From Coprothermobacter proteolyticus DSM 5265 (GTDB lineage: Bacteria > Coprothermobacterota > Coprothermobacteria > Coprothermobacterales > Coprothermobacteraceae), in assembly GCF_000020945.1 (NCBI RefSeq), contig NC_011295.1, positions 434,001 to 498,000 of the forward strand: 64,000 bases of DNA. The letters are read 5' to 3'. A program made the translations under genes and the position numbers. How positions within the stretch are numbered: the first letter of the stretch is position 1; each line of letters starts with the position of its first letter. Under the pieces are notes generated by a model. The model searched no databases and was not told the DNA's origin. It worked only from the letters and a program-made list of their open reading frames with translations. Below, piece after piece: positions 1-64,000 of this stretch.

Positions 1-264
1 GTTATTGCTTTGCGAACAGACTTAAGCAGGTTGAATTCCAAACGCCGAGAACTTGTAACTCAGATTGGCGAAATGGTCCATAAGAGGCTCAGCGAAACAG
101 GTAGCTTAGTGCTTACGGAGGAACTCCTAAAGCTTTCTAAAGAAGTGGAAAAACTTGACATGGAAATTAAAGCAAAGAAAGAAGAACTTAAGCGTGTGGG
201 GAAAGAAGAAGACCTTTCTGAAGAGCAGATAAACACTATAATAAAGGAAGCTGACCAAGGGTAA
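1..264 (+). CDS. Small coiled-coil protein, 5' end at or beyond window edge
   Basis: I do not recognise this protein. The frame is open from base 1; the first usable start is TTG at 10, which would give 84 residues, but the true start may lie outside the window. The product is highly charged and rich in Lys, Glu and Leu with heptad-like spacing, so it is probably a two-helix coiled coil. It contains no cysteine and no membrane segment. The stretch LLKLSKEVEKLD faintly resembles the Spo0E-type SQxLD motif, but the spacing differs and I do not assign it. It ends 48 bp before the rubrerythrin gene, from which it is separated by a likely promoter. Confidence 0.5.
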   Translation, partial: VIALRTDLSRLNSKRRELVTQIGEMVHKRLSETGSLVLTEELLKLSKEVEKLDMEIKAKKEELKRVGKEEDLSEEQINTIIKEADQG

Positions 265-280
265 CATTATTTTGATGTAT

Positions 281-286
281 TATAAT
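281..286 (+). promoter_or_regulatory. -10 box (TATAAT) before rubrerythrin gene
   Basis: A perfect TATAAT lies 26 nt before the rubrerythrin ATG, with an AGGAGGGG ribosome binding site between them (from about 299). No convincing -35 is seen 16-18 nt upstream. Confidence 0.5.
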
Positions 287-312
287 ATGAGCAAAAAAGG
301 AGGGGATGTTAA

Positions 313-822
313 ATGCACGAAATGACAAAGAAGTTCTTGGAAGATGCATTTGCGGGTGAGTCCATGGCTCACATGAAGTACATGATTTTTGCCGAAGATG
401 CAGAGCAAAAGGGGCTGACAAAGCTGGCGAATCTGTGGAAAGCTATCGCTTATGCAGAGTTTGTGCATGCGAAGAATCATTTTAAGGCATTAGGTAAGTT
501 TGGTGAGGTGCCTGCCAACTTGCAGTCGTCCATTGATGGAGAAACCTTTGAAGTGAACGAGATGTATCCTGTGTACAACAACGCAGCGGAGTTTCAGGGT
601 GAAAAAGAGGCTGTGCGGACTACGCACTACGCACTAGAAGCTGAGAAGATCCATGCAGGCATGTACACAAAGGCATTGGATTTGGCTAAACAAGGTAAGG
701 ATTATGATGCCGACAAGATCCTCATTTGCCCCATTTGTGGCTATACCGTTGAAGGTGAAGCTCCAGACAGATGCCCGATTTGTGGCGCACCAAAGGAGAA
801 ATTCGCAGAGTTCAGTGTGTAA
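313..822 (+). CDS. rbr: Rubrerythrin
   Basis: Non-haem di-iron peroxidase that reduces hydrogen peroxide in the cytoplasm of anaerobes, taking electrons through its rubredoxin domain. The first ~140 residues form the four-helix ferritin-like domain, with metal-ligand signatures AGES near residue 15 and ExxH (EFVH) near 49-52, and a second Glu/ExxH set in the GEKEAV and EAEKIH region. The C-terminus carries the rubredoxin-type iron site CPICG-x10-CPICG. The length of 169 residues fits the short linear rubrerythrin class. The start ATG has a strong GGAGGGG site. The next gene overlaps its stop by 8 nt, so the two may be co-transcribed. Confidence 0.95.
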   Translation: MHEMTKKFLEDAFAGESMAHMKYMIFAEDAEQKGLTKLANLWKAIAYAEFVHAKNHFKALGKFGEVPANLQSSIDGETFEVNEMYPVYNNAAEFQGEKEAVRTTHYALEAEKIHAGMYTKALDLAKQGKDYDADKILICPICGYTVEGEAPDRCPICGAPKEKFAEFSV

Positions 823-1549
823 GGGAAAACAACAGGTTTTCATTGGAACCAGTGGTTACAGCTATGGCCACTGGAAAGGAACGTTTTACCCAGACAATAT
901 GAAAGGGGAGCAGATGCTCCCCTTTTATGCTTCAAAGTTCAACAGTGTGGAGATAAACAGCACTTTTTACCATATGCCGCGCTCTGCCACCGTGGAAAAA
1001 TGGCTTGATTGCTCACCGGACGACTTTGTTTTCTCCCTAAAGGCTCCTAAGACTATCACCCACATAAAGAGATTGTCCGATGTGGAGGAAGTGGTAAACA
1101 GGTTTTATGAAGCTGCCAGTGTTCTAGCCCATAAGTTGGGTGTTGTTCTGTATCAACTTCCGCCTTCTTTAAAGAAGGATTTGACTTTGCTTGAAGGCTT
1201 TCTAAAGCTACTTGATAGAAAACCTGGGAAGAAAGCAGTGGAACTGCGCCATGTCAGCTGGGTTGGTGATGATGTGTTTGAACTTCTCAAGCAACATAAT
1301 GTGGCTTTTGTCGTTAGCCACGGGGATAATTATCCTCTTGTAACTACTCCTACGGCAGATTTCATGTACGTGAGGTTGCACGGATATCCTGAACTTTACC
1401 GGTCGAGCTATTCTGTGGATGAGCTCCAAACTTGGGCAAACCTTATTCGAACGTGGCTTGAGCAGGACAAGATGGTGTACGTGTACTTTAACAACGATGC
1501 GGAAGGCCATGCTGTGAAGAACGCTTTGGCCTTAAAAAGCCTTATCTAA
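815..1549 (+). CDS. DUF72 (YecE-like) family protein
   Basis: Member of the DUF72 TIM-barrel-like family, whose biochemical function is not established. The N-terminus FIGTSGYSYGHWKGTFYP and the later YVRLHG and YVYFNND segments are family hallmarks. The reading frame extends upstream inside rubrerythrin, but the family begins just before FIGTSGY, so I choose the GTG at 815, which overlaps the rubrerythrin stop; an AAAGGAGA sequence lies about 15 nt upstream. That gives 244 residues, the usual family length. Translational coupling to rubrerythrin is likely. No signal peptide is seen. Confidence 0.88.
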   Translation: MCKGKQQVFIGTSGYSYGHWKGTFYPDNMKGEQMLPFYASKFNSVEINSTFYHMPRSATVEKWLDCSPDDFVFSLKAPKTITHIKRLSDVEEVVNRFYEAASVLAHKLGVVLYQLPPSLKKDLTLLEGFLKLLDRKPGKKAVELRHVSWVGDDVFELLKQHNVAFVVSHGDNYPLVTTPTADFMYVRLHGYPELYRSSYSVDELQTWANLIRTWLEQDKMVYVYFNNDAEGHAVKNALALKSLI

Positions 1550-1590
1550 GCAATTCACCCATTGAGCGGTTTTCTAAAAACAGCTGCTGC

Positions 1591-1596
1591 TATAAT
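1591..1596 (+). promoter_or_regulatory. -10 box (TATAAT) directly before murI start
   Basis: TATAAT followed by CGTAAGA and then the GTG start of murI, 7 nt after the box. The expected transcription start coincides with the start codon and there is no Shine-Dalgarno sequence, suggesting a leaderless mRNA. The flanking bases (TATAATCGTAA) recur at 31201. Confidence 0.5.
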
Positions 1597-1603
1597 CGTA
1601 AGA

Positions 1604-2368
1604 GTGAAATCCTATCTTGTATATGATTCTGGAATTGGCGGCGCTTGGTTTTCTCTGGAGTTACTGAGACGTAAAAAGGCGCATCGCGTTGTTTTTTACG
1701 CTGATACTTTGAATTTTCCCCTTGGGCTAAAATCGGAAACAGAGCTCTATAACATTCTTGACCAATTCTTTGGTTACGCCAGTGTCGCAGCTACTAAACC
1801 TGCTGAGGTGTTTGATGGGATATTCTTAGCTTGTAACACCATAAGCAGTGTGTATTTACGATATTGGCCAGTTTTCAAGAAGAAGGTTCCTTTTCCCATT
1901 GTTCACACATACGCATATCATAATGGCCTAATTGGTTTACCTAAACCACTCATACTGGCAACTGAGGCTACGGTACGGGCACGCATTTACACTTACTTCA
2001 CGGCGGGCAGAGGTGTTGAAATGCCTGCTACAGACCTTATTGAAGCTTTGCAGCAGGATGATACACAGCGAGCTAAGGGGTTGGTCAAACAAACAGCCAC
2101 CTTTGCTAGGAAAGAACGCTTCTCTCATGTGGTTTTAGGATGCACTCACCTGAGTGAAGTGGCAGCGTTATTTGAGGAAGAAGGCTTGCCAGTGTACGAC
2201 CCCCTTGCGCAAATACTGGGGAACCTTAAGCTTGATAATGATGAGGGGGTTGGAGCAAATACTCAGCAGCTAATTCTCCATGCCACAGGCGACTATGGCG
2301 ATGTGGTAAACTATGTAAGAAGGAAGGCTGCACTTTTACCCGAGGAGGTCTTGCTCGATGCCGATTGA
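1604..2368 (+). CDS. murI: Glutamate racemase
   Basis: Interconverts L- and D-glutamate for peptidoglycan synthesis. Both catalytic cysteines sit in typical surroundings: the first in FLACNTISS and the second in VLGCTHLSE; the N-terminal VYDSGIGGAWF motif is the family phosphate/carboxylate loop. The frame can be extended to a TTG at 1562, but the family starts right before YLVYDSG, so GTG 1604 is chosen, giving 254 residues, the normal length. A TATAAT box lies 8 nt upstream and there is no ribosome binding site. The next gene starts 11 nt before its stop. Confidence 0.88.
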   Translation: MKSYLVYDSGIGGAWFSLELLRRKKAHRVVFYADTLNFPLGLKSETELYNILDQFFGYASVAATKPAEVFDGIFLACNTISSVYLRYWPVFKKKVPFPIVHTYAYHNGLIGLPKPLILATEATVRARIYTYFTAGRGVEMPATDLIEALQQDDTQRAKGLVKQTATFARKERFSHVVLGCTHLSEVAALFEEEGLPVYDPLAQILGNLKLDNDEGVGANTQQLILHATGDYGDVVNYVRRKAALLPEEVLLDAD

Positions 2369-2783
2369 TAATATCTACATCTTTTATGGTTTGTGGGGTA
2401 TCGCCATTGTTTTAATTGTTGTTAATGTTTGGCTTGTGATCAGATTGTCAAAGATAAAGGGTTTTGAGAAGCTTAGTCATCAAGTTGATGACGTACTGCG
2501 TGACATGGAAGATGTAAAGTGGCGTTTGGAATCCTTAGAGGGTGAAGAACAGAATGATTTTTACTACAGCAAAGTGGTGCGGTACGATGCCTTTCAAGAT
2601 GCAAAAGGACGTCAGAGTGGTTCCATCTTGGTTTTGAACAGGAAAGGTACAGGGTTTATAATTACTATTATAAATAGCCGTGATAGATCAGCCACTTTCT
2701 TAAAGGAAGTGGTAGAGTTTAAACCGATTCAAGCTTTATCACCAGAAGAGCAGGTGCTATTGAATGAAGCCAGAAAAGCTTAG
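2358..2783 (+). CDS. DUF4446 family membrane-anchored protein
   Basis: Uncharacterised DUF4446 family member. Residues ~8-30 form one N-terminal membrane helix, followed by a short coiled-coil segment (about 35-62) and a soluble domain with the family hallmark VVRYDAFQDAKGRQSGS and the later INSRDRSATFLKEV. The ATG has a GAGGAGGT site 8 nt upstream and overlaps the end of murI; the following M23 peptidase gene overlaps its 3' end by 20 nt, so the three probably form one envelope-related operon. In Firmicutes DUF4446 genes often sit near chromosome-partition or wall genes; the molecular role is unknown. Confidence 0.8.
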   Translation: MPIDNIYIFYGLWGIAIVLIVVNVWLVIRLSKIKGFEKLSHQVDDVLRDMEDVKWRLESLEGEEQNDFYYSKVVRYDAFQDAKGRQSGSILVLNRKGTGFIITIINSRDRSATFLKEVVEFKPIQALSPEEQVLLNEARKA

Positions 2784-3660
2784 TGGGGAAAACTGTAAGG
2801 CTGTAACGATAAATTTGGTTTTTAATCAAAGAAAGATTGAGCTACATTTTACTCGCCGCGGTTACAGGTGGTTATGCAGGACGTTATTGGTAATGTTTTT
2901 GCTTCTGGGGGTTACGTTTTTCCATGTTCAACAAAGTAAAGGTTTGGCTGCTTTGACCTTGCAAAAACAGGACGTGCAGCAGACCAAAGAATTGGTGGAG
3001 CAGTACCAAGCTGAAATGGCTCTGTTGCAGCAGCAAAATGAGCTACTTATGAAGTTCAAGGAAGAACAGATGCAGCAGCTGGAGAAGAAGCTCCAGGACG
3101 TGGTAAACACGGCTGCTGACACACTCAAGAAACCCAGTTTAAAGAATTTAGTTGCTAGCGCTGCTGGGCCAACTGCTTACCGCGGAACTGATGATATTGA
3201 TAAAGAAATACAAAGTTTGCAGGCGAAGATGGACGAAGTTGAGAAAACGCTTGAGAAATATGCTGATGCGTTGAATGCTTTCCCCGATAAGTGGCCCACT
3301 TGGGGTAACATTACCAGTACTTTTGGCTGGCGTCGTTGGAGTTCAGGTTGGGTTGACTTTCATACAGGGCTTGATATTGCTAACTCCTGTGGTACACCGG
3401 TTTACGCAGCTGGCAAGGGTGTAGTTATCCAAGCCGGTAGAGACGGTTCATATGGGCTGTCAGTGATTATAAGCCATGGTAATGGTTACACCACGCGGTA
3501 TGCACATCTGAGCAGTATTGCTGTGAAGGTGGGGCAAACGGTCCTCAAAGGTGATTATGTTGGTGCCATAGGCCAGACAGGTTTTGCTACCGGTTGTCAT
3601 CTGCACTTTGAAGTTAAGTTGAACGGCACGCTCATAGATCCTTACAAGGTACTGCCATAG
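2764..3660 (+). CDS. M23 family (LytM-type) peptidoglycan endopeptidase
   Basis: Membrane-anchored murein hydrolase or hydrolase activator. One N-terminal transmembrane helix (residues ~38-58) is followed by a long Gln/Glu/Leu-rich coiled coil (~65-125 and again ~140-165), then a C-terminal LytM domain. Zinc ligands are visible: HTGLD (His ~200, Asp ~204) and the HLHFE motif (~279), with the catalytic His in RYAHLSS. All catalytic positions are kept, so the enzyme is likely active, unlike degenerate LytM regulators such as EnvC. Its position after murI and DUF4446 supports a cell-wall role. A 134-bp gap with no obvious terminator follows. Confidence 0.9.
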   Translation: MKPEKLSGENCKAVTINLVFNQRKIELHFTRRGYRWLCRTLLVMFLLLGVTFFHVQQSKGLAALTLQKQDVQQTKELVEQYQAEMALLQQQNELLMKFKEEQMQQLEKKLQDVVNTAADTLKKPSLKNLVASAAGPTAYRGTDDIDKEIQSLQAKMDEVEKTLEKYADALNAFPDKWPTWGNITSTFGWRRWSSGWVDFHTGLDIANSCGTPVYAAGKGVVIQAGRDGSYGLSVIISHGNGYTTRYAHLSSIAVKVGQTVLKGDYVGAIGQTGFATGCHLHFEVKLNGTLIDPYKVLP

Positions 3661-3794
3661 AACTTCCAGTTGCGCGGATATAGTAGACCCTTGTGATACC
3701 TTGCTACGCTATTTGGCGCGGTAACGTGAAGTTCGTCTATGAGATCGTTTTTAATACTCTGAGGGCATGTATGTGTGAACTATTCAGAATGTGA

Positions 3795-4403
3795 TTACAT
3801 ACCCAAAAGTGATTTAGCGGTTTGTTCTAGCTCAGTAACTATTTCTTCAAAGTTGTTAAGCAAGTCCACTGCTTCCTCATACAGAGGTTGAGTTTCCTCT
3901 TTCGTGCTATTTATCTTCACATTGGCAAAAGCACATTGCATGGCTGCTTGAGCTAACTTTATACCGCTATAAAGGTCTGAAGCGACTGATGGTAGTACGT
4001 TTTCTGCAGTTTTACCAGCTACTGTTTTGACAGCTTGCTCGATAGCTTTCATAGTGTTTAGAGGAACTTGCGTCGCTTGAATGAGAGCTTTTGTCATGGC
4101 CTGTTTTCTTTCCTGCTTTTGGCTTTCTGTGTCTTTTGGGAGCCGCCGAGCACTCATATAAGCCTCGAAGGCTTCAGCATCCTTGTCTGCTAAATTGAGT
4201 AGTTCACTACGAATTTGGTCAAGTTTTGCAGCTGCTTCCTGCATAGTAGGATCTTGCACTTTCTTCTGGCTAACGCGAAGAGCCATGGCCATCAAGCTAC
4301 AAGACATGGCAGCAGAAAGTGCAGCTGCGGTACCTCCACCAGGAGTGGGCGAGTCTGAAGCCAATGAATCCAGAAAATCTTTTATGGGTTGCTGTTCAAT
4401 CAT
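3795..4403 (-). CDS. fchA: Methenyltetrahydrofolate cyclohydrolase / cyclodeaminase family
   Basis: Member of the formiminotransferase-cyclodeaminase family (PF04961), whose stand-alone versions deaminate 5-formimino-THF or hydrolyse methenyl-THF. The signature PTPGGGTAAALSAAMSCSL follows the short N-terminal FLDSLAS helix; the rest is all-helical with the conserved AQAAMQCAFANVKIN tract. Start: a TTG at 4421 is possible, but an ATG at 4403 has GGAGG 10 nt upstream and matches the family N-terminus, giving 202 residues. It is divergent from the gene at 4461, sharing a promoter region. No other folate or histidine-degradation gene is nearby, so the in vivo substrate is unclear. Confidence 0.85.
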   Translation of the reverse strand: MIEQQPIKDFLDSLASDSPTPGGGTAAALSAAMSCSLMAMALRVSQKKVQDPTMQEAAAKLDQIRSELLNLADKDAEAFEAYMSARRLPKDTESQKQERKQAMTKALIQATQVPLNTMKAIEQAVKTVAGKTAENVLPSVASDLYSGIKLAQAAMQCAFANVKINSTKEETQPLYEEAVDLLNNFEEIVTELEQTAKSLLGM

Positions 4404-4441
4404 AATCGCAGAAGCCTCCAATCATCTGAGTTTTTTAGCTT

Positions 4442-4455
4442 GTTGTAATATAATC
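4442..4455. promoter_or_regulatory. Bidirectional promoter core, GTTGTAATATAATC
   Basis: On the plus strand TATAAT (4449-4454) lies 6 nt before the ATG at 4461. On the minus strand the same bases give TATATT (4452-4447) with TTGCTT 16 nt upstream, directed at fchA. The identical 14-mer occurs at 31194-31207, also between divergent genes. Confidence 0.5.
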
Positions 4456-4460
4456 ATAGC

Positions 4461-5474
4461 ATGCAAAAAAGCAAGCAAAAAGACCAGAAGAAAGACCATC
4501 AAAAAGCCATAACCATAGTCATCATAGTGGTTGCAGTGCTGGTGTTGGGTTTGGTAGTATGGTGGAGCTGGACTCAGCTACATGGTGCTTTGAGTGTGCC
4601 ATCGGAAGGGTTTAAGTTTGTGGCGGAAGGGCAGAAGATTTCAGTACCATGTCTATCTGATGGCTTGCTGACCACTGAAGAGGTTTTACTCTACAGCGCT
4701 AACCCTGATACTTTGATGAAATACTTGGCTTTGCAGCAAGTAAAAACATGCAGTGCACCTTTGGCTTGTTTGGCAAAAGGTTTCGATGGCAATAAACTGT
4801 ATTTGGATCCCAATTGTTACGTGGATGCTGAAAATGCTGAAGTACACGGAGACGTGTTTGAGGCATTAAGCCGTTACTTTGGCGAAGGTAACGTGATGAT
4901 TGGTTCTCGCCCTTTGGAAGCCAATCCGCTTAGTAGGGTCATACCATTAACCGCTTATTACTTCATAGATACGGAAGAAGGTGTACAGCTGGTGCACCGC
5001 GATGGTGTCTCTTTGGATCAATTCTGGAAGGAGCTCGCAGTGGAGCAGCAGCCAGAAGTAAGGGTGGAAGGCACTACGGCTTATGTAACTTTAAGTTTGC
5101 CCAGTTATGATGACCATTTGGCTTATGCTATTGCATTGAATGTGGAACACTTTATGAAGGTCAAGAGTGTGGTGTTGACCATAAACGGCTTAGAAGTTTA
5201 TCGTCACCAAGTGCCTTATGCTTTGAAATTAGCGAAGTCCAATGAAGGTTTTCTTGTTACGGGAGAGGCACTCAGTGTGGATGAGCTGGAAAGTTTTCTA
5301 AGAGGTGTATCCATAACGGACAAAGGAAGTTCTGTACTGGTAAAGATTGATGCTGACATGAGCACTGAGGATTACAACTTGGTTATAGCCGTTTTAGATA
5401 CCTTGAGTGGTAAAACAGTGAAAATAGTTGCGGGGCCCTATTCTGCTTTAGGTTCTTTTCCTTCGCAGTTCTGA
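4461..5474 (+). CDS. Membrane-anchored protein with GerMN-like domain(s)
   Basis: Not firmly recognised. A Lys-rich cytoplasmic start (residues 1-15) precedes one transmembrane helix (~17-38), so the ~300-residue remainder is outside the membrane. The segment YVTLSLPSYDDH...LNVEHFMKVKSVVLTINGLEV resembles the GerMN fold of spore-germination and lipoprotein (LpqB/GerM) proteins, and the region around residues 55-155 may be a second, weaker copy. The C-terminal ~80 residues (VKIDADMSTEDYNLV) have no clear assignment. Start ATG 4461 has no ribosome binding site and lies 6 nt after TATAAT. Its 3' end overlaps the convergent gene on the other strand by 37 nt. Confidence 0.6.
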   Translation: MQKSKQKDQKKDHQKAITIVIIVVAVLVLGLVVWWSWTQLHGALSVPSEGFKFVAEGQKISVPCLSDGLLTTEEVLLYSANPDTLMKYLALQQVKTCSAPLACLAKGFDGNKLYLDPNCYVDAENAEVHGDVFEALSRYFGEGNVMIGSRPLEANPLSRVIPLTAYYFIDTEEGVQLVHRDGVSLDQFWKELAVEQQPEVRVEGTTAYVTLSLPSYDDHLAYAIALNVEHFMKVKSVVLTINGLEVYRHQVPYALKLAKSNEGFLVTGEALSVDELESFLRGVSITDKGSSVLVKIDADMSTEDYNLVIAVLDTLSGKTVKIVAGPYSALGSFPSQF

Positions 5475-6751
5475 AATCCCAGTAGCCACCTTTCTGGAAC
5501 ATGCAGCGCTATTGTTTCACCCTTCTTAAGAAAAGGGATGGGCGTGAGAAATTGATCCTTGTACGGTATATCTAGTTCTGAATGCTGCGTGTTGCTGACC
5601 GCTGACATGAGAAGTAACAGTCTTTTTGGTAGTTTTAAGCTGTGGCTGGAAAGTTCCAGCAGTAATGCGTCTTTTACCTCACAACCATTGTAAACACCGT
5701 TAAATGTGCAGACTTTTGTTTTTACAAGAAAACCACTGTGTACCAATATATCGCTAAGGTTACCATTGCAGAGTTTGTAAGTGGCTAGCAGATCTGCTGC
5801 AATGGTGTATAGCGATTTAGGTTTTTCTTGCTGGTAAAAATCTTTGAAGAAGCAGAACAGTTCATCTGTGGAATAGTACCTTCCTTTTGTCTGTAAGTCA
5901 TCCAAGAAGGTTTTTTCTGTGTTGAGCAGCCGCAACCTTTGGAAACATTGCTCGTCTTTCACATTCTGGCAGTGTTTTTCAATTTTCCTAATGTGCTCTT
6001 CTAAAAATGTTCGGTAGTGATACTGCAGACTGAAGAAGAAATCGGTAAAACCCGCTAGCAGGCTTTGGAAAGAACTTCCTACAGTAAGGAGCGTTCGGTA
6101 AGTTTGTAGCTGTACAGCATTCACTGGATTTACAATGCCCTGAAAGTACTGCTCAATATTTCTAATATGTTCGGCATAGGAGATGCTAAGTTCTCTGGTA
6201 TCTGCGGGGACTTGCTTAAGCAAGCAGATGACTGCCTCAAGATTGTAGTAGAGGTACCTCGCTTCTTCTTCTGAAGGCATGTTTGTCTCTTTTATGATAG
6301 GCAGCCTTTGAAAGATTTCCCACCTTAGCTTTTCCAAACCTTGTCCAGTCCAGATGACATTATTGAAGACTAATATGTTGTCCAGTTGCTTTCTGCCGTA
6401 GGGGACAGCATAGGAAGACATGGCCGTGGTATAGACCTCTGCTCTTTGAAAAGTCCTTAGAAATTCATCATTGTTCTTAGTATGATGGCTGAGAACCAAA
6501 TACCACAGTGGCAAAGGAGAGGGTAGGTCAAAACGAAAGAGGGGTATGTTACCAGTAGTTTCCCAAAAACGCTTGTTTAAAAAGCGACTTTCCATGATTT
6601 GCACAGCGTGGAAATCAGTAGAAGGGTTGTTTATGCTTTTTGCACGGATAAAATCCTGAGAAAGTTTGTTTATGTCATGGGTTATGCCCATTAGTCTTAA
6701 TGCAAGTTTTTGTTTCCAACTTACAATCGTTTTAGTGCCTCCTAAACGCAT
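5438..6751 (-). CDS. Unknown 437-residue protein with possible N-terminal HD-type domain
   Basis: I do not recognise the full-length protein. Residues ~15-95 contain GITHDINKLSQDF (His25-Asp26, Lys29), His48, and LVLSHH (His89-His90), a spacing like the HD phosphohydrolase/nuclease part of Cas3''/Cas10 proteins (HD-x-x-K ... H ... HH). The usual Gly of HDxGK is Asn. The remaining ~340 residues are helical, aromatic-rich and without a GGDD, helicase or metal-binding motif that I can see. No cas gene or CRISPR array is near. The start ATG has AAGGA 4 nt upstream. It is divergent from phoH, and its 3' end overlaps the gene on the other strand. It is probably cytoplasmic: no signal peptide or clear transmembrane helix. 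Confidence 0.6.
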   Translation of the reverse strand: MRLGGTKTIVSWKQKLALRLMGITHDINKLSQDFIRAKSINNPSTDFHAVQIMESRFLNKRFWETTGNIPLFRFDLPSPLPLWYLVLSHHTKNNDEFLRTFQRAEVYTTAMSSYAVPYGRKQLDNILVFNNVIWTGQGLEKLRWEIFQRLPIIKETNMPSEEEARYLYYNLEAVICLLKQVPADTRELSISYAEHIRNIEQYFQGIVNPVNAVQLQTYRTLLTVGSSFQSLLAGFTDFFFSLQYHYRTFLEEHIRKIEKHCQNVKDEQCFQRLRLLNTEKTFLDDLQTKGRYYSTDELFCFFKDFYQQEKPKSLYTIAADLLATYKLCNGNLSDILVHSGFLVKTKVCTFNGVYNGCEVKDALLLELSSHSLKLPKRLLLLMSAVSNTQHSELDIPYKDQFLTPIPFLKKGETIALHVPERWLLGFQNCEGKEPKAE

Positions 6752-6765
6752 TTTTCCTTATGAAG

Positions 6766-6771
6766 TATAAT
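6766..6771 (+). promoter_or_regulatory. -10 box (TATAAT) directly before phoH start
   Basis: TATAAT ends 8 nt before the ATG at 6780, with no Shine-Dalgarno between. This is the likely start of the long phoH-to-ppdK transcription unit, with a leaderless first gene. Confidence 0.5.
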
Positions 6772-6779
6772 ATGCTAAG

Positions 6780-7739
6780 ATGAGCATGAAGACCTACGAG
6801 CTAAAAGAAGAAGAGTGGACAGAATTCAGCCCGTTTTTGACCGGATCTGAAGAACAGCTTAAGCTGATGGAGCGATTTTTCAAAGTAAATGTGGTTTCCA
6901 GCCCAGAAGGAATTGCTGTAACGGCTGAAGATGAATCACGTATAAACGACTTCCTCGCTTTTTTGCGCAGTTTGTCAAACACACTTAGACGAGGAGAAAC
7001 AATAAAAACGGAAGATCTTCAAAGGTTCTTGAGCTCCTACAAAGAATTTGGCCGGTTGGTTTTAGGAGATGTTATAACCCTAAATGCTCAGGGCAAACCA
7101 GTAAGACCTAAAACCAGGGGTCAGGAAATTTTCATCCAGGCAATGAGACAGAAGGATTTAGTGTTCGCGGTGGGTCCCGCTGGAACGGGTAAGACATTCT
7201 TGGCAGTAGCATACGGTGTAGCACTTCTAAAGGAGAAGAGTGTCCAACGATTAGTGATCTCGCGTCCCATATTGGAGGCTGGTGAGAAAATTGGCTTCCT
7301 GCCCGGAGACATCTATCAAAAGGTTGATCCATTTTTCCGACCATTGTACGATGCTTTATTTGATCTGTTGGGGCCAGAGAAAACTCAGCGTTACATAGAA
7401 AGAGGCATTATTGAGGTAGCTCCCTTAGCTTACATGCGTGGGCGTACTTTTGACAATGCTTTCATCATCTTGGATGAGGCCCAGAACACGGGTAACGAAC
7501 AGATGAAAATGCTGTTAACACGCATGGGCTTGGGTTCAAAGATGGTAGTTACTGGGGACATAACGCAAATAGATTTGCCAAAGCCCAAAGAATCTGGATT
7601 GATAAGGGCTCTGGAGATCCTAAAAGGTTTTGAGGAGATTGCCATTGTTTACCTCAAAGAAAGTGACATTGTGAGGCATCGTCTGGTGCAGAAAATTGTG
7701 AAGGCTTATAAGGACTATGAAGAACAAAATCAAGAGTAA
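6780..7739 (+). CDS. phoH: PhoH family ATPase (YbeZ-like)
   Basis: Cytoplasmic P-loop NTPase of the PhoH/YbeZ family, functionally linked to YbeY in rRNA processing. Walker A GPAGTGKT lies near residue 132 and Walker B AFIILDEAQN near 227; the family motif TGDITQIDLP follows at ~260. The N-terminal ~110 residues are the typical KH-like/leader region. Either ATG 6780 or ATG 6786 (MSM) could be used. The downstream gene overlaps its end by 23 nt, and the order phoH-7TM-HD-ybeY-dgkA-cdd-era is a widely conserved Firmicutes-type operon that couples RNA maturation with envelope functions. Confidence 0.93.
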   Translation: MSMKTYELKEEEWTEFSPFLTGSEEQLKLMERFFKVNVVSSPEGIAVTAEDESRINDFLAFLRSLSNTLRRGETIKTEDLQRFLSSYKEFGRLVLGDVITLNAQGKPVRPKTRGQEIFIQAMRQKDLVFAVGPAGTGKTFLAVAYGVALLKEKSVQRLVISRPILEAGEKIGFLPGDIYQKVDPFFRPLYDALFDLLGPEKTQRYIERGIIEVAPLAYMRGRTFDNAFIILDEAQNTGNEQMKMLLTRMGLGSKMVVTGDITQIDLPKPKESGLIRALEILKGFEEIAIVYLKESDIVRHRLVQKIVKAYKDYEEQNQE

Positions 7740-9549
7740 TTTGGTTTTAATACTGTTCATCTTGGGTGCCGCCATATTATTTGTGGGGCTTTTGCCCTTA
7801 CGTGCACCCATTAAAGACGGTAGATTCACTCGTTCTGTGGTGACGGACAGAAATTTGAGCATAAGATTTGGAGATCAAATTCAAGGGACACTTTTGGTTA
7901 GCGATGAAATGACGGTTAAGTCGTACGTAAACACGTTATCCAGATTAGGTGAACAGAATGCTGATCCTGAGCTGAGACAGGCTTTGGCTTTACTAAGTCA
8001 GTACGTAAAGGAAAAAGGAATTTACGAGACAGAGATACCCATTAGTGCAGGTTGGGTTCAGAATACGCTGAATTTGAGTGCTGAAACTTCCAAGAAGCTG
8101 GCAACGTTGGTATCAGGTATTGTAGTCAAGCCCACATGGGTGGAACGGCCTTTAGATGTAATCACTGCCATTACAACAGCCGAAAGCGTGGTTATTCCAG
8201 CTGGTACATTGGTGGCGCGTGATGGAGACGAAGTGGTAGAAGAGCAGGTAAGAGCACTAAGTTTGATGGGGTTGTGGATACCTGGAGAAGCATTCTACCC
8301 TGTTGCGTACTGGGTTTTTATCTTCCTCGTCCCAGCAGTGTGGCTCATAGTAACTTGGAGGAGCCAGGTTTATAAATCTTATTCGCCTATCTTTTACTTC
8401 TTCTATGGTGTGCTGGGGGCATTAATGTTTTTCTATGTCTATCGTTTCTCCAGCTTATTACTCGGTTTGCCATTGTTCCTGTTTGGTTTCTTGGTGCTTT
8501 CACTAAAGATGGCAGAGAAAGGTCTTTGGTCCATGCTAATTCCCATGAGCGTCCTTTCATTTTTAGCTGTGCCCATGGCTGCTTACAACTGGGTTTCTTT
8601 GATACTGGTGGGCTTGCTGATTTATGGCTTGGGCAACAAATTCTTCCAATACGAAACTGTACTCACGGCTGCTGGATTATCTGTACTAGCACTAATCGGT
8701 TTGGAAATTCTGTGGTGTTTTGGTAGTGGGGTACGAAATCTGAGTTTGGTGTGGAATGGTCTGACTTATACGGTGATGGGTTGTTTAGCGGTAGGTTTGC
8801 TACTTGTTGGAGCATTCTGGTGGGAGGAAAGAAAAGGATACCTTACTCCGCTCACCATAGTAAAGCTGAGCAACCTCAGACATCCGCTTCTGCAAAGGCT
8901 TGCCATTGAATCTCCTGGTAGTTATCACCATTCCATGGTTTTAGCGCAGATGTGTGAAGAGGCTGCATCAGCTATTGGCGCTAACCGCATTTTGGCTCGT
9001 TTGGGAGCCATGTACCACGATATTGGTAAAACTAAACAGCCACAGTATTTCATCGAGAATAATCCTGAAGCCAACGACTTGCATGAGAAGATGAGTCCCA
9101 GTTTGAGCATGCTCATACTTTTGTCTCATGTTAAGGAGGGACTTGCTTTAGCTGAGCAGTATAAACTGCCATACAGTGTTAGAGAATTCATTGCTACTCA
9201 TCATGGCACCAGTGTCGCTAGTTTCTTTTATCACAAGGCAAAGACCAATGGTGCTGAAGTGTCTGAATCAGAATTTAGATACCCGGGGCCATTACCTAAA
9301 AGTAAGGAAGCGTCCATACTTATGTTGGCCGATGGTTGTGAGGCAGCAGTCCGTTCCCTAAGTGAGAAGAACGAATCCACTATAAGATCCACAGTATCTT
9401 CCATAATCGACTCCAGATTAGAAGATGGACAACTGGAGAATTCAGAGCTAACTTGCAGAGATCTGACCATTATTGAAAACGTATTCGTGAGAGTGCTTTT
9501 GGGCCTTTATCATCCCCGGGTTCCATACCCAGGAGGTGCTGAAACGTGA
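7717..9549 (+). CDS. pgpH: 7TM-HD membrane protein, cyclic-di-AMP phosphodiesterase PgpH-like
   Basis: Member of the 7TM-7TMR-HD family; characterised members such as Listeria PgpH hydrolyse c-di-AMP. Residues ~8-27 form a first membrane helix, an extracytoplasmic domain follows to ~195, then about seven membrane helices (~195-370) and a cytoplasmic HD domain. HD motifs are visible: SYHHSM (~404), YHDIGK (~433) and IATHHGTS (~492). At 610 residues it is shorter than Listeria PgpH (just over 700), mainly in the extracytoplasmic part. It overlaps phoH at its start and ybeY at its end (GTGA), so the genes are translationally coupled. Substrate assignment rests on family knowledge; I did not see a c-di-AMP cyclase in the window. 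Confidence 0.88.
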   Translation: MKNKIKSNLVLILFILGAAILFVGLLPLRAPIKDGRFTRSVVTDRNLSIRFGDQIQGTLLVSDEMTVKSYVNTLSRLGEQNADPELRQALALLSQYVKEKGIYETEIPISAGWVQNTLNLSAETSKKLATLVSGIVVKPTWVERPLDVITAITTAESVVIPAGTLVARDGDEVVEEQVRALSLMGLWIPGEAFYPVAYWVFIFLVPAVWLIVTWRSQVYKSYSPIFYFFYGVLGALMFFYVYRFSSLLLGLPLFLFGFLVLSLKMAEKGLWSMLIPMSVLSFLAVPMAAYNWVSLILVGLLIYGLGNKFFQYETVLTAAGLSVLALIGLEILWCFGSGVRNLSLVWNGLTYTVMGCLAVGLLLVGAFWWEERKGYLTPLTIVKLSNLRHPLLQRLAIESPGSYHHSMVLAQMCEEAASAIGANRILARLGAMYHDIGKTKQPQYFIENNPEANDLHEKMSPSLSMLILLSHVKEGLALAEQYKLPYSVREFIATHHGTSVASFFYHKAKTNGAEVSESEFRYPGPLPKSKEASILMLADGCEAAVRSLSEKNESTIRSTVSSIIDSRLEDGQLENSELTCRDLTIIENVFVRVLLGLYHPRVPYPGGAET

Positions 9550-9992
9550 TTGATGTGGGTAAAGAAGTTCCCGTTCCAAGAGGAGCTATTAAGCTCACTA
9601 AAAACACTCTGAAATTTCTCTTGTCAAAATTTGGCTTGGAAAATAAAGATGTTTCTGTGTATTTTTGTAATGAGAGAACCATTATCGACTTAAACACACA
9701 GTACAGATTTAATGAAGAGCCCACTGATGTCTTGTCTTTTACTGGGGAAGGTGACTTCTTAGGAGAAATCATAATATGTGTACCAGTGGCACTAAGACAA
9801 GCCGAAGAAAGTGGTGTGGACTGGCAGGTGGAGTTTGCCATGCTTATTGTTCACAGTTTTTTGCATTTGTTAGGGTACGATGATGAAACTGAAGAGGGAT
9901 TTGCTGAAATGGTGGAAGTTCAAAATAAGTTGTTAAAAGAGTTGGGTTATGAAGAATCTTCGATTGGCAGACTCATTCCGAATAGCCGTTAA
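9546..9992 (+). CDS. ybeY: Endoribonuclease YbeY, variant metal site
   Basis: Metal-dependent rRNA-maturation and ribosome quality-control factor, 148 residues as usual. The conserved N-terminal region has LNTQYRFNEEPTDVLSF, the family hallmark. The zinc motif, normally HGxLHLxGYDH, reads HSFLHLLGYDDE at residues ~103-113: the first two His are kept, but the third ligand is Asp and the Gly after the first His is Ser. The codons are cac, cat and gat, unambiguous in the sequence. The GTG start has AGGAGGTG upstream and overlaps the stop of pgpH. Position after phoH and pgpH and before dgkA and era confirms identity. Confidence 0.92.
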   Translation: MIDVGKEVPVPRGAIKLTKNTLKFLLSKFGLENKDVSVYFCNERTIIDLNTQYRFNEEPTDVLSFTGEGDFLGEIIICVPVALRQAEESGVDWQVEFAMLIVHSFLHLLGYDDETEEGFAEMVEVQNKLLKELGYEESSIGRLIPNSR

Positions 9993-10398
9993 AGGTCTCA
10001 AGAACGCTTTCTTGCGCGAGTACCACATCCGAGTGGCTTTTTTCTTGGTGCTTGCTTTGTTTCTGTACAGTCTGGTGCTTGGGCTGACACTTCGCGAGTG
10101 GCTTGTTCTTGTGACGTTTTCTTCATTGGTGGTGTGTTTGGAAATGATTAACAGTGCTTTGGAAAAACTGGCTGACGCCGTACATCCTGATTGGAGTGAA
10201 CAGGTCGGGTTTGCCAAGGATTTAGCAGCGGGTGCTGTTTTGGTTAGTATTGGAGCTGCTGCGGCTGCTGGACTGCCTGTTTATGTTTCAGCTTTTAGCA
10301 GACGTTTTTCTGTTTCATGGACTTATTCTCTTTTTGTTAACTTAGGCTTACTTATTTTGGGCATAGTACTACTGTTTGTCTGGGATTTTAGGAGGTAA
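9949..10398 (+). CDS. dgkA: Diacylglycerol/undecaprenol kinase
   Basis: Small integral-membrane lipid kinase; Gram-positive-type members phosphorylate undecaprenol. The family core CLEMINSALEKLAD...AKDLAAGAVLV is present with its acidic Mg/ATP-binding residues. Two transmembrane helices precede (about 28-50) and span the core (55-75), a third follows at 88-115, and an extra C-terminal membrane helix (~120-145) makes the protein longer (149 residues) than the ~120 of DgkA. The ATG overlaps the end of ybeY by 44 nt; a TTG at 9964 is an alternative start. Part of the phoH-era run. Confidence 0.85.
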   Translation: MKNLRLADSFRIAVKGLKNAFLREYHIRVAFFLVLALFLYSLVLGLTLREWLVLVTFSSLVVCLEMINSALEKLADAVHPDWSEQVGFAKDLAAGAVLVSIGAAAAAGLPVYVSAFSRRFSVSWTYSLFVNLGLLILGIVLLFVWDFRR

Positions 10399-10401
10399 GA
10401 C

Positions 10402-10821
10402 GTGTATATGACGAATGAAGAATTAATTAGGAAGTATGATGATTTAATCAGTGCAGCTAAGTCTGCTAGGGAGAACGCTGTGGCGCCTTTTTCTAACTTC
10501 AGGGTGGGCGCTGCTTTGCTTGGAAAAAGCGGCAAGGTTTACTTGGGAGCAAACATGGAACCAGCGGTGATGAACTTGGGACTTTGTGCTGAAAGAACTG
10601 CTCTGTTTAGCGCTCTGGCTCAAGGCGAAAAAGAATTTGAAGCTATCGCGGTGTATGCTGGAACTGAGCAGCCTGGTTATCCCTGTGGCGGCTGTCGACA
10701 GGTATTTTCAGATTTGGCGCCGAATGTTTTGTGGCTCTTAGTTGGGGATAAAGAGGTTAAAATAGAGACACTGGAAAGCATGTTACCTAATCGTTTCGTT
10801 TTAGAAGACCTTAGGAGGTGA
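10402..10821 (+). CDS. cdd: Cytidine deaminase
   Basis: Zinc enzyme that converts cytidine and deoxycytidine to uridine and deoxyuridine in pyrimidine salvage. The zinc-site motifs are CAERTAL (Cys-Ala-Glu with catalytic Glu, residues ~62-64) and PCGGCRQ (~97-103), exactly the homotetrameric small-subunit type. The substrate-binding APFSNFRVGAA motif is at ~27-37. Either GTG 10402 or ATG 10408 can start translation; AGGAGGTA at 10391-10398 fits both. It is sandwiched between dgkA and era as in Bacillus and Clostridia. Confidence 0.95.
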   Translation: MYMTNEELIRKYDDLISAAKSARENAVAPFSNFRVGAALLGKSGKVYLGANMEPAVMNLGLCAERTALFSALAQGEKEFEAIAVYAGTEQPGYPCGGCRQVFSDLAPNVLWLLVGDKEVKIETLESMLPNRFVLEDLRR

Positions 10822-10826
10822 GTACC

Positions 10827-11717
10827 TTGTCCAAATCGGGCATAGTAAGCCTGGTAGGGCGGCCCAGTGTGGGTAAGTCCACATTAATAAACAACTTAGT
10901 GAAGCAAAAAGTTTCCATTGTAACTCCTCGTGCTCAAACTACTCGGCGTCCCATTAGGGCCATTTTGAATACTGAAGACGGATCACAAATAGTGTTTGTG
11001 GATCTCCCTGGCGCCAAGAAGCCTTATGACGCGCTAGGAGAGTATTTGCTTGATTCTGTATGGAGAAATGTTGGCGATTCGGATTTAGCACTTTTTGTAG
11101 TAGATGGCTCATCTGTGCCCCCAGGGCCTGGAGACATTTTCGTAGCGCGAAATCTGATGAAAACAGGTGTTCCCGCGTTGCTGGTAATGAACAAATCAGA
11201 TTTAATCTGCGATGACCAAGTGGAAGAGCGCTTGAGAATGTTTGAGTCATTAGGTGATTTTGTGGGATCAGTGGCTATATCCGCACTAAACGGAAGCAAC
11301 TTGGATAGGTTAGTCAATCTTGTCCTGGACCATTTAGATGAGGGGCCGCAGTTCTATCCTGAGGGTATGCAAACGGATCAGCCTCTGGAACAATTCATTG
11401 GCGAAATAATACGTGAAAAGATTATGCTCTTGACATCAGATGAGATCCCTTACGCTGTGGAATCTCAGGTGGACTTCTTAGATGAGCAGGAAGACATAAT
11501 ACGCATAAATGCGACCATTTATGTGGAAAGGGAATCTCAGAAACCCATCATCATTGGTGCCAACGGACAGATGATAAAGCAAATAGGTACCCTGGCAAGA
11601 AAAGAACTGGAGGTTGTGCTGGGAAAGCATGTGTTTTTGGGGCTCTGGGTAAAGGTAAAGGAGAATTGGCGTAACAATAAGGAAGCACTTTATTACTTCG
11701 GCTACCATGTGGAATAA
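10827..11717 (+). CDS. era: GTPase Era
   Basis: Ras-like GTPase with a C-terminal KH domain that binds the 3' end of 16S rRNA during 30S assembly. G1 is GRPSVGKST (~10-18), G3 is DLPG rather than the usual DTPG, G4 is NKSD and the KH domain has the GANGQMIKQIG signature near residue 245. A GTG at 10818 is in frame, but it lies inside the AGGAGGTGA ribosome binding site, so TTG 10827, 6 nt after the site, is the better start (296 residues). The Thr-to-Leu change in G3 is noteworthy but may be tolerated. It overlaps the start of nfi by 11 nt. Confidence 0.93.
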   Translation: MSKSGIVSLVGRPSVGKSTLINNLVKQKVSIVTPRAQTTRRPIRAILNTEDGSQIVFVDLPGAKKPYDALGEYLLDSVWRNVGDSDLALFVVDGSSVPPGPGDIFVARNLMKTGVPALLVMNKSDLICDDQVEERLRMFESLGDFVGSVAISALNGSNLDRLVNLVLDHLDEGPQFYPEGMQTDQPLEQFIGEIIREKIMLLTSDEIPYAVESQVDFLDEQEDIIRINATIYVERESQKPIIIGANGQMIKQIGTLARKELEVVLGKHVFLGLWVKVKENWRNNKEALYYFGYHVE

Positions 11718-12372
11718 AGAGCGTTTTCAAAGGGCTCAGTTGGCACTGAGATCTATTAAGGAAGATTTCTCGCTAAACCAGTGTGTCCACACTGTGGCTG
11801 CTTTCGACGTTTCTTTCCAAGCAGGGCTCGGTGTGGGCGTGGTGGCGCTTTTTAACTACCAGAGTGTGCAACTCATGGAATGTGAAATCGTGGTAAAAGA
11901 ACCGTATGTTCCGTATGTACCCACCTATTTGGCTTTTAGGGAGATGCCTTACATTTTGGCGCTTTACAAGAAGTTGCATGAGGAACCTGATCTGTTGCTC
12001 ATTGACGGCCACGGTAAGAGTCATCCTAGAGGTATGGGCATTGCCACTCAGGCAGGGCTTTCTTTGAGAAAGCCCTCAATTGGGGTAGCAAAGCGCTTGC
12101 TTTTTGGTGATTTATTGGAAACCGCTGATGGTAGTTCTCTGGTAGTTCATCCTGAAACAAGGGAACCGTTAGCCGTTGCCTATAAAGAGAAACCACGTTT
12201 CAAGCCAGTTTTTATTTCCGTGGGAGCAGGTGTGTCCAACCTGAGTGAAGCTGTGAGCCTGGTTCTACCCCTTTTTAAGGGCCATAGGGAACCTGAGCCA
12301 CTCAGGTACGTGCACAATGTGTCTCTTCAGGAAGGAAGGAGGATGCGTGATGGAGTACAACAGGTTAATTGA
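11707..12372 (+). CDS. nfi: Endonuclease V
   Basis: Repair nuclease that nicks DNA (or RNA) near deaminated bases, especially inosine. Family motifs are clear: AAFDVSF with the first catalytic Asp (~33), PYVPTYLAFRE with the wedge and catalytic Glu (~75-85), LLLIDGHGKSHPRGMGIA with the second Asp (~98-100), and the GVAKRLLFG segment. Its 221 residues match the family. Thermophiles have high deamination rates, so presence next to era and deoC makes sense. The 3' end overlaps deoC by 23 nt. Confidence 0.93.
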   Translation: MWNKERFQRAQLALRSIKEDFSLNQCVHTVAAFDVSFQAGLGVGVVALFNYQSVQLMECEIVVKEPYVPYVPTYLAFREMPYILALYKKLHEEPDLLLIDGHGKSHPRGMGIATQAGLSLRKPSIGVAKRLLFGDLLETADGSSLVVHPETREPLAVAYKEKPRFKPVFISVGAGVSNLSEAVSLVLPLFKGHREPEPLRYVHNVSLQEGRRMRDGVQQVN

Positions 12373-13009
12373 TCACACGCTGCTAAAAGCAGATGCTACG
12401 GTGGAGCAAATAGAGAAACTCTGCAAGGAAGCTTTGCAGTACAATTTCTTCTCTGTGTGTGTGAATTCGGCTTTCGTACCTTTGGCTAAGAGCTTTTTGG
12501 AAGGATCAGACGTGAAAGTGGCAACCACCATAGGCTTTCCCTTAGGAGCTTCTGCCACTGCTGTAAAGGCTTTTGAGGTGGAGCAGGCCTTAAAAGAGGG
12601 TGCCGATGAATTCGACATGGTCATCAATGTGGGTTGGCTGAAAAGTAAGCTTTACAGGCTGGTGCATGAAGACATAGCTGAGGTGGTGAAGGCTGCTGGA
12701 GGAAAAGTGGTGAAAGTCATCATCGAAACTTGTTACTTGACTGACGACGAGAAGAAGATTGCTTCCAGTATTGCTGCTGCGGCAGGGGCTCACTACGTCA
12801 AAACATCAACGGGTTTTGGTACAGGCGGTGCCACAGTTGAGGATGTTCAACTCATTAGGTCAGTAGTAGGTCCCAATATTGGTGTGAAAGCTTCTGGTGG
12901 AATAAGGGATGCTGCAACCCTGAAAGCCATGGTGGATGCTGGAGCTAACCGTATTGGAGCCAGCGCCAGCGTTAAAATCATGGAGGAACTGCGTATTGAG
13001 GGAAATTGA
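12350..13009 (+). CDS. deoC: Deoxyribose-phosphate aldolase
   Basis: Class I aldolase that splits 2-deoxyribose 5-phosphate into acetaldehyde and glyceraldehyde 3-phosphate in deoxynucleoside catabolism. The Schiff-base Lys lies in AHYVKTSTGFGTGGAT, and the phosphate-binding GVKASGGIRD and the N-terminal LIDHTLLKADAT motif are intact. The ATG at 12350 is 7 nt after an AAGGAGGAT site; a GTG directly before it (12347) is also possible. The product has 219 residues, normal for DeoC. With cdd nearby it completes part of a deoxynucleoside salvage route. Confidence 0.94.
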   Translation: MEYNRLIDHTLLKADATVEQIEKLCKEALQYNFFSVCVNSAFVPLAKSFLEGSDVKVATTIGFPLGASATAVKAFEVEQALKEGADEFDMVINVGWLKSKLYRLVHEDIAEVVKAAGGKVVKVIIETCYLTDDEKKIASSIAAAAGAHYVKTSTGFGTGGATVEDVQLIRSVVGPNIGVKASGGIRDAATLKAMVDAGANRIGASASVKIMEELRIEGN

Positions 13010-13658
13010 GGAGCAATTTGCCATATTGGAGCGGATTCCCTACAGAGAAACTGATTTGCTCTTGTCTGTACTGGGAGAGCATATCGGAAAGGAGCTTCTT
13101 ACGGTTAGGTCAGGTAGAAAAATTCCTAACAGGTGGAAAAGTTCTTTTTTGGAAGGGAGCATACTCTTGGGTCGCATTTTGCAAGTGAAGAACCATCACG
13201 TATTGACAGGCGTGATCACAGAAAAATATGTACCCTACGAAAAGTACAGCCCTTTTATGATTTTGGCTTTAGAGATGTTTTCAAAAACTCCATCTGTAGA
13301 CCGTTCTTCTTTTCAGCTCCTGGAGAAATTCCTAACCTCTGAGCAAACTGCAAGGGATTTTGATCAATTCTTAGTTTCTTTCATGGTAAAAGAGAGCTTG
13401 CAGCCCAGCTTGAACAGCTGCGTGGTTTGCGGTGAAAAGAGAGAACAATTTCCTATAAGCGCTAGTGTGTACTTGGGCGGTTATGTTTGCCCCAGGTGCG
13501 GATCTGGAGATGTGGAACTTACTGACGTGGACTACGAATCTCTTTTAAAGACATACCGCAAGGTTGGTGAGCTTACTGAAAACATGAGAGCTTATTGGTT
13601 AGATGTGTTGGAATCACAGCTTAGTACTAAATTCGTTTCCAGGGAGGGGTTAAAGTGA
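12996..13658 (+). CDS. recO: DNA repair protein RecO
   Basis: RecFOR-pathway protein that loads RecA and anneals DNA. The N-terminal OB-fold starts [30 protein letters not shown], the helical middle follows, and a zinc-binding pair CVVCG ... CPRCG is at residues ~143-174. The frame runs upstream inside deoC, but the family start and a GGAGGA site 7 nt upstream point to TTG 12996 (220 residues), overlapping the deoC stop. Sequence similarity is modest, as is common for RecO, but position between era and glyQ is the classic Firmicutes arrangement. Confidence 0.85.
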
Positions 13659-14530
13659 CCTTTCAAGAACTTATAACGAATCTTACTGATTTTTGGATAA
13701 AGCAGGGCTGTATTTTAGCCCAGCCTTATGACGTAGAGGTGGGCGCTGGTACCATGAACCCCAATACTTTCTTTAGAGTACTAGGGCCAGAGCCCTGGCG
13801 GGTAGTCTATGTGGAACCATCCAGACGCCCCGCAGATGGCCGTTATGGGGAAAACCCGAATAGGTTGTACATGCACCATCAGATGCAGGTTATCTTAAAA
13901 CCGGCTCCTTTTAATGTGCAGGATTTGTATTTGCAGTCCTTAGAAGCCATTGGCATTTCACTAAGTGAACATGACGTACGTTTTGTGGAAGACAACTGGG
14001 AATCGCCAACGCTGGGTGCTTGGGGAATCGGATGGGAAGTTTGGTTAGATGGCATGGAGATTACACAGTTTACCTACTTCCAGCAGGCAGGTGGATACGA
14101 TCTAAGTGTGGTACCAGCTGAACTCACTTACGGCCTGGAACGCATTGCCATGTACTTGCAGCGGGTGGAGAATGTTTTCGACCTGAAATGGTCGGAAGAC
14201 ATTACCTACGGCGAAATGCGTAAAACAGAAGAATATCAGCATTGCGTCTATGCTTTTGAAGAGTCTGATGTAAACAAGCTTAGATCATGGTTTGACTCTT
14301 ATGAGGATGAAGCAATGCGTCTCATAGATAAAGGACTCACGTTACCAGCCTATGATTACGTTTTGAAGTGTTCCCACACGTTCAATTTATTAGATGCTCG
14401 TGGGGGATTCTCTGCCGCGGAGCGCAGTTCTTATGTGCTTAGAATCAGGAAACTAAGTAGCAGAATTGCTAAACAGTGGCTCAAAGAGCGAGAGGAGAAA
14501 GAATTTCCTTTGATGGGGAGGTGGAACTAA
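13655..14530 (+). CDS. glyQ: Glycyl-tRNA synthetase alpha subunit
   Basis: Catalytic class II subunit of the bacterial heterotetrameric glycyl-tRNA synthetase. The sequence is strongly conserved: [37 protein letters not shown] (motif 2 region) and [13 protein letters not shown] (motif 3). Length is 291 residues, as expected. GTG start with a GGGAGGGG site; it overlaps recO by 4 nt and shares a TAATG junction with glyS. No T-box leader is seen upstream. Confidence 0.97.
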
Positions 14531-16539
14531 TGGATCTACTTTTTGAGTTGGGTTTTGAGGAAATGCCGCCTTCTCATCTGAAAGCTTTGAAACAGCAGGT
14601 TATGGAGCGCTTGGAGCCCACTTTTAAGGATTATGGGCTCTCTTTTGAGACGGTTAAAACATTTCTTACACCCAGACGTTTTGCTTTATTGTTGGGCGGT
14701 TTGCCAGAAAAACAAGCTGTGGTGGAAAAAATGATAAAAGGCCCACCTAAAAGTGCTTGTTACATGCCAGATGGCAGCATTAAGCCTGCTTTGGAAAAGT
14801 TCATGCAATCCAACGGGGTTAGCTCAGACAATATAAGAATAATTGAAGAAAACGGTAAGAGTTATGTCTATGCTTTCAAAACAGAAGGTGGTAAAGATGC
14901 TTGTGAGGTCCTCCCAGCATTACTTGAAGATCTATTCACGGACCTTTGGTTTCCCAAGAGCATGCGTTGGGGCCAAGGTTATGTGTTTGGTCGACCTGTT
15001 CGCTGGATTGTGGCTCTAGTCGATGATCAAGTGCTCCACATAGAACTTTTCGGGGTGAAATCGAACCGGGTATCGCGTGGACTTAGGGTTTTCGGTAGTG
15101 ATGTGGAAATAGACATCCCTGGTCATTATGAGCAGCTGGAAAAGGAAAAAGGTTTGATCATCGCAGATGAAAACAAAAGAAGAGATTTGATACGTAACCA
15201 AGCTGAAAAGCTTGCTGCAGAGCTAAATGGCAAGCCGCACTTACCTGAGGAATTATTAGAAGAACTCACCTTTATTAACGAATACCCAACGGGGTTTGTT
15301 GGGCATTTTGAAGATAGGTTCTTGCAGCTTCCTAAAAAGGTACTGGAAACTGTTATGATCCATCACCAGCGCTATGTGGCGGTTGAAAATGAACAGGGTC
15401 AGCTTTTGCCTTATTTTATCGGCTTTAGAAATGGCCCCAGTGAAAACATTCAACAGGTTATTGTGGGAAACGAAAGAGTGATTCGTGCTAGGTTTTACGA
15501 TGCGCTCTTCTTTGTGGAAGAGGACTTGAAAACGCCGTTTGCAGATAGAGTTCAGGGGCTTGAGAGAATTAGTTTTTTAGGTAACTACGGAACGCTTCTG
15601 GACAAAGTTAACAGAGTCAAGCGTTTGCTGGCACTGTTCAATAAAGAGAATGATCTGCTACTTCAGAGCTTGGCTGAACTTTACAATGCAGATCTAACTA
15701 CGCTCATGGTTCAGGAGCTACCTGAGTTGCATGGATACATGGGAACGTTTTACGCTAAGCGTAGTGGAGTGGAAGAACCTTTAGCCAACCTCATTGAGGA
15801 AGTTGTTACAGAACCAAGGGTTGAAAATAGCGCAATCATAAAGGTGCTGGATGCACTGGATACTATTTTTGCGGGTTTCGACATGGGCTTTGTGCCTTCA
15901 GGTTCCTCAGATCCCATGGGGCTAAAAGGCTTGGCATTTGATGTTTTGGATCTCATCTGCAAGTTTTTCCCTGAGCGATCAGTGAAGGATTTAGTTTTGG
16001 GTGCGGCAAGCATTTTGGGGAAAGAAAACCTGGTTGCTGCCGTGGAAGAATTCTTCTTGGATCGCTTAGATAGTTGGATTGAGTGCAAGGAAATTAGGGT
16101 TAAGAACGCTATTATGGACAGGGCTCTGGATAAGCCCATAGGTATGTTCCCAATCATGGTAGAAGTGCTTGGACAATTCTGGACTGGTACCATGGTGCAG
16201 AACATTGCCCTAGCTCACAGGCGAATTCGCAACATAATCAGGAATCAGGAGGCTCATGCAAGTTTTGATCCGGCTATCGGGTCTGAGAACGATTTAAGAT
16301 TGCACGAGAGTTTTCTTAACAATGGCATAAGAATAGACTCTTTAAACGTGGTAACAAAAGATGGTTTAATGAAGGTGCTGGAATACTTAACTGCTCTAAG
16401 TGATGACGTACACGAGTATTTTGACAAGGAACTGGTAATGGCAGAAGACGTTAAGGTGCGTCAGAACAGGGTTGCATTACTCATGGCTGTTGATAATCTG
16501 TTCAGCAGATTTGCATATTTCGGCGACTTAGTTTTGTAG
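14530..16539 (+). CDS. glyS: Glycyl-tRNA synthetase beta subunit
   Basis: Beta subunit of the alpha2beta2 glycyl-tRNA synthetase, needed for tRNA recognition; its C-terminal part is an anticodon-binding DALR-like domain (about residues 560-660). Hallmarks include LLFELGFEEMPPSHL at the N-terminus, FLTPRRFALLLGGLPEKQ, SMRWGQGYVFGRPVRWIVAL and MIHHQRYVAVEN. The ATG at 14530 overlaps the glyQ stop (TAATG) and follows GGGGAGGTGG; an upstream in-frame ATG within glyQ is rejected. Length is 669 residues. It is followed after 17 nt by ppdK. Confidence 0.97.
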   Translation: MDLLFELGFEEMPPSHLKALKQQVMERLEPTFKDYGLSFETVKTFLTPRRFALLLGGLPEKQAVVEKMIKGPPKSACYMPDGSIKPALEKFMQSNGVSSDNIRIIEENGKSYVYAFKTEGGKDACEVLPALLEDLFTDLWFPKSMRWGQGYVFGRPVRWIVALVDDQVLHIELFGVKSNRVSRGLRVFGSDVEIDIPGHYEQLEKEKGLIIADENKRRDLIRNQAEKLAAELNGKPHLPEELLEELTFINEYPTGFVGHFEDRFLQLPKKVLETVMIHHQRYVAVENEQGQLLPYFIGFRNGPSENIQQVIVGNERVIRARFYDALFFVEEDLKTPFADRVQGLERISFLGNYGTLLDKVNRVKRLLALFNKENDLLLQSLAELYNADLTTLMVQELPELHGYMGTFYAKRSGVEEPLANLIEEVVTEPRVENSAIIKVLDALDTIFAGFDMGFVPSGSSDPMGLKGLAFDVLDLICKFFPERSVKDLVLGAASILGKENLVAAVEEFFLDRLDSWIECKEIRVKNAIMDRALDKPIGMFPIMVEVLGQFWTGTMVQNIALAHRRIRNIIRNQEAHASFDPAIGSENDLRLHESFLNNGIRIDSLNVVTKDGLMKVLEYLTALSDDVHEYFDKELVMAEDVKVRQNRVALLMAVDNLFSRFAYFGDLVL

Positions 16540-16556
16540 TAATAGGAGGGTGAACA

Positions 16557-19223
16557 ATGGCAAAGAGAATTTACTTTTTTGATGACCCCGAACCAGTTGG
16601 CAGAGAGCTTCTGGGAGGCAAGGGTGCAGGACTGGCAGAAATGACACGGATTGGCTTACCCGTGCCTTATGGTTTCACCGTTACCACGGAGGTGTGTAGA
16701 GAGTACTATCGTTTGGGCGGTAGGCTCCCTGATGGCCTAAAAGAGGAAGTCATACAGAGCATGCACAAACTTGAGGATAAGGCAGGTAAAAAGTTCGGTG
16801 ATCCAAGCAACCCACTACTGATTAGTGTACGCTCTGGTGCTCGGGTATCCATGCCCGGAATGATGGATACCATTCTGAACCTGGGTCTAAACGATGAGAC
16901 CGTGTTGGGTTTGGCTCGTTTGACAAATAACGAGCGTTTTGCCTGGGATAGCTACAGGCGTTTTATAACCATGTTCTCTGATGTAGTGCTTGGCATTTCA
17001 AAGGATGAATTTGAAAAGGTACTCGATGAAGTAAAGGAAAAAGAGCACGTAAAATACGATGCTGAAGTTTCTGCCGAAGGTCTAAAAGAGGTTGCTCTGA
17101 AGAGCAAGGAATTGGTTCAGAAAATTACAGGAAATCCTTTCCCCATGGATGTGTGGGAACAGCTTTTCATGGCCATTGAGGCAGTGTTCAGGTCATGGAA
17201 CAATCCTCGCGCCATACTTTATAGGCAACTTAACAACATCCCTGACGACTGGGGAACCGCAGTAAACATTGTTCAAATGGTATTTGGTAATATGGGCGAT
17301 GATAGTGGTACTGGTGTTGCCTTTACCAGGAACCCCGCCACTGGCGAAAAGGAACTTTACGGTGAGTACTTGACGAACGCTCAAGGTGAAGACGTGGTTG
17401 CTGGTATACGTACGCCAAAACCCATAAAAGAGATGGCACAGGAATGGCCAAATACTTATGCTGAGCTAACGCATGTTGCCGCTCTACTGGAAAAGCATTT
17501 TAAGGACATGCAGGATATGGAATTCACTGTTGAGAAGGGTAAACTTTACATGCTTCAAACCCGTAGTGGTAAACGTACTGCGCAGGCTGCCGTAACTATT
17601 GCAGTCGACATGGTGCATGAAGGGTTAATAGACAAGGAAACGGCTGTTCTCAGAGTTAGTCCCGAGGACGTAAACCATTTGCTACATAAGCGTATTGACC
17701 CCTCAGCAAAAGGAAATCCCATAGCAGTAGGCTTAGCAGCATCACCGGGTGCAGCTGTGGGGACGTTGGTGTTTAGTGCTGAAGAAGCAGTGGCTGAGGC
17801 CAGTGCAGGTAAGAGCGTTATTTTGTGCAGGCCAGAGACCACACCTGACGATTTACATGGAATGGTGGCAGCGCAAGGAATCCTGACTACTCGCGGTGGA
17901 ATGACCAGCCACGCGGCTGTAATAGCCAGAGGCATGGGCAAACCAGCTGTAACTGGTACAGAATCGCTGAAATTGGATCTGGATAACGGCGTAGTTACAG
18001 CTCCAGGTGGTGTGACCATAAAGAGGGGCGACGTTGTAACCATTGATGGTGGTACCGGTGAAGTATTCTTGGGAGCATTACCTTTGGTAGAACCCGAAGT
18101 AAGTGCTCATTTTGAAGAGCTACTAAGCTGGGCCGACGAGTTTAGAAGACTGGGTGTAAAAGCTAATGCAGATACCCCTGAAGATGCGGCTTTAGCACGC
18201 AAGTTTGGTGCAGAAGGCATAGGGCTGACAAGGACTGAGCACATGTTCCTGGGTCATGAGCGTACGCAAATAGTTCAGGACATGATTCTGGCAGAGACCA
18301 CAGAAGAGAGAATGGTGCCACTGCAGAAACTTCTAGAGCTTCAGAGGAGTGACTTCATCGGCATACTCAAAGCCATGGATGGCCTTCCAGTGACCATTAG
18401 GCTTTTGGACCCACCGCTACACGAATTTTTACCTGAACCGCATGAAGCTGCCAAAGAGCTTGAGCAAGCAAAGAGAAATGGTGCTCCTGCTGAAGAAATC
18501 GAAAGGTTAGAAAGACTTTACCGAAGGACTGTGCAGTTCCAGGAACACAACCCCATGATGGGCTTTAGAGGCTGCCGACTGGGTATTATCTACCCGGAGA
18601 TTTATGAAATGCAGATAAGGGCAGTAGCAGAAGCCGCCGTTGAGCTAAAGAAGCAGGGTTACAATCCTCGTTTCCAGATCATGCACCCATTGGTGGGAAC
18701 TGAAGAAGAGATGAAATTCTTAGCGGAGATGACTCACAAAGTAGTTAACGAAGTTCTTGGAAACAACGGCATTGAACTGGACTACAAGGTTGGAACCATG
18801 GTAGAGGTGCCTAGAGCGGCACTGGTGGCAGGTGATTTGGCAAAGTATGCAGAATTCTTCTCTTTTGGTACTAACGACCTTACGCAGCTAACTTTTGGTT
18901 ATTCACGTGATGATGCCGAAGGTAAATTCTTGGGCGCTTATGTGCAAAAGGGCATACTTCCTGAGGATCCATTCATCAGTCTTGACAGAAACGGTGTGGG
19001 TAGATTAGTTGAACTAGGTGTTACCGAGGGAAGAGCTACTCGACCTGAGTTAGAAGTAGGCATATGTGGAGAGCACGGTGGCGATCCAAAGTCCATTGAG
19101 TTCTGCCACCAAGTGGGCTTGGATTATGTATCTGCTTCACCATATCGTGTACCACTGGCAAGATTAGCTGCAGCTCAGGCTGCCCTTAAAGAGAAACGCG
19201 GAGAAATATTCAAGGACAAATAA
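16557..19223 (+). CDS. ppdK: Pyruvate, phosphate dikinase
   Basis: Reversible ATP + phosphate + pyruvate to AMP + PPi + phosphoenolpyruvate, 888 residues. Three domains are visible: N-terminal ATP-grasp (GKGAGLAEMTRIGLPVP; SVRSGARVSMPGMMDT), central phosphohistidine domain with catalytic His in GGMTSHAAVIARG (~451), and C-terminal PEP/pyruvate TIM barrel with FSFGTNDLTQ and the catalytic Cys in VGICGEHGG. AGGAGGG precedes the ATG. In Clostridia a PPDK regulatory kinase gene often sits between glyS and ppdK; here it is missing. PPi metabolism also appears in hppA at 57.5 kb, which fits an energy-saving anaerobe. A hairpin terminator follows. Confidence 0.97.
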   Translation: MAKRIYFFDDPEPVGRELLGGKGAGLAEMTRIGLPVPYGFTVTTEVCREYYRLGGRLPDGLKEEVIQSMHKLEDKAGKKFGDPSNPLLISVRSGARVSMPGMMDTILNLGLNDETVLGLARLTNNERFAWDSYRRFITMFSDVVLGISKDEFEKVLDEVKEKEHVKYDAEVSAEGLKEVALKSKELVQKITGNPFPMDVWEQLFMAIEAVFRSWNNPRAILYRQLNNIPDDWGTAVNIVQMVFGNMGDDSGTGVAFTRNPATGEKELYGEYLTNAQGEDVVAGIRTPKPIKEMAQEWPNTYAELTHVAALLEKHFKDMQDMEFTVEKGKLYMLQTRSGKRTAQAAVTIAVDMVHEGLIDKETAVLRVSPEDVNHLLHKRIDPSAKGNPIAVGLAASPGAAVGTLVFSAEEAVAEASAGKSVILCRPETTPDDLHGMVAAQGILTTRGGMTSHAAVIARGMGKPAVTGTESLKLDLDNGVVTAPGGVTIKRGDVVTIDGGTGEVFLGALPLVEPEVSAHFEELLSWADEFRRLGVKANADTPEDAALARKFGAEGIGLTRTEHMFLGHERTQIVQDMILAETTEERMVPLQKLLELQRSDFIGILKAMDGLPVTIRLLDPPLHEFLPEPHEAAKELEQAKRNGAPAEEIERLERLYRRTVQFQEHNPMMGFRGCRLGIIYPEIYEMQIRAVAEAAVELKKQGYNPRFQIMHPLVGTEEEMKFLAEMTHKVVNEVLGNNGIELDYKVGTMVEVPRAALVAGDLAKYAEFFSFGTNDLTQLTFGYSRDDAEGKFLGAYVQKGILPEDPFISLDRNGVGRLVELGVTEGRATRPELEVGICGEHGGDPKSIEFCHQVGLDYVSASPYRVPLARLAAAQAALKEKRGEIFKDK

Positions 19224-19248
19224 AAGAGCCATATAACTGAGCTTTGCA

Positions 19249-19284
19249 GGAGTCACCAATTCGGTGGCTCCTTTTCATTTTTGT
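19249..19284 (+). terminator. Rho-independent terminator after ppdK
   Basis: GGAGTCACC and GGTGGCTCC form a 9-bp stem (one G-T pair) around the loop AATTC, followed by TTTTCATTTTTG. It closes the long phoH-to-ppdK run and faces the end of the convergent gene. Confidence 0.85.
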
Positions 19285-19298
19285 CTCTAGGTTTTTTG

Positions 19299-21068
19299 TT
19301 AGGGGAAGTTGTAAGTAATTAATCCTGAAGAGAGATCAACTTCTAAGTAGGTTATGAGTTCCACATTGCTAAAGGTGTTCACCAGCGGCACGTACAAGGT
19401 TTCATTTGCGCAAAAAGGAACTTCCACACTACTTCCAGAAGCGATTGTTTTGCGCAAGAGATTGTTTACTTCACTCGTCAAATCATTGTCTCCCAGAATG
19501 AGCACGTTTCCCGTGTGTTCTAAGTTGTCGATGTAATAAACCACGTATTTCCCGGCTGCATAACTTACAGAGACTACTTCACCAGGTAGCTTAAAGGAGT
19601 TTTCTACCCCTTTATGTGTAGCTGACATATCGAACATGAGTAGATCGCTATCCTCACCAGCATAGGCAACCAAAAGTTTTTGCTTGTCCGGTTGCATCAG
19701 AATGGCATTGGGTATCTTGTTTTGAAGAGCAATCGCTGAGCTTGAGGTTAGAGTTTGCAATGAGAGAAGGCGATCCAAGCTCGCCAAGGTAGTAAGTGTG
19801 CCTTGGGCATCTTCTTTGACGAGGTTGCGATCAGTGATCACGTAATATTCTGGTTGTTCGTGTTTTACGTTTCTGTATTCAATAGAATTGTCGGTCATAT
19901 CTAGGAAAAACTGCAATGACCAATTGCATTGTGATGGCTGCTCTGGATATCGTTCGGCAAACTGCATGTTAACTGACCACAGTTTTGATGACATAGGTGT
20001 TACTTGAAACTGTAAGTCGCTTATTGTCCTTTGGGAGGAGTCCTGTTCGGTGCATGGAGAACCCATATTCTTATTAATGAGTGGCGTTACAAAGCCTTCG
20101 TCGTCAAATTGAAATGCTAGTCCCAGTGCTTGTATCCAAGCTAAGTGCTCCTGTGAGCGGCCCATGGTTATTCTATTCACCTTTGTGCTTTCATTGGTCT
20201 GCACAGTTACGTACAAGGCCTTTCCATCTGTGGGAGACCACCAGATATCTTGCACAGAACCAATGTACTGGGGGAGTTCATAAGCAATAGTCATGGATTG
20301 TGTTTCTTCATCATAGACATATACCCGGGTCAATGCACCTAGCTCGCTGGTAAAAGCTACTAAAGATTCTTTTTTAGAGCAGGAAAGGTTAGTAATGGTT
20401 GCCTTGGAGATATCTTTTGTCTCATGTGTGATAATGTCGTAAGCTTGCAGTCCATTTTCCTTCTGAGCATAGGAAAATGGGGAAAAGTAAATCTTGGAAC
20501 CGTTTGCATTCAAACAAGCTCTACCGGTATTTGGAAATACTCTCTCAAGGCGGCCACTGGGTATGGACAAAAGGTATGTTCCCTGAACAGTACCCATCTC
20601 TCTCACAGAAGGCAAGGGGGATAAGCTAAAAAGCAAAACCTGGTTATCAGCACTTAAGTCCAGGCTGTACACCACTGACATGCCTTCGTAGTTGAGTATG
20701 GGATCAAACAAAGATTCTCCTTGAGTCTGCTCCAGCAAATAGATACGTCCTACGTTCGTAGCAATAGCTGCTTTTGCATTACCCTCGTACGCGTTTGCCG
20801 TGAACAAGGATGCATTCTCAATTAGCAATGTGGAAGTTTTTGCACGCAGATCTGTGGAAAACAGCTCACCACTTTTAGAAAGCTGTAGTAGTAAATTATC
20901 TGACCACCATACCGTGGATACCTTATCTGTTAAGGAAGCGACTTGCCTGAAATCTGTAAACGCAAGCGTGGGTTTGTTCTCTCTGCGCACAGCAAAAAAA
21001 CATAGCCCGAATAATGCAACAACCAAAAGCGTACAAGCTAGAATCTTTTTGACACTGAAATTCTTCAT
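19299..21068 (-). CDS. Membrane-anchored protein with beta-propeller-like repeats
   Basis: No family recognised with certainty. An N-terminal hydrophobic helix (residues ~8-26) after MKNFSVKK acts as signal anchor; a cysteine is present, but there is no proper lipobox. The outside part (~560 residues) alternates short beta-rich stretches resembling TolB/WD40 blades, e.g. VWWSDNLLLQLSKSGELFS, IWWSPTDGKALYVTVQ and LLVAYAGEDSDLLMFD, so an incomplete or paired beta-propeller is my best guess. Single gene, convergent with ppdK and divergent from coaD. TAACAT lies 7 nt upstream of the ATG; a GAGGT is 12 nt upstream, so leaderless initiation is possible but not certain. Confidence 0.6.
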   Translation of the reverse strand: MKNFSVKKILACTLLVVALFGLCFFAVRRENKPTLAFTDFRQVASLTDKVSTVWWSDNLLLQLSKSGELFSTDLRAKTSTLLIENASLFTANAYEGNAKAAIATNVGRIYLLEQTQGESLFDPILNYEGMSVVYSLDLSADNQVLLFSLSPLPSVREMGTVQGTYLLSIPSGRLERVFPNTGRACLNANGSKIYFSPFSYAQKENGLQAYDIITHETKDISKATITNLSCSKKESLVAFTSELGALTRVYVYDEETQSMTIAYELPQYIGSVQDIWWSPTDGKALYVTVQTNESTKVNRITMGRSQEHLAWIQALGLAFQFDDEGFVTPLINKNMGSPCTEQDSSQRTISDLQFQVTPMSSKLWSVNMQFAERYPEQPSQCNWSLQFFLDMTDNSIEYRNVKHEQPEYYVITDRNLVKEDAQGTLTTLASLDRLLSLQTLTSSSAIALQNKIPNAILMQPDKQKLLVAYAGEDSDLLMFDMSATHKGVENSFKLPGEVVSVSYAAGKYVVYYIDNLEHTGNVLILGDNDLTSEVNNLLRKTIASGSSVEVPFCANETLYVPLVNTFSNVELITYLEVDLSSGLITYNFP

Positions 21069-21164
21069 TTATTCTATGTTACCTCATAATTAGAAAGATC
21101 GTTTAACACACAAACTCATTTCAGTGTGGAGCGTACTAAGTGTTGTGATAATCTTATATGTGGT

Positions 21165-21178
21165 GTGACAGTAGTCAC
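21165..21178. repeat. Inverted repeat GTGAC-AGTA-GTCAC in coaD upstream region
   Basis: Perfect 5-bp arms in the 169-bp divergent gap before coaD. It could be an operator or chance; CATAAT at about 21190 is a weak -10 candidate just downstream. I see nothing else identifiable in this gap. Confidence 0.3.
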
Positions 21179-21237
21179 TAAAAGGACACCATAATGTGTA
21201 TCTACTACGGGAGCTTAAGTGAGGAGTTGAACGCAAA

Positions 21238-21732
21238 ATGACGAAGGTAGTTTATCCTGGTACTTTTGACCCCATAACGAAAGGGCATTTGGATATACTT
21301 GTTAGAGCTGCACAGGTATTCGACCAAGTGACACTGCTTGTACTAAGTAATTTGCAGAAGAAGTCACTGTTTTCCTTGGAAGAACGCGTTAGGTTGGCTA
21401 AATCAGCCATAGAGGAAAGTAATGCTCCCAGCAACATTATCGTAGACAGCTATGAAGGGGTCACGGTTCATTATTTGGAAGAGCATGGTATAAGGCTCAT
21501 AATAAGAGGTTTAAGAGCTGTTAGCGACTATGAGTACGAGATACAGCTATTCCTAGCCAATAAATACCTGAACAGCCAGGTGGAGACTGTTTTGATGCCT
21601 ACTAGTTTACGTTATCAGTTTGTGTCTTCGAGTTTAGTAAAAGAAATGGTCAGTTTTGGCTTGGATGTTTCTGAATTTGTGACGCCAACTGTGGAAAGGG
21701 CGTTAAAAGAGAAATTGGAGGTGAAACAATGA
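21238..21732 (+). CDS. coaD: Phosphopantetheine adenylyltransferase
   Basis: Transfers AMP from ATP to 4'-phosphopantetheine in coenzyme A synthesis. The nucleotidyltransferase motif YPGTFDPITKGHLDI (T/HxGH type) is at residues 5-19; the conserved IIRGLRAVSDYEYE and the C-terminal FVSSSLVKEM (ISSS-type) motifs follow. 164 residues, standard. GAGGAG precedes the ATG. It overlaps ackA by 4 nt, which links coenzyme A production with acetate kinase. Confidence 0.96.
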   Translation: MTKVVYPGTFDPITKGHLDILVRAAQVFDQVTLLVLSNLQKKSLFSLEERVRLAKSAIEESNAPSNIIVDSYEGVTVHYLEEHGIRLIIRGLRAVSDYEYEIQLFLANKYLNSQVETVLMPTSLRYQFVSSSLVKEMVSFGLDVSEFVTPTVERALKEKLEVKQ

Positions 21733-22931
21733 AAATTCTGGTGCTTAACGCAGGAAGCAGTTCTCTGAAGTTTCAGCTTTTTGACATGGAAGATGAATCA
21801 GTAATGGCTAAAGGCATCGTTGAACGAATTGGTTTGGATAAACCCTTCCTCAGCTACTCCAAGGGTACGGACAAAATAAAGTTTGACAAAGAGGAACCTA
21901 TTAATCACAAAGATGCTCTGCAGTGGGTTTTGAACACGCTCACCTCACATGAGTACGGCGTTATCACTACGTTACAGGAGATTGGTGCTGTGGGTCATAG
22001 GGTTGTTCATGGAGGAGAAGAATTTACAGGTTCTGTGCTAATTACCGAGGAAGTCATTGAAGCTTTGGAGAGAAATAAGAACCTGGCTCCACTGCATAAT
22101 CCACCGAACCTCACAGGTATATACGCTACTAAAGCGGTTCTGCCAGAAGTTCCCATGGTTGGTGTTTTTGATACCGCATTTCATGCTACTATGCCTGAAA
22201 GGGCCTATCTTTACGCGCTTCCCATTGAACTTTATGAGAAATACAAAGTAAGACGCTATGGTTTCCATGGAACAAGTCACCGCTACGTTGCCATGGAAGC
22301 TGCAAGAAGGCTTGGTAAAACTCTATCTGAGCTACGTATTATTAGTGCCCACTTAGGTAATGGTGCTTCTGTTTGCGCTATTCAGGGTGGTAAATCCATT
22401 GATACTTCCATGGGTTTCACTCCATTGGAAGGGTTGGTTATGGGAACCCGTTCAGGGGATCTAGACCCTGCCATTCCCATTTGGATGATGCGTGAACTGG
22501 GCATGTCCTTTGATGAAGTGGATAACCTCTTGAATAAGAAGAGTGGCGTTTTTGGGTTAGTCCGGGGTAGAAGCTTTGATATGCGGGATATTGAAGATTG
22601 GATGGCAGCGGGTGATGAAGAAGCCAAGAAGGCCATGGAGGTTTACTGCTACCGTTTGAAGAAGTACATAGGTGGTTACGCTGCTGTCATGGGTGGGGTG
22701 GACGTGCTCATTTTCACAGCAGGTGTGGGCGAAAACTCACCTATTGTCCGTGAGATGGTTTGCGAAGGCTTGGAGTTTCTTGGCATAAAGTTGGACAAGG
22801 AGAAAAACAATTCTCGTGGAGATGCTATAATAAGCGCTGCAGATTCTAAAGTGGTGGTCATGTCCATCAAGACCAACGAAGAGCTCATGATCGCCCGTGA
22901 TACTTACGAGATTGTGAGGGGATTGACATAG
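21729..22931 (+). CDS. ackA: Acetate kinase
   Basis: Makes ATP and acetate from acetyl phosphate and ADP, the main energy step of acetogenic fermentation. Signature 1 is LVLNAGSSSLKF at the N-terminus and signature 2 is RYGFHGTSHRYVA around residue 177; ISAHLGNGASVCAI and the ATP-binding FTAGVGENS are intact. 400 residues. No phosphotransacetylase gene is next to it. The stop codon overlaps the apparent start region of the DUF177 gene. Confidence 0.97.
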   Translation: MKILVLNAGSSSLKFQLFDMEDESVMAKGIVERIGLDKPFLSYSKGTDKIKFDKEEPINHKDALQWVLNTLTSHEYGVITTLQEIGAVGHRVVHGGEEFTGSVLITEEVIEALERNKNLAPLHNPPNLTGIYATKAVLPEVPMVGVFDTAFHATMPERAYLYALPIELYEKYKVRRYGFHGTSHRYVAMEAARRLGKTLSELRIISAHLGNGASVCAIQGGKSIDTSMGFTPLEGLVMGTRSGDLDPAIPIWMMRELGMSFDEVDNLLNKKSGVFGLVRGRSFDMRDIEDWMAAGDEEAKKAMEVYCYRLKKYIGGYAAVMGGVDVLIFTAGVGENSPIVREMVCEGLEFLGIKLDKEKNNSRGDAIISAADSKVVVMSIKTNEELMIARDTYEIVRGLT

Positions 22932-23416
22932 ACGAAATAAGAACGATTGATCTAAATGCCGTAAGGCGCGAAAAGGGCTATAAAAAGCTGGATCTGTCTT
23001 TACTACAGGATAGCCTGCAACTCCCTTACGAGGTTAGAAACCTACAAGGAACCTTGGAGGTGGAACAGTGGGAGTTTGCAAAATTCGACCTTAGAGTAGA
23101 CGGATCTGTGGATGTAAGAGTGCCTTGTGACCGTTGCGGTGAAATGTTCTGGCAGCACATAGAGCTTGGTAGTGAGGAAGTTTTCATTATTGGTCGTGAA
23201 CCAGTGCCCACTGGAGAAGAAAAAAGACTTTCAGAAGAGGACATTTCAACTTTTTACACACCAAACGGCCAAGTGAATGTGATAGAATTGTTGAGCGAAT
23301 ACATCCTTAGCAGTTTACCGACAAAAGTTATCTGCAGGGATGAATGTCCTGGGCCTGTAGAGCTTCTTGGTGAGCTGCAGTTTGTTGAGTTCATATTGGA
23401 TGAAGGAGGGAAATAA
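22928..23416 (+). CDS. yceD: DUF177 (YceD) family protein, probable non-canonical start
   Basis: YceD/DUF177 proteins sit upstream of rpmF in most bacteria and are linked to 23S rRNA accumulation. The cysteine motif VPCDRCGEMFW is present, with a second pair CRDECPG near the C-terminus. The first ATG/GTG/TTG in frame is TTG 23054, which would delete about 42 residues that look family-like (TIDLNAVRREKGYKKLDLSL). Upstream, the frame is open to 22901 without a canonical start. ATA at 22928 lies 6 nt after GAGGGG and gives 162 residues; ATT at 22922 is an alternative. Gene identity is firm, start uncertain. Confidence 0.7.
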   Translation: MDEIRTIDLNAVRREKGYKKLDLSLLQDSLQLPYEVRNLQGTLEVEQWEFAKFDLRVDGSVDVRVPCDRCGEMFWQHIELGSEEVFIIGREPVPTGEEKRLSEEDISTFYTPNGQVNVIELLSEYILSSLPTKVICRDECPGPVELLGELQFVEFILDEGGK

Positions 23417-23419
23417 TAC

Positions 23420-23611
23420 ATGGGTGCACCAAAGAAGAAACCAACACGGATGAAAAGAGATCAGAGAAGAGCTCATTTCAAAGCCACTGTACCGAACTTA
23501 ATCGAGTGTCCGCATTGTCATGAGCTCATACCATCTCACACGGTTTGTCCTAACTGTGGATGGTATGGTGGGGAAGAAAAAATCAAGATTGAGAAGGAAG
23601 AGAAAGGCTAG
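23420..23611 (+). CDS. rpmF: 50S ribosomal protein bL32
   Basis: Zinc-type bL32, 63 residues. N-terminal GAPKKKPTRMKRDQRRAHFK is the typical rRNA-binding stretch; CPHC ... CPNCGWY forms the zinc ribbon. ATG follows AAGGAGGG. Directly between DUF177 and plsX, the conserved order. Confidence 0.96.
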   Translation: MGAPKKKPTRMKRDQRRAHFKATVPNLIECPHCHELIPSHTVCPNCGWYGGEEKIKIEKEEKG

Positions 23612-23617
23612 TTAAAA

Positions 23618-24613
23618 ATGAAAATCGCCCTGGATCTCATGGGCGCAGATCAACCTCCGGGCGTTTTGCTGGAAGGTGTGTACCGTTACGCCCATGACCA
23701 TCGTGATGAGGATGAGCTTCTCGTTTTGGTTTCGAAAGGTGAGGTAGTAAGGGATTCCAGTAGCGTCAGAGTAGTTTATTGTGACGAAGTAGTGAAGCAA
23801 GAGGACGAACCTACGGTGGTGCTAAGAAAACGAAACAGTAGTATGTGCAAGGGCTTAGAAATGGTTGCTAGCGGCGAGGTAGAAGGCCTTATAAGCTTCG
23901 GCAATACCGGAGCTTTGGTCATTGGTGGCGTTGCTTATGTCAAAAGACTGGAGGCTCATATTAGGCCAGCCATTTGTGTCGCCATGCCTTCTGTGCAGGG
24001 TTCCACATGGGTATTCGTAGATGCGGGAGCAAATGCTGATGTGGACCCTGCTGATCTTTTAGATTTTGCTGCCTATGGTTGTGCCTACTATAAATCTTTG
24101 GAAGGACATGATGCTGAATCTGTTGCCCTTCTTAACGTTGGAAAGGAAAGACATAAGGGTTCGAAATTGATTCAGGAAGCAGCTAAACTTATGACTGATG
24201 TGCCTGAATTTGTTGGTTTTGTGGAACCAGATCAGCTCCTTTTACCAGCTGTGAATGTGGTAGTAACGTGGGGACTTCTCGGCAATGTCTTTCTTAAAAC
24301 TGCTGAGGGTGTACTGGAAGTGGTGAAACACACACTGAAGGACATTAGTCAGAAGGGCCTCAAAGAGAAAATCGGTTTGGGCTTAGTAAAAGGGAGTTTA
24401 TACCAAACGTTTAAGAAATTTGATTATCGAACCTATGGTGTCAGTCCTATTTTGGGTTTGAAAGGTAATGTGTTAAAGGGACATGGTAAAAGTGACCCTG
24501 AGGCGGTATATAATGCTCTGCGTACTGGTAAATTACTTATGGAACGAAATACCATTGGCGCAGTGAAGGAGGAACTAGTAAGGTGGAGAGAGAAAAGATC
24601 TTCCAGGAGCTAA
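23618..24613 (+). CDS. plsX: Phosphate acyltransferase PlsX
   Basis: Converts acyl-ACP to acyl phosphate, which PlsY (gene at 62.9 kb) uses to acylate glycerol 3-phosphate. The N-terminus IALDLMGADQPPG is the PlsX form of the usual MGGDxxP motif (here MGAD), and GLISFGNTGALVIGG and FVDAGANADVDP are conserved. 331 residues. Starts 6 nt after rpmF without a strong ribosome binding site, so coupling is likely; overlaps acpP by 31 nt. No FapR regulator precedes it. Confidence 0.95.
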   Translation: MKIALDLMGADQPPGVLLEGVYRYAHDHRDEDELLVLVSKGEVVRDSSSVRVVYCDEVVKQEDEPTVVLRKRNSSMCKGLEMVASGEVEGLISFGNTGALVIGGVAYVKRLEAHIRPAICVAMPSVQGSTWVFVDAGANADVDPADLLDFAAYGCAYYKSLEGHDAESVALLNVGKERHKGSKLIQEAAKLMTDVPEFVGFVEPDQLLLPAVNVVVTWGLLGNVFLKTAEGVLEVVKHTLKDISQKGLKEKIGLGLVKGSLYQTFKKFDYRTYGVSPILGLKGNVLKGHGKSDPEAVYNALRTGKLLMERNTIGAVKEELVRWREKRSSRS

Positions 24614-24831
24614 AGAACATCCTAAAAGATACTGTTACTGTTGAAGAGGAAGAGATCACCATGGAGTCAGATCTGGTGAATGACCTTAACTTGGATAGTT
24701 TGGATTTAGTAGACCTTGCTCTTAGTGTGGAGCAGGTTTTTGGATTTGAATTCAGTGATGAGCAGTTGCAACAGATAAAAACGGTTAAGGATGTAGTGGA
24801 TATAATAGAATCAAATCTTTATACTAAATGA
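24583..24831 (+). CDS. acpP: Acyl carrier protein
   Basis: Carrier of acyl chains in fatty acid synthesis; 82 residues, acidic. The phosphopantetheine Ser is in LNLDSLDLVDL (DSL motif, residue ~39). The GTG start is inside the plsX 3' end and follows GGAGG. It overlaps the radical SAM gene by 4 nt. Next to plsX, as in many Gram-positives, but fabH/fabD/fabG are not in the window. Confidence 0.96.
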   Translation: MEREKIFQELKNILKDTVTVEEEEITMESDLVNDLNLDSLDLVDLALSVEQVFGFEFSDEQLQQIKTVKDVVDIIESNLYTK

Positions 24832-25604
24832 GGATTTATCCTGTTTTCCTTTCTCACGCTGGATGCAGACAACGATGTGTGTTTTGTAACCAGAGGGCGG
24901 CTGAGCGCATTAAGCCATGGAAGGAAAGCATTGAAGAAGCCTTTCATTACATCCAAAAAAGTAATCTGGTTTATGACGAAATAGCTTTCTATGGCGGTAC
25001 GCCAACTAGCTCGGAAAACCTTTTGAAGGACATACTTCAGCCCTTTCAGACTTTTCTAAAGATCGGAAAGATAAAGGGCATAAGAATTTCTACTCGACCA
25101 GACGAAATAAACGAAAGCATAATCCAGATACTCGTTGATTACGGCGTAAGCACGGTAGAGATTGGAGTAGAGAGCTTTTCAGATGAGGTTCTACGTTTGT
25201 CTAAGCGGGGTCATACGGAGGAAGATGTAAAACGGGCGCATGAGCTGTTAAAAGGACGTTTTCGGGAAGTCTTTCAACTCATGGTCGGGCTACCGGGTGA
25301 AACTGACCGCCACAGAGAGGAGACCATTTCCAAGACGGTTTCCCTTAAACCATGGGGGGTAAGGTATTTCCCAACATTGGTTCTTCGCGGGACTGAGCTG
25401 CAGAAAATGTACGAGAGCGGTACTTACCAGCCCTTGTCCATGGAAGAAGCACTTTACTGGTCTCGCAGAGCATATGAGAGTTTCATGGCTGCTGGCATAG
25501 CGGTTTTGCAGATAGGCCTTCATAGCTCCGAATTCCTGTCAGAGGAATTGGTGGCAGGTCCTTACTGCGGTAACTTTGGAGAATTGGTTAGGGGTGTGAT
25601 GTAA
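24828..25604 (+). CDS. Radical SAM protein, Elp3-like
   Basis: Radical SAM enzyme of unknown substrate. The iron-sulfur motif CRQRCVFC (Cx3Cx2C) is at residues ~13-20, followed by the SAM-binding FYGGTPT (GGE-like) and the ISTRPDEI and VEIGVESFSDEVL strands; the C-terminal half includes LMVGLPGET. At 258 residues it is only the barrel, lacking the acetyltransferase domain of Elp3. In Clostridia a similar protein lies between acpP/rnc and smc/ftsY; here rnc and smc are missing between acpP and ftsY. Confidence 0.8.
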   Translation: MRIYPVFLSHAGCRQRCVFCNQRAAERIKPWKESIEEAFHYIQKSNLVYDEIAFYGGTPTSSENLLKDILQPFQTFLKIGKIKGIRISTRPDEINESIIQILVDYGVSTVEIGVESFSDEVLRLSKRGHTEEDVKRAHELLKGRFREVFQLMVGLPGETDRHREETISKTVSLKPWGVRYFPTLVLRGTELQKMYESGTYQPLSMEEALYWSRRAYESFMAAGIAVLQIGLHSSEFLSEELVAGPYCGNFGELVRGVM

Positions 25605-25605
25605 A

Positions 25606-26475
25606 ATGGGCCTTTTAGATGGTTTTAAAGCGTTTTTTCATCAAACTGTACTGAAGATGCAGGGAAAAGCTCTTACTCCCGAGCAGGAGGAAGAGCTGCT
25701 TTCAAAACTAATCATGGCTGATTTTAGTCTGAAGAAGGCTCAAGCACTTTTGGAACAGATTAAGGAGAAAGGCAACAACGTAGATGTCATAAGAGAAGTT
25801 CTCTTGAGTGAAGCTCCACCTTTTGAGCCTCTCAGAGATACCAGCGTGCCTTCAGTATTCTTTATCATAGGTGTGAACGGTGTAGGAAAAACTACCACAG
25901 TAGCAAAGTTAGCACACATGTACGCAAAACAAGGAAAGAACGTTGTCGTTGTGGGTGCAGACACCTTCAGAGCTGCTGCACAAGATCAATTGAGCACGTT
26001 AGTGAATCGCATGCCTGTTACATATGTGGGTGGGGAACGTGGTTCGGACAGCGGTTCCATTCTTTACAAGGCCCTTTTAGAGAACCCGCAGGCGTCTGTT
26101 TTTTTGGTTGACACAGCTGGGCGAATTCACACTTCCAGGGCCTTAATTGATGAGTTGAGCAAACTTATCAAAGTTGGCAAGAAGTTTTCTGAGGAATTCC
26201 CTCAGGAAGTGCTACTTGTATTGGATGGTACGCAAGGGATTCAGGGTTACCGTCAGGCCATGTCGTTTGTCCAGGGTACGCCCATAACGGGTTTAGTACT
26301 AACGAAAATGGATAGTACGGCAAAGGGTGGAATGATCTTTTCGATTTGGGATGAGCTAAAAATCCCTGTTAAACTGGTTTGTTTCGGTCAGCAGCTTGAT
26401 GACATTGATTTCTACAGCCCACAAAGGGTTGTCGATGCCATCCTTGGGAATAACGGCGGTGGTAATAATGACTGA
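25606..26475 (+). CDS. ftsY: Signal recognition particle receptor FtsY
   Basis: GTPase docking the SRP-ribosome complex to the membrane. The NG domain only: helical N region (1-75), G1 GVNGVGKTTTVAKLA (~88-102), DTFRAAAQDQL, DTAGR, and TKMDSTAKGG. No acidic A domain is present, as in many Gram-positives. 289 residues. Starts 1 nt after the radical SAM gene and overlaps the IMPase gene by 8 nt. Confidence 0.96.
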   Translation: MGLLDGFKAFFHQTVLKMQGKALTPEQEEELLSKLIMADFSLKKAQALLEQIKEKGNNVDVIREVLLSEAPPFEPLRDTSVPSVFFIIGVNGVGKTTTVAKLAHMYAKQGKNVVVVGADTFRAAAQDQLSTLVNRMPVTYVGGERGSDSGSILYKALLENPQASVFLVDTAGRIHTSRALIDELSKLIKVGKKFSEEFPQEVLLVLDGTQGIQGYRQAMSFVQGTPITGLVLTKMDSTAKGGMIFSIWDELKIPVKLVCFGQQLDDIDFYSPQRVVDAILGNNGGGNND

Positions 26476-27235
26476 GCAATCAGTGGAAACTGTCATGCTT
26501 AGAGCTGTTAATCTGGCGCTTGACGAAATAGGGGAGTACTGGTGCAGTGCAGTCTCATGGGAACCTAAAGGTGTGGATGATCGCGTAACGTTTCTGGATA
26601 AACAGATTGAGAAGAAACTACAGAGTTTTCTGCAAGGATACAGCAGTTACGGTTTCATGGGTGAAGAATACGGTGTGAAGAGTCGCGGGGAACGTTTGTG
26701 GGTGTTGGACCCCATAGATGGTACCGTGAATTTTACTGTCCGTCTGCCCATGGTTGCTGTCTCTTTGGCACTCATGGAAGGGGACAAGGCCGTTTTAGGG
26801 GCAGTGGGGGAAGCAGTTAGCAAGCGTATCTATTGGTCTGATGGTAAACATCTTTTTTTGGATAATGCCGTGGTAAGTAACAGTAGAAAGGTTAGTACTT
26901 TGGAGGAAGCATTTGTGGGTTTGGGGACGCCCCGAAAAGACGATCCCTTTGCTGCTGGTTATGGTAAGTTTTTGTCAGCGGTCCAAAAAAAAGCAATGCG
27001 TTTAAGGATGCTGGGCTCGGCTGCACTGGGTTTGACCTACGTCGCTTCAGGTGCGTTGGACGCATTTCTTCTACCACGTTTTGAACTGTGGGACGTGGCA
27101 GCTGGAAGGTTGTTGGTGGAAGTATCTGGTGGCAGCTACTGGCAGGAAGGTCCAAATAGTATTCTCATTGCAGCGCGCAATGAAGCCCTTCTGGAAGACC
27201 TTAAACAAATTTGGTATGGTGTGAACTCCTTATAA
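26468..27235 (+). CDS. Inositol monophosphatase family protein
   Basis: Mg-dependent sugar-phosphate phosphatase family. Metal-site motifs are GEEYG (~63-67), LDPIDGTVNF (~81-90) and ELWDVAAGRLLVEVSGG (~205). Members may act on inositol phosphate, fructose 1,6-bisphosphate or pAp, and I cannot tell which. An upstream in-frame ATG (26396) lies deep inside ftsY; ATG 26468 fits the family start and overlaps the ftsY stop, giving 255 residues. A 259-bp gap follows with only weak hairpins and the tRNA promoter. Confidence 0.88.
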   Translation: MTEQSVETVMLRAVNLALDEIGEYWCSAVSWEPKGVDDRVTFLDKQIEKKLQSFLQGYSSYGFMGEEYGVKSRGERLWVLDPIDGTVNFTVRLPMVAVSLALMEGDKAVLGAVGEAVSKRIYWSDGKHLFLDNAVVSNSRKVSTLEEAFVGLGTPRKDDPFAAGYGKFLSAVQKKAMRLRMLGSAALGLTYVASGALDAFLLPRFELWDVAAGRLLVEVSGGSYWQEGPNSILIAARNEALLEDLKQIWYGVNSL

Positions 27236-27440
27236 CCAATAATACTGCTATTTGTTGACCTGATTGGTTTTAGCTGACAACCTTTTTTGTGCTTCAAGCG
27301 CGATTATTTGGTGATTGCATGCTAAGTATCATCTGCATTGATGCCGTGGTTGGTTTTCCTGATCGCATGGTTCTGACATTGTCATTTGTTAATCTACCTG
27401 ATTTACAATGGTTATTGGGAACACTATCCTGTAACGTGGT

Positions 27441-27469
27441 TTGAAGAAAAGCCTCTGTCATGATAAAAT
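27441..27469 (+). promoter_or_regulatory. Promoter of tRNA-Gln
   Basis: TTGAAG (27441-27446), 17-nt spacer, TAAAAT (27464-27469). The predicted start near 27476 is about 19 nt before the tRNA. This is one of the best -35/-10 pairs in the window. Confidence 0.65.
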
Positions 27470-27494
27470 AATTCTGTTGTTTGGTTACACGTGT

Positions 27495-27569
27495 TGGGGG
27501 ATCGTCTAATGGGCAGGACGCAGGACTTTGGATCCTGTAGTGGTGGTTCGAGTCCACCTCCCCCAGCCA
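27495..27569 (+). tRNA. tRNA-Gln (UUG)
   Basis: Acceptor arms TGGGGGA and TCCCCCA pair over 7 bp, discriminator G and an encoded CCA. The anticodon loop around ACTTTGGA gives anticodon TTG (Gln); the T-loop is GGTTCGAGTCC. 72 nt plus CCA. Confidence 0.95.
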
Positions 27570-27581
27570 TTATAGGGGGTG

Positions 27582-28229
27582 ATGGGGTTGGGTAAAAGCA
27601 TTTCCAAAGCAAGAACATTGGGTGAAATTGGTTCTATTCTGTACGTGATCAGTTTGGTCATTCCGAACGCCATTCTCTTAATTGGTGGTGTGGTACTGCT
27701 TCTGCTGTCGGTTCTGGACATCGTTAGGGACACGGAGTATAAAGGTTCTGGAAACTCATTTATTATCGCCATGATCCTGGACATAGTGTGGCTTTACGTT
27801 GCTGCGTTTGCAGTAGCACTAACGCTGGGAGCTTATAAGGCTTATGTTGAAAGGCCTGGCGCTGACTGTATGGGCCCCATGTGCGACCGCCTGTTTCCCA
27901 ATCCCTTTGGACCGGGAGGGGCCGGAAGAACTGTTGTCATGGCAGCATTAGGGGCGGCCATTATTGCGTACGTTATTAACATAATTACGGGCATACTTTA
28001 TAGAAACATTTACAAGAATGTGGGCAAAATAACTGGTGTTTCATACTTTGAACGATCGGCTAATTGGATTTTCTGGGGAAGGATTCTCAGCATTGTCCTT
28101 GTGGGACTGGTAGTGGATCTTGTTGGCAGGGTCATGCTAGCAATTAGCTTTTTCCATCTACCGGATTTCTTACCAAGTAATGAAGAAGAGGCTCAGTCAA
28201 TACAAGAAAAGGATTCTGGACCTGAGTAG
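27582..28229 (+). CDS. DUF996-like membrane protein
   Basis: Integral membrane protein with about four helices (residues ~14-45, 60-85, 105-135, 160-190). The opening ISKARTLGEIGSILYVISL and the glycine-rich first helix pair resemble the DUF996 family, best known in archaea; function unknown. Start is ambiguous: ATG 27582 overlaps GGGGGTGAT, which looks like a ribosome binding site for TTG 27588; GTG 27579 is also in frame. It begins only 13 nt after tRNA-Gln and probably shares its transcript, which then ends at the strong hairpin at 28269. Confidence 0.65.
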   Translation: MGLGKSISKARTLGEIGSILYVISLVIPNAILLIGGVVLLLLSVLDIVRDTEYKGSGNSFIIAMILDIVWLYVAAFAVALTLGAYKAYVERPGADCMGPMCDRLFPNPFGPGGAGRTVVMAALGAAIIAYVINIITGILYRNIYKNVGKITGVSYFERSANWIFWGRILSIVLVGLVVDLVGRVMLAISFFHLPDFLPSNEEEAQSIQEKDSGPE

Positions 28230-28268
28230 ATTTTTCCCAGCGTTTTTGCGTAGTAGCATAAGCCATTA

Positions 28269-28302
28269 AGAAAAAGGGCCCCTTACGGGGGCCCTTTTTC
28301 TT
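28269..28302. terminator. Bidirectional Rho-independent terminator
   Basis: AAGAAAAAGGGCCCC, loop of a few bases, GGGGCCCTTTTTCTT: a near-perfect palindrome with A and T tracts on both sides, placed between the convergent DUF996-like gene and nrdJ. It can stop both transcripts. Confidence 0.95.
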
Positions 28303-28305
28303 ACG

Positions 28306-30696
28306 CTATCCGCACTTGCTATAGCCGCAATTGGGGCACATGAGGCAGCCTTCGGCGCTTACCATGGGTGTGCCGCATACCGGGCACAGTGTTACGCCCA
28401 TGCTATTTAGGAGTTCTTGGACACGCTCATCGCCGTAAACTGCTTTCATGGTGTCTATTTGTTCTTTATCGAGCTTAGGTGGAGCTGTGGTTTTTTTACT
28501 AGCATTTGTCTCTTCCAAAGTCAATGAAAAAGAAGTTGCACTCTTCAAGCCATTTCCCAAAATATTCAGTCCTTTACTGACGGCTTCTTTTAATGCAAGA
28601 GCAATACCGTGGGCAGTGCTTCTTAGGCCTTCAGGGGAGAGCTTGTAGCTTACTGGATCTACCGGTTGCACCAATTGGTCCACGATTTCGTCCAGTGGAA
28701 TACCGTACTGCAGGGCAATGGAGACAAGTCTTGCTACGGCTTCAATTTCAGCTGGTGCTACTGATCCACTGGCATTTGTGAATACCTCTATGGGACGGCC
28801 GTTTTCGTCCACATTTACGGTAACGTATAACGTACCTGTGCCTGTTCTGAATTTCTTCGTGAAACCTGTAAGCACCTCTGGTCGTTTCGGGAATATCCTC
28901 TTTGGTCTTGGTTCTTGAGTTTCTTCTGATGAACGTTCTTTGGGCGAAGTTGATGGCACGTTAAGTACCTGCAGTTCTAGTGACTTATCTCTGTATACGG
29001 TAATGGACTTCGTTCCTAGTTCATAGGCCAGGAGATAGATGTTTTCTATGTCTTCAACAGTGGACTGGTAAGGAAGATTCACCGTCTTAGAAATGGAGCT
29101 GTCTATGTTCTCCTGCCATGCTGCTTGCATGCGCACATGCCATTCTGGAGCGACTTCCATGGCAGTGGGAAAAGCATTTCTTATGTCCTCTGGCAGATCT
29201 TCTAAATCCCGCAGTTTACCCTCGTTTTCTATGATTCTTTGAACCAATTCTTCGCTGTACAGCTCGCGTTCCTTTAGTACATCCAGCAACGTGGGTTGGA
29301 CTTCGTGGAAGGTACCTGCTGTGATTTTCCTTTCAAAAGCCAAAGCAAAGTAAGGTTCAATACCACTGTTTACGTTTGCTAGTATAGATAATGTTCCTGT
29401 GGGAGCTATGGTGGTTACGGCAGCGTTTCTCATGGGAATGCCGAGCTCTTTCCACTTACTTTGATCATAAAACTCAAACACTCCGCGTTCCTGGGCAAGC
29501 TCCTGGGAAGCCAGGTGGGATTTCTCCTTTAAGAATGCTCCCACTTTTCTTGCTTCTTCTAGAGCTTCCTCGGAATCGTATGGTATGCCAAGTAAAGACA
29601 AAGCATCAGCCCACCCCATCACGCCTAAACCAATTCTTCTTGCTTTTTTTGCATAATCCTCGAGTTCGGGTATGGGGTAGTCGTTAGCTTCAATGACGTT
29701 ATCCAAGAAGCGTACTGCCAATCTTATGGTTCGCTGGAATTTCTCCCAGTCCCACTGGTAACCGCTGTCTGTTTTCTTCAGCATGTGTTTGAGGTTTATG
29801 GAGCCCAAATTGCAAGAACCGTAAGGCGGCAAAGGCTGTTCACCGCACGGGTTGGTAGCTTCAATGCGGCCATCATCTAGGTAGTCCAATTGATTAATGC
29901 GGTCGATGAAGATAATGCCTGGGTCTCCTGTGCGCCAGGCATTCTCAGCTATTTTGTGCATTACTTCACGTGCATTGAGCTCTCCCACTACTTCTCCAGT
30001 ATGGGGTGCCACGAGCTTAAACGTAGTATCTTCCTTGTAAGCTTGAACAAACTCTTCTGTAACAGCTACAGAGATATTGAAATTATGGAGTGGACCTTGG
30101 CCACTGGTGTTCTCCTTCTTGGCGTCGATGAATTCCAAGATGTCTGGATGGTGAACGTTTAGAACACCCATCTGTGCTCCGCGCCTCTTACCTCCCTGTG
30201 CCACCACATCTACCATGACATCGTAAATGTGCATAAAAGACACAGGTCCAGAGGATTTTCCACCACTACTCTTAACGAGAGAGCCTTTTGGTCTTAAACG
30301 GCTAAAGGCATAACCTACACCGCCACCTGCTTGCATTATTTTTGCAGCATCCCATAGGGTCTTAAAAATACCGTCGATGCTGTCTTCTATGGGGAGTACT
30401 ATGCATGCTGACATAAATCGTCTGCCTCTGTACTTGGGATCTTTAGGCAAACCTGCATGAAACAACGTAGGGGTATTTGGTAAAAAGTCGCGTTTCCAAA
30501 GTATGTCGAAGAAGTCCTGTTCCACGGATGAGATTTGTTCAGATGTGGCGCCCCAAACAGTCTCAATCTGTGCCAGTCCATGTGCTACACGGTGCATAAG
30601 CTGTTCAGGGGTTTCCACGATGTTGCCGTTTTCGTCTCTGAGAAGATATCTTTGTTCTAGGACTCTTAATGCTGTTTCGCTCCACTCCAATTCCAT
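28306..30696 (-). CDS. nrdJ: Adenosylcobalamin-dependent (class II) ribonucleotide reductase
   Basis: Oxygen-independent enzyme making all deoxynucleotides, using B12 as radical source. The catalytic barrel includes RRGAQMGVLNVHHPD and the active-site NPCGEQPLPPYGSCNLGSINL region (~280-300). A TSCPD domain lies near residues 630-700, and the C-terminus carries CPVCG ... CPNCGYSKCG, the zinc/thiol tail. 796 residues. GGAGGG precedes the ATG, overlapping the yqeY stop region. I saw no cobalamin riboswitch upstream, so it is probably read from the yqeY promoter. It converges on a strong terminator. Confidence 0.96.
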   Translation of the reverse strand: MELEWSETALRVLEQRYLLRDENGNIVETPEQLMHRVAHGLAQIETVWGATSEQISSVEQDFFDILWKRDFLPNTPTLFHAGLPKDPKYRGRRFMSACIVLPIEDSIDGIFKTLWDAAKIMQAGGGVGYAFSRLRPKGSLVKSSGGKSSGPVSFMHIYDVMVDVVAQGGKRRGAQMGVLNVHHPDILEFIDAKKENTSGQGPLHNFNISVAVTEEFVQAYKEDTTFKLVAPHTGEVVGELNAREVMHKIAENAWRTGDPGIIFIDRINQLDYLDDGRIEATNPCGEQPLPPYGSCNLGSINLKHMLKKTDSGYQWDWEKFQRTIRLAVRFLDNVIEANDYPIPELEDYAKKARRIGLGVMGWADALSLLGIPYDSEEALEEARKVGAFLKEKSHLASQELAQERGVFEFYDQSKWKELGIPMRNAAVTTIAPTGTLSILANVNSGIEPYFALAFERKITAGTFHEVQPTLLDVLKERELYSEELVQRIIENEGKLRDLEDLPEDIRNAFPTAMEVAPEWHVRMQAAWQENIDSSISKTVNLPYQSTVEDIENIYLLAYELGTKSITVYRDKSLELQVLNVPSTSPKERSSEETQEPRPKRIFPKRPEVLTGFTKKFRTGTGTLYVTVNVDENGRPIEVFTNASGSVAPAEIEAVARLVSIALQYGIPLDEIVDQLVQPVDPVSYKLSPEGLRSTAHGIALALKEAVSKGLNILGNGLKSATSFSLTLEETNASKKTTAPPKLDKEQIDTMKAVYGDERVQELLNSMGVTLCPVCGTPMVSAEGCLMCPNCGYSKCG

Positions 30697-30702
30697 GGCT
30701 TC

Positions 30703-31164
30703 TTACCCTCCACCAAAAAGTTTTTCCAATTCTTCGTCCAGAATACTGCCCACTGTGTTGCCATCAGCTTTTCCCTTTAGCTCCTGCATCAATGAGCCCA
30801 TAATCTTACCTCGCTCCTTCATGCTTTTTGGCTGTAGTTTTTCTATGTGGTTTCTTACTACCTGCCTAATTTCTTCCTCTGACATCAAAGGCGGCAAATA
30901 GCTCTCTAAAACGGAAAGCTCTGCCTTTTCCTGTTCTAAAAGGTCTGTTCTGCCTGCTTTCTGGTACATCTCAATGGCTTCTCTACGTTTTTTAACTTCT
31001 TGTTTGATTACCTGCAGCACATCGTTGTCATCTGCTTCTCCCATTTTCTGCACTTCCAGGTTTTTTGTGCCAGTCACCACAGACCGTACTACTTCCAATT
31101 TAACGCTATCTTTGGCCTTCATGGCATTCTTTAGGTCTTCTTGTAATTTTTCCTTTAGGGACAT
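30703..31164 (-). CDS. yqeY: GatB/YqeY domain protein
   Basis: YqeY-family helical protein related to the tail domain of GatB; thought to be involved in tRNA-dependent amidation or tRNA metabolism, but not proven. Family hallmarks LKEKLQEDLKNAMKAKDSVKLEVVR, the EAIEMYQKAGRTDLLEQEKAEL block and LPPLMSEEEI are present. 153 residues, usual length. AAGGAGG lies about 13 nt upstream of the ATG. First gene of the yqeY-nrdJ pair, divergent from the uridine-kinase-like gene. Confidence 0.92.
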   Translation of the reverse strand: MSLKEKLQEDLKNAMKAKDSVKLEVVRSVVTGTKNLEVQKMGEADDNDVLQVIKQEVKKRREAIEMYQKAGRTDLLEQEKAELSVLESYLPPLMSEEEIRQVVRNHIEKLQPKSMKERGKIMGSLMQELKGKADGNTVGSILDEELEKLFGGG

Positions 31165-31193
31165 GATATGTTAATGCGCCTCCTTTTGCTGGA

Positions 31194-31207
31194 GTTGTAA
31201 TATAATC
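31194..31207. promoter_or_regulatory. Promoter core GTTGTAATATAATC between divergent genes
   Basis: TATAAT at 31201-31206 (+) and TATATT on the minus strand overlap. The identical 14-mer is found at 4442-4455. On the plus strand this gives a ~40-60 nt leader before the uridine-kinase-like gene. Confidence 0.45.
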
Positions 31208-31269
31208 GTAACACCAATAAGGAAGTATGTATGTGAAGACCAAATAATGTGGAAAGAGGAGAAAATGCT

Positions 31270-32898
31270 GTGACGCATTACCTTTCAGTGGAGGGGCTCT
31301 TTAAGCTGGAGGTCACTCATGGAGGACCTTTCTGGGAAGCAATAAAGGCTAAACAAGATTGCTTAACACTGCTGGAGAAAGAAGAGGCTGTTGCCATTCA
31401 TGTGGGTGAGGACATTCTCCCATTGCAAGCTCCAGTACTCAGCGATGGAGCACTAAGACTTGTAAGAAGGGGAACTGTACTGGGTCAACGCATTGCTGAG
31501 CGATCCTCCATGTTCGTAGTTGGAATGGCGGCGTACAGACTGTTTGGTAAAAAGTACATGGAGGTTAAGTACTCCTATGGTTCAGGAATCTTTTGCAGCA
31601 TGGATGAGCCCCTAAAGGATGAGGAAATAAAAGCGCTGAAACAGGAAGTGCAAAAACTTATTGAGGAAGACATACCCATAAAGTGGTCTGTTGTAAATGT
31701 TGGCGCGGAAATCCCCAGTTCAATGTTTGTTAGGGGTGTTAAGAGTTTAACAAAATACCGAAATGTAAAACATCAATTATTCTACGGTGAGGATTATGGA
31801 GAGGTTTCTTGGCTTCCGCTTTTGCCCAGTACGGGCATGGTCAAGGGCATAAACCTTATAAACTATGCACCTGGCTTCGTAGTAGTTCCAGAAGATAGGC
31901 AGTTCGAGGAAATACCAAAACTGTTTCAAGCGTTCTTTGAATACGATCAATGGCTCAAGGTGCTTGGGATAAGCGATGTGGGCGACATAAATGCTTTAAC
32001 TCAGGGTCGTGAGATTACGGAGCTTATTAAGGTAGCAGAGGCACTGCACGAGAAGAGAGTTTCCTACATCGCAGACGAGATTAAAAAGAAAGAAGCGAAG
32101 CTAATTCTTGTTGCTGGTCCTTCATCTTCCGGAAAGACAAGTTTTTCTCATAGGTTGGCAGTTCAGCTCCGAGTGAATGGATTAAGGCCAATCAATATGG
32201 GGACCGACGATTACTTTTTGCCTAGGGAATTGACGCCTCGCGATGAAGCCGGTAATTATGACTTTGATTCACTGGAGGCAGTTGATTTGGAAACTTTGGT
32301 GCAGGATATCAACCAGCTTCTGAATGGTGAAGAAATAGAAGTTAAAAAGTATGACTTTGTGCGAGGGGCACGAATTACACAGGAAAAAAAGCTCAAACTT
32401 CCTGAAAACGGAGTGCTCATTTTGGAGGGCATCCATGCTCTTAATCCGCGCACCACTCAGGGTGTGCCTGCTCATGTGAAATACAAGGTTTACGTGAGTG
32501 CATTGGCGCATCTTAACTTGGACGAAGTAAACCGCACTTACACGACTGATGCTCGGCTCATCCGTCGCATGGTCAGAGACAGTTTTTACAGAGCTTACTT
32601 AGCAGAAGAAACGCTTCGTCAATGGCCCTCAGTTAGACGTGGAGAAGATAAGTACATTTTCCCTTATCAACAGGAAGCTGATGCATTCTTTAACAGCGCT
32701 TTGCCTTATGAGCTTCTCGTGCTTAAACCCTTTGCTGACCCGCTGCTTTCTCAAATTCCAGAAACGGTCAAGGAATACCCTGATGCGTGGAGACTTAAAA
32801 CATTGCTGAGTTACTTTGAAACATGTCCCTCTGCCTACGTTCCCAGCACCTCCATATTGCGTGAGTTCATAGGTGGCAGCGCGTTTGATGTTTATTAA
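31270..32898 (+). CDS. Uridine kinase-like protein with ThrRS-like N-terminal domain
   Basis: The N-terminal half (about residues 1-200) resembles the TGS/second additional domain of threonyl-tRNA synthetase and AlaX-type proteins (SYGSGIFCSMDEPLKDEEI). The C-terminal half is a P-loop kinase of the uridine kinase/phosphoribulokinase type: Walker A AGPSSSGKTSF (~283-292), MGTDDYFL and LILEGIHALNP. Such ~540-residue fusions are known from Firmicutes and Thermotogae; substrate not established. GTG 31249 is in frame, but the GAGGAGA site directly precedes GTG 31270 by 8 nt, so I start there (542 residues). Confidence 0.85.
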   Translation: MTHYLSVEGLFKLEVTHGGPFWEAIKAKQDCLTLLEKEEAVAIHVGEDILPLQAPVLSDGALRLVRRGTVLGQRIAERSSMFVVGMAAYRLFGKKYMEVKYSYGSGIFCSMDEPLKDEEIKALKQEVQKLIEEDIPIKWSVVNVGAEIPSSMFVRGVKSLTKYRNVKHQLFYGEDYGEVSWLPLLPSTGMVKGINLINYAPGFVVVPEDRQFEEIPKLFQAFFEYDQWLKVLGISDVGDINALTQGREITELIKVAEALHEKRVSYIADEIKKKEAKLILVAGPSSSGKTSFSHRLAVQLRVNGLRPINMGTDDYFLPRELTPRDEAGNYDFDSLEAVDLETLVQDINQLLNGEEIEVKKYDFVRGARITQEKKLKLPENGVLILEGIHALNPRTTQGVPAHVKYKVYVSALAHLNLDEVNRTYTTDARLIRRMVRDSFYRAYLAEETLRQWPSVRRGEDKYIFPYQQEADAFFNSALPYELLVLKPFADPLLSQIPETVKEYPDAWRLKTLLSYFETCPSAYVPSTSILREFIGGSAFDVY

Positions 32899-32941
32899 GC
32901 GTTGAACATGCATACAGCTGCCATAATGAGTGTGTTTCCTC

Positions 32942-32990
32942 TATAATTGAATTAGAGCCATATGGCACGGTAACAGTGCCTAACAGTGTA
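32942..32990 (+). promoter_or_regulatory. Possible rex promoter/operator region
   Basis: The 183-bp gap before rex holds TATAAT (32942-32947), a GGCAC/GTGCC inverted repeat (32964-32980) and a direct repeat TAACAGTGCC-TAACAGTGTA (32971-32990). It could be a regulator site. It does not match the classic Rex operator TTGTGAN6TCACAA. Confidence 0.35.
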
Positions 32991-33081
32991 AGTTTTCATA
33001 TGTGCGTGTTTGTGGGTTTTGATGTGAATTGTGTGCATGATTTGTATGCCCTCAAGGTGGGCGGAGGAGGTTGATGCTGAT

Positions 33082-33696
33082 ATGATACCGTGGGTGGTGC
33101 TTGAAAGACTTTACCTGTACTATTCATATGTGGAATCACTACCACCTGAAATAAACTGGGTGTCCTCGCAGATGCTTGGTGAAGCATTAGGGATTTCACC
33201 AGACTTAGTAAGAAAGGATATGACTTACTGCGACATAAAGGGCAAGCCTCGTCAGGGTTACCCCGTGCAAGAGTTAAAAAGCTACTTACGAAAACTGTTG
33301 AAGTTGGACGTTAACGTTAAGTCCGTAATTGTTGGTGCAGGCAGACTAGGATCAGCTCTGGCTAACTATGATGGACTAAGGAAAAACAATATGCAAGTGC
33401 TGGCGCTATTTGATGTGGATCCCGAAAAGGTAGGAAAAAATCTGGGTGATATTCCCATACTTGCTCTTTCAGAGCTAGAAGGCTTTGTAAAGGAGAAGCA
33501 TGTACAGTGTGGTGTAATCACAGTTCCTGCTAACAGCGCTCAGCAGGTCTGTGATCTCTTGGTTAGTGCCGGGGTAAGAGCTATTTGGAATTTTGCTCCT
33601 GCAGCTTTGAAAGTGCCTCACCATGTCCAGTTAAGGAATGAAAATATTGTGCAAGGTTTTGTACTCCTTAGAATACGAATGCTGGAGGTGAACTGA
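33082..33696 (+). CDS. rex: Redox-sensing transcriptional repressor Rex
   Basis: DNA-binding repressor that senses the NADH/NAD ratio. The N-terminal winged helix (to ~80) contains INWVSSQMLGEALGISPDLVRKDMTYC; the Rossmann domain has the NAD-binding VIVGAGRLGSALANY (~88-102) and ALFDVDPEKVG; the C-terminal NFAPAALKVP is the Rex signature. ATG 33082 is 11 nt after GGAGGAGG and gives 204 residues; upstream in-frame starts are rejected as not family-like. Probably controls fermentation genes; two bp separate it from DUF2148. Confidence 0.95.
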   Translation: MIPWVVLERLYLYYSYVESLPPEINWVSSQMLGEALGISPDLVRKDMTYCDIKGKPRQGYPVQELKSYLRKLLKLDVNVKSVIVGAGRLGSALANYDGLRKNNMQVLALFDVDPEKVGKNLGDIPILALSELEGFVKEKHVQCGVITVPANSAQQVCDLLVSAGVRAIWNFAPAALKVPHHVQLRNENIVQGFVLLRIRMLEVN

Positions 33697-33697
33697 G

Positions 33698-34231
33698 GTG
33701 GACCGCGCAGACATTGTTAAGGAAGGCTTACATTTGGCAGGAGTACTTGCCTCTCAGAAGATGCTAACGGCACCTAAGGCGCTGGGTCGGGATAGCATCG
33801 ATGTCAAGCTTATCGAAGACAGAGAAACATTAAGTACCATCTTGGATGAAGCGAAGAAGTTTCAAGATAAGTGGCCATTCTACAGTAGGGACGCAAAGAC
33901 TTTGGAAGATAAGGATTTTATCCTGCTTCTGGCTTACGCAGAAGACAAGAAGCCAGCGAACCTAAATTGCGGTTTGTGTAAGATGGATTGCGACAGTGCT
34001 CGTCAAGGGAAAACCTTCTGTGTGTTTTCTGCCTTGGATTTGGGGATTGGCTTAGGGGTGGCAGTGGATGTGTTTAACGATTTTGGTGTGGACAACAGGA
34101 TTCAGTGGACTTTGGGTGAAGCATGCAAGAGTTTGGGTTTATGCCCTGAAGGCAGCGTTGCCATAGCCGTTCCCATGCATGTGAGCAGCAAGAATGTGTT
34201 CTTTGATAGATTTTGGTGGGACAGGAAGTGA
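33698..34231 (+). CDS. DUF2148 ferredoxin-domain protein
   Basis: DUF2148 family, a small cysteine-containing protein often encoded near redox regulators. Cysteines appear in LNCGLCKMDCDSAR (residues ~89-98), in TFCVFSALDLGIG, and in EACKSLGLCPEG, compatible with a bound iron-sulfur cluster. 177 residues. The GTG start sits 2 nt after the rex stop with GGAGGTG upstream, so coupling to rex suggests a redox role; the reaction is unknown. Confidence 0.82.
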   Translation: MDRADIVKEGLHLAGVLASQKMLTAPKALGRDSIDVKLIEDRETLSTILDEAKKFQDKWPFYSRDAKTLEDKDFILLLAYAEDKKPANLNCGLCKMDCDSARQGKTFCVFSALDLGIGLGVAVDVFNDFGVDNRIQWTLGEACKSLGLCPEGSVAIAVPMHVSSKNVFFDRFWWDRK

Positions 34232-34241
34232 ATGAGAAAAA

Positions 34242-35387
34242 ATGCGGGTTTTGGTGACAGGTGATTGGCATTTAGGGGCTGTGACCTGGAGAAGAAAGCC
34301 ACAGGATAGAACTCCAGAAATTCAAGCTTGTTTAAATGAAATATTAGATTTTCTTAGTCAAGAGCGAGTGGATTTAATTGCCGTTACTGGTGATTTTACT
34401 CATTATTGGGTTCCCTTAGAGGGTGAGAAACAGCGTTGGCTCATGGATTACCTTTATGCCTTGTCTGAACACGCACCCGTAGTTGGTGTTTTAGGAAACC
34501 ATGATTGGCGTGGTTTGGTCAGCTTTGATAAGTTTGCGCGTAAAAAAGATGTTTACATCGTTGATAAATTTGGCCAATTGGAACTGAACTTAAATGGCAC
34601 TAAGGTGTGCATAGTGATTTTGCCTTACTTTGATGCAAGAAAAGTGCTCCAGCCTTATCAAAAACTAACCAGTAATGGCGTGAAGGATACTGCGAAGCAA
34701 GTTGTATTGAATGATTTATCTCCTCGCTCATGCTCTTGGGATGCTAATTACAGAATACTAATAACACATGGTGTGGTAGAAGGGCTTGCTTATTCGGAAC
34801 TGGGTGGTAATGATGTGCCCATACCCAAAAGTGCGCTGTCACAGTTTGATTTCGCCTTACTGGGACACATTCACAATGCTCAAGTGATAAAGGATGATTC
34901 CACAGGCAGAATTGTGGGATGTTACCCAGGCGGTGTGGCCAAGTTAGATTTTGGTGAAATGGGAAGTACGCAAGGCTTTTGGATTGTTGACTTAAGCCCT
35001 AAAGGCCCAGACTGCAAGCTTATTCAGTTTTCTTCACAGAAACCTCTGAAACGTGTGGAAGTCGCAGGACCGGTCACACCTGAAGTGCGTGAAGAAATCA
35101 TGAGAACCAACGGTTATGTTAAAGCGGTGCTTAAAGAAGGCGATCTGGTCACCGTTCAAAAGCTGTATGACTTAGAGCCGGTGGTCGTAGTGGAACTCAA
35201 GAGTGCCGTAAGTAGTGGAAATGAAGGATCAACGGGTGAAGGAGAAAGCAAGGTTAGGTTTTCCTCTTTGGAAGAGGCCTATGGTTTGTATTTGAACCAT
35301 TATCCAGAACTGGCAGAGGACAAGCGAGATGAACTTCTTAGGAGATTCTCTTCTTACTTGAGGAAAGCTAAGGAGAATAAGTCATGA
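34242..35387 (+). CDS. sbcD: Mre11/SbcD-like DNA exonuclease subunit
   Basis: Calcineurin-like metallophosphoesterase of the Mre11/SbcD family, partner of the Rad50/SbcC ATPase downstream. Metal-site motifs: GDWHLG (~7-12), VTGDFTHYW (~46-54), VLGNHDW (~82-88), ITHGVVEG, and LGHIHNAQ. The second motif reads GDFTH rather than the usual GDFFD. 381 residues; the C-terminal cap (about 270-380) is divergent and Glu/Ser-rich. It starts 10 nt after DUF2148 and overlaps the SbcC gene by 4 nt. Confidence 0.9.
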   Translation: MRVLVTGDWHLGAVTWRRKPQDRTPEIQACLNEILDFLSQERVDLIAVTGDFTHYWVPLEGEKQRWLMDYLYALSEHAPVVGVLGNHDWRGLVSFDKFARKKDVYIVDKFGQLELNLNGTKVCIVILPYFDARKVLQPYQKLTSNGVKDTAKQVVLNDLSPRSCSWDANYRILITHGVVEGLAYSELGGNDVPIPKSALSQFDFALLGHIHNAQVIKDDSTGRIVGCYPGGVAKLDFGEMGSTQGFWIVDLSPKGPDCKLIQFSSQKPLKRVEVAGPVTPEVREEIMRTNGYVKAVLKEGDLVTVQKLYDLEPVVVVELKSAVSSGNEGSTGEGESKVRFSSLEEAYGLYLNHYPELAEDKRDELLRRFSSYLRKAKENKS

Positions 35388-38302
35388 AACCAAAAAAGCT
35401 CGAAGTTACTAATTTTCTGGGCCTGAAAAATCTTTCACTAGAGTTTCCAGAGCAGGGTGTATTTGTCATAACAGGACCTAACGGCTCTGGGAAATCATCC
35501 ATTTTGGAAGCCATGTATTTTGCGCTTTATGGTAAGACAATGAGGCTTCCTGGTGATGTCAAAAACACCGCTGTCATAAACAGGAATGCTCAGCACAGTT
35601 CCGATAATCCGGCCAGGGCTGTTGTGAGTTTCACCTTTGTGCAGCAAGGCAAAGAATATCTGGTACGTCGCGAGCTGGTGAGAGGCGTTCATAAGAAAGA
35701 TGATGTAAGTCATAATGCTTGGTTATACGACCTTAGCGGCCATGCCGGGCTTGTTCCTGAAACAGGTGTAGTTAAGGTAAACAACAAGGTTGAAGATATT
35801 CTGGGCTTGACGCCAGAGGTTTTTGCGGCAACGGTGTTCTTGGGTCAAGGTAAAATAACAGAACTTGTAGAGGCAAAACCAGATAAAAGACGTAAGATCT
35901 TTGATGCCATTTTGGAAACCGATCATTTAGTTAAAATGCAAGAACTTGTGCGCGGAGATCTTAGGGAACTGCAAACTAAAGTAAAGGCCCTTCTGGAACG
36001 TAAGGAGATTTTGGAACAAGGCCCTTCTGCCAAGGATTTGGAAAAGGAACTTCAAGACGTGGAAGAGAACATGAAGCAGGTTATTGAAAGGGTGCAGGTT
36101 TTTGAACAGGCTGCAAAAGAACTAGAAGAAGTGCAGAGAATCAAAGGAGATATGGAAAACACCGAGGCCGACATAGCGGCTTTAAGAAGTGAAATAGAAA
36201 AGCTTAAGGAAGCAGCTGAACGAGATACGAGAATAAGACTTATAAAAGAGCTCAGGTCAAAATATGCTGAGCTGGAGCAGTGGCAAATCCAGCTTGAGGA
36301 ATTAACGAAGAACAAGGATAAGCTGGGAAAGGACTTGTCGAACTGGTCCGAAAGGATAAATGAGCTTAAACTAAGAGTTGTGCAGATCGAAGGACAGTTA
36401 AACAGTCTTGAAGATGATGTGCATTTATCTAAAGAGAAGGAAATCCTGGCTCAAAGCTTGGAGGATTTGAAAGCACTCCGCAGTTATTTAGAAGAAGCTT
36501 GGAATGCAATTGTTCAATGCCGCTTGACTAGCGAAGAAGTTCTCCAGCTAGTCCTCGAGGAAAGAAAACTCAAGTCTGAAATCAACAAATTGGAGCATTT
36601 TGTTGAAGTGGTTTCTTCGTCTGATGGGCTAATAAACAGTTATTTCAGTGCGAAGCAGAATATGGAAAAGGTGGAGAAAGAGAAACAGGAAGTTGAAAAA
36701 GAGCTATTCATACTGGAACAGTCCCAAGCGACCCTAAAAGAGCGTATATCCATTCTAAGTCAGGATTATCCCAACTTGGAACAGGACTTTTTGGTGAGCC
36801 GTCTAGCTGAACCTCTTCATGTTGGTGATACGTGCCCAGTCTGTGGCAGCGAAATTACCAAGCTTAGGGAGATTCCCTTGCCTGAGGACGTGCTTATGGA
36901 ATTTAGCCAGCTGGAGATGGAGCGGTATCACCTGGAGCAGCAGCAGAGAATTATCAATGAAAGAAAAGCCAAACTTGACAAAGAGGAGATTGAGCTCCGT
37001 GAGGTCATTAAAGAATGTGAATCGCGGCTCGATCTGGCAGTTTTGGAAAAGATGGGAAGCGTGAAATCGTTTGATGCTTTTCAGATGTGGTTGTCTGCTC
37101 AGCGTGAAGCGTTACTGGAACGTAATCAGCGCGTGAGCCAACTTGAGGAGCAGATACAGTCTAAGAGAGACAGGTTAAAGAGTACATATTGCAGTACTTT
37201 GAAGCGGCTTTGCAATCAGAAGGAAATAAAAGAAGCCTTACTAAAAGGAAGCGTGGAAGAACAACTTTCACAAGCTGATCAAGGCATCGCGGAGATGGAA
37301 AGACGTAAGAAAGAGCTTGAAGCCTTTTCTCAGCAGGTAAGGGAGCAGCGACAGGATCTCATGCTTGCTTTGGCTGAAACCAATGTTGAACTTAGAAAAA
37401 CTCAGGAGAGAGAAGAAGATATCAGAAATACTTTGCAGGAGACTATCCACCGCATGAAACAGCTTTCTGGCCAAGTCAGCACCTTATTAAGTGAGCTGAA
37501 AGAAGAACTTTCTAGAGCTCATATTAGCTATGAGGACTATGAGCTTCTGAAAAGCGAGCAGGAGAGCGGAGCTGCTGATCAGCTAAGGGCCTTAAAAGGT
37601 AAATTGGACGTACTTGAAAAGAGGTTGGAAGAACAGCGGAAGAAGTACTTGTCTTTGCTGGAGAACCGCGACGTAGCTAGTGAAGAGCTGCCAGTTCAGC
37701 TCGAACAAGCTAAGAGTGAATACGAAGTTCTTCTCGGTGAGCGAGGTCGCCTACAAGCTTCCATTGAACAAGCTTTGCAGAAAGAGGCCGAGTTGAACCA
37801 AGTAGAAGTGCAGCTTGATGCGTTGGAGAAGGAATTAAACATACTCAGCCGTCTCTCGGATGATTTGAAAGCGGACCGCTTTCCTGATTTTTACCGTGGG
37901 GAAATGATGAATGAAATTGTCTCCTCAGCTTCCAGCCTTTTGTGGGAAATGAGCGGTGGTCAGTTTAATCTGACCTTTGACTCAGATTCTTTCCGTTTCG
38001 ACGTAGTGTTTGATGATGGACTTAGCTCTGACATAAGCAGTTTAAGCGGTGGTGAAAAGGTTTTGGTAGCTCTGTCTCTGGCGTTTGCAATAAGTCAACA
38101 TTTTGCTGGGTCTCTGGAATCCATTTTTCTGGACGAAGGCTTAGCTTGGCTTGATAAGGAGAACAATACAAAGCTGGCACAGTATCTTCAGAATTTGGAA
38201 GACGGTGCCATTTTGGTTGGTATCGTCACTCATTCTGAGGAATTTGCTATAAACTTCCAAAGGCGGCTTTACGTGAATGGGGGGAAAGCCCAGTGGCTTT
38301 AA
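35384..38302 (+). CDS. sbcC: Rad50/SbcC-like SMC-family ATPase
   Basis: ABC-type ATPase with Walker A GPNGSGKSS (~30-38) at one end and, after ~750 residues of antiparallel coiled coil, the signature SLSGGEKVLVALSLA (~886) plus Walker B SIFLDEGLAWLD at the other. A zinc hook CPVCG is at ~485, exactly mid-coil. 972 residues. Together with the Mre11-like protein it should process DNA ends for recombination repair. It shares junctions with both neighbours (4 nt and 10 nt overlap), so all four repair genes are one operon. Confidence 0.93.
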   Translation: MKPKKLEVTNFLGLKNLSLEFPEQGVFVITGPNGSGKSSILEAMYFALYGKTMRLPGDVKNTAVINRNAQHSSDNPARAVVSFTFVQQGKEYLVRRELVRGVHKKDDVSHNAWLYDLSGHAGLVPETGVVKVNNKVEDILGLTPEVFAATVFLGQGKITELVEAKPDKRRKIFDAILETDHLVKMQELVRGDLRELQTKVKALLERKEILEQGPSAKDLEKELQDVEENMKQVIERVQVFEQAAKELEEVQRIKGDMENTEADIAALRSEIEKLKEAAERDTRIRLIKELRSKYAELEQWQIQLEELTKNKDKLGKDLSNWSERINELKLRVVQIEGQLNSLEDDVHLSKEKEILAQSLEDLKALRSYLEEAWNAIVQCRLTSEEVLQLVLEERKLKSEINKLEHFVEVVSSSDGLINSYFSAKQNMEKVEKEKQEVEKELFILEQSQATLKERISILSQDYPNLEQDFLVSRLAEPLHVGDTCPVCGSEITKLREIPLPEDVLMEFSQLEMERYHLEQQQRIINERKAKLDKEEIELREVIKECESRLDLAVLEKMGSVKSFDAFQMWLSAQREALLERNQRVSQLEEQIQSKRDRLKSTYCSTLKRLCNQKEIKEALLKGSVEEQLSQADQGIAEMERRKKELEAFSQQVREQRQDLMLALAETNVELRKTQEREEDIRNTLQETIHRMKQLSGQVSTLLSELKEELSRAHISYEDYELLKSEQESGAADQLRALKGKLDVLEKRLEEQRKKYLSLLENRDVASEELPVQLEQAKSEYEVLLGERGRLQASIEQALQKEAELNQVEVQLDALEKELNILSRLSDDLKADRFPDFYRGEMMNEIVSSASSLLWEMSGGQFNLTFDSDSFRFDVVFDDGLSSDISSLSGGEKVLVALSLAFAISQHFAGSLESIFLDEGLAWLDKENNTKLAQYLQNLEDGAILVGIVTHSEEFAINFQRRLYVNGGKAQWL

Positions 38303-39333
38303 TGTTTAAGAAGGAAACAGTAACCATGTTCAAAATGCTCTCTTTGCATCAAGGTGTGGAGAGGTCTTATTACGACAGCGAATTTGCCATGTGGGATAAT
38401 TTACCGCCTTTGCCTGAAGACTTCTCAGGCCTGAACGTGGTATCTTGCACACCAGTCTTGCAAGGCGAAGAAGTACTAACCCGCCTAAGTGTGGAACAGA
38501 TGAACAGGCCCATCGTCATTGTAGATGGTGTGCAAAGGCTGATGAGGCGAAAGCTTCAGAAAGACGGAAACTGGGTTTATTTGGTGGGTCTGGCTGCCGG
38601 CGCTGTGGAGGTGTGGCCCAAAGCTGATCTGCTGTTACCCACCTTAAGAAGGGAATTGGTACTTTTCGTACCTGAAGGGCTACTTGAGATGCCTTTTGAA
38701 GACGAGTATTACAATATTCCTTTTAGGTCAGTTGCTTACAATCCCAGGGATGAGAGAAGACCCTTGAACACCATAGTCAGTGAAAAGCGTTCTGCCTTGG
38801 AATTGTCGGCTTTGAATCAAGCGGTAAGCGAGTTGGGTGGGAAAGGCATCTTACTCAGGGATGGTCCTTTGAAGTTCGGGGATCCATTGACACGGGCAAA
38901 TGGACCGGTAGGGTTAGTGAAGACTTTGGAGCCTCGTAGTAATGTGGACATTTTTACCAACTTTGTGAAGAAATTGGATCTTGGGCAGGTAAGCTGTCTA
39001 TTGGAAATGGAAGATAGGAATGATACTGAAGAAATAGGTAAAAGGCGGTATTTCTCCTATTTACGGATCATGGATGTGGGCGATCCTTTTTCTTTGGAGG
39101 GTATAGTCCGTCTTGACATGGTTGGGCAGGAAGGTAGTGGTGAGGAGCTTGCAAAAACTGCCTTTATGGCAGCTGAAACAGTTTTTTCCTTATCCCGAGT
39201 AGGACCTTATTCACGTTCTCCTTACAATTTGATGACAGTGGACTGGTTGGAGAAGCACTTGAGGGCCTTGTTACCAGATCCTTCGGTAGTAAGTATTGAG
39301 GTAGCCAGGGAGGTGAACAAACTTGGCGGATAA
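38293..39333 (+). CDS. nurA: NurA-like 5'-3' nuclease
   Basis: NurA domain protein, the RNase-H-like nuclease that works with HerA in DNA-end resection. The first catalytic Asp is in IVIVDGVQRL (~74-83), and the second metal-binding region in the C-terminal half includes VRLDMVG. Family similarity is recognisable but weak; the neighbourhood (HerA and Rad50/Mre11) is what makes the call firm. GTG 38293 has GGGGGG 8 nt upstream; ATG 38302 (TAATG with sbcC) is an alternative. 346 residues from the GTG. Overlaps herA by 11 nt. Confidence 0.82.
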   Translation: MALMFKKETVTMFKMLSLHQGVERSYYDSEFAMWDNLPPLPEDFSGLNVVSCTPVLQGEEVLTRLSVEQMNRPIVIVDGVQRLMRRKLQKDGNWVYLVGLAAGAVEVWPKADLLLPTLRRELVLFVPEGLLEMPFEDEYYNIPFRSVAYNPRDERRPLNTIVSEKRSALELSALNQAVSELGGKGILLRDGPLKFGDPLTRANGPVGLVKTLEPRSNVDIFTNFVKKLDLGQVSCLLEMEDRNDTEEIGKRRYFSYLRIMDVGDPFSLEGIVRLDMVGQEGSGEELAKTAFMAAETVFSLSRVGPYSRSPYNLMTVDWLEKHLRALLPDPSVVSIEVAREVNKLGG

Positions 39334-41356
39334 CATTATCGGCATCGTTTCGGGCATTGAGAAAAACACACCTACGGAGTTTTATGTGAACTTGTTTTCA
39401 GAGGATGGTAAAAGCATAAGGGTTCGCATTGGCGACGTGGTTCGTGTAAGTGTGTTTTACAACGACCAGGAAGTTATTTACTACGGTACCGTTTACGACA
39501 TCCTTAGTAGGTGGGATAATGATGTGGATTCTGGATTCAAAGAGAAGGCGGTTTTTGAACAGGTAGTTCCCGGCAACAGGTTTTATATGGCAGCTGTGGC
39601 AGTTACTAGAGCCTTTTACAAAGGGCGTGAGGTTTTTGATGAACCGCTGTCAGTACCTGCCCCTGGCACGCCTGCTTTCTTGGTAACCGAGAAAGAAGAA
39701 GTTGAAAAAGCCTTGCGTTTTGATGAACTGAAAAGGCGTAAATCCCACTTACCGGTTGGAGTCATGATAAATGGACAACCTGCTTACATAGATTTGGGCT
39801 TTGTACTGGGTGAGAACGGGGCACACATAAATATAAGCGGTCAGTCAGGTGTTGCTGCAAAGACCAGCTATGCCACATTCCTCATGGCAGCCATGTTGCA
39901 GCGTGGGCAAGGAGAAGACAGGTATGCTAGTGCTCTTCGGGAAGGACGTTACATTGTGTTCAACATGAAAGGGGAGAGTTTGTTCTTCCTTGACTGTGAC
40001 AGCGAGGACTGGCTAAAGGCTGACGAGGCAGACAGGCAAATGTGGAGTTCCATGTACGCAGCCATGGGACTTGATCCTGAATGGAAATTCCCTTTGGATA
40101 ACATCCTTTACTGCGGAATCCCTAAAGGCGTTACCGCCAGGTTACTCGAAGAACCAGACATTAAGTCCAGAAGTGACGCTGGAGATAATTTACGCGTTTA
40201 TGGGTGGGATTTCATAGATGTTATTCGATACCGCCTTTTAGAACTGGCGCTGGACCAGGAAGAAATGTCCATGAGTCAAAACATGCAGCTTCTACTTTTC
40301 AGTGTGCAGGAGAAAATGGAGGAACTTTTGGAACGTCTTGTCTTTGATGTGGATGCAGTTGTGACGGAGTTTACAAGAAAAGGTACCATTGGTAATAGAA
40401 CTGTTGGAAGAGCTGGAGATAAGAGAGATATTTTTATCAGAGCCTTGCAAAATATCAAATGCAGTATTCCAGACAATGTCTACGAAAGAGTTCGCCTTGT
40501 ACTGTACGCCTGCAATGAAGGACCTGAGCAGATTCTTGGTAGTTATGGTATTCCTCAAACTGTTGATGATTTAACCGACTACTTAAGAGGCGCTGTTTTA
40601 GGCGACAAAGCGGAAGTTTCTGAAGGTCAAGAGGGTGCGTTAAAGGAATGGAGCAAAGCCATCACTGAAAACGAAGTGGGTAGTGCCACTGTGTTTGCTT
40701 TTATAAGGCGGCTAAAACTGGCGAAAAAGGAAGGCTTGTCAAAGCTGTGGAGAGCTTTTCCTCATACCCTACAAGGGGAGGTTACCGAAGCTCCCAGTTT
40801 TAACTACAGCGTTGGAAGTGCATGGGACAGAAAAGGAGGCATCACAGTCATCGATCTGTCGAAACTTCATTCCTCCATGCAAGCATTTGTAGTGGGAGCA
40901 GTATTAAGGCAGGTTTTGGAGGCGAAAATGGCTCATCCAAAAGCCACAGAGGAGCCCGTTTTCATTTTCCTTGATGAACTGAACAAATATGCGCCGAGAA
41001 CAGAAGGCGGAGCCATGGTAAAGCTGTTTAGGGACGTGGCAGAAAGAGGCCGTTCTTTTGGCGTAATCTTAGTAGGTGCAGAGCAAACTGCATCTCAGGT
41101 GGATTTTCGCGTAGTTACGCAGAGTTCTACCACTGTCGTTGGCCACCAAAAGGCAGCAGAGCTTAGCCACGACGAATACAAGCATTTATTACCACGGCAG
41201 CGAGAGATGGCTTCTTCGGTGGGCCCTGGTGTAGTATTTGTTGATCAGCCGTTTCTAAGGGTGCCCATCATGGTAAAGTTTCCTATGACCAGATGGTCTA
41301 CGAAAGAAACCAAGGTTACGACGCAAGGGTTTGGCTTAACTGACATTTTTGGATAA
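39323..41356 (+). CDS. herA: HerA/FtsK-type ATPase with non-canonical P-loop
   Basis: HerA-like hexameric DNA translocase paired with NurA. N-terminal ~120 residues are the HAS-barrel (VRIGDVVRVSVF...YYGTVYDI). The P-loop, expected GTTGSGKS-like, reads ISGQSGVAAKTSY at ~172, lacking the Gly before Lys. Walker B is VFIFLDELNKYAP (~547) and the sensor/Arg-finger block ERGRSFGVILVGAEQTASQV follows, as in HerA. 677 residues, longer than archaeal HerA (~500), with a helical insertion about 330-460. Starts in an overlap with nurA behind AGGGAGG. Confidence 0.88.
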   Translation: MADNIIGIVSGIEKNTPTEFYVNLFSEDGKSIRVRIGDVVRVSVFYNDQEVIYYGTVYDILSRWDNDVDSGFKEKAVFEQVVPGNRFYMAAVAVTRAFYKGREVFDEPLSVPAPGTPAFLVTEKEEVEKALRFDELKRRKSHLPVGVMINGQPAYIDLGFVLGENGAHINISGQSGVAAKTSYATFLMAAMLQRGQGEDRYASALREGRYIVFNMKGESLFFLDCDSEDWLKADEADRQMWSSMYAAMGLDPEWKFPLDNILYCGIPKGVTARLLEEPDIKSRSDAGDNLRVYGWDFIDVIRYRLLELALDQEEMSMSQNMQLLLFSVQEKMEELLERLVFDVDAVVTEFTRKGTIGNRTVGRAGDKRDIFIRALQNIKCSIPDNVYERVRLVLYACNEGPEQILGSYGIPQTVDDLTDYLRGAVLGDKAEVSEGQEGALKEWSKAITENEVGSATVFAFIRRLKLAKKEGLSKLWRAFPHTLQGEVTEAPSFNYSVGSAWDRKGGITVIDLSKLHSSMQAFVVGAVLRQVLEAKMAHPKATEEPVFIFLDELNKYAPRTEGGAMVKLFRDVAERGRSFGVILVGAEQTASQVDFRVVTQSSTTVVGHQKAAELSHDEYKHLLPRQREMASSVGPGVVFVDQPFLRVPIMVKFPMTRWSTKETKVTTQGFGLTDIFG

Positions 41357-41422
41357 CACGCTGTAGAAAGAGAGCATGTAGGAGAAACCTAAAAGAGAGC
41401 AAAAAAGGAGAGTGAAAAACAT

Positions 41423-41893
41423 ATGAACGCCGATCTCCATGTTGAACTCATTAAAGAAATACCTGAACCTCAGAAGGTTAGCAATTGGAACGATTTTTTG
41501 GAAGGTGCTGAAAGTTTCATGACAGCTTTGGAGGCTCGGTACGAGGAAGAAGGGTTGTACTTCAGTGCTGAGATGCGTCTTTATTCTGGCATGGAAGCAG
41601 GCGATCTGATCATGGCTTCTACTCTTTATGAAGTGGAGTTGGTCAAGGCTAAAGATTTAGTCCTTGCTTTAGATGCGTGGGCAAGAGAAAACGGGTTTAC
41701 CCTGGGCGAAGTTTCTTTAGAATTCCGTAGCGAACAAGATGTGGTACCCAGATTGAACGTGCCGCGGTTGCTAGCTGAAACAGGCGTGAAGATGGAAGTG
41801 GAAAAAGGTAAAGTTGCTCTGGTTTTCACTCCTGGTTCCATGAAAGATTTTTCTTCGCTGTTCACCACGGTGATTGAAGATCTTAGTAAATGA
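41423..41893 (+). CDS. Unknown protein following herA
   Basis: I do not recognise it. 156 residues, acidic, no cysteine, no membrane helix or signal; alternating helices and strands, with a hydrophobic core segment LVLALDAWARENGF and several long charged helices. ATG follows AAAAAAGGAGAG, and it begins 66 bp after the HerA stop, so it may be the last gene of the Mre11-Rad50-NurA-HerA transcript. Possibly an accessory to that system, but nothing in its sequence says so. After it comes a 74-bp gap, then a convergent gene. Confidence 0.7.
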   Translation: MNADLHVELIKEIPEPQKVSNWNDFLEGAESFMTALEARYEEEGLYFSAEMRLYSGMEAGDLIMASTLYEVELVKAKDLVLALDAWARENGFTLGEVSLEFRSEQDVVPRLNVPRLLAETGVKMEVEKGKVALVFTPGSMKDFSSLFTTVIEDLSK

Positions 41894-41967
41894 AGAATAA
41901 GCGCAAATGAGGTCAGAGTGGATCAAGTGCTATTGCTTCTTTGTTTTTGTGTAAGATTGCGCCATGG

Positions 41968-42525
41968 CTAAGGCGGAGAGATTACTTTGGAGATGATGTT
42001 AGAAACACCACGTCCGTCGCTGTCTACGGCGTACACCGTTACATTCATGTTGCTGCTTCTTTCTGCAGGCAGCCGCGTGAATTTGTAGCTGAAAGTGCCG
42101 TTAAAATCTGTTCTAAGTACCATGATCAGTCGGTTATTAGACCAAAATGTTACGTAATAGGCGCCGCCCTTGTTACCTTTAGTCACCTTACCGCTAAACA
42201 CTACCCAATCAGCTTTTATTTCATCGGCCGTTGGGTAACTAAGCTGTAGTGACAACGTTTTTGACGCAGTGGTGGCCTGAGAGGGTGTAGGGAATCCATA
42301 AGATACTACGGGTGCACTGCCTGTTGCCGTTCCCGGTGTGGTAGTCGCTGTGCATACTTCTTTGACAACGGTTACTGTTTCTACTACTCTTTCTGGAACA
42401 CAGGTGGAATTGTTAATGTTTGGTCTGCCGGCAAGGATGAGCAGTGCTCCCAAGAAAAGCCCTATGGCAAAAAGTAAAACCCCCGACACGGTTTTTCTGT
42501 TTTGTGGACGCTCAGGATAATACAT
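41968..42525 (-). CDS. Membrane-anchored protein with Ig-like/beta-sandwich domain
   Basis: 185 residues. A short basic N-terminus (MYYPERPQNRKT) precedes one membrane helix (~13-33), then a Thr/Pro/Ala-rich linker (~55-85) and a C-terminal beta-sandwich-like domain (~90-185) of alternating strands such as VVFSGKVTKG, FNGTFSYKF and NVTVYAVDSDG, similar in style to bacterial Ig-like domains. No enzymatic motif. The ATG has no ribosome binding site; TAAAAT ends 7 nt upstream, so it may be leaderless. Divergent from rdgB. Confidence 0.65.
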   Translation of the reverse strand: MYYPERPQNRKTVSGVLLFAIGLFLGALLILAGRPNINNSTCVPERVVETVTVVKEVCTATTTPGTATGSAPVVSYGFPTPSQATTASKTLSLQLSYPTADEIKADWVVFSGKVTKGNKGGAYYVTFWSNNRLIMVLRTDFNGTFSYKFTRLPAERSSNMNVTVYAVDSDGRGVSNIISKVISPP

Positions 42526-42532
42526 GTATTTT

Positions 42533-42538
42533 ATTTTA
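42533..42538 (-). promoter_or_regulatory. -10-like box (TAAAAT) before the anchored Ig-like gene
   Basis: On the minus strand TAAAAT is followed by exactly 7 nt and the ATG at 42525, with no Shine-Dalgarno. The other half of the 48-bp divergent gap holds the equivalent element for rdgB. Confidence 0.45.
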
Positions 42539-42561
42539 TCAGAATTCCACCTTTTGCGTTG

Positions 42562-42567
42562 TAAAAT
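42562..42567 (+). promoter_or_regulatory. -10-like box (TAAAAT) before rdgB
   Basis: TAAAAT ends 6 nt before the rdgB ATG at 42574, again with no ribosome binding site. Confidence 0.45.
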
Positions 42568-42573
42568 TTAGCC

Positions 42574-43200
42574 ATGGAGCGCATTAGAATGGTTTTAGCT
42601 ACTGGAAATCTGGGCAAGGTCCGTGAGATTTCTCAGTTGATAGGTGACGTTGTGGAGTTGATTCCTTACGAAGGTGCGTTACCTGAAGAGACTGGAACTA
42701 CTTATGCTGAAAATGCTTACATAAAAGCAAAAGCTGCATTTGATAAGTACCATTTACCTTCATTGGCTGACGATTCAGGATTGGAAGTGGACTTCCTCGG
42801 AGGACAGCCGGGTATTCACAGCAATAGGTTCCTGGGCCTAAAATCGGATCAAGAGAAATACATGAGAATACTGGAGCTTTTAGAAGGTGTGCCTTGGCAG
42901 AAGAGAACAGCTCGTTTTCGGTGTTTGGTTTGTTATGTGGATAGAACTGGAGCTGCTCATTACTTCGAAGGAGTAGCAGAAGGTTATATAGCAACTGAGC
43001 CAGCTGGTGAAGGCGGATTCGGCTATGATCCTGTTTTCTACTATCCTCCGCTTCAAAAAACCTTTGCGCAGCTTCCAGCACAGGTCAAGAATCAGATAAG
43101 TCATCGGAGCCAAGCATTTCTTAAGTTCAAGGAGTATTACTTGAGCACAATCGAAAGTATGCGAACACCCCGACGAGGAGGAGAAGATAAACATGAATGA
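42574..43200 (+). CDS. rdgB: XTP/dITP diphosphatase (RdgB/HAM1)
   Basis: House-cleaning pyrophosphatase that removes dITP and XTP. Motifs LATGNLGKVREIS (substrate/phosphate binding, ~9), SLADDSGLEVDFLGGQPG (metal Asp pair), GGFGYDPVFYYP and SHRSQAF are all intact. 208 residues. Together with endonuclease V it limits damage from deaminated purines. Starts without a ribosome binding site; its 3' end overlaps valS by 8 nt. Confidence 0.95.
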   Translation: MERIRMVLATGNLGKVREISQLIGDVVELIPYEGALPEETGTTYAENAYIKAKAAFDKYHLPSLADDSGLEVDFLGGQPGIHSNRFLGLKSDQEKYMRILELLEGVPWQKRTARFRCLVCYVDRTGAAHYFEGVAEGYIATEPAGEGGFGYDPVFYYPPLQKTFAQLPAQVKNQISHRSQAFLKFKEYYLSTIESMRTPRRGGEDKHE

Positions 43201-45793
43201 TGGAAAATTTGAAGCACAGTACGATGCCACTGCTGAACTTAAATGGGCAAAAAAGTGGAAGGAAGATAAGGTTTTCCACAGTGAGATCGACAAAGCCAAG
43301 CCGCGCTTTAGTATTGTCATACCTCCTCCAAACGTTACTGGCTCACTGCACATTGGGCATGCGCTGGACTTGTCGCTTCAAGATGCCATTGTGCGTTACA
43401 AAAAAATGAACGGGTTCAATGTCTGCTGGGTTCCAGGCACTGATCATGCAGGCATAGCAACTCAGAACGTTGTGGAGCGTGCTTTGCTTCAGCAAGGCAT
43501 ACGTCGTCAGGATCTGGGACGAGAGGTTTTCTTGGAAAAGGTTTGGGAATGGAAGGAGCGCTATGGCAATACCATTTTAGATCAGATAACACGACTGGGC
43601 TGCGGAGTAGATTGGGACAGGCTGCGTTTCACCATGGACCCGGTGTGTGCCAGAGCCGTGCGTCGGGCATTTAAAGAGCTCTTTGATAGAGGCCTCATTT
43701 ACAAAGGACACTACATGATCAATTGGTGTCCACGTTGTGGCACTGCCATTTCTGACCTTGAAGTGACTTATGAAGAAGAAGACTCACATTTGTGGTTTAT
43801 AAGATACCCCTTTGAAGACCAGAAGGGCTTCATAGTTGTGGCCACGACTCGTCCAGAAACCATGTTAGGAGATACTGCCATTGCCGTGCATCCTGACGAT
43901 GAACGTTACAAGAATGTTGTGGGAAAGCATGTCATTCTTCCATTGGTAGGAAGGAAAATCCCTGTCATTGCGGATGAAAGTGTGGATCCCGAGTTCGGAA
44001 CTGGAGCAGTAAAAGTTACACCTGCTCACGACCCAACTGACTTCGCCATTGGCCAAAGGCATAACCTTGAACCCATTCAGGTTATCGGACTTGACGGTTC
44101 AATGACTGAGGAAGCAGGTATTTTCAGTGGTATGGACCGGTTTGATGCTCGCAAGCAAATCGTGCAAGCTCTTGAAGAGCAGGGCTATCTTGAAAAGGTA
44201 GAACCTTACAAGCATGCCGTGGGCCATTGTCAGAGGTGTCACACTGTGGTGGAGCCCATGCTTTCTGACCAATGGTTTGTTAAGTTAACAGCCATGGCTG
44301 ATGAAGCAAAACGTGTAGTAGAAACAGGTGAAGTGCAGATCATCCCAGAGCGCTGGATAAAGGTCTACCAAGATTGGATGGACAACATACGTGATTGGTG
44401 CATATCCAGACAGATTTGGTGGGGGCACCGCATTCCTGTTTATACCTGTGAAGAATGCGGATACGTGTTTGCCAGTGAAGAGGAAACAGTGGAGCAGTGT
44501 CCAAAATGTGGTGGGCCAGTAAAACAAGAAGATGACGTGCTGGATACATGGTTTAGTTCTTCTTTGTGGCCCTTCGAGGTGTTCGGGTGGCCTGAGGAGA
44601 CTGAAGATTTGAAATATTATTACCCCACATCACTGCTCATAACTGGCTACGACATATTGTTTTTCTGGGTTGCTCGCATGATTTTCATGGCAACCACACT
44701 AACAGGGCAGATACCTTTTGAAGAAGTGTTTCTACATGGCCTTGTCTTAGATGAACATGGGCAGAAGATGAGTAAGTCAAAAGGTAACACGGTTGACCCC
44801 ATGGACATGATTGATGAGTATAGTGCTGATGCACTTCGCTACGCTCTTGTATCAGCCATGAGTTTGGGCGGTCAGGATGTGAATTTTTCCGAGTCCAGGG
44901 TAGAGCACGGTAAAAATCTCACAAATAAGATATGGAACTCCGCTCGCTATGTTCTGAGTGTTTTGGAGGGTAAGCAGCTGGATACAACACCAAACCAGTT
45001 TAGCATAGCTGATCGTTACATACTAAGCAGGTTGGAGCAGACAAAACAATTTGTTAGCGAATGTTTTGAGGCTTATGATTTCGGCGCCGCTCTGAGGGAA
45101 ATAGAGAGTTTCTACTGGAGTGAATACTGCGATTGGTACATTGAGATGTCAAAGGTGGATCCCAATTACAGTACCTACTGGACGCTCAAAGAGGTTTTGG
45201 AGCAGTCATTAAAGTTGTTCCATCCTTTCTTACCTTTCGTGACTCAGGAAATTTGGGATCGGATGGGGCATAGTAATTACCTGGTTGAGGAATCTTGGCC
45301 AAAGCTTAGCGAGCATGTGGTTGATGAGGAAGCCATTGAGAAAGTTGCCACAATGAAAGAAGCTGTTAGAGGGCTAAGAAATCTTCGTGCCGAACTGGGC
45401 TTAAAGCCAAGCCAGAGAATACCAAGTGTTTTCTTACAGGGAAATATGGAAGAGTGGGAAGAGTTCTTCCCCTACATAAAATTCCTTGCACGCGTGTCAG
45501 AAATTGAGCACTCATCACAAACTATTTCAAATGCCTACAGCGTAGTTGTCGGAAACACAGTGTTCTTTGTGCCATTAGAAGGTTTGGTAGATATTGACAG
45601 AGAAAGAAAACGTCTGCAGAAACAACAAGCCGATTTAGAGAATCGTATAGCCATATATGACAAGAGGCTGCAGAACGAGGATTTCATCAAAAAAGCACCA
45701 CAAGAGGTTGTGGAAAAGCAGAGGGAAGAGCGTAAAGCATTGGAGGAATCACTCAGTAAAGTGATTAAGAGATTGAGTGAACTGGGGGGATGA
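43193..45793 (+). CDS. valS: Valyl-tRNA synthetase
   Basis: Class Ia synthetase. HIGH motif in PPPNVTGSLHIGHALD (~45-58), editing (CP1) domain to ~360 with a zinc-like CEECGYVFA...CPKCGG block at ~420-445, KMSKSKGN at ~524, anticodon-binding helical domain from ~590, and a C-terminal coiled-coil tRNA arm (~800-866, DIDRERKRLQKQQADLEN). 866 residues. AGGAGGAG upstream of the ATG. No T-box leader, since it starts inside rdgB. Confidence 0.97.
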   Translation: MNDGKFEAQYDATAELKWAKKWKEDKVFHSEIDKAKPRFSIVIPPPNVTGSLHIGHALDLSLQDAIVRYKKMNGFNVCWVPGTDHAGIATQNVVERALLQQGIRRQDLGREVFLEKVWEWKERYGNTILDQITRLGCGVDWDRLRFTMDPVCARAVRRAFKELFDRGLIYKGHYMINWCPRCGTAISDLEVTYEEEDSHLWFIRYPFEDQKGFIVVATTRPETMLGDTAIAVHPDDERYKNVVGKHVILPLVGRKIPVIADESVDPEFGTGAVKVTPAHDPTDFAIGQRHNLEPIQVIGLDGSMTEEAGIFSGMDRFDARKQIVQALEEQGYLEKVEPYKHAVGHCQRCHTVVEPMLSDQWFVKLTAMADEAKRVVETGEVQIIPERWIKVYQDWMDNIRDWCISRQIWWGHRIPVYTCEECGYVFASEEETVEQCPKCGGPVKQEDDVLDTWFSSSLWPFEVFGWPEETEDLKYYYPTSLLITGYDILFFWVARMIFMATTLTGQIPFEEVFLHGLVLDEHGQKMSKSKGNTVDPMDMIDEYSADALRYALVSAMSLGGQDVNFSESRVEHGKNLTNKIWNSARYVLSVLEGKQLDTTPNQFSIADRYILSRLEQTKQFVSECFEAYDFGAALREIESFYWSEYCDWYIEMSKVDPNYSTYWTLKEVLEQSLKLFHPFLPFVTQEIWDRMGHSNYLVEESWPKLSEHVVDEEAIEKVATMKEAVRGLRNLRAELGLKPSQRIPSVFLQGNMEEWEEFFPYIKFLARVSEIEHSSQTISNAYSVVVGNTVFFVPLEGLVDIDRERKRLQKQQADLENRIAIYDKRLQNEDFIKKAPQEVVEKQREERKALEESLSKVIKRLSELGG

Positions 45794-45796
45794 GTT

Positions 45797-46561
45797 GTGC
45801 CTGTATTGGGCATCATTTCTTGTCATCCGCCTATAATCATTCCTGAAATAGGCGGAAACGAAACGAAAAAAGTGCAGAAAACCATTGATGCACTTAAATT
45901 AGCCGCATCTGAAGTGGAGAAGTTTAATCCTGAGGTGACACTCATAATGTCACCTCATGCAGTGGCTTTGAATGGGGAAAAGGTTCCAGTCCAGGTCACC
46001 GATAAATACACAGGCGATTTTGGTGATTTTGGTGCTCCTCACGTGACCATGCGTTACGATTGTTCTTCTAAGGATGCCTATGCACTTAACGGATGCGGCG
46101 CATTAGCTATTCGTTATGGACTCATGGACCATGGTTCCATGGTACCTCTTTACTACTTACGCCCTAGCTCCCCATTGGTAATTATGGGCTATGCATTTTT
46201 GCTCTCCACCAAAGGTTACATTACTTTTGGCTCCTGCATGAGACAGCTTTTTGAAGGTAGAAGAGTTCTCTTCATTGCTTCAGGAGATCTCAGCCATAGG
46301 CTGCTTCCTGATGCACCAGCAGGATATCATCCAGACGCAAAGCGGTTCGACTTAAAATTGGTTGAAGCGGTTAAGGATTGGTCACTGGACAAGTATCTAC
46401 TTCTGGAAGATTTTAGGGATTCAGCTGGTGAATGCGGTTATTGGTCCATAGCCACGCTTTTCGGTTTTATGGGCCCAAAGGCTGAGAGCGATGTCCTGAG
46501 CTATGAAGGGCCTTTCGGCGTGGGCTATGCGGTGGCAGTTGTGAAAGAATCGGGTGAGTGA
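45797..46561 (+). CDS. LigB-type AmmeMemoRadiSam system protein (extradiol dioxygenase-like)
   Basis: Class III extradiol-dioxygenase (LigB/MEMO1-related) fold. Metal-ligand-like histidines are in SCHPPIII (~9) and MSPHAVALN (~54), with the later FIASGDLSHRLLP (His in SGDLSH). In most bacteria with this system the LigB part is fused to the AMMECR1 domain; here it is a separate 254-residue protein directly before the AMMECR1 and radical SAM genes. GTG start with a GGGGGATGA site, 3 nt after valS. Substrate unknown. Confidence 0.85.
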   Translation: MPVLGIISCHPPIIIPEIGGNETKKVQKTIDALKLAASEVEKFNPEVTLIMSPHAVALNGEKVPVQVTDKYTGDFGDFGAPHVTMRYDCSSKDAYALNGCGALAIRYGLMDHGSMVPLYYLRPSSPLVIMGYAFLLSTKGYITFGSCMRQLFEGRRVLFIASGDLSHRLLPDAPAGYHPDAKRFDLKLVEAVKDWSLDKYLLLEDFRDSAGECGYWSIATLFGFMGPKAESDVLSYEGPFGVGYAVAVVKESGE

Positions 46562-46566
46562 GCACC

Positions 46567-47097
46567 ATGGCTGAAAAAATGCATCATCCTTATGTGGAGT
46601 TAGCTAAAAAAGCTTTGGAAACGTTTGTACTCACCGGTAAAGTCATACCGGCTCCGGAGCCTTTACCTGAACTTTTTAGCGGAAGGGCTGGCTGTTTTGT
46701 CACACTCATGGAAAATGGAGAACTTAGAGGCTGTATTGGTACCATTGAACCTGTTTATGACAACCTGGCACTGGAGATTATCAACAATGCCATTGCCGCT
46801 GGGACTGAGGATCCACGGTTTCCACCTGTTAGGGCTGATGAACTGCCTTATCTGGATTACACTGTAGAGGTACTGGGACCCCTTGAACTCGTTAGGGATC
46901 TATCTGAGCTTGATCCAAGAGTGTACGGAGTTGTGGTTCAGTCCAGCGTTAGACCTCTACGTAAGGGTGTGTTGCTGCCAGACATTGAAGGTGTGGACAC
47001 AGTTGACGAGCAAATCAGAATTTGCCGACTGAAAGCTGGTATAAGTGGCAGTGAACCAATCATTCTTTATAGGTTCCGTACTGAGAAGTTTAAATGA
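46567..47097 (+). CDS. AMMECR1 domain protein (AmmeMemoRadiSam system protein A)
   Basis: AMMECR1-domain protein of unknown activity. The family signature LRGCIGTIEP, normally exact, is at ~57-66 and is followed by AIAAGTEDPRFPPV and the ELPYLDYTVEVLGPLE strand. ATG 46567 follows GGGTGAG by 9 nt; a GTG 9 nt earlier is possible. 176 residues. Overlaps the amrS gene by 4 nt; together the three adjacent genes form the conserved AmmeMemoRadiSam set. Confidence 0.92.
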   Translation: MAEKMHHPYVELAKKALETFVLTGKVIPAPEPLPELFSGRAGCFVTLMENGELRGCIGTIEPVYDNLALEIINNAIAAGTEDPRFPPVRADELPYLDYTVEVLGPLELVRDLSELDPRVYGVVVQSSVRPLRKGVLLPDIEGVDTVDEQIRICRLKAGISGSEPIILYRFRTEKFK

Positions 47098-48086
47098 AGC
47101 TTTACGTTGAAACTGATAAAGGTATAATTTGTCTGGCTTGTCCCAGGGCGTGCAATCTTTCTTCTGGTAGAGGATATTGTGGCGTTCGTTCTGTTAAGGA
47201 TGGCAAGTTTTCCTGTGATGTATGTGAACTGGTTAGTAGCATAGCCAATGATCCTATTGAGAAAAAGCCAGTTTTTCACTATTTGCCTGGTTCCACGGTG
47301 CTATCTGTGGGAACGTTGGGTTGTAATATGCGCTGCATAGGTTGTCAGAATTGGGAGATTGCTCACGCTGATTTAGATACTTATCGTTGGAACCTCCAAA
47401 GAATAACTGCCAGTGAGCTTGTAGCATTGGCAAAGCGTGTAAGCGACGGTTTGGCTTGGACTTACAATGAGCCCACAGTATGGGCAGAATACGTATATGA
47501 TGGAGCTTCTCTGGCTAAGGAAGAAGGTCTGTATACGGTTGTGGTCACCAATGGTTACTATTCCCTTCAAACCTTTAAACTGTGGGAGCCAGTCGTTGAC
47601 GTCTTTCGTATTGACCTTAAGGGCTTCACTGACGAGACCTATGATAAGTTTGCCCCCGATGTTAAGGTAAGTGTGATTTTGGGCAACATTGAGAGAGCGG
47701 TTTCCTCTGGAAAACATGTGGAGGTAGTGACCAATGTCATGCCAGGCGTGAATGATGTTGATTTGGAAGCCATTGCCGACTTCATTAAATCTTTGAATCC
47801 TGAAATACCTTGGCACCTAACGAGGTTTTTTCCCCAATTTAAGATGCAAAATGTGCCACCTACGCCGGTGAGTTTGCTTACCAGGGCGCGTCAGATGGCT
47901 CTGGAAAAGGGGCTAAAATACGTGTATTTGGGAAATGTAAATTTGCCAGGTATGGAAAATACTGTGTGCCCTCGTTGTGGTAATCTTTTAATTGAAAGAA
48001 AAGGTTTGTTCACGGTTGAGAACTATGTTGAGCAAGGCAGCTGTCCCCGCTGCGGCAATAAAATTTATGGAAGATTTGGAGGTTGA
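47094..48086 (+). CDS. amrS: AmmeMemoRadiSam system radical SAM enzyme
   Basis: Radical SAM enzyme with CNMRCIGC (Cx3Cx2C, ~79-86) and an N-terminal CLACPRACNLSSGRGYCG block that resembles the glycyl-radical-activase-like subclass. The TYNEPTVW motif and EVVTNVMPGVND follow. The C-terminal ~50 residues add a zinc ribbon (CPRCGNLL ... CPRCGNKI). 330 residues. Substrate and reaction unknown. Overlaps the AMMECR1 gene by 4 nt. Confidence 0.92.
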   Translation: MKLYVETDKGIICLACPRACNLSSGRGYCGVRSVKDGKFSCDVCELVSSIANDPIEKKPVFHYLPGSTVLSVGTLGCNMRCIGCQNWEIAHADLDTYRWNLQRITASELVALAKRVSDGLAWTYNEPTVWAEYVYDGASLAKEEGLYTVVVTNGYYSLQTFKLWEPVVDVFRIDLKGFTDETYDKFAPDVKVSVILGNIERAVSSGKHVEVVTNVMPGVNDVDLEAIADFIKSLNPEIPWHLTRFFPQFKMQNVPPTPVSLLTRARQMALEKGLKYVYLGNVNLPGMENTVCPRCGNLLIERKGLFTVENYVEQGSCPRCGNKIYGRFGG

Positions 48087-48088
48087 AG

Positions 48089-48331
48089 GTGAGACGGAAG
48101 CCTACTTTACCACTCATTTGGAGCATTTTTATCGGTTTGTTTCTCGGAACATACCTAGGATTCTTGCTTGGGAAGTACATTCCTTTTTTCAATCATGCGT
48201 GGAATTTCCAGCTGGGACCTTTGGCTCTTGACTTGGGCTTTATGGCGGCTCAATTCAACCTTTCTCTGGGTATAAACGCCATGTCATTACTGGGCGTACT
48301 GTTCATGCTCTATGTTTATTTGGTGCAGTAA
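48089..48331 (+). CDS. DUF4321 family small membrane protein
   Basis: 80-residue protein with two membrane helices (~8-30 and ~58-78) and a short amphipathic connection. The GTYLGFLLGKYIPFF, LDLGFMAAQFNLSLGINAMSLLGVLF pattern matches DUF4321, usually found upstream of maf/radC/mreB in Clostridia. Here it also precedes mreB. TTG 48083 is in frame, but GTG 48089, 6 nt after GGAGG, fits better. Function unknown; a morphogenesis link is plausible. Confidence 0.8.
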   Translation: MRRKPTLPLIWSIFIGLFLGTYLGFLLGKYIPFFNHAWNFQLGPLALDLGFMAAQFNLSLGINAMSLLGVLFMLYVYLVQ

Positions 48332-48362
48332 AAATTGAAAAGAAAAATAGGAGGTCATAGTT

Positions 48363-49370
48363 ATGCCAATAGATATTGGGATCGATCTGGGAACTGCAAA
48401 TAGTTTAGTGGCGGTTAAAGGCAAGGGCATCGTGGTTAGCGAGCCCTCCGTAGTAGGTTTGGATCGTGTTACGCACAAAGTTCTCAAAGTAGGTAACGAG
48501 GCCTTTGAAATGGCTGGAAAAACTCCTGAGAACATTGTGGTGATTAGACCCCTCAAAAGTGGAGTTATTGCTGATGACTACACCACGGAAATCATGGTGA
48601 AGTATCTCATAAGTAAGGCAAAAGGTCATGTGGGGTTTTCTGTGTTTCCTCAGAGGCTACGCGTAGTTGTGGGCGTACCAACTGGTGCTACTCCTGTGGA
48701 ACGTAGAGCGGTGGAGGATGCCTGCAGAAACGCTGGAGCAAGAGATGTTTGGGTGGTTCAGGAGCCTTTAGCTGCAGCTGTAGGCGCTGGTCTTCCCATT
48801 ACCGAACCCAGAGGTAACATGATTGTAGACGTCGGAGGAGGAACCACTGAGGCTGCGGTTATCTCTTTGGGTGGTTTGGTTTCATGGAAATCGGTACCGG
48901 TGGCAGGTGATGCTTTTACTGAAAGAATTATCGAATTTGTTAAAAGTGAATACAACCTGTTCATAGGCGAACGAACTGCTGAAATGATAAAAATAAATAT
49001 TGGTTCCGCATACCCCATGGAAAAGATGCAAATGGAGGTTACAGGCCGCGATCTGCTAACAGGTTTACCAAAGCGTATCACCATTTCTTCAGATGCTGTA
49101 AGAGATGCTTTCAAGGATCTGTTGGGGAGTATTGTTGACGCAGTGAAAGGTACATTGGAGGCCACACCACCAGAGCTAATTTCGGATATCATGGAAACGG
49201 GCTTTTACCTCACGGGTGGTGGCTCCTTACTAAAGGGCTTGGATCGATTGCTTAGTGAACGCACTGGCGTGCCTGTGCACACTGTGGAGGATCCTCTAAC
49301 TGCAGTGGCTCGTGGTGCTGGTGTTATTGCAGGAAACATGCATCTACTCAAAGAAATCCTGCAAGCGTGA
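48363..49370 (+). CDS. mreB: Rod-shape determining protein MreB
   Basis: Actin-like filament protein that directs lateral wall synthesis. Phosphate 1 motif IGIDLGTANSLVAVKG (~4-19), VVGVPTGATPVERRAVEDAC, phosphate 2 IVDVGGGTTEAAVI (~157-170) and GFYLTGGGSLLKGLDRL (adenosine) are intact. 335 residues. AGGAGGTC before the ATG. First gene of the mreBCD-mrdA-minCDE-rodA run. Confidence 0.96.
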   Translation: MPIDIGIDLGTANSLVAVKGKGIVVSEPSVVGLDRVTHKVLKVGNEAFEMAGKTPENIVVIRPLKSGVIADDYTTEIMVKYLISKAKGHVGFSVFPQRLRVVVGVPTGATPVERRAVEDACRNAGARDVWVVQEPLAAAVGAGLPITEPRGNMIVDVGGGTTEAAVISLGGLVSWKSVPVAGDAFTERIIEFVKSEYNLFIGERTAEMIKINIGSAYPMEKMQMEVTGRDLLTGLPKRITISSDAVRDAFKDLLGSIVDAVKGTLEATPPELISDIMETGFYLTGGGSLLKGLDRLLSERTGVPVHTVEDPLTAVARGAGVIAGNMHLLKEILQA

Positions 49371-49376
49371 GGATGA

Positions 49377-50060
49377 ATGAAGGTAAATCTTGCCCGGGTC
49401 ATAGAATGGACCATAGCGGCATTACTTATTCTGGCTGTGTTTACCACGATCAGCTGGAATACATTCTTTAGCTATGTGTCCAAACCTTTTCTGTGGATAA
49501 GAACAGGAATTTACAGGGTCGGTGAGACTTTTTCTGATTTTTGGTGGTGGAATACTGAAGGCAAAGTTGTCTATGAGAAGAAACTCATGGAAAATGAGAA
49601 AGCGCTTGCTCAAAGCGTTACAGATAGTGTCAGGTTTGGTGAAGTAAAGGTCATCGGCTTGAGATGGGATCAAAAACACATTGAACTCATAGCCACTGGA
49701 GGTAAGGTCCAAGTAGGGGATTTAATTACCACTGATACAGACATTGTGGTGGGACAAGTCAGCGAAGTTGTAGGTAACGAGTTTGTGATTCGCACCATAT
49801 TTGACGAATCTTTTAGTGTACCCGGCCTTATATCAAGAACTGGTGCAGTGGGCAGGCTTTTTTATAAGGGTGGTGAACTTTCCTTCCAACCGGTTGGTTA
49901 CGAGGACATTTTGCCAGGCGACTATGTGGTAGTACCCACAGCAACGCCGTTACTCGCGGCAGTAGTTACCGATGTTTCTGACAAACAGTACATAAAGGCG
50001 AATCCGGTTCTGGTTGATCTTAGAGCATATGGCCTGAAACTATGGAGTAAAACATGGTAG
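49377..50060 (+). CDS. mreC: Rod-shape determining protein MreC
   Basis: Membrane-anchored, outside-facing elongasome scaffold. N-terminal membrane helix (~10-30), a short coiled-coil (~55-80), then the double beta-barrel region with VQVGDLITTDTDIVVGQVSEVV and GYEDILPGDYVVV. At 227 residues it is shorter than the usual 270-290. It follows mreB by 6 nt and overlaps mreD by 7 nt. Confidence 0.88.
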   Translation: MKVNLARVIEWTIAALLILAVFTTISWNTFFSYVSKPFLWIRTGIYRVGETFSDFWWWNTEGKVVYEKKLMENEKALAQSVTDSVRFGEVKVIGLRWDQKHIELIATGGKVQVGDLITTDTDIVVGQVSEVVGNEFVIRTIFDESFSVPGLISRTGAVGRLFYKGGELSFQPVGYEDILPGDYVVVPTATPLLAAVVTDVSDKQYIKANPVLVDLRAYGLKLWSKTW

Positions 50061-50383
50061 AAAGCATATTTTTCTTGATTACTGGTACGATGTTTTTTCC
50101 TCCTTTGGTGGTGATGCGAGTCAAAGCGCTTTTGAGTAGCTATGGATTTTGGTCTTGGCTCTTGGTGTTCTTTCTTGCTTTGGGGTTTGATGGGGCGTTC
50201 ATGCACCCGTTTTGCGTTTGTACTGTGGGGCTGTTACTTTTGGCAGATATTTTTGAGTGGAGTTGGAAAAAACTAGCTGTTTCTATGTCAATTATGTTGG
50301 TATTGTGGGGATTCATCATAAATTGGTGGACACTACTGGTGCTTCCACTCATTGTGGTGGAGGCGTGGGCTGATGCGGAATAG
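50054..50383 (+). CDS. mreD: MreD-like membrane protein (short)
   Basis: Very hydrophobic 109-residue protein with about four membrane helices (~3-22, 33-52, 58-75, 83-105). No sequence motif proves MreD, but its place between mreC and mrdA and the hydrophobicity pattern support the call. It is markedly shorter than typical MreD (~160-170 residues). Overlaps mreC by 7 nt and mrdA by 11 nt. Confidence 0.7.
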   Translation: MVESIFFLITGTMFFPPLVVMRVKALLSSYGFWSWLLVFFLALGFDGAFMHPFCVCTVGLLLLADIFEWSWKKLAVSMSIMLVLWGFIINWWTLLVLPLIVVEAWADAE

Positions 50384-52097
50384 GGCCTTTTATGCTCTGG
50401 GTTTGCTGGTAGTACTCATTGCGGGCGGGTTTATTTGGCGGCTTCACTTTCTCCAAATTCAGCAGTATGACTACTATGCGACCAGGGAGAAAAACAATTA
50501 CACACGCTATGTGACTGAAGAGCCCATCAGGGGACGGATTTTAGATACAAAGGGCAGAGTTCTTGCTTACGACCAGACTGCATACAATGTGGCTGTGGTG
50601 CCCGCTTTGTCAAAAAATGCAACTACGACTAAAGAAAACCTGTTTAAGCTGGGCGCCAAAGCAGAAGATGTGGAAGCCGCCTTTGAAAACAGCAAACTTT
50701 ATCCCTTTCAGCCCATGGTTGTCATACAGGATATATCAGAATCTAACCGCTTAAAGGTTCTGGAAGTAGAAAACCATGATCCTGCCATAAAACTGGTTTT
50801 AGGCTCCAAACGTGTTTACCCTTATGGGCAACTGGGTGCTTTTATCACTGGCTATGTGGGAATGGCCTCCAAGGAAGATCTGCAGCGTGATGAAAATTTG
50901 CGGCCAAGTAGCATTGTAGGAAAAATGGCTGCGGAAAAGGTTTTTGACAGCTACTTAAGAGGCCAGCCTGGCATAACTGAGGTCTTGGTTGATGTTACCG
51001 GACGCGTGGTTAAGGAAAAGTTGGTTTCAACGCCAGTAAAGGGGTATGACGTGTACCTCACTGTTGATATGGATTTGCAGAAAGTGGCCTGGGATGCGGT
51101 TGCAAACGAAGTTGGTGGAGTCATAGCAGCCAATCCAAGGGATGGTAGCATTTATGCTTTGGTTTCTAAGCCCAGCTTTGACCCAAATGTGTTTGTGAAA
51201 GGTATTGACAGTGCAACGTGGAAAGAGTATGAGAAGAACAGCAGCTTAGTAAACAGAATGACCATGTCTCAGATTCCTCCTGGGTCCACTTTCAAGGTGG
51301 TAACAGGCTTAGCTGGACTCTATTATCACGCTATAACGCCTGACTTCACCATTAATGATCCCGGTTACCTTCAGCTTGGTTCCGCTCGGGTCTGGAACTA
51401 CCGTCACAGAAGTTGGGGCAAGGTTGACTTTGAGAAAGGACTCGCTGTGTCCAACAATGTGTATTTCGGGACGGTTGGGTTACGCACCGGCATAGATAAG
51501 ATTTACGAGGTAGCAAAGACTATGGGCCTTACTGATTATCCTTGGATAGAGTATGATGCTGTTAGCAAGGGAATTATTCCTAATCAGCAGTGGAAAAAGG
51601 AAGTGGTAGGCGAGCCTTGGTATCCAGGAGATACAGTGAACACCAGTATTGGTCAAGGTTATGTGGCGGTTTCGCCCATGCTTATGGCTCAGGTGTATCA
51701 ACAGATTATTAACGACGGTGAACTTTACAAGTTCAGGTTCCTAAAGGAAGTTCGCGACGGTAAGACGGTGGTATTTAAAGCTGAACCCGAGTCACGCCCT
51801 CAATCCACCATTTACAAAAACTGGTTTCCCGTCATCAGGAATGGTATGGAAGCAGGCGTGGACTGGGGTTTGCTCACGGGGCTAAAGTCCAGTATGTATA
51901 CGGCGGCTGGCAAGAGCGGTACTGCTGAGACTGAGAGAGCGAACAAATACCATAAGTGGCTTATTGCATATGCAAATCGTAATAATCCTGAGATAATGGT
52001 GGTATCCTTAAGGCTTTATACTACAGATACAGAGCCTGTTAAAATTACTAAAACGGTCATGGAGGGTTATTTCCGTGGAAAATCAGCAGTACGTTAA
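50373..52097 (+). CDS. mrdA: Penicillin-binding protein 2 (elongasome transpeptidase)
   Basis: Monofunctional class B PBP that cross-links lateral-wall peptidoglycan. N-terminal anchor (~5-22), PBP dimerisation domain with EEPIRGRILDTKGRVLAYD, then transpeptidase motifs: SxxK in PPGSTFKVV (~305), SxN as VSNNVYF (~360) and KSGTAE (~513). 574 residues from ATG 50373 (GGAGG 10 nt upstream); TTG 50352 upstream is less likely. Overlaps minC by 23 nt. Confidence 0.94.
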   Translation: MRNRAFYALGLLVVLIAGGFIWRLHFLQIQQYDYYATREKNNYTRYVTEEPIRGRILDTKGRVLAYDQTAYNVAVVPALSKNATTTKENLFKLGAKAEDVEAAFENSKLYPFQPMVVIQDISESNRLKVLEVENHDPAIKLVLGSKRVYPYGQLGAFITGYVGMASKEDLQRDENLRPSSIVGKMAAEKVFDSYLRGQPGITEVLVDVTGRVVKEKLVSTPVKGYDVYLTVDMDLQKVAWDAVANEVGGVIAANPRDGSIYALVSKPSFDPNVFVKGIDSATWKEYEKNSSLVNRMTMSQIPPGSTFKVVTGLAGLYYHAITPDFTINDPGYLQLGSARVWNYRHRSWGKVDFEKGLAVSNNVYFGTVGLRTGIDKIYEVAKTMGLTDYPWIEYDAVSKGIIPNQQWKKEVVGEPWYPGDTVNTSIGQGYVAVSPMLMAQVYQQIINDGELYKFRFLKEVRDGKTVVFKAEPESRPQSTIYKNWFPVIRNGMEAGVDWGLLTGLKSSMYTAAGKSGTAETERANKYHKWLIAYANRNNPEIMVVSLRLYTTDTEPVKITKTVMEGYFRGKSAVR

Positions 52098-52776
52098 GTT
52101 AACTGGGTTAAGAGATGGGTATTTGGTGGAGTACCAAGGGGATAACCCTGAAGAACTATCTACCATACTGGCTAAGTACTTGCAGTCCTATGCTGATCTA
52201 TTGCAGGGCCACAATCTTTTTGTGAAATCTGCTTTGGATGAAAAAGCCTTAATAACTGTTGGAAAGAAGCTCAGTGCTCTGGGGTTCCGTACCAGCCTCG
52301 TGAAATACGAGGAGAAGCAAAAAGAAAACAAAAAGGAAATGATGTATGGAAATGCTAGCAGGTCAGCAACGGGGCACCGCGTCACAGCCCAAGATAGCAA
52401 AAAGAAGGGAATTCCTAACACTACTGGCGACGTGGTTTTTCGGGTCGTGGTTGGTCCGCTCAGAAGTGGGAAGAGCATTAACTTGGGAGAAGGTGTGCTT
52501 CTGTGGGGTGATCTCCATAAGGATGCTGTAATAAAGGCTCTTTGCGTCATCGTCATGGGGAAGGCTTCAGGCAAGGTTATTGTCCCTGAGGGTTCCTTTG
52601 TGCTCATGAAACAAAGTGAAGGGGCCTCGGTTCAGGTGGGCGATGTGCTTTACGTGGATATTTCTTCTCCTGCGTGGATCCTAATCACAGATGCTGACCC
52701 TGACGCAGTAGAAGTGTTTTCTGATGAAAAACAAGTAGGGAGGAGGATGAGTCAATGGCTGGGCAGTGTATTGTAG
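52075..52776 (+). CDS. minC: Septum site-determining protein MinC
   Basis: FtsZ-assembly inhibitor. N-terminal MinC_N-like domain (residues 1-80), Lys-rich linker, then the beta-helix C-domain starting VVVGPLRSGKSINLGEGVLLWGDL, equivalent to the RGPLRSGQ signature of MinC, with INLGEG and GKASGKVIVPEGS repeats. 233 residues. GTG after GGAGGG, inside the mrdA 3' end. It overlaps minD by 22 nt. Confidence 0.85.
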   Translation: MENQQYVKLTGLRDGYLVEYQGDNPEELSTILAKYLQSYADLLQGHNLFVKSALDEKALITVGKKLSALGFRTSLVKYEEKQKENKKEMMYGNASRSATGHRVTAQDSKKKGIPNTTGDVVFRVVVGPLRSGKSINLGEGVLLWGDLHKDAVIKALCVIVMGKASGKVIVPEGSFVLMKQSEGASVQVGDVLYVDISSPAWILITDADPDAVEVFSDEKQVGRRMSQWLGSVL

Positions 52777-53558
52777 TGACATCTGGAAAGGGAGGCGTAG
52801 GTAAAACCACAATAACAGCTAATGTGGGGTACGCCCTGGCTTCCCTTGGTAAGAAAGTGCTTCTCATTGATGGAGATATTGGCCTTAAGAATCTGGACAG
52901 CGTGCTTGGGTTAGAACGGAGGGTTGTCTACGACTTGTTCGATGTGATAACCAACAGGATTGAACTTGAAGATGCTTTAGTTAAAGACAAAAGATTACCT
53001 GACAATTTGTTCTTATTGGCAGCTTCGCAGAGCCACTTTAAGGAGGATGTACCTGAGGAGAAGTTTAGTGAAGTGGTGGAAGAGGCAAAAGCGTTGTTCG
53101 AATACGTACTTGTGGACAGCCCTGCTGGCATTGAGCACGGTTTTAGAATTAGTAGTCGTTTTGCTGACCGAGCAGTAGTGGTAACTGTGCCTGAAGTTCC
53201 CAGTATTCGTGATGTGGATCGAGTGGTCGGGCTCTTGGAGAACTATCGAGTATCTGTGGACGGCGTAGTAGTAAACAGGCTAAACCAGACCTTGGTACGG
53301 CAGGGTAATATGCTTTCACCCCAGGATATTCTGGATCTGTTGGAAATACCACTTCTTGGTGTGGTTCCAGAGGACACACTCATTGTTCAAGCGGTAAACC
53401 AAGGGGATCCACTGGTTTATAAGTATCCGAACTCAGCGGTGGCACGTGCTTACACGAACATTGCCCATAAACTGCTGGATCCCGAGTATGTTCCTCAAGA
53501 AACTAAGAAATCAAGAGGCTTTTGGTCTCTATTCGGCTTTCTCAGAGGTGAGGGATAA
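52755..53558 (+). CDS. minD: Septum site-determining ATPase MinD
   Basis: Deviant Walker ATPase that recruits MinC to the membrane and oscillates or is topologically placed by MinE. Walker A SGKGGVGKTT (~9-18), DGDIGLKNLDS, and VDSPAGIEHGF (Walker B). The C-terminus RGFWSLFGFLRGEG is a probable membrane-targeting amphipathic helix. 267 residues. Ends on minE (TAATG). Confidence 0.97.
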   Translation: MAGQCIVVTSGKGGVGKTTITANVGYALASLGKKVLLIDGDIGLKNLDSVLGLERRVVYDLFDVITNRIELEDALVKDKRLPDNLFLLAASQSHFKEDVPEEKFSEVVEEAKALFEYVLVDSPAGIEHGFRISSRFADRAVVVTVPEVPSIRDVDRVVGLLENYRVSVDGVVVNRLNQTLVRQGNMLSPQDILDLLEIPLLGVVPEDTLIVQAVNQGDPLVYKYPNSAVARAYTNIAHKLLDPEYVPQETKKSRGFWSLFGFLRGEG

Positions 53559-53815
53559 TGTCTTGGTTCACTGACTTGTTTGGGCGGCACACGAAAAATG
53601 ATGCTAAGCAGCGTCTTGAGGTCATGCTCATACATGATCGTGGAATATTTGATAATGCTGACCTGGAGCAGATGGAGAAAGAGATTCTGACGGTGGTAAA
53701 GCGCTATGCTGACATTGAGACTGGTGCGGCTGAAATTTGCACAGATAAGTTGGACAATGGCAGATTACTGCTCAGCATAAGAGTTCCTGTGAGGGGCCAA
53801 AAGAGTAGACGGTGA
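53558..53815 (+). CDS. minE: Cell division topological specificity factor MinE
   Basis: 85 residues. N-terminal WFTDLFG membrane-targeting helix, then AKQRLEVMLIHDRG (the MinD-binding beta/alpha segment, normally RLxxxxxHDR) and the dimer domain EKEILTVVKRYADIE. Overlaps minD by one base and rodA by 4. MinE alongside MinCD suggests Min oscillation rather than DivIVA anchoring. Confidence 0.92.
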   Translation: MSWFTDLFGRHTKNDAKQRLEVMLIHDRGIFDNADLEQMEKEILTVVKRYADIETGAAEICTDKLDNGRLLLSIRVPVRGQKSRR

Positions 53816-54897
53816 AAATAAGGCTAGTTTTTGGTTTGATCTGTGTCGTTAGTGCTTTTGCTTTGGTTTTCTTTGGTTTAGTAGGTATCTCTGCAGCTAC
53901 GCAACCTGGCTATGAGTTTAGCGGCTTCATGACTGATTATGTCAGAACCCAACTGATTGCTTTTGCGGCGGGACTCTTGGTGGGTCTTATTATTCTGTAT
54001 GTGGGGTTTGCTTACGTGCTAAAAGTTGCTCCATATTTGGCAGTTGTCAGTGTGATTTTACTTTTGATCACTTTGGTCATGGGTGAAGAGGCTTATGGTG
54101 CCCAGAGATGGATATCCTTTGGCTCTTTTCAATTTCAACCTTCAGAGCTTGCAAAGTTGTCTTTACCCCTGCTTCTTGTTTGGATAAATGGTCGCTTCAG
54201 TGGTGTTAAGAAGTGGGCCATAAGTCTTGTTGGTGCTATGTCTTATGTGGTACTGGTGCTAGTTCAGCCAGATTTAGGGACTAGCATTGTCTTGCTGGTG
54301 GAGTTTATAGCCTACTTAGTTATTGAAGGTGTTAACTGGGGCATTTTACTTTCAGGGCTTTACATGGTAATCTTGGCCTTTCCAATTCTTTGGGATAAAG
54401 CTCTTAAGGAATACCAAAAACGTCGTCTTCTCAGCTTTTTAAATCCCTTCGATGATCCTTCTGGTTCTGGCTACAATCTAATTCAAGCATGGACAGCCAT
54501 TGGAAGTGGTGGTTTAAAGGGTAAAGGCCTTGATAATGCCTATTTTCTTTATTATGGCTATCTGCCTGTTGACCATGCCGACTTCATATTTGCAACGATT
54601 TCCTACGTACTGGGTTTTTGGGGTGCGGTGAGCTTGTTGGCGCTCATGTGCTCTTTTGTCTTGGGCGGGGTAGGATTTGCGTTCTTTGTTCCTGATAGTA
54701 AGCAGAAAGAGTTCTGTTTTATTGTCCTATGCGCCTGGCTTATCCAATTTGCGGTAAACATTGGAATGAATTTGGGACTTATGCCCATAACTGGTATTCC
54801 GCTGCCTTTCATAAGCTATGGTGGGTCTGCTCTTCTCATGAACATGGTTATGCTTTTCACTTTTCTTTCTTACAGACCCGAACCTGAGACCCATTAG
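53812..54897 (+). CDS. rodA: RodA/FtsW-type peptidoglycan glycosyltransferase
   Basis: SEDS-family polytopic membrane glycosyltransferase, about 10 helices in 361 residues. Hallmarks: GAQRWISFGSFQFQPSELAK, GLKGKGLDNA, YLPVDHADFIFA (with catalytic Asp) and LMPITGIPLPFISYGGSAL. Its place after mrdA and minCDE argues for RodA over FtsW, though sequence alone does not decide. GTG start overlaps minE; 3' end overlaps the convergent M16 peptidase gene. Confidence 0.88.
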   Translation: MKIRLVFGLICVVSAFALVFFGLVGISAATQPGYEFSGFMTDYVRTQLIAFAAGLLVGLIILYVGFAYVLKVAPYLAVVSVILLLITLVMGEEAYGAQRWISFGSFQFQPSELAKLSLPLLLVWINGRFSGVKKWAISLVGAMSYVVLVLVQPDLGTSIVLLVEFIAYLVIEGVNWGILLSGLYMVILAFPILWDKALKEYQKRRLLSFLNPFDDPSGSGYNLIQAWTAIGSGGLKGKGLDNAYFLYYGYLPVDHADFIFATISYVLGFWGAVSLLALMCSFVLGGVGFAFFVPDSKQKEFCFIVLCAWLIQFAVNIGMNLGLMPITGIPLPFISYGGSALLMNMVMLFTFLSYRPEPETH

Positions 54898-56102
54898 GGT
54901 CCCAGGATTACTTCAGCAGATCCGGCTTCCATACTGTGTTTCAGGTTTTCACTGATAAGGTCCACACTAATGCTGTTAATGTACTGAATTTCGCTTTGAG
55001 GGTCCCAGACACGGTTTCGGGTAACAAATCTGTCTGCCAAAAGCAGAGAAATACTTGAGGTGGATTCCAAGCTCATGGTGTAAGCGCCAACGGTGAACCT
55101 CTTAAACCTATCCAGTTCATCCACCGTGAGCTTTGCTTGTGAAAGCCTTTCTATCTCCTCTTGAATAATACTCTTTGTTCTGTCTAGCCCCTTTGGTTTC
55201 AAATCACAAGAAACAATTAATGCACCTGCTACCGAAGTTGCTTCCACCGTGGAGTACACTGAATAGCTAAGGCCTTCTTCTTCACGTATGCGCAAAAACA
55301 ACTGACTAAAGCTGGATCCACCGAGAATGTTTGATATGAGTTGGTAGACAAAGATGTCATCCCTTGCTGCTTCACAAGCTTGCAAAGCAAGCCTATAATA
55401 GGTCTGTTGTGTGTCTTCTTTAATTCTTGAGCTACCCGGAGTGAACTCTGGTCTTTCCATATGCTTAATGGGATCCACCAACGGGGAAGGAATGTAAACA
55501 TTCCTAAGGAAGCTCTCCAACACTTTACCGTCAATGGGGCCGGCTATGGCCACACAGGGCTTTTGGTAGATCAACTTTTCCCAGAAAATGTAGAGTTTGG
55601 TTTTGGTGGCGTTCTCGATGTCTTTCCGCCTGCCAATAACGTCTTCACGCAAACGATGGCCATTCCACATCGTTTTCTGCAGATGTGAATAAGCTCTCTC
55701 CTCGGGCTGGTCTTGTGCCATCTGGATCTCGCTTATAACAACCTGTTTTTCAGTGGAAAGAGCAGTTTCTTCTAATAAAGGCTCGTAAGCTAGGCTGAAC
55801 AAAACTTTCACAGCATTTTGCCAGTAGTTTGCAGGTACGGTTGCTGTTAGGTATATGGCATCATAAGTAGTGAAACCGTTGTAACGTCCGCCTACACCTT
55901 CTATCTCCATGGCTAAATCCTTGCTTGTTGCGTAAGTGCGCGTTCCTCTAAAGAGCATATGTTCCAGTAAATGTGCGTATCCGTATTGGCCTTCTTCTTC
56001 AGCCATAGCTCCGCCTGGTATGGCAATGGTTATAGAAAAAACGCTAGTGTCTCTTTTTACGTAAAGCGAAGGAAATTCAGTGTTCAATGTTTCTATGTTC
56101 AT
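54894..56102 (-). CDS. M16 family zinc peptidase
   Basis: Inverzincin peptidase. Zinc motif HLLEHMLF (HxxEH, ~46-53) with the downstream Glu in the helix STEKQVVISEIQMAQD (~120-135); the C-terminal half is the non-catalytic M16_C domain. 402 residues, a half-length 'YmxG/PqqL-small' type that normally works as a homodimer or heterodimer; no partner gene is adjacent. No signal peptide, so cytoplasmic. Convergent with rodA, overlapping by 4 nt. Confidence 0.88.
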   Translation of the reverse strand: MNIETLNTEFPSLYVKRDTSVFSITIAIPGGAMAEEEGQYGYAHLLEHMLFRGTRTYATSKDLAMEIEGVGGRYNGFTTYDAIYLTATVPANYWQNAVKVLFSLAYEPLLEETALSTEKQVVISEIQMAQDQPEERAYSHLQKTMWNGHRLREDVIGRRKDIENATKTKLYIFWEKLIYQKPCVAIAGPIDGKVLESFLRNVYIPSPLVDPIKHMERPEFTPGSSRIKEDTQQTYYRLALQACEAARDDIFVYQLISNILGGSSFSQLFLRIREEEGLSYSVYSTVEATSVAGALIVSCDLKPKGLDRTKSIIQEEIERLSQAKLTVDELDRFKRFTVGAYTMSLESTSSISLLLADRFVTRNRVWDPQSEIQYINSISVDLISENLKHSMEAGSAEVILGP

Positions 56103-56153
56103 TTCTTGCCTCCTTTGATCTGCAAAATCAAGATACTACTTACTATACGGGTA

Positions 56154-56402
56154 TTACGAAAAATCATCTGTTTTCTTGATTCTTTCTTGGAGTTCTGCTT
56201 TTGAGGGGCGTTCCACGTTTATCACCACATAGCGCGTATAAGCCACAGGTGTATCCACTTCGATCATGTCGTCGACTTTCACAGGATCCGATTGTTTTGC
56301 TAATTTGCCGTTTATTTTAACGTAACCTGCCTGAATTATTCTTTGTGCTAACGTGCGTCGCTTAATGATACCGCTTTCTTTGAGAAACTTATCCAGCCTC
56401 AT
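56154..56402 (-). CDS. rqcP: S4-domain RNA-binding protein RqcP-like
   Basis: 82-residue S4 RNA-binding protein, similar to YabO/RqcP, the Hsp15-like factor that helps RqcH in ribosome quality control. Residues 1-60 form the S4 fold: MRLDKFLKESGIIKRRTLA, IIQAGYVKINGKLAK, VKVDDMIEV. It sits next to mazG, as yabO follows yabN in Bacillus, which supports RqcP over Hsp15. Overlaps mazG by 14 nt. Confidence 0.85.
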   Translation of the reverse strand: MRLDKFLKESGIIKRRTLAQRIIQAGYVKINGKLAKQSDPVKVDDMIEVDTPVAYTRYVVINVERPSKAELQERIKKTDDFS

Positions 56403-57447
56403 TCTTTGATTCTTCCCACAGCGTTTCTAGATCATTTTCAGCTTGATGCTCAGTTACGTACTTTAGACGCCTCTGGAATTTCTTGCTACTATGGAGAAGA
56501 GCATCTTCTGGGTCCACGTTCAAAAGTCTGGCTAGGTTTACTACCGTGAACAGAAGGTCACCTACTTCGTCCTTCATACTCTGGGTTTGTCCGCTCTCAA
56601 AAGCACAGCGAAGTTCTTCAAACTCTTCCTCGAGTTTGTCTTTTAGTTGCATAGGGTCTTCCCAATCCAAGCCGTGGTGATGAGCCTCATCTTGCAGGCG
56701 AAGTGCCCAGGTAAACACGTTGGGCGGGACAGATTCGTCATCGCTATTTTTACCTTTACGTTCCTGCCATTTGCTTAATACGGTGGCTGCATCAGCGTCA
56801 TGATCAGATGCAAACACATGTGGATGCCTCGAGATCGCTTTCTCTGAAGCTTTAGTAAGAACATCCGCCAGTTCGAAGGCGTCATTTTCTTCTGCGATGA
56901 CGCTATGAAGCAGCAAATGTAGCCACAAGTCGCCCAGTTCTTCAGCGTAATTATCCATATCTTGGTTGGAAATAGCTTCCATGAGCTCACTAAGTTCTTC
57001 ACGGCTCAATGTGACTAACTGGTACGGAGTAACTTCTCGGTCCCATGGGCATCTTTCTCTGAGGTTTTCGACTATCTTCTTAAAGCGCATGAACTGAAAA
57101 CCTACCGTTTTGGGCAGTGTGCAGTGGCAATCAGAACTTCCAAATGAGGGGGGCTCTGGTAACTCAAAAACGCTCTGCAACTCCAAGGCGGCTCTCTGAG
57201 GGGTATAACCTAAGCTCTGCAAGAAAAGATTCGAGAAAAACAAAGCATTTTCCAAATTGCTAGTCACTACCACAGTGCCATCTTTGTTAGTTAGGAGGCC
57301 TTTCCAGACATCTTCCAAAACCTGCTGCCAGTCAATCACTTCTCTCGGTAAGCGTATTTGTCCACACTTTTCTTTACTGGTTCCTTCTGCTTCTGTCTCT
57401 GTCTCAACACACACGTCCAATCCTTTTATGACCTTATATCGCTTCAT
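56389..57447 (-). CDS. mazG: Nucleoside triphosphate pyrophosphohydrolase MazG
   Basis: Removes non-canonical (d)NTPs. Two MazG modules: first around residues 115-210 (CPWDREVTPYQ, EELSELMEA, AEELGDLWLH), second around 240-335 (VFTWALRLQDEAHHHG, EEEFEELRCAF, DEVGDLLFT). Both keep EExxE and ExxD Mg ligands. The first ~100 residues have no methylase motif and look like a remnant of the TP_methylase domain found in Bacillus YabN. The ATG has no ribosome binding site; TAAGAT ends 6 nt upstream. 352 residues. Confidence 0.88.
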   Translation of the reverse strand: MKRYKVIKGLDVCVETETEAEGTSKEKCGQIRLPREVIDWQQVLEDVWKGLLTNKDGTVVVTSNLENALFFSNLFLQSLGYTPQRAALELQSVFELPEPPSFGSSDCHCTLPKTVGFQFMRFKKIVENLRERCPWDREVTPYQLVTLSREELSELMEAISNQDMDNYAEELGDLWLHLLLHSVIAEENDAFELADVLTKASEKAISRHPHVFASDHDADAATVLSKWQERKGKNSDDESVPPNVFTWALRLQDEAHHHGLDWEDPMQLKDKLEEEFEELRCAFESGQTQSMKDEVGDLLFTVVNLARLLNVDPEDALLHSSKKFQRRLKYVTEHQAENDLETLWEESKNEAG

Positions 57448-57453
57448 ATTAAC

Positions 57454-57485
57454 ATCTTACACCAGCGCAGTATTCTTGGTATAAT
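57454..57485. promoter_or_regulatory. Overlapping divergent promoters of mazG and hppA
   Basis: Plus strand: TTACAC (57457-57462), 17-nt spacer, TATAAT (57480-57485) for hppA. Minus strand: TAAGAT (57459-57454) 6 nt before the mazG ATG. The mazG -10 overlaps the hppA -35, so the two could interfere. Confidence 0.5.
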
Positions 57486-57531
57486 TCTAGTTATGTTATA
57501 TTAACTGAAAGTTAAAAGGGGAGGGGAGAGT

Positions 57532-59532
57532 GTGCTCGAGTTTTTTGCGGTTGCAGTGCTTTTGCTGCTCACGGTTATTCTTAACGCTCGCTGGATTCTG
57601 GGCATAAAAGTGGAAAACGCTTTAGCAGCACAGATAAGCGGTCACATCCACGATGGTGCAAAGGCGTTCTTGTCCAGTGAGTACAAGGTTATGTTTCCAT
57701 GGATTGTTGTACTTTTTATTGTACTAGCTCTGCTCACAGGTTATAAGTCAGCCATTGCCTTCTTGGCAGGTGCTCTATTCTCCATTGCGGCGGGCTACAT
57801 TGGTATGCAGATCGCTACATTGGCAAATGTACGCACCACAGAAGCTGCTAGGAGAGGCAGTGGAGATGCGCTTTCTGTTGCTTTTTCAGCTGGATCAGTC
57901 ATGGGCATGACCGTAGTTGCCTTCGGTTTACTAGGGCTGGGGCTTGTGGTTTTCGTTTTTGGTGGTTTTGAAAAAGCCGGAGGCATTGTTAGTAGTTTTA
58001 GTTTGGGCGCTTCTTTTGTTGCTTTATTTGCTCGTGTGGGTGGTGGCATTTTTACTAAAGCTGCTGACGTTGGGGCTGACCTAGTAGGAAAGGTTGAGGC
58101 TAACATACCTGAAGACGACCCCCGGAATCCCGCAGTCATCGCAGATAACGTTGGTGATAATGTGGGTGATGTTGCCGGTATGGGAGCAGACTTGTACGAG
58201 TCCTATGTGGGGTCCATCGTCGCTTGCATTGTTTTGGCTTTGGCTGAGAAAAACATGGTCGGCTTAAGTTTTGTCTTGTGGGCCGTGTCTTTGGGTGCAC
58301 TTTCCTCCTGGTTCACCATATTACTTGTGAGAGGCATATCCTCTCGCTCCCACATGGAGCCTGCGAACGTGTTTAGAATGGGTAGTATATTGGTGACGCT
58401 GCTGGCTGTGGGTTTTGTTTGCCTTATTCCCATGTGGACTGGTGCAAGCTGGTCATATGTTGTTTCAACGGTGGCAGGCATGATTGTGGGCATAGCCATT
58501 GGGTTTATTACAGATTACTACACCATGGGCGCGCCCATAAAGGAAATAGCTAAAGCTAGCGAGACTGGAGCAGCTACCAACATTCTTTCTGGTATGGCGA
58601 TTGCCATGCAATCCACCTTTTTGCCAGTCTTGCTTGTAGGCCTAGCCACAATTGTCGCGTACCTCAGCGCAGGGCTGTTCGGTATTGCTTTAGCTGGCGT
58701 TGGTATGCTTTGCACTCTGGCGTATTCTTTGTCGGTAGATGCCTACGGTCCCGTGGCTGATAACGCTGGGGGCATAGCTGAGATGGCGCATTTTTCTCCT
58801 CAGGTGCGTGAGGTTACTGATGGTTTGGACGCTTTAGGTAATGCCACTGCTGCCATGGGGAAAGGTTTTGCTATCGCTTCAGCCGCGCTAACGGCATTGG
58901 CTCTGTTTGCTGCATTCAACAGTGCTGTGGGGATTAAGGCTTTGGATGTCTCAGACCCCAAGGTGCTCACAGGGGTCATGGTAGGAGCGGCTTCACCGTT
59001 TCTTTTCTCTTCCATTGTCATCAATGCCGTTTCCAGGACTGCTTTTGTCATCGTAAAAGAGGTCAGACGTCAGTTTAAAGAAATTCCTGGTTTGCTTTCA
59101 GGCCAAGCCAATCCAGATTATGTAGTCTGCGTGAGTATTAGTACTAGTCATGCTCTTAAAAACATGGTAGTACCTGCTCTGTTGGCACTTATTCTGCCTC
59201 TGGCTTCCTACTTCTTGCTTGGTGTTGAAGGGGTCGGTGGCGTACTTATTGGCCAAACTGTTAGTGGATTTGTGATGGCCGTTTACATGGCAAATGCAGG
59301 TGGCGCTTGGGATAACGCAAAGAAGCTTATCGAAGGTGGTTTCTTAGGTGGTAAAGGTTCTGAGGCCCACCATGCCGCAGTAATAGGTGACACGGTGGGT
59401 GATCCGCTAAAGGATACAGCTGGCCCCTCCATTAACATACTTATGAAGTTAAGCACGGTAGTGTCCCTCATCCTCATACCCATTTTTGTGCAAATGGGCT
59501 TGCCCGTGCTCATCGATCTATTTGCAAAATAA
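57532..59532 (+). CDS. hppA: Membrane-bound ion-translocating pyrophosphatase
   Basis: Couples PPi hydrolysis to H+ and/or Na+ pumping, about 16 membrane helices in 666 residues. Active-site motifs: DVGADLVGKVEANIPEDDPRNP, NVGDNVGDVAGMGADLYESY and DTVGDPLKDTAGPS. The GNATAAMGKGF segment (Ala where K+-independent enzymes have Lys) suggests a K+-dependent enzyme; Na+ or H+ specificity cannot be told from sequence by eye. GTG start behind GGGGAGGGGAGA. With PPDK it suggests PPi-based energy saving. Confidence 0.96.
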   Translation: MLEFFAVAVLLLLTVILNARWILGIKVENALAAQISGHIHDGAKAFLSSEYKVMFPWIVVLFIVLALLTGYKSAIAFLAGALFSIAAGYIGMQIATLANVRTTEAARRGSGDALSVAFSAGSVMGMTVVAFGLLGLGLVVFVFGGFEKAGGIVSSFSLGASFVALFARVGGGIFTKAADVGADLVGKVEANIPEDDPRNPAVIADNVGDNVGDVAGMGADLYESYVGSIVACIVLALAEKNMVGLSFVLWAVSLGALSSWFTILLVRGISSRSHMEPANVFRMGSILVTLLAVGFVCLIPMWTGASWSYVVSTVAGMIVGIAIGFITDYYTMGAPIKEIAKASETGAATNILSGMAIAMQSTFLPVLLVGLATIVAYLSAGLFGIALAGVGMLCTLAYSLSVDAYGPVADNAGGIAEMAHFSPQVREVTDGLDALGNATAAMGKGFAIASAALTALALFAAFNSAVGIKALDVSDPKVLTGVMVGAASPFLFSSIVINAVSRTAFVIVKEVRRQFKEIPGLLSGQANPDYVVCVSISTSHALKNMVVPALLALILPLASYFLLGVEGVGGVLIGQTVSGFVMAVYMANAGGAWDNAKKLIEGGFLGGKGSEAHHAAVIGDTVGDPLKDTAGPSINILMKLSTVVSLILIPIFVQMGLPVLIDLFAK

Positions 59533-59538
59533 AACAAA

Positions 59539-59590
59539 AAGGCGAGAGGAAACTCTGTAATTCAGAGTGTTCATGATATCCTCTCGCCTT
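59539..59590 (-). terminator. Rho-independent terminator of rnpB (and hppA side)
   Basis: A perfect 12-bp stem AAGGCGAGAGGA / TCCTCTCGCCTT encloses an inner hairpin ACTCTG-TAATT-CAGAGT. On the minus strand it is followed by TTTTTGTTTTATTTT, a strong T tract, so it mainly ends the RNase P RNA transcript. The plus side lacks a good T tract. Confidence 0.85.
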
Positions 59591-59613
59591 CTTATTCCAT
59601 TTTACAGTGGCAA

Positions 59614-59990
59614 CTACGAGTAGACGGTAAGCCGAGTTCTGTTCCCACCAAAACCGCGTTGCCTTCAAAAGTTTTGGTGGGTGGCAACCATTTATCTTGG
59701 CTTGCTGTTGCCAGCAAGCTCCAGCGGCCTACCCGCCAGCTCGCCGAGCAGGGTCACAGCTGGCTGCTTGGCCTTGCTCCGGATGGGGTTTACCGTGCCA
59801 GCACTGTCGCCAGTGCTGCGGTGGGCTCTTACCCCGCCTTTTCACCCTTACCTACCCAAACATTTGGGTAGGCGGTTTGTTTTCTGTGGCACTCTCCTTG
59901 AGGTCGCCCTCACTGGGTGTTACCCAGCATCCTGCTCTGTGGAGCTCGGACTTTCCTCAACCTTTTGGTTGCGGCTGCCTCGTCTACTCT
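59614..59990 (-). ncRNA. rnpB: RNase P RNA, bacterial class A
   Basis: Catalytic RNA for tRNA 5' maturation, about 377 nt. P1 is formed by GAGTAGACG at the 5' end (59989-59981) and CGTCTACTC at the 3' end (59626-59618). Universally conserved tracts are visible on the minus strand in order: GAGGAAAGTCCGAGCTCC, ACAGAAA, AAGGGTGAAA, GGTAAGAGC and the 3' ACAGAACTCGGCTTA. The 5' ~71 nt also encode the last codons of rsfS. Own promoter at 59997-60026 and own terminator downstream. Confidence 0.95.
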
Positions 59991-60315
59991 TTACATATTC
60001 TACCATGCTTGTCCAATGTGACTCAATATCGTAATATTCCCTGGCTCTTTGCGTGAAAATGTGAACTACGATGTCGCCTATGTCTACAAGCACCCAATCA
60101 CCTGGAGTATAACCTTCAACGCGGTAGGTGATGTTCTTTTTATCCAGTAGCTCTTCCAATGAGTCTGCCAGTGATTGGCTATGGGTGAGTGAGTTCGCAG
60201 TGCAAATAATGAAATAATCTGCTATGGTGTCCAGGGCTCTTATGTCAACGATTTTTATGTTTTCGGCTTTTTTCTCGTCAAGAAGCCTCTGAATGGCTTC
60301 CACGTCCTGATCCAA
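59920..60315 (-). CDS. rsfS: Ribosomal silencing factor RsfS
   Basis: Binds uL14 and blocks 30S-50S joining in starvation. Family core: IVDIRALDTIADYFIICTANS, GDWVLVDIGDIVVHIFTQRAREYYDIE. TTG 60315 follows AGGAGGTG by 8 nt. Natural family ends are around the REYYDLE region (~110 residues); here the frame continues through SRRGSRNQKVEESPSSTEQDAG, coded by the 5' end of rnpB, to a TAA at 59920 within the RNA gene (131 residues). The nucleotides for that tail are constrained by RNase P RNA structure, so the tail is likely non-functional. Confidence 0.92.
   Translation of the reverse strand: MDQDVEAIQRLLDEKKAENIKIVDIRALDTIADYFIICTANSLTHSQSLADSLEELLDKKNITYRVEGYTPGDWVLVDIGDIVVHIFTQRAREYYDIESHWTSMVEYVKSRRGSRNQKVEESPSSTEQDAG
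59997..60026 (-). promoter_or_regulatory. Promoter of rnpB inside rsfS
   Basis: On the minus strand TTGAGT (60026-60021), 18-nt spacer, TAGAAT (60002-59997). The predicted transcript start near 59990 coincides with the base of P1 of the RNase P RNA. It lies wholly within the rsfS coding sequence. Confidence 0.6.
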
Positions 60316-60348
60316 CGTCTGTTCACCTCCTTTCTTTTCTTTTTTGCT

Positions 60349-60930
60349 CTATGGGTAGTAAAGGTGGTTTTCGTGAATATATGTTTCCACTGTTTTTGGT
60401 ACTAAATAAGTTATGGGTTTTCCCTTAGCTACTCTTTGTCTTATGTACGTCGAGGAGACGTTTATCGGCGTCATGTCCGTAAAGATGGCTTCTGCTTCTG
60501 GTCTGGCTACAGTTATTGGTTTTCTCGGGACTACGATGAAAATAGCATTTTTTACGAGTAAGTCATACCTGCGCCAGTTGTGCAACTCTTCCCATTCATC
60601 ACTGCCTAATATGAAGTAGGGCTTTTCACCAAGCACGTGCTTTACTGACAAAATGGTTTCATATGAATATGTGGGTCTGGCTTCTCTTTCCAATTCCATG
60701 AGCACAAATTTGGGTTCCTCTTTTAGCGCCATCTCCAACATGTTGACGCGGTGAAAGTAGGGGACTTTCGCGCTGTCTTTGTGTGGAGGTATGTGAGTAG
60801 GGACAAACCAAACCCTGTCAAGATTAGCGGCTTCCATGGCTAGGTGGGCCATGAACAGATGACCTATGTGAACAGGATCAAAAACACCTGCAAGAAGGCC
60901 AGTTCTAGAGGATTTCAAAGGCTTTATCAT
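60349..60930 (-). CDS. nadD: Nicotinate-nucleotide adenylyltransferase
   Basis: Makes deamido-NAD from nicotinate mononucleotide and ATP. The nucleotidyltransferase motif GVFDPVHIGHLFMAH (HxGH type, ~15-29), PPHKDS, LGSDEWEEL and the C-terminal ISSTYIR-like NVSSTYIRQRV are intact. 193 residues. ATG lies inside obgE. In conserved order obgE-nadD-rsfS, but without the HD gene yqeK seen in Bacillus. Confidence 0.95.
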   Translation of the reverse strand: MIKPLKSSRTGLLAGVFDPVHIGHLFMAHLAMEAANLDRVWFVPTHIPPHKDSAKVPYFHRVNMLEMALKEEPKFVLMELEREARPTYSYETILSVKHVLGEKPYFILGSDEWEELHNWRRYDLLVKNAIFIVVPRKPITVARPEAEAIFTDMTPINVSSTYIRQRVAKGKPITYLVPKTVETYIHENHLYYP

Positions 60931-62164
60931 GTATGACTACGGTTTCTCCTTCTTTTGCACCCATTTGCCTTAGCATTTCCTCAAGTTTCTTACGTCTTAT
61001 CTCTCTTTGTACATACTGAAAATCCCAAGGTTGGGTGGTATCGTATCTGGATATGTACCGTGCCCATCTGCCTTCAACTACCCAGTATTCATCTTCTCTA
61101 CGAATGGAGAAATCCTCTGGCAAAGGTGGAAGCTCCATTGTCATGAATTCTGCAGTGGGTTCCTCTGTTGATAATGTGGGCGAAATAAGTTCAAATAAAA
61201 CGTCTACTAATTGATTAGTGCCTTCGCCTGTGGCCGCGCTTGTAAGCACCACGTGTGATTCTTTGTCAGCAAACTGCACTTTTAGCTGATCAATGTGCTC
61301 TGGCTGCAGTAGATCGATTTTGTTTAAAACTAGAACTCGCGGTTTTTCCAGTAAGTTAGGGTTATAAGCTCGAAGCTCACCAATAATCGTTTCATAGGCT
61401 TGCATGGGTTCATAACCATCGATGGCTGCTGCATCAATGACAATGGCCAGTACTTTGGTGCGTTCAACATGCCTTAAGAAGGTTAGGCCAAGTCCTTTTC
61501 CTTCATGAGCTCCCTCTATGAGCCCTGGAACGTCGCTTACTACAAATGATTGTTCAGCCTTTTTAACAATTCCCAGTACTGGAGATCGCGTGGTGAAGGG
61601 GTAGGGAGCTATTTCTGGTTTTGCCTTACTTATGACGGATATGAGTGACGATTTTCCAGCGTTAGGTAACCCCACAAGCCCCACATGGGCAACCAGTTTT
61701 AGTTCTAAACGGAGTCTGCGCATTTCTCCTTCATGCCCCAGCTCACGGAAACGCGGTGCTCGTCTAGTGGCAGTAGCCATGCGCGCATTGCCTTTTCCGC
61801 CTCGACCGCCTCTAGCTACTAGCAGTTTCATTCCTGGTTTGTCCATATCGACCACAGTTTGAGTTTCCAAGTCAGCAACTATGACGCCCACTGGTATGCG
61901 TATGAAGAGGTCCTTTCCATCTTTCCCGAACTGTTTTTGAGATCTACCTGGTTCACCGTCTTCAGCCCGAAACTCCTTTTGGTACTTGAAGTCATACAAT
62001 GTGAGAAGGGCAGGGTCGGTTACCAGGTATACATCGCCGCCTTTGCCCCCATCTCCGCCGTCAGGTCCGCCTTTTTCAATGAATTTCTCACGACGAAAAG
62101 AGGCGGCTCCATCGCCGCCCTTTCCACCGTAAACAATGATTTCCGCAGTGTCAATGAATATCAT
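60905..62164 (-). CDS. obgE: GTPase Obg/CgtA
   Basis: Essential 50S-assembly GTPase. N-terminal glycine-rich Obg fold (1-158: GGKGGDGAASFRREKF, GGDGGKGGDVYLV), G domain with GLPNAGKSSLI (~164-174), DVPGLIEGAHEGKGLG and NKIDLL, and a C-terminal OCT domain (~345-419; EYWVVEGRWARYISRYD). 419 residues. TAATG junction with rpmA. Confidence 0.96.
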   Translation of the reverse strand: MIFIDTAEIIVYGGKGGDGAASFRREKFIEKGGPDGGDGGKGGDVYLVTDPALLTLYDFKYQKEFRAEDGEPGRSQKQFGKDGKDLFIRIPVGVIVADLETQTVVDMDKPGMKLLVARGGRGGKGNARMATATRRAPRFRELGHEGEMRRLRLELKLVAHVGLVGLPNAGKSSLISVISKAKPEIAPYPFTTRSPVLGIVKKAEQSFVVSDVPGLIEGAHEGKGLGLTFLRHVERTKVLAIVIDAAAIDGYEPMQAYETIIGELRAYNPNLLEKPRVLVLNKIDLLQPEHIDQLKVQFADKESHVVLTSAATGEGTNQLVDVLFELISPTLSTEEPTAEFMTMELPPLPEDFSIRREDEYWVVEGRWARYISRYDTTQPWDFQYVQREIRRKKLEEMLRQMGAKEGETVVIHDKAFEIL

Positions 62165-62424
62165 TACTTTTGTTCGTTAGGAATCACACTGACGAATTTC
62201 TTTCCGCCCTTTTTCTCGAACTGAACTACGCCTTCAGCCAGTGCGAACAAGGTGAAATCCTTTCCCTGACCTACGTTTTTCCCTGGCCAGAAGTGATTTC
62301 CTCTCTGCCTAACGATGATGCTACCGGGTTTTACTTTTTCTCCGCCGTAAGCTTTCACGCCCAAATACTGCGGGTTAGAATCTTTGCCGTTTCTTGAAGA
62401 ACCTCCGCCCTTATGATGTGCCAT
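62164..62424 (-). CDS. rpmA: 50S ribosomal protein bL27
   Basis: 86 residues, near the peptidyl-transferase centre. N-terminus begins [13 protein letters not shown] directly, without the MLxLDLQFFA-type extension that Firmicutes cleave with Prp; no Prp gene lies between rplU and rpm[18 protein letters not shown] and [13 protein letters not shown] are standard. The upstream GGAGGG site lies next to the end of rplU. Confidence 0.97.
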
Positions 62425-62430
62425 GGTTTC

Positions 62431-62751
62431 TTATCCCTCCGTTAACACAGACGTTTTAATGCCATTGATTCGCAAAATGGTGTAACGTATCCTGTGTGAT
62501 TTTTTCCTGTGGTAATTTACTTTCGCTTTGAAACGTCTCACCTTGATTTTCTTTGTACGAATCTGCTTCACGGGTTCGAGCTCTATCTCAGCGCCTTCCA
62601 CAAAAGGTGTTCCCACTACCGTATTCGCTTCGTCCTTTACCATGAGGACTTTTACTTCCTCCGGTTTGATTTCTTCCCAGCCAGGTACTAGTATGGTTGA
62701 GTTTTCCTTTACTTTATACTGTTTTCCTCTAATTTCCAGTAAAGCGTACAT
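62431..62751 (-). CDS. rplU: 50S ribosomal protein bL21
   Basis: 106 residues. YALLEIRGKQYKV start and C-terminal KVRRFKAKVNYHRKKSHRIRYT are typical of bL21. AGGAGG before the ATG. Only 31 bp separate it from tRNA-Ser, so tRNA and ribosomal genes probably share a transcript. Confidence 0.97.
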   Translation of the reverse strand: MYALLEIRGKQYKVKENSTILVPGWEEIKPEEVKVLMVKDEANTVVGTPFVEGAEIELEPVKQIRTKKIKVRRFKAKVNYHRKKSHRIRYTILRINGIKTSVLTEG

Positions 62752-62782
62752 GCTTGTCAGGTCCTCCTTTTAATACATATTT

Positions 62783-62870
62783 TGGCGGAGGGGGTGGGAC
62801 TCGAACCCACAAGGCCCTTCCGGGCCGCCGGATTTCAAGTCCGGTGCCTTACCAATTAGACTACCCCTCC
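62783..62870 (-). tRNA. tRNA-Ser (UGA)
   Basis: Acceptor arms GGAGGGG/CCCCTCC, discriminator G, encoded CCA, anticodon loop CTTGAAA giving TGA, and a long variable arm (CGGCCCGGAAGGGCC region), which identifies a class II tRNA. T-loop GGGTTCGAGTCCC. Confidence 0.95.
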
Positions 62871-62912
62871 ATCTTATTATGGTTATCAAGGTATCCAATT
62901 ACAGCAACATAT

Positions 62913-62942
62913 ATATTAGCATAGATAAAGCCACATCTGCAA
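62913..62942 (-). promoter_or_regulatory. Candidate promoter of tRNA-Ser/rplU operon
   Basis: Minus strand TTGCAG, 18-nt spacer, TAATAT. Start predicted around 62906, some 36 nt before the tRNA. Moderate match only. Confidence 0.4.
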
Positions 62943-62946
62943 CTTG

Positions 62947-63570
62947 CTAACTGTTACCTGCGGCAGCCTTCTTTTGTTCCCAAGGTAAAAAGGTTTTGTT
63001 TTCACTTCCAGCCATGAGTCGGCGGATATTGTCCTTATGGCGCCACGTAATGAAGAAAGCTAGAAAAAGAAGTGCCCACGGGAAGAATGGTAATATGGCA
63101 AATGCAAAGATAAAGACGGACCAAATTCCCAGTATGGATCCTAAGGAAACCCAGCGAGTGGGTAAGAAAGTCACCAGCCAAACCGCCACGAACATTAGCA
63201 CCAATCTTATATCAAAGCCTAGTAAAGCTCCTACGCTTGTAGCAACACCTTTACCACCCTTAAACCTCAGAAACACGGAAAAACAGTGTCCGATTATGGG
63301 CGCTAAAAACAGTAGCCATTGCTGGAGAGGCGTCAGCCCTGAGAAATAGTGAAATGCCAAGTATGACGGTATAAAGCCTTTTGACAGATCTAGAAGTAAA
63401 GTCATGGCACCAAAGACTACGCCGAGTGCTCTGTAAACATTTGTGGTACCGATGTTCCCAGACCCAATTTTCCTGATATCAACGCCTTTACTTAAGGCGA
63501 TCAAATAACCGAAGGGCATGGCACCATATAGATAAGCTCCTACTAGACCCAATAAGTAGTAGTAATTCAC
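62947..63570 (-). CDS. plsY: Acyl-phosphate glycerol-3-phosphate acyltransferase PlsY
   Basis: Membrane enzyme using the acyl phosphate made by PlsX. Motifs: GYLIALSKGVDIRKIGSGNIGTTNVYR (motif 1/2 region), HCFSVFLRFKGGKGVATS and about five or six helices. The frame extends to 63675, but GTG 63570 follows AGAGGAGGTG by 4 nt and matches the family start (MNYYYLLGL), giving 207 residues. The tail (VFIFAFA ... KDNIRRLMAGSENKT) is the conserved end. The 194-bp gap to the next gene has TATAAT at 63678 (+) but no clear -35. Confidence 0.93.
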   Translation of the reverse strand: MNYYYLLGLVGAYLYGAMPFGYLIALSKGVDIRKIGSGNIGTTNVYRALGVVFGAMTLLLDLSKGFIPSYLAFHYFSGLTPLQQWLLFLAPIIGHCFSVFLRFKGGKGVATSVGALLGFDIRLVLMFVAVWLVTFLPTRWVSLGSILGIWSVFIFAFAILPFFPWALLFLAFFITWRHKDNIRRLMAGSENKTFLPWEQKKAAAGNS

Positions 63571-63764
63571 TTTACACCTCCTCTTTGTTTCCATATGCCT
63601 GTAACTACGCTCCACGACACACGCAACTGTAGTCACATTAGCAAATAAGTTGTTTTTTACCGCATATCGCTTCATCCTATAATATTAGATGATTCCCCGT
63701 AGCATTATGTTACACTTTACCATAAAAGAAAACAGAAAAATACTAAGGCAATGAGGCGGTGACC

Positions 63765-64000
63765 ATGGTTAGAAAAAACGGCAATAAGCTTGCCTTCTTT
63801 TTACTGCTGGCAGTTTTACTTAGTGTGGCGCCAGCACTTAGTTACAGCAACCACACGTTAGAGCTTTTTCCAAATAGCTCCACAGCTATTTTCGATGGGA
63901 AGAGCTACAAATTGACAGCATCACCAGTTTTGGTGCAGGGGCGCTTGCTGGTTCCAGTAAGGGACATTTCCGAACTCATAGGGGTAGATGTAAGGTGGGA
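63765..64000 (+). CDS. Secreted protein with copper amine oxidase N-terminal domain, cut by window end
   Basis: Partial at its 3' end; 78 residues visible. A basic start (MVRKNGNKLA) and a hydrophobic core (FFLLLAVLLSVAPA) form a signal peptide with a likely cut near ALS-YS. The following VQGRLLVPVRDISELIGVDVRW is the signature of the copper amine oxidase-like N domain, a beta-rich envelope module common in Firmicutes and thermophiles that usually has nothing to do with amine oxidation. ATG 63765 follows GAGGCGGTGA. Confidence 0.75.
   Translation, partial: MVRKNGNKLAFFLLLAVLLSVAPALSYSNHTLELFPNSSTAIFDGKSYKLTASPVLVQGRLLVPVRDISELIGVDVRW

Follow-up and report, generated by a model that had tools for sequence, protein, structure and literature searches.

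How can a protein-coding frame and a structured catalytic RNA occupy the same nucleotides on the same strand, and from which transcript would the active RNA then be drawn? The question is raised by rsfS, which encodes a ribosomal silencing factor, and rnpB, which encodes class A RNase P RNA, a catalytic RNA for the trimming of tRNAs, in Coprothermobacter proteolyticus DSM 5265. The DNA studied is a 64-kb window of the single-contig, 1,424,912-base genome, and all coordinates are positions in this window. Both genes lie on the minus strand. The rsfS frame (59920-60315) is preceded by AGGAGGTGA, begins with TTG at 60315 and ends after 131 aa with TAA at 59922-59920. Its product is identified as RsfS by PF02410 (Pfam, 108.9 bits) and TIGR00090 (NCBIfam, 108.3 bits, cut-off 56.9), matches that exceed the curated cut-offs and cover the whole domain; residues 10-102 align with RsfS chains of solved structures. 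The rnpB gene (59613-59990) is complete, matching RF00010 (RNaseP_bact_a) over the full length of the model, positions 1-367, with 321.2 bits against a gathering score of 100. Because it is the only copy in a single-contig genome, its product is presumably catalytically active.

The neighboring genes point in the same direction. Upstream of rsfS is nadD (60349-60930, minus strand), followed by a minus-strand ORF at 60905-62164 read as obgE (Obg GTPase), a name taken from the sequence alone and not from a family search. The start of nadD and the end of the obgE-like ORF share 26 nt on this strand (60905-60930). A tRNA-Ser gene with a TGA anticodon is found upstream of the rsfS-rnpB gene cluster, also on the minus strand (62783-62870). 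On the other side, 3' of rnpB, a terminator-like hairpin followed by TTTTTG (59540-59589, minus strand) likely marks the end of both rnpB and the operon.

Over 71 nt (59920-59990, minus strand) the two genes coincide, the end of rsfS being the beginning of rnpB. The frame stays open through the 5' strand of P1, through P3 and through GAGGAAAGTCC as far as GGGUAA, and its stop codon is the UAA of the ribozyme's own GGGUAAC motif. Within the overlap the codons read AAG AGT AGA CGA GGC AGC CGC AAC CAA AAG GTT GAG GAA AGT CCG AGC TCC ACA GAG CAG GAT GCT GGG TAA, the P1 5' strand GAGTAGACG (59981-59989, minus strand) encoding ..SRR and the protein terminating in ..SRRGSRNQKVEESPSSTEQDAG. A preliminary description of this DNA had reported an rsfS frame open through the rnpB 5' tract to a stop at 59920, and all of these sequence statements hold. 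It had also described a 24-codon tail past the usual family end. There are indeed 24 codons inside rnpB, but the tail is just ~17 aa longer than those of sister families.

A tract without stops is by itself not unusual here: among 157 rnpB genes, 68% have none in the same phase for 60 nt or more. It is the retention of the overlap in every family genome that exceeds chance. In the alignment of rsfS-rnpB junctions across related genomes that the preliminary description had proposed, the overlap is present in five of five Coprothermobacteraceae genomes (family f1, G000-G004), which comprise two genera with RsfS identity down to 70%. Its lengths are 71, 71, 71, 74 and 71 nt, G003 being counted as 71 because its reading of 60 nt reflects an Rfam match cut short at a contig end, while its sequence is arranged alike. 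The sole length change, in C. platensis (G001), adds 3 bases in the P3 loop and leaves the frame intact. A sequencing error or mis-assembly that deleted the rsfS stop, raised earlier as a possible source of the reading near 59990, is excluded by four other assemblies, made independently and among them that of C. platensis DSM 11748, in which the junction is identical. A chance move of rsfS beside rnpB in one genome is ruled out by the phylum-wide arrangement, with rsfS immediately upstream of rnpB in all nine genomes examined. Judged by these sequence comparisons, the overlap is both genuine and conserved, and the same DNA encodes a protein tail and part of a ribozyme. A structured catalytic RNA that is expected to be essential has thus shared same-strand nucleotides with a protein throughout the divergence of a family.

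Sister families place the rsfS stop differently. It lies 17 nt ahead of the Rfam rnpB 5' end in family f2 and 8 nt inside rnpB in family f3, earlier positions that agree with the proposed loss of a natural rsfS stop. In other phyla the pairing was not seen: none of 76 RsfS loci has an rnpB core motif close by.

Evidence that the overlapped nucleotides function in the RNA comes from P1. The fold of rnpB (z-score -6.85) is closed by a 9-bp P1 that includes the overlapped 5' strand: GAGUAGACG pairs with CGUCUACUC in C. proteolyticus, GAGCAGAC with GUCUGCUC in G001 and GAGCAGGCG with CGCCUGCUC in G004. Two pairs differ on both strands in these relatives (U5-A to C-G and A8-U to G-C). Since such two-sided changes fall inside the overlap, P1 forms in rnpB RNA, and the mature 5' end is therefore near 59990. 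The alternative of a mature end downstream of 59920, which would have removed the overlap from the RNA, is contradicted by this compensation. Both compensated changes fall at third codon positions, as does one further change, CGA to CGG, and SRR is kept.

A putative promoter for rnpB is located within rsfS. As previously described, TTGAGT (60026-60021) and TAGAAT (60002-59997) are separated by an 18-nt spacer and end 6 nt ahead of 59990 on the minus strand. The two elements differ in conservation. The -35-like TTGAGT is weak and is retained neither in G004 nor in the second genus, whereas an extended -10 of the TGnTAnAAT type, TGGTAGAAT (59997-60005), is conserved in all five f1 genomes, where it occupies the rsfS codons ATG GTA GAA TAT (M V E Y). 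Family f3 has TGGTAAAAT within its own rsfS in the same setting. Across f1, the degenerate, amino-acid-invariant codons of the -10 (GTA GAA TAT) are identical in 3/3 cases versus 9/59 in the rsfS body (chance ~0.004), an argument of low power given just three well-separated lineages in f1; these codons could also be kept for reasons other than a promoter. Similar elements are enriched at this position before rnpB genes in general. Among 156 rnpB loci, 38 hexamers with a -10-like match (5/6 or better) occur at -18 to -13, against ~4 expected per six positions, and a further 10 occur at -12, the commonest single -10 position and the one at which TAGAAT starts. Because the -10 is conserved, lies at the modal position and has a counterpart in f3, transcription of rnpB from its own start at ~59990 is likely.

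The protein tail was compared with those of other RsfS proteins. Counted from the conserved C-terminal Trp, the f1 tail is ~17 aa longer than the f2 and f3 tails. It is 17-18 aa above the median of 80 RsfS loci (four of them f1 members), yet within their observed range (median 11.5 residues past the conserved Trp region, IQR 10-22, maximum 35). AlphaFold predicts RsfS with a mean pLDDT of 86.8 from a 20-row alignment. The last helix extends to about residue 120 with dropping confidence, and residues 121-131 have pLDDT <50, so the tail is probably disordered. It is most likely an addition that this small ribosome-binding protein tolerates, rather than a new domain.

Overlaps of this kind are not confined to Coprothermobacteraceae. 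The preliminary description took separation from protein genes to be the norm for rnpB, a view at odds with 13 of 157 rnpB loci in which a supported upstream gene ends at least 40 nt inside rnpB, and with the co-transcription of Staphylococcus aureus rnpB with the gene before it (PMC3937233). The 157-locus survey favored high-scoring rnpB and deliberately added relatives of G000 and G029, so the count is not a frequency estimate, and support for upstream genes was judged partly by eye. Eight long ORFs reaching at least 40 nt into rnpB were excluded as unsupported: that of L212 has no Pfam match, and those of L147, L156, L176, L185, L187, L214 and L229 were judged by eye to be low-complexity or GC-rich reading. 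The supported genes encode RsfS, RNase HI, an EamA transporter and a zinc-ribbon-like protein; most enter in one phase and acquire a tail like EESPxxxGQxAG. Other upstream genes in the survey end a few nt inside rnpB. Unrelated proteins end alike because a frame in the phase GAG GAA AG usually runs on to the UAA of GGGUAAC before it meets a stop.

RNase HI offers a close parallel. In G029, G031, G037 and G036 it enters rnpB by 61-79 nt (61 reflecting a partial model match), with tails of EESPGPxGQxAG and a stop at the same GGGUAA motif, and in G212 it ends at +75. As in f1, these frames run in the same phase through GAGGAAAGUCC to a tail of the form EESPG..GQ..G, although the protein and the lineage are different. 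In G211, RNase HI in a different phase ends at +80. Relatives G032, G033 and G038 differ from f1 in that RNase HI stops at +31, in the P3 loop. Since P3-loop stops are gained or lost among these relatives, such tails are dispensable there. The comparable P1 differences in four RNase HI relatives are mostly first-position and amino-acid-changing. The EamA transporter of G236 ends at +83. G088 (L129) and G214 (L144) have in common a 128-129-aa zinc-ribbon-like protein, with no Pfam family above cut-off, that ends at +81 and +78, a 3-nt difference that preserves the frame. From the sequences compared, similar rnpB overlaps appear to have arisen repeatedly in other bacteria, making rnpB a natural test of how cells separate translation from RNA folding. 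Gene callers that bar overlap between coding sequences and noncoding RNAs could shorten or lose such proteins. As a separate observation, RNase HI is often directly upstream of rnpB across families, frequently ending a few nt away or inside (L006, L141, L154, L157, L201, L205, L219, L196, L007 and others).

Sense gene overlap is a known phenomenon, of which rsfS-rnpB appears to be a new variety, conserved and recurrent. As in other same-strand overlaps in bacteria, an upstream gene that loses its stop would extend as far as the first stop it encounters in the gene that follows; here, however, that following gene specifies a catalytic RNA, whose conserved core includes the new stop. S. aureus provides a closely related arrangement. 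Its rnpB follows a co-directional protein gene, gpsB (SA1279), and has a putative start of its own with a weak -35 as well as read-through from gpsB; the transcript is trimmed by RNase J, and its end is protected by P1 (PMC3937233). S. aureus rnpB also contains an ORF, SA1278 (PMC3937233), resembling the protein frame within rnpB here. The difference is that gpsB ends before rnpB, whereas rsfS of C. proteolyticus runs 71 nt into the ribozyme. A literature search, in which subscription journals were thinly covered, found no paper on an rnpB-rsfS or rnpB-rnhA overlap.

The anatomy of the locus, its conservation, the constraint on the -10, the covariation of P1 and the recurrence elsewhere are observed, and the account that best combines them, which we regard as probable as a whole, has three parts: ancestral loss of the rsfS stop, supply of RNase P RNA from an internal promoter and a tolerated tail. 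The rsfS stop, which in sister families is at or just ahead of the rnpB start, would have been lost in the Coprothermobacteraceae ancestor, and translation would proceed until it meets the UAA of GGGUAAC, a strongly conserved motif that holds the first in-frame stop thereafter. Most functional RNase P RNA would be initiated from the extended -10 in the MVEY codons, with a start at ~59990 and an end at the terminator close to 59540. Because this transcript would have no rsfS start codon, it would not be translated and could fold freely. Operon read-through transcripts would also contain rnpB and might be trimmed, perhaps by RNase J, a homologue of which is encoded in the genome; on these, ribosomes completing rsfS would traverse P1, P3 and the 5' strand of P4. 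We infer the start site, the division of labor between transcripts, the production of the tail and its neutrality. The observation in the preliminary description is thus confirmed, and its interpretation is partly supported.

Several other readings of the locus have been weighed against this account. RNase P RNA may come mainly from a rplU-rpmA-obgE-nadD-rsfS transcript that is cut by an endonuclease and then trimmed back to P1 by RNase J, with the internal promoter minor or absent. Such a route has a precedent in the S. aureus long co-transcript that is matured to RNase P RNA (PMC3937233) and is compatible with the RNase J homologue and with the finding of no minus-strand terminator ahead of rnpB in 59450-60500. 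We consider it unlikely, because an extended -10 is maintained at the modal position without synonymous drift, -10-like sites are strongly enriched there before rnpB generally, and processing would ruin the rsfS mRNA and compete with ribosomes over the overlap. A dual-coding explanation, in which the tail is functional and under selection so that P1 and protein are co-constrained, seems equally unlikely. All f1 changes in the P1 5' strand are synonymous third-position changes that keep SRR while the opposite strand compensates, and the frame survives a change in P3 length. However, only three P1-region sites are involved (chance ~0.04-0.08), the tail core EESPSSTEQDAG is accounted for by rnpB conservation alone and the final 11 RsfS residues are predicted to be disordered. 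A firm claim of selection on the tail is not supported, as the P1 wobble bias amounts to three sites and has no counterpart in the RNase HI relatives, whose tails instead show mostly amino-acid-changing P1 differences and P3 stops.

Translation might also regulate the ribozyme. If ribosomes ending rsfS melt P1-P4 on the co-transcript, high translation would lower RNase P output from that transcript, as the geometry permits, with the rsfS stop lying past P1, P3 and the 5' strand of P4. Such coupling is nevertheless improbable, as the internal promoter would bypass it and similar overlaps involving unrelated proteins argue against an RsfS-specific circuit. A broader version is speculative, if somewhat less improbable: the rnpB 5' tract would be a recurrent, ready-made C-terminal tail and stop for unrelated upstream proteins, and each co-transcript molecule would, through translation across P1-P4, be a messenger or a ribozyme precursor but not both, so that the supply of RNase P RNA would be tied to translation.

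A final observation concerns the other end of rnpB in family f2. In both L003 and L002, TTTTTT directly follows P1 and its flanks (GGGCCCAGTGAGAAAG and CTTCTCACTGGGCCC, respectively) at the rnpB 3' end, and in these genomes P1 might also act as the gene's intrinsic terminator.
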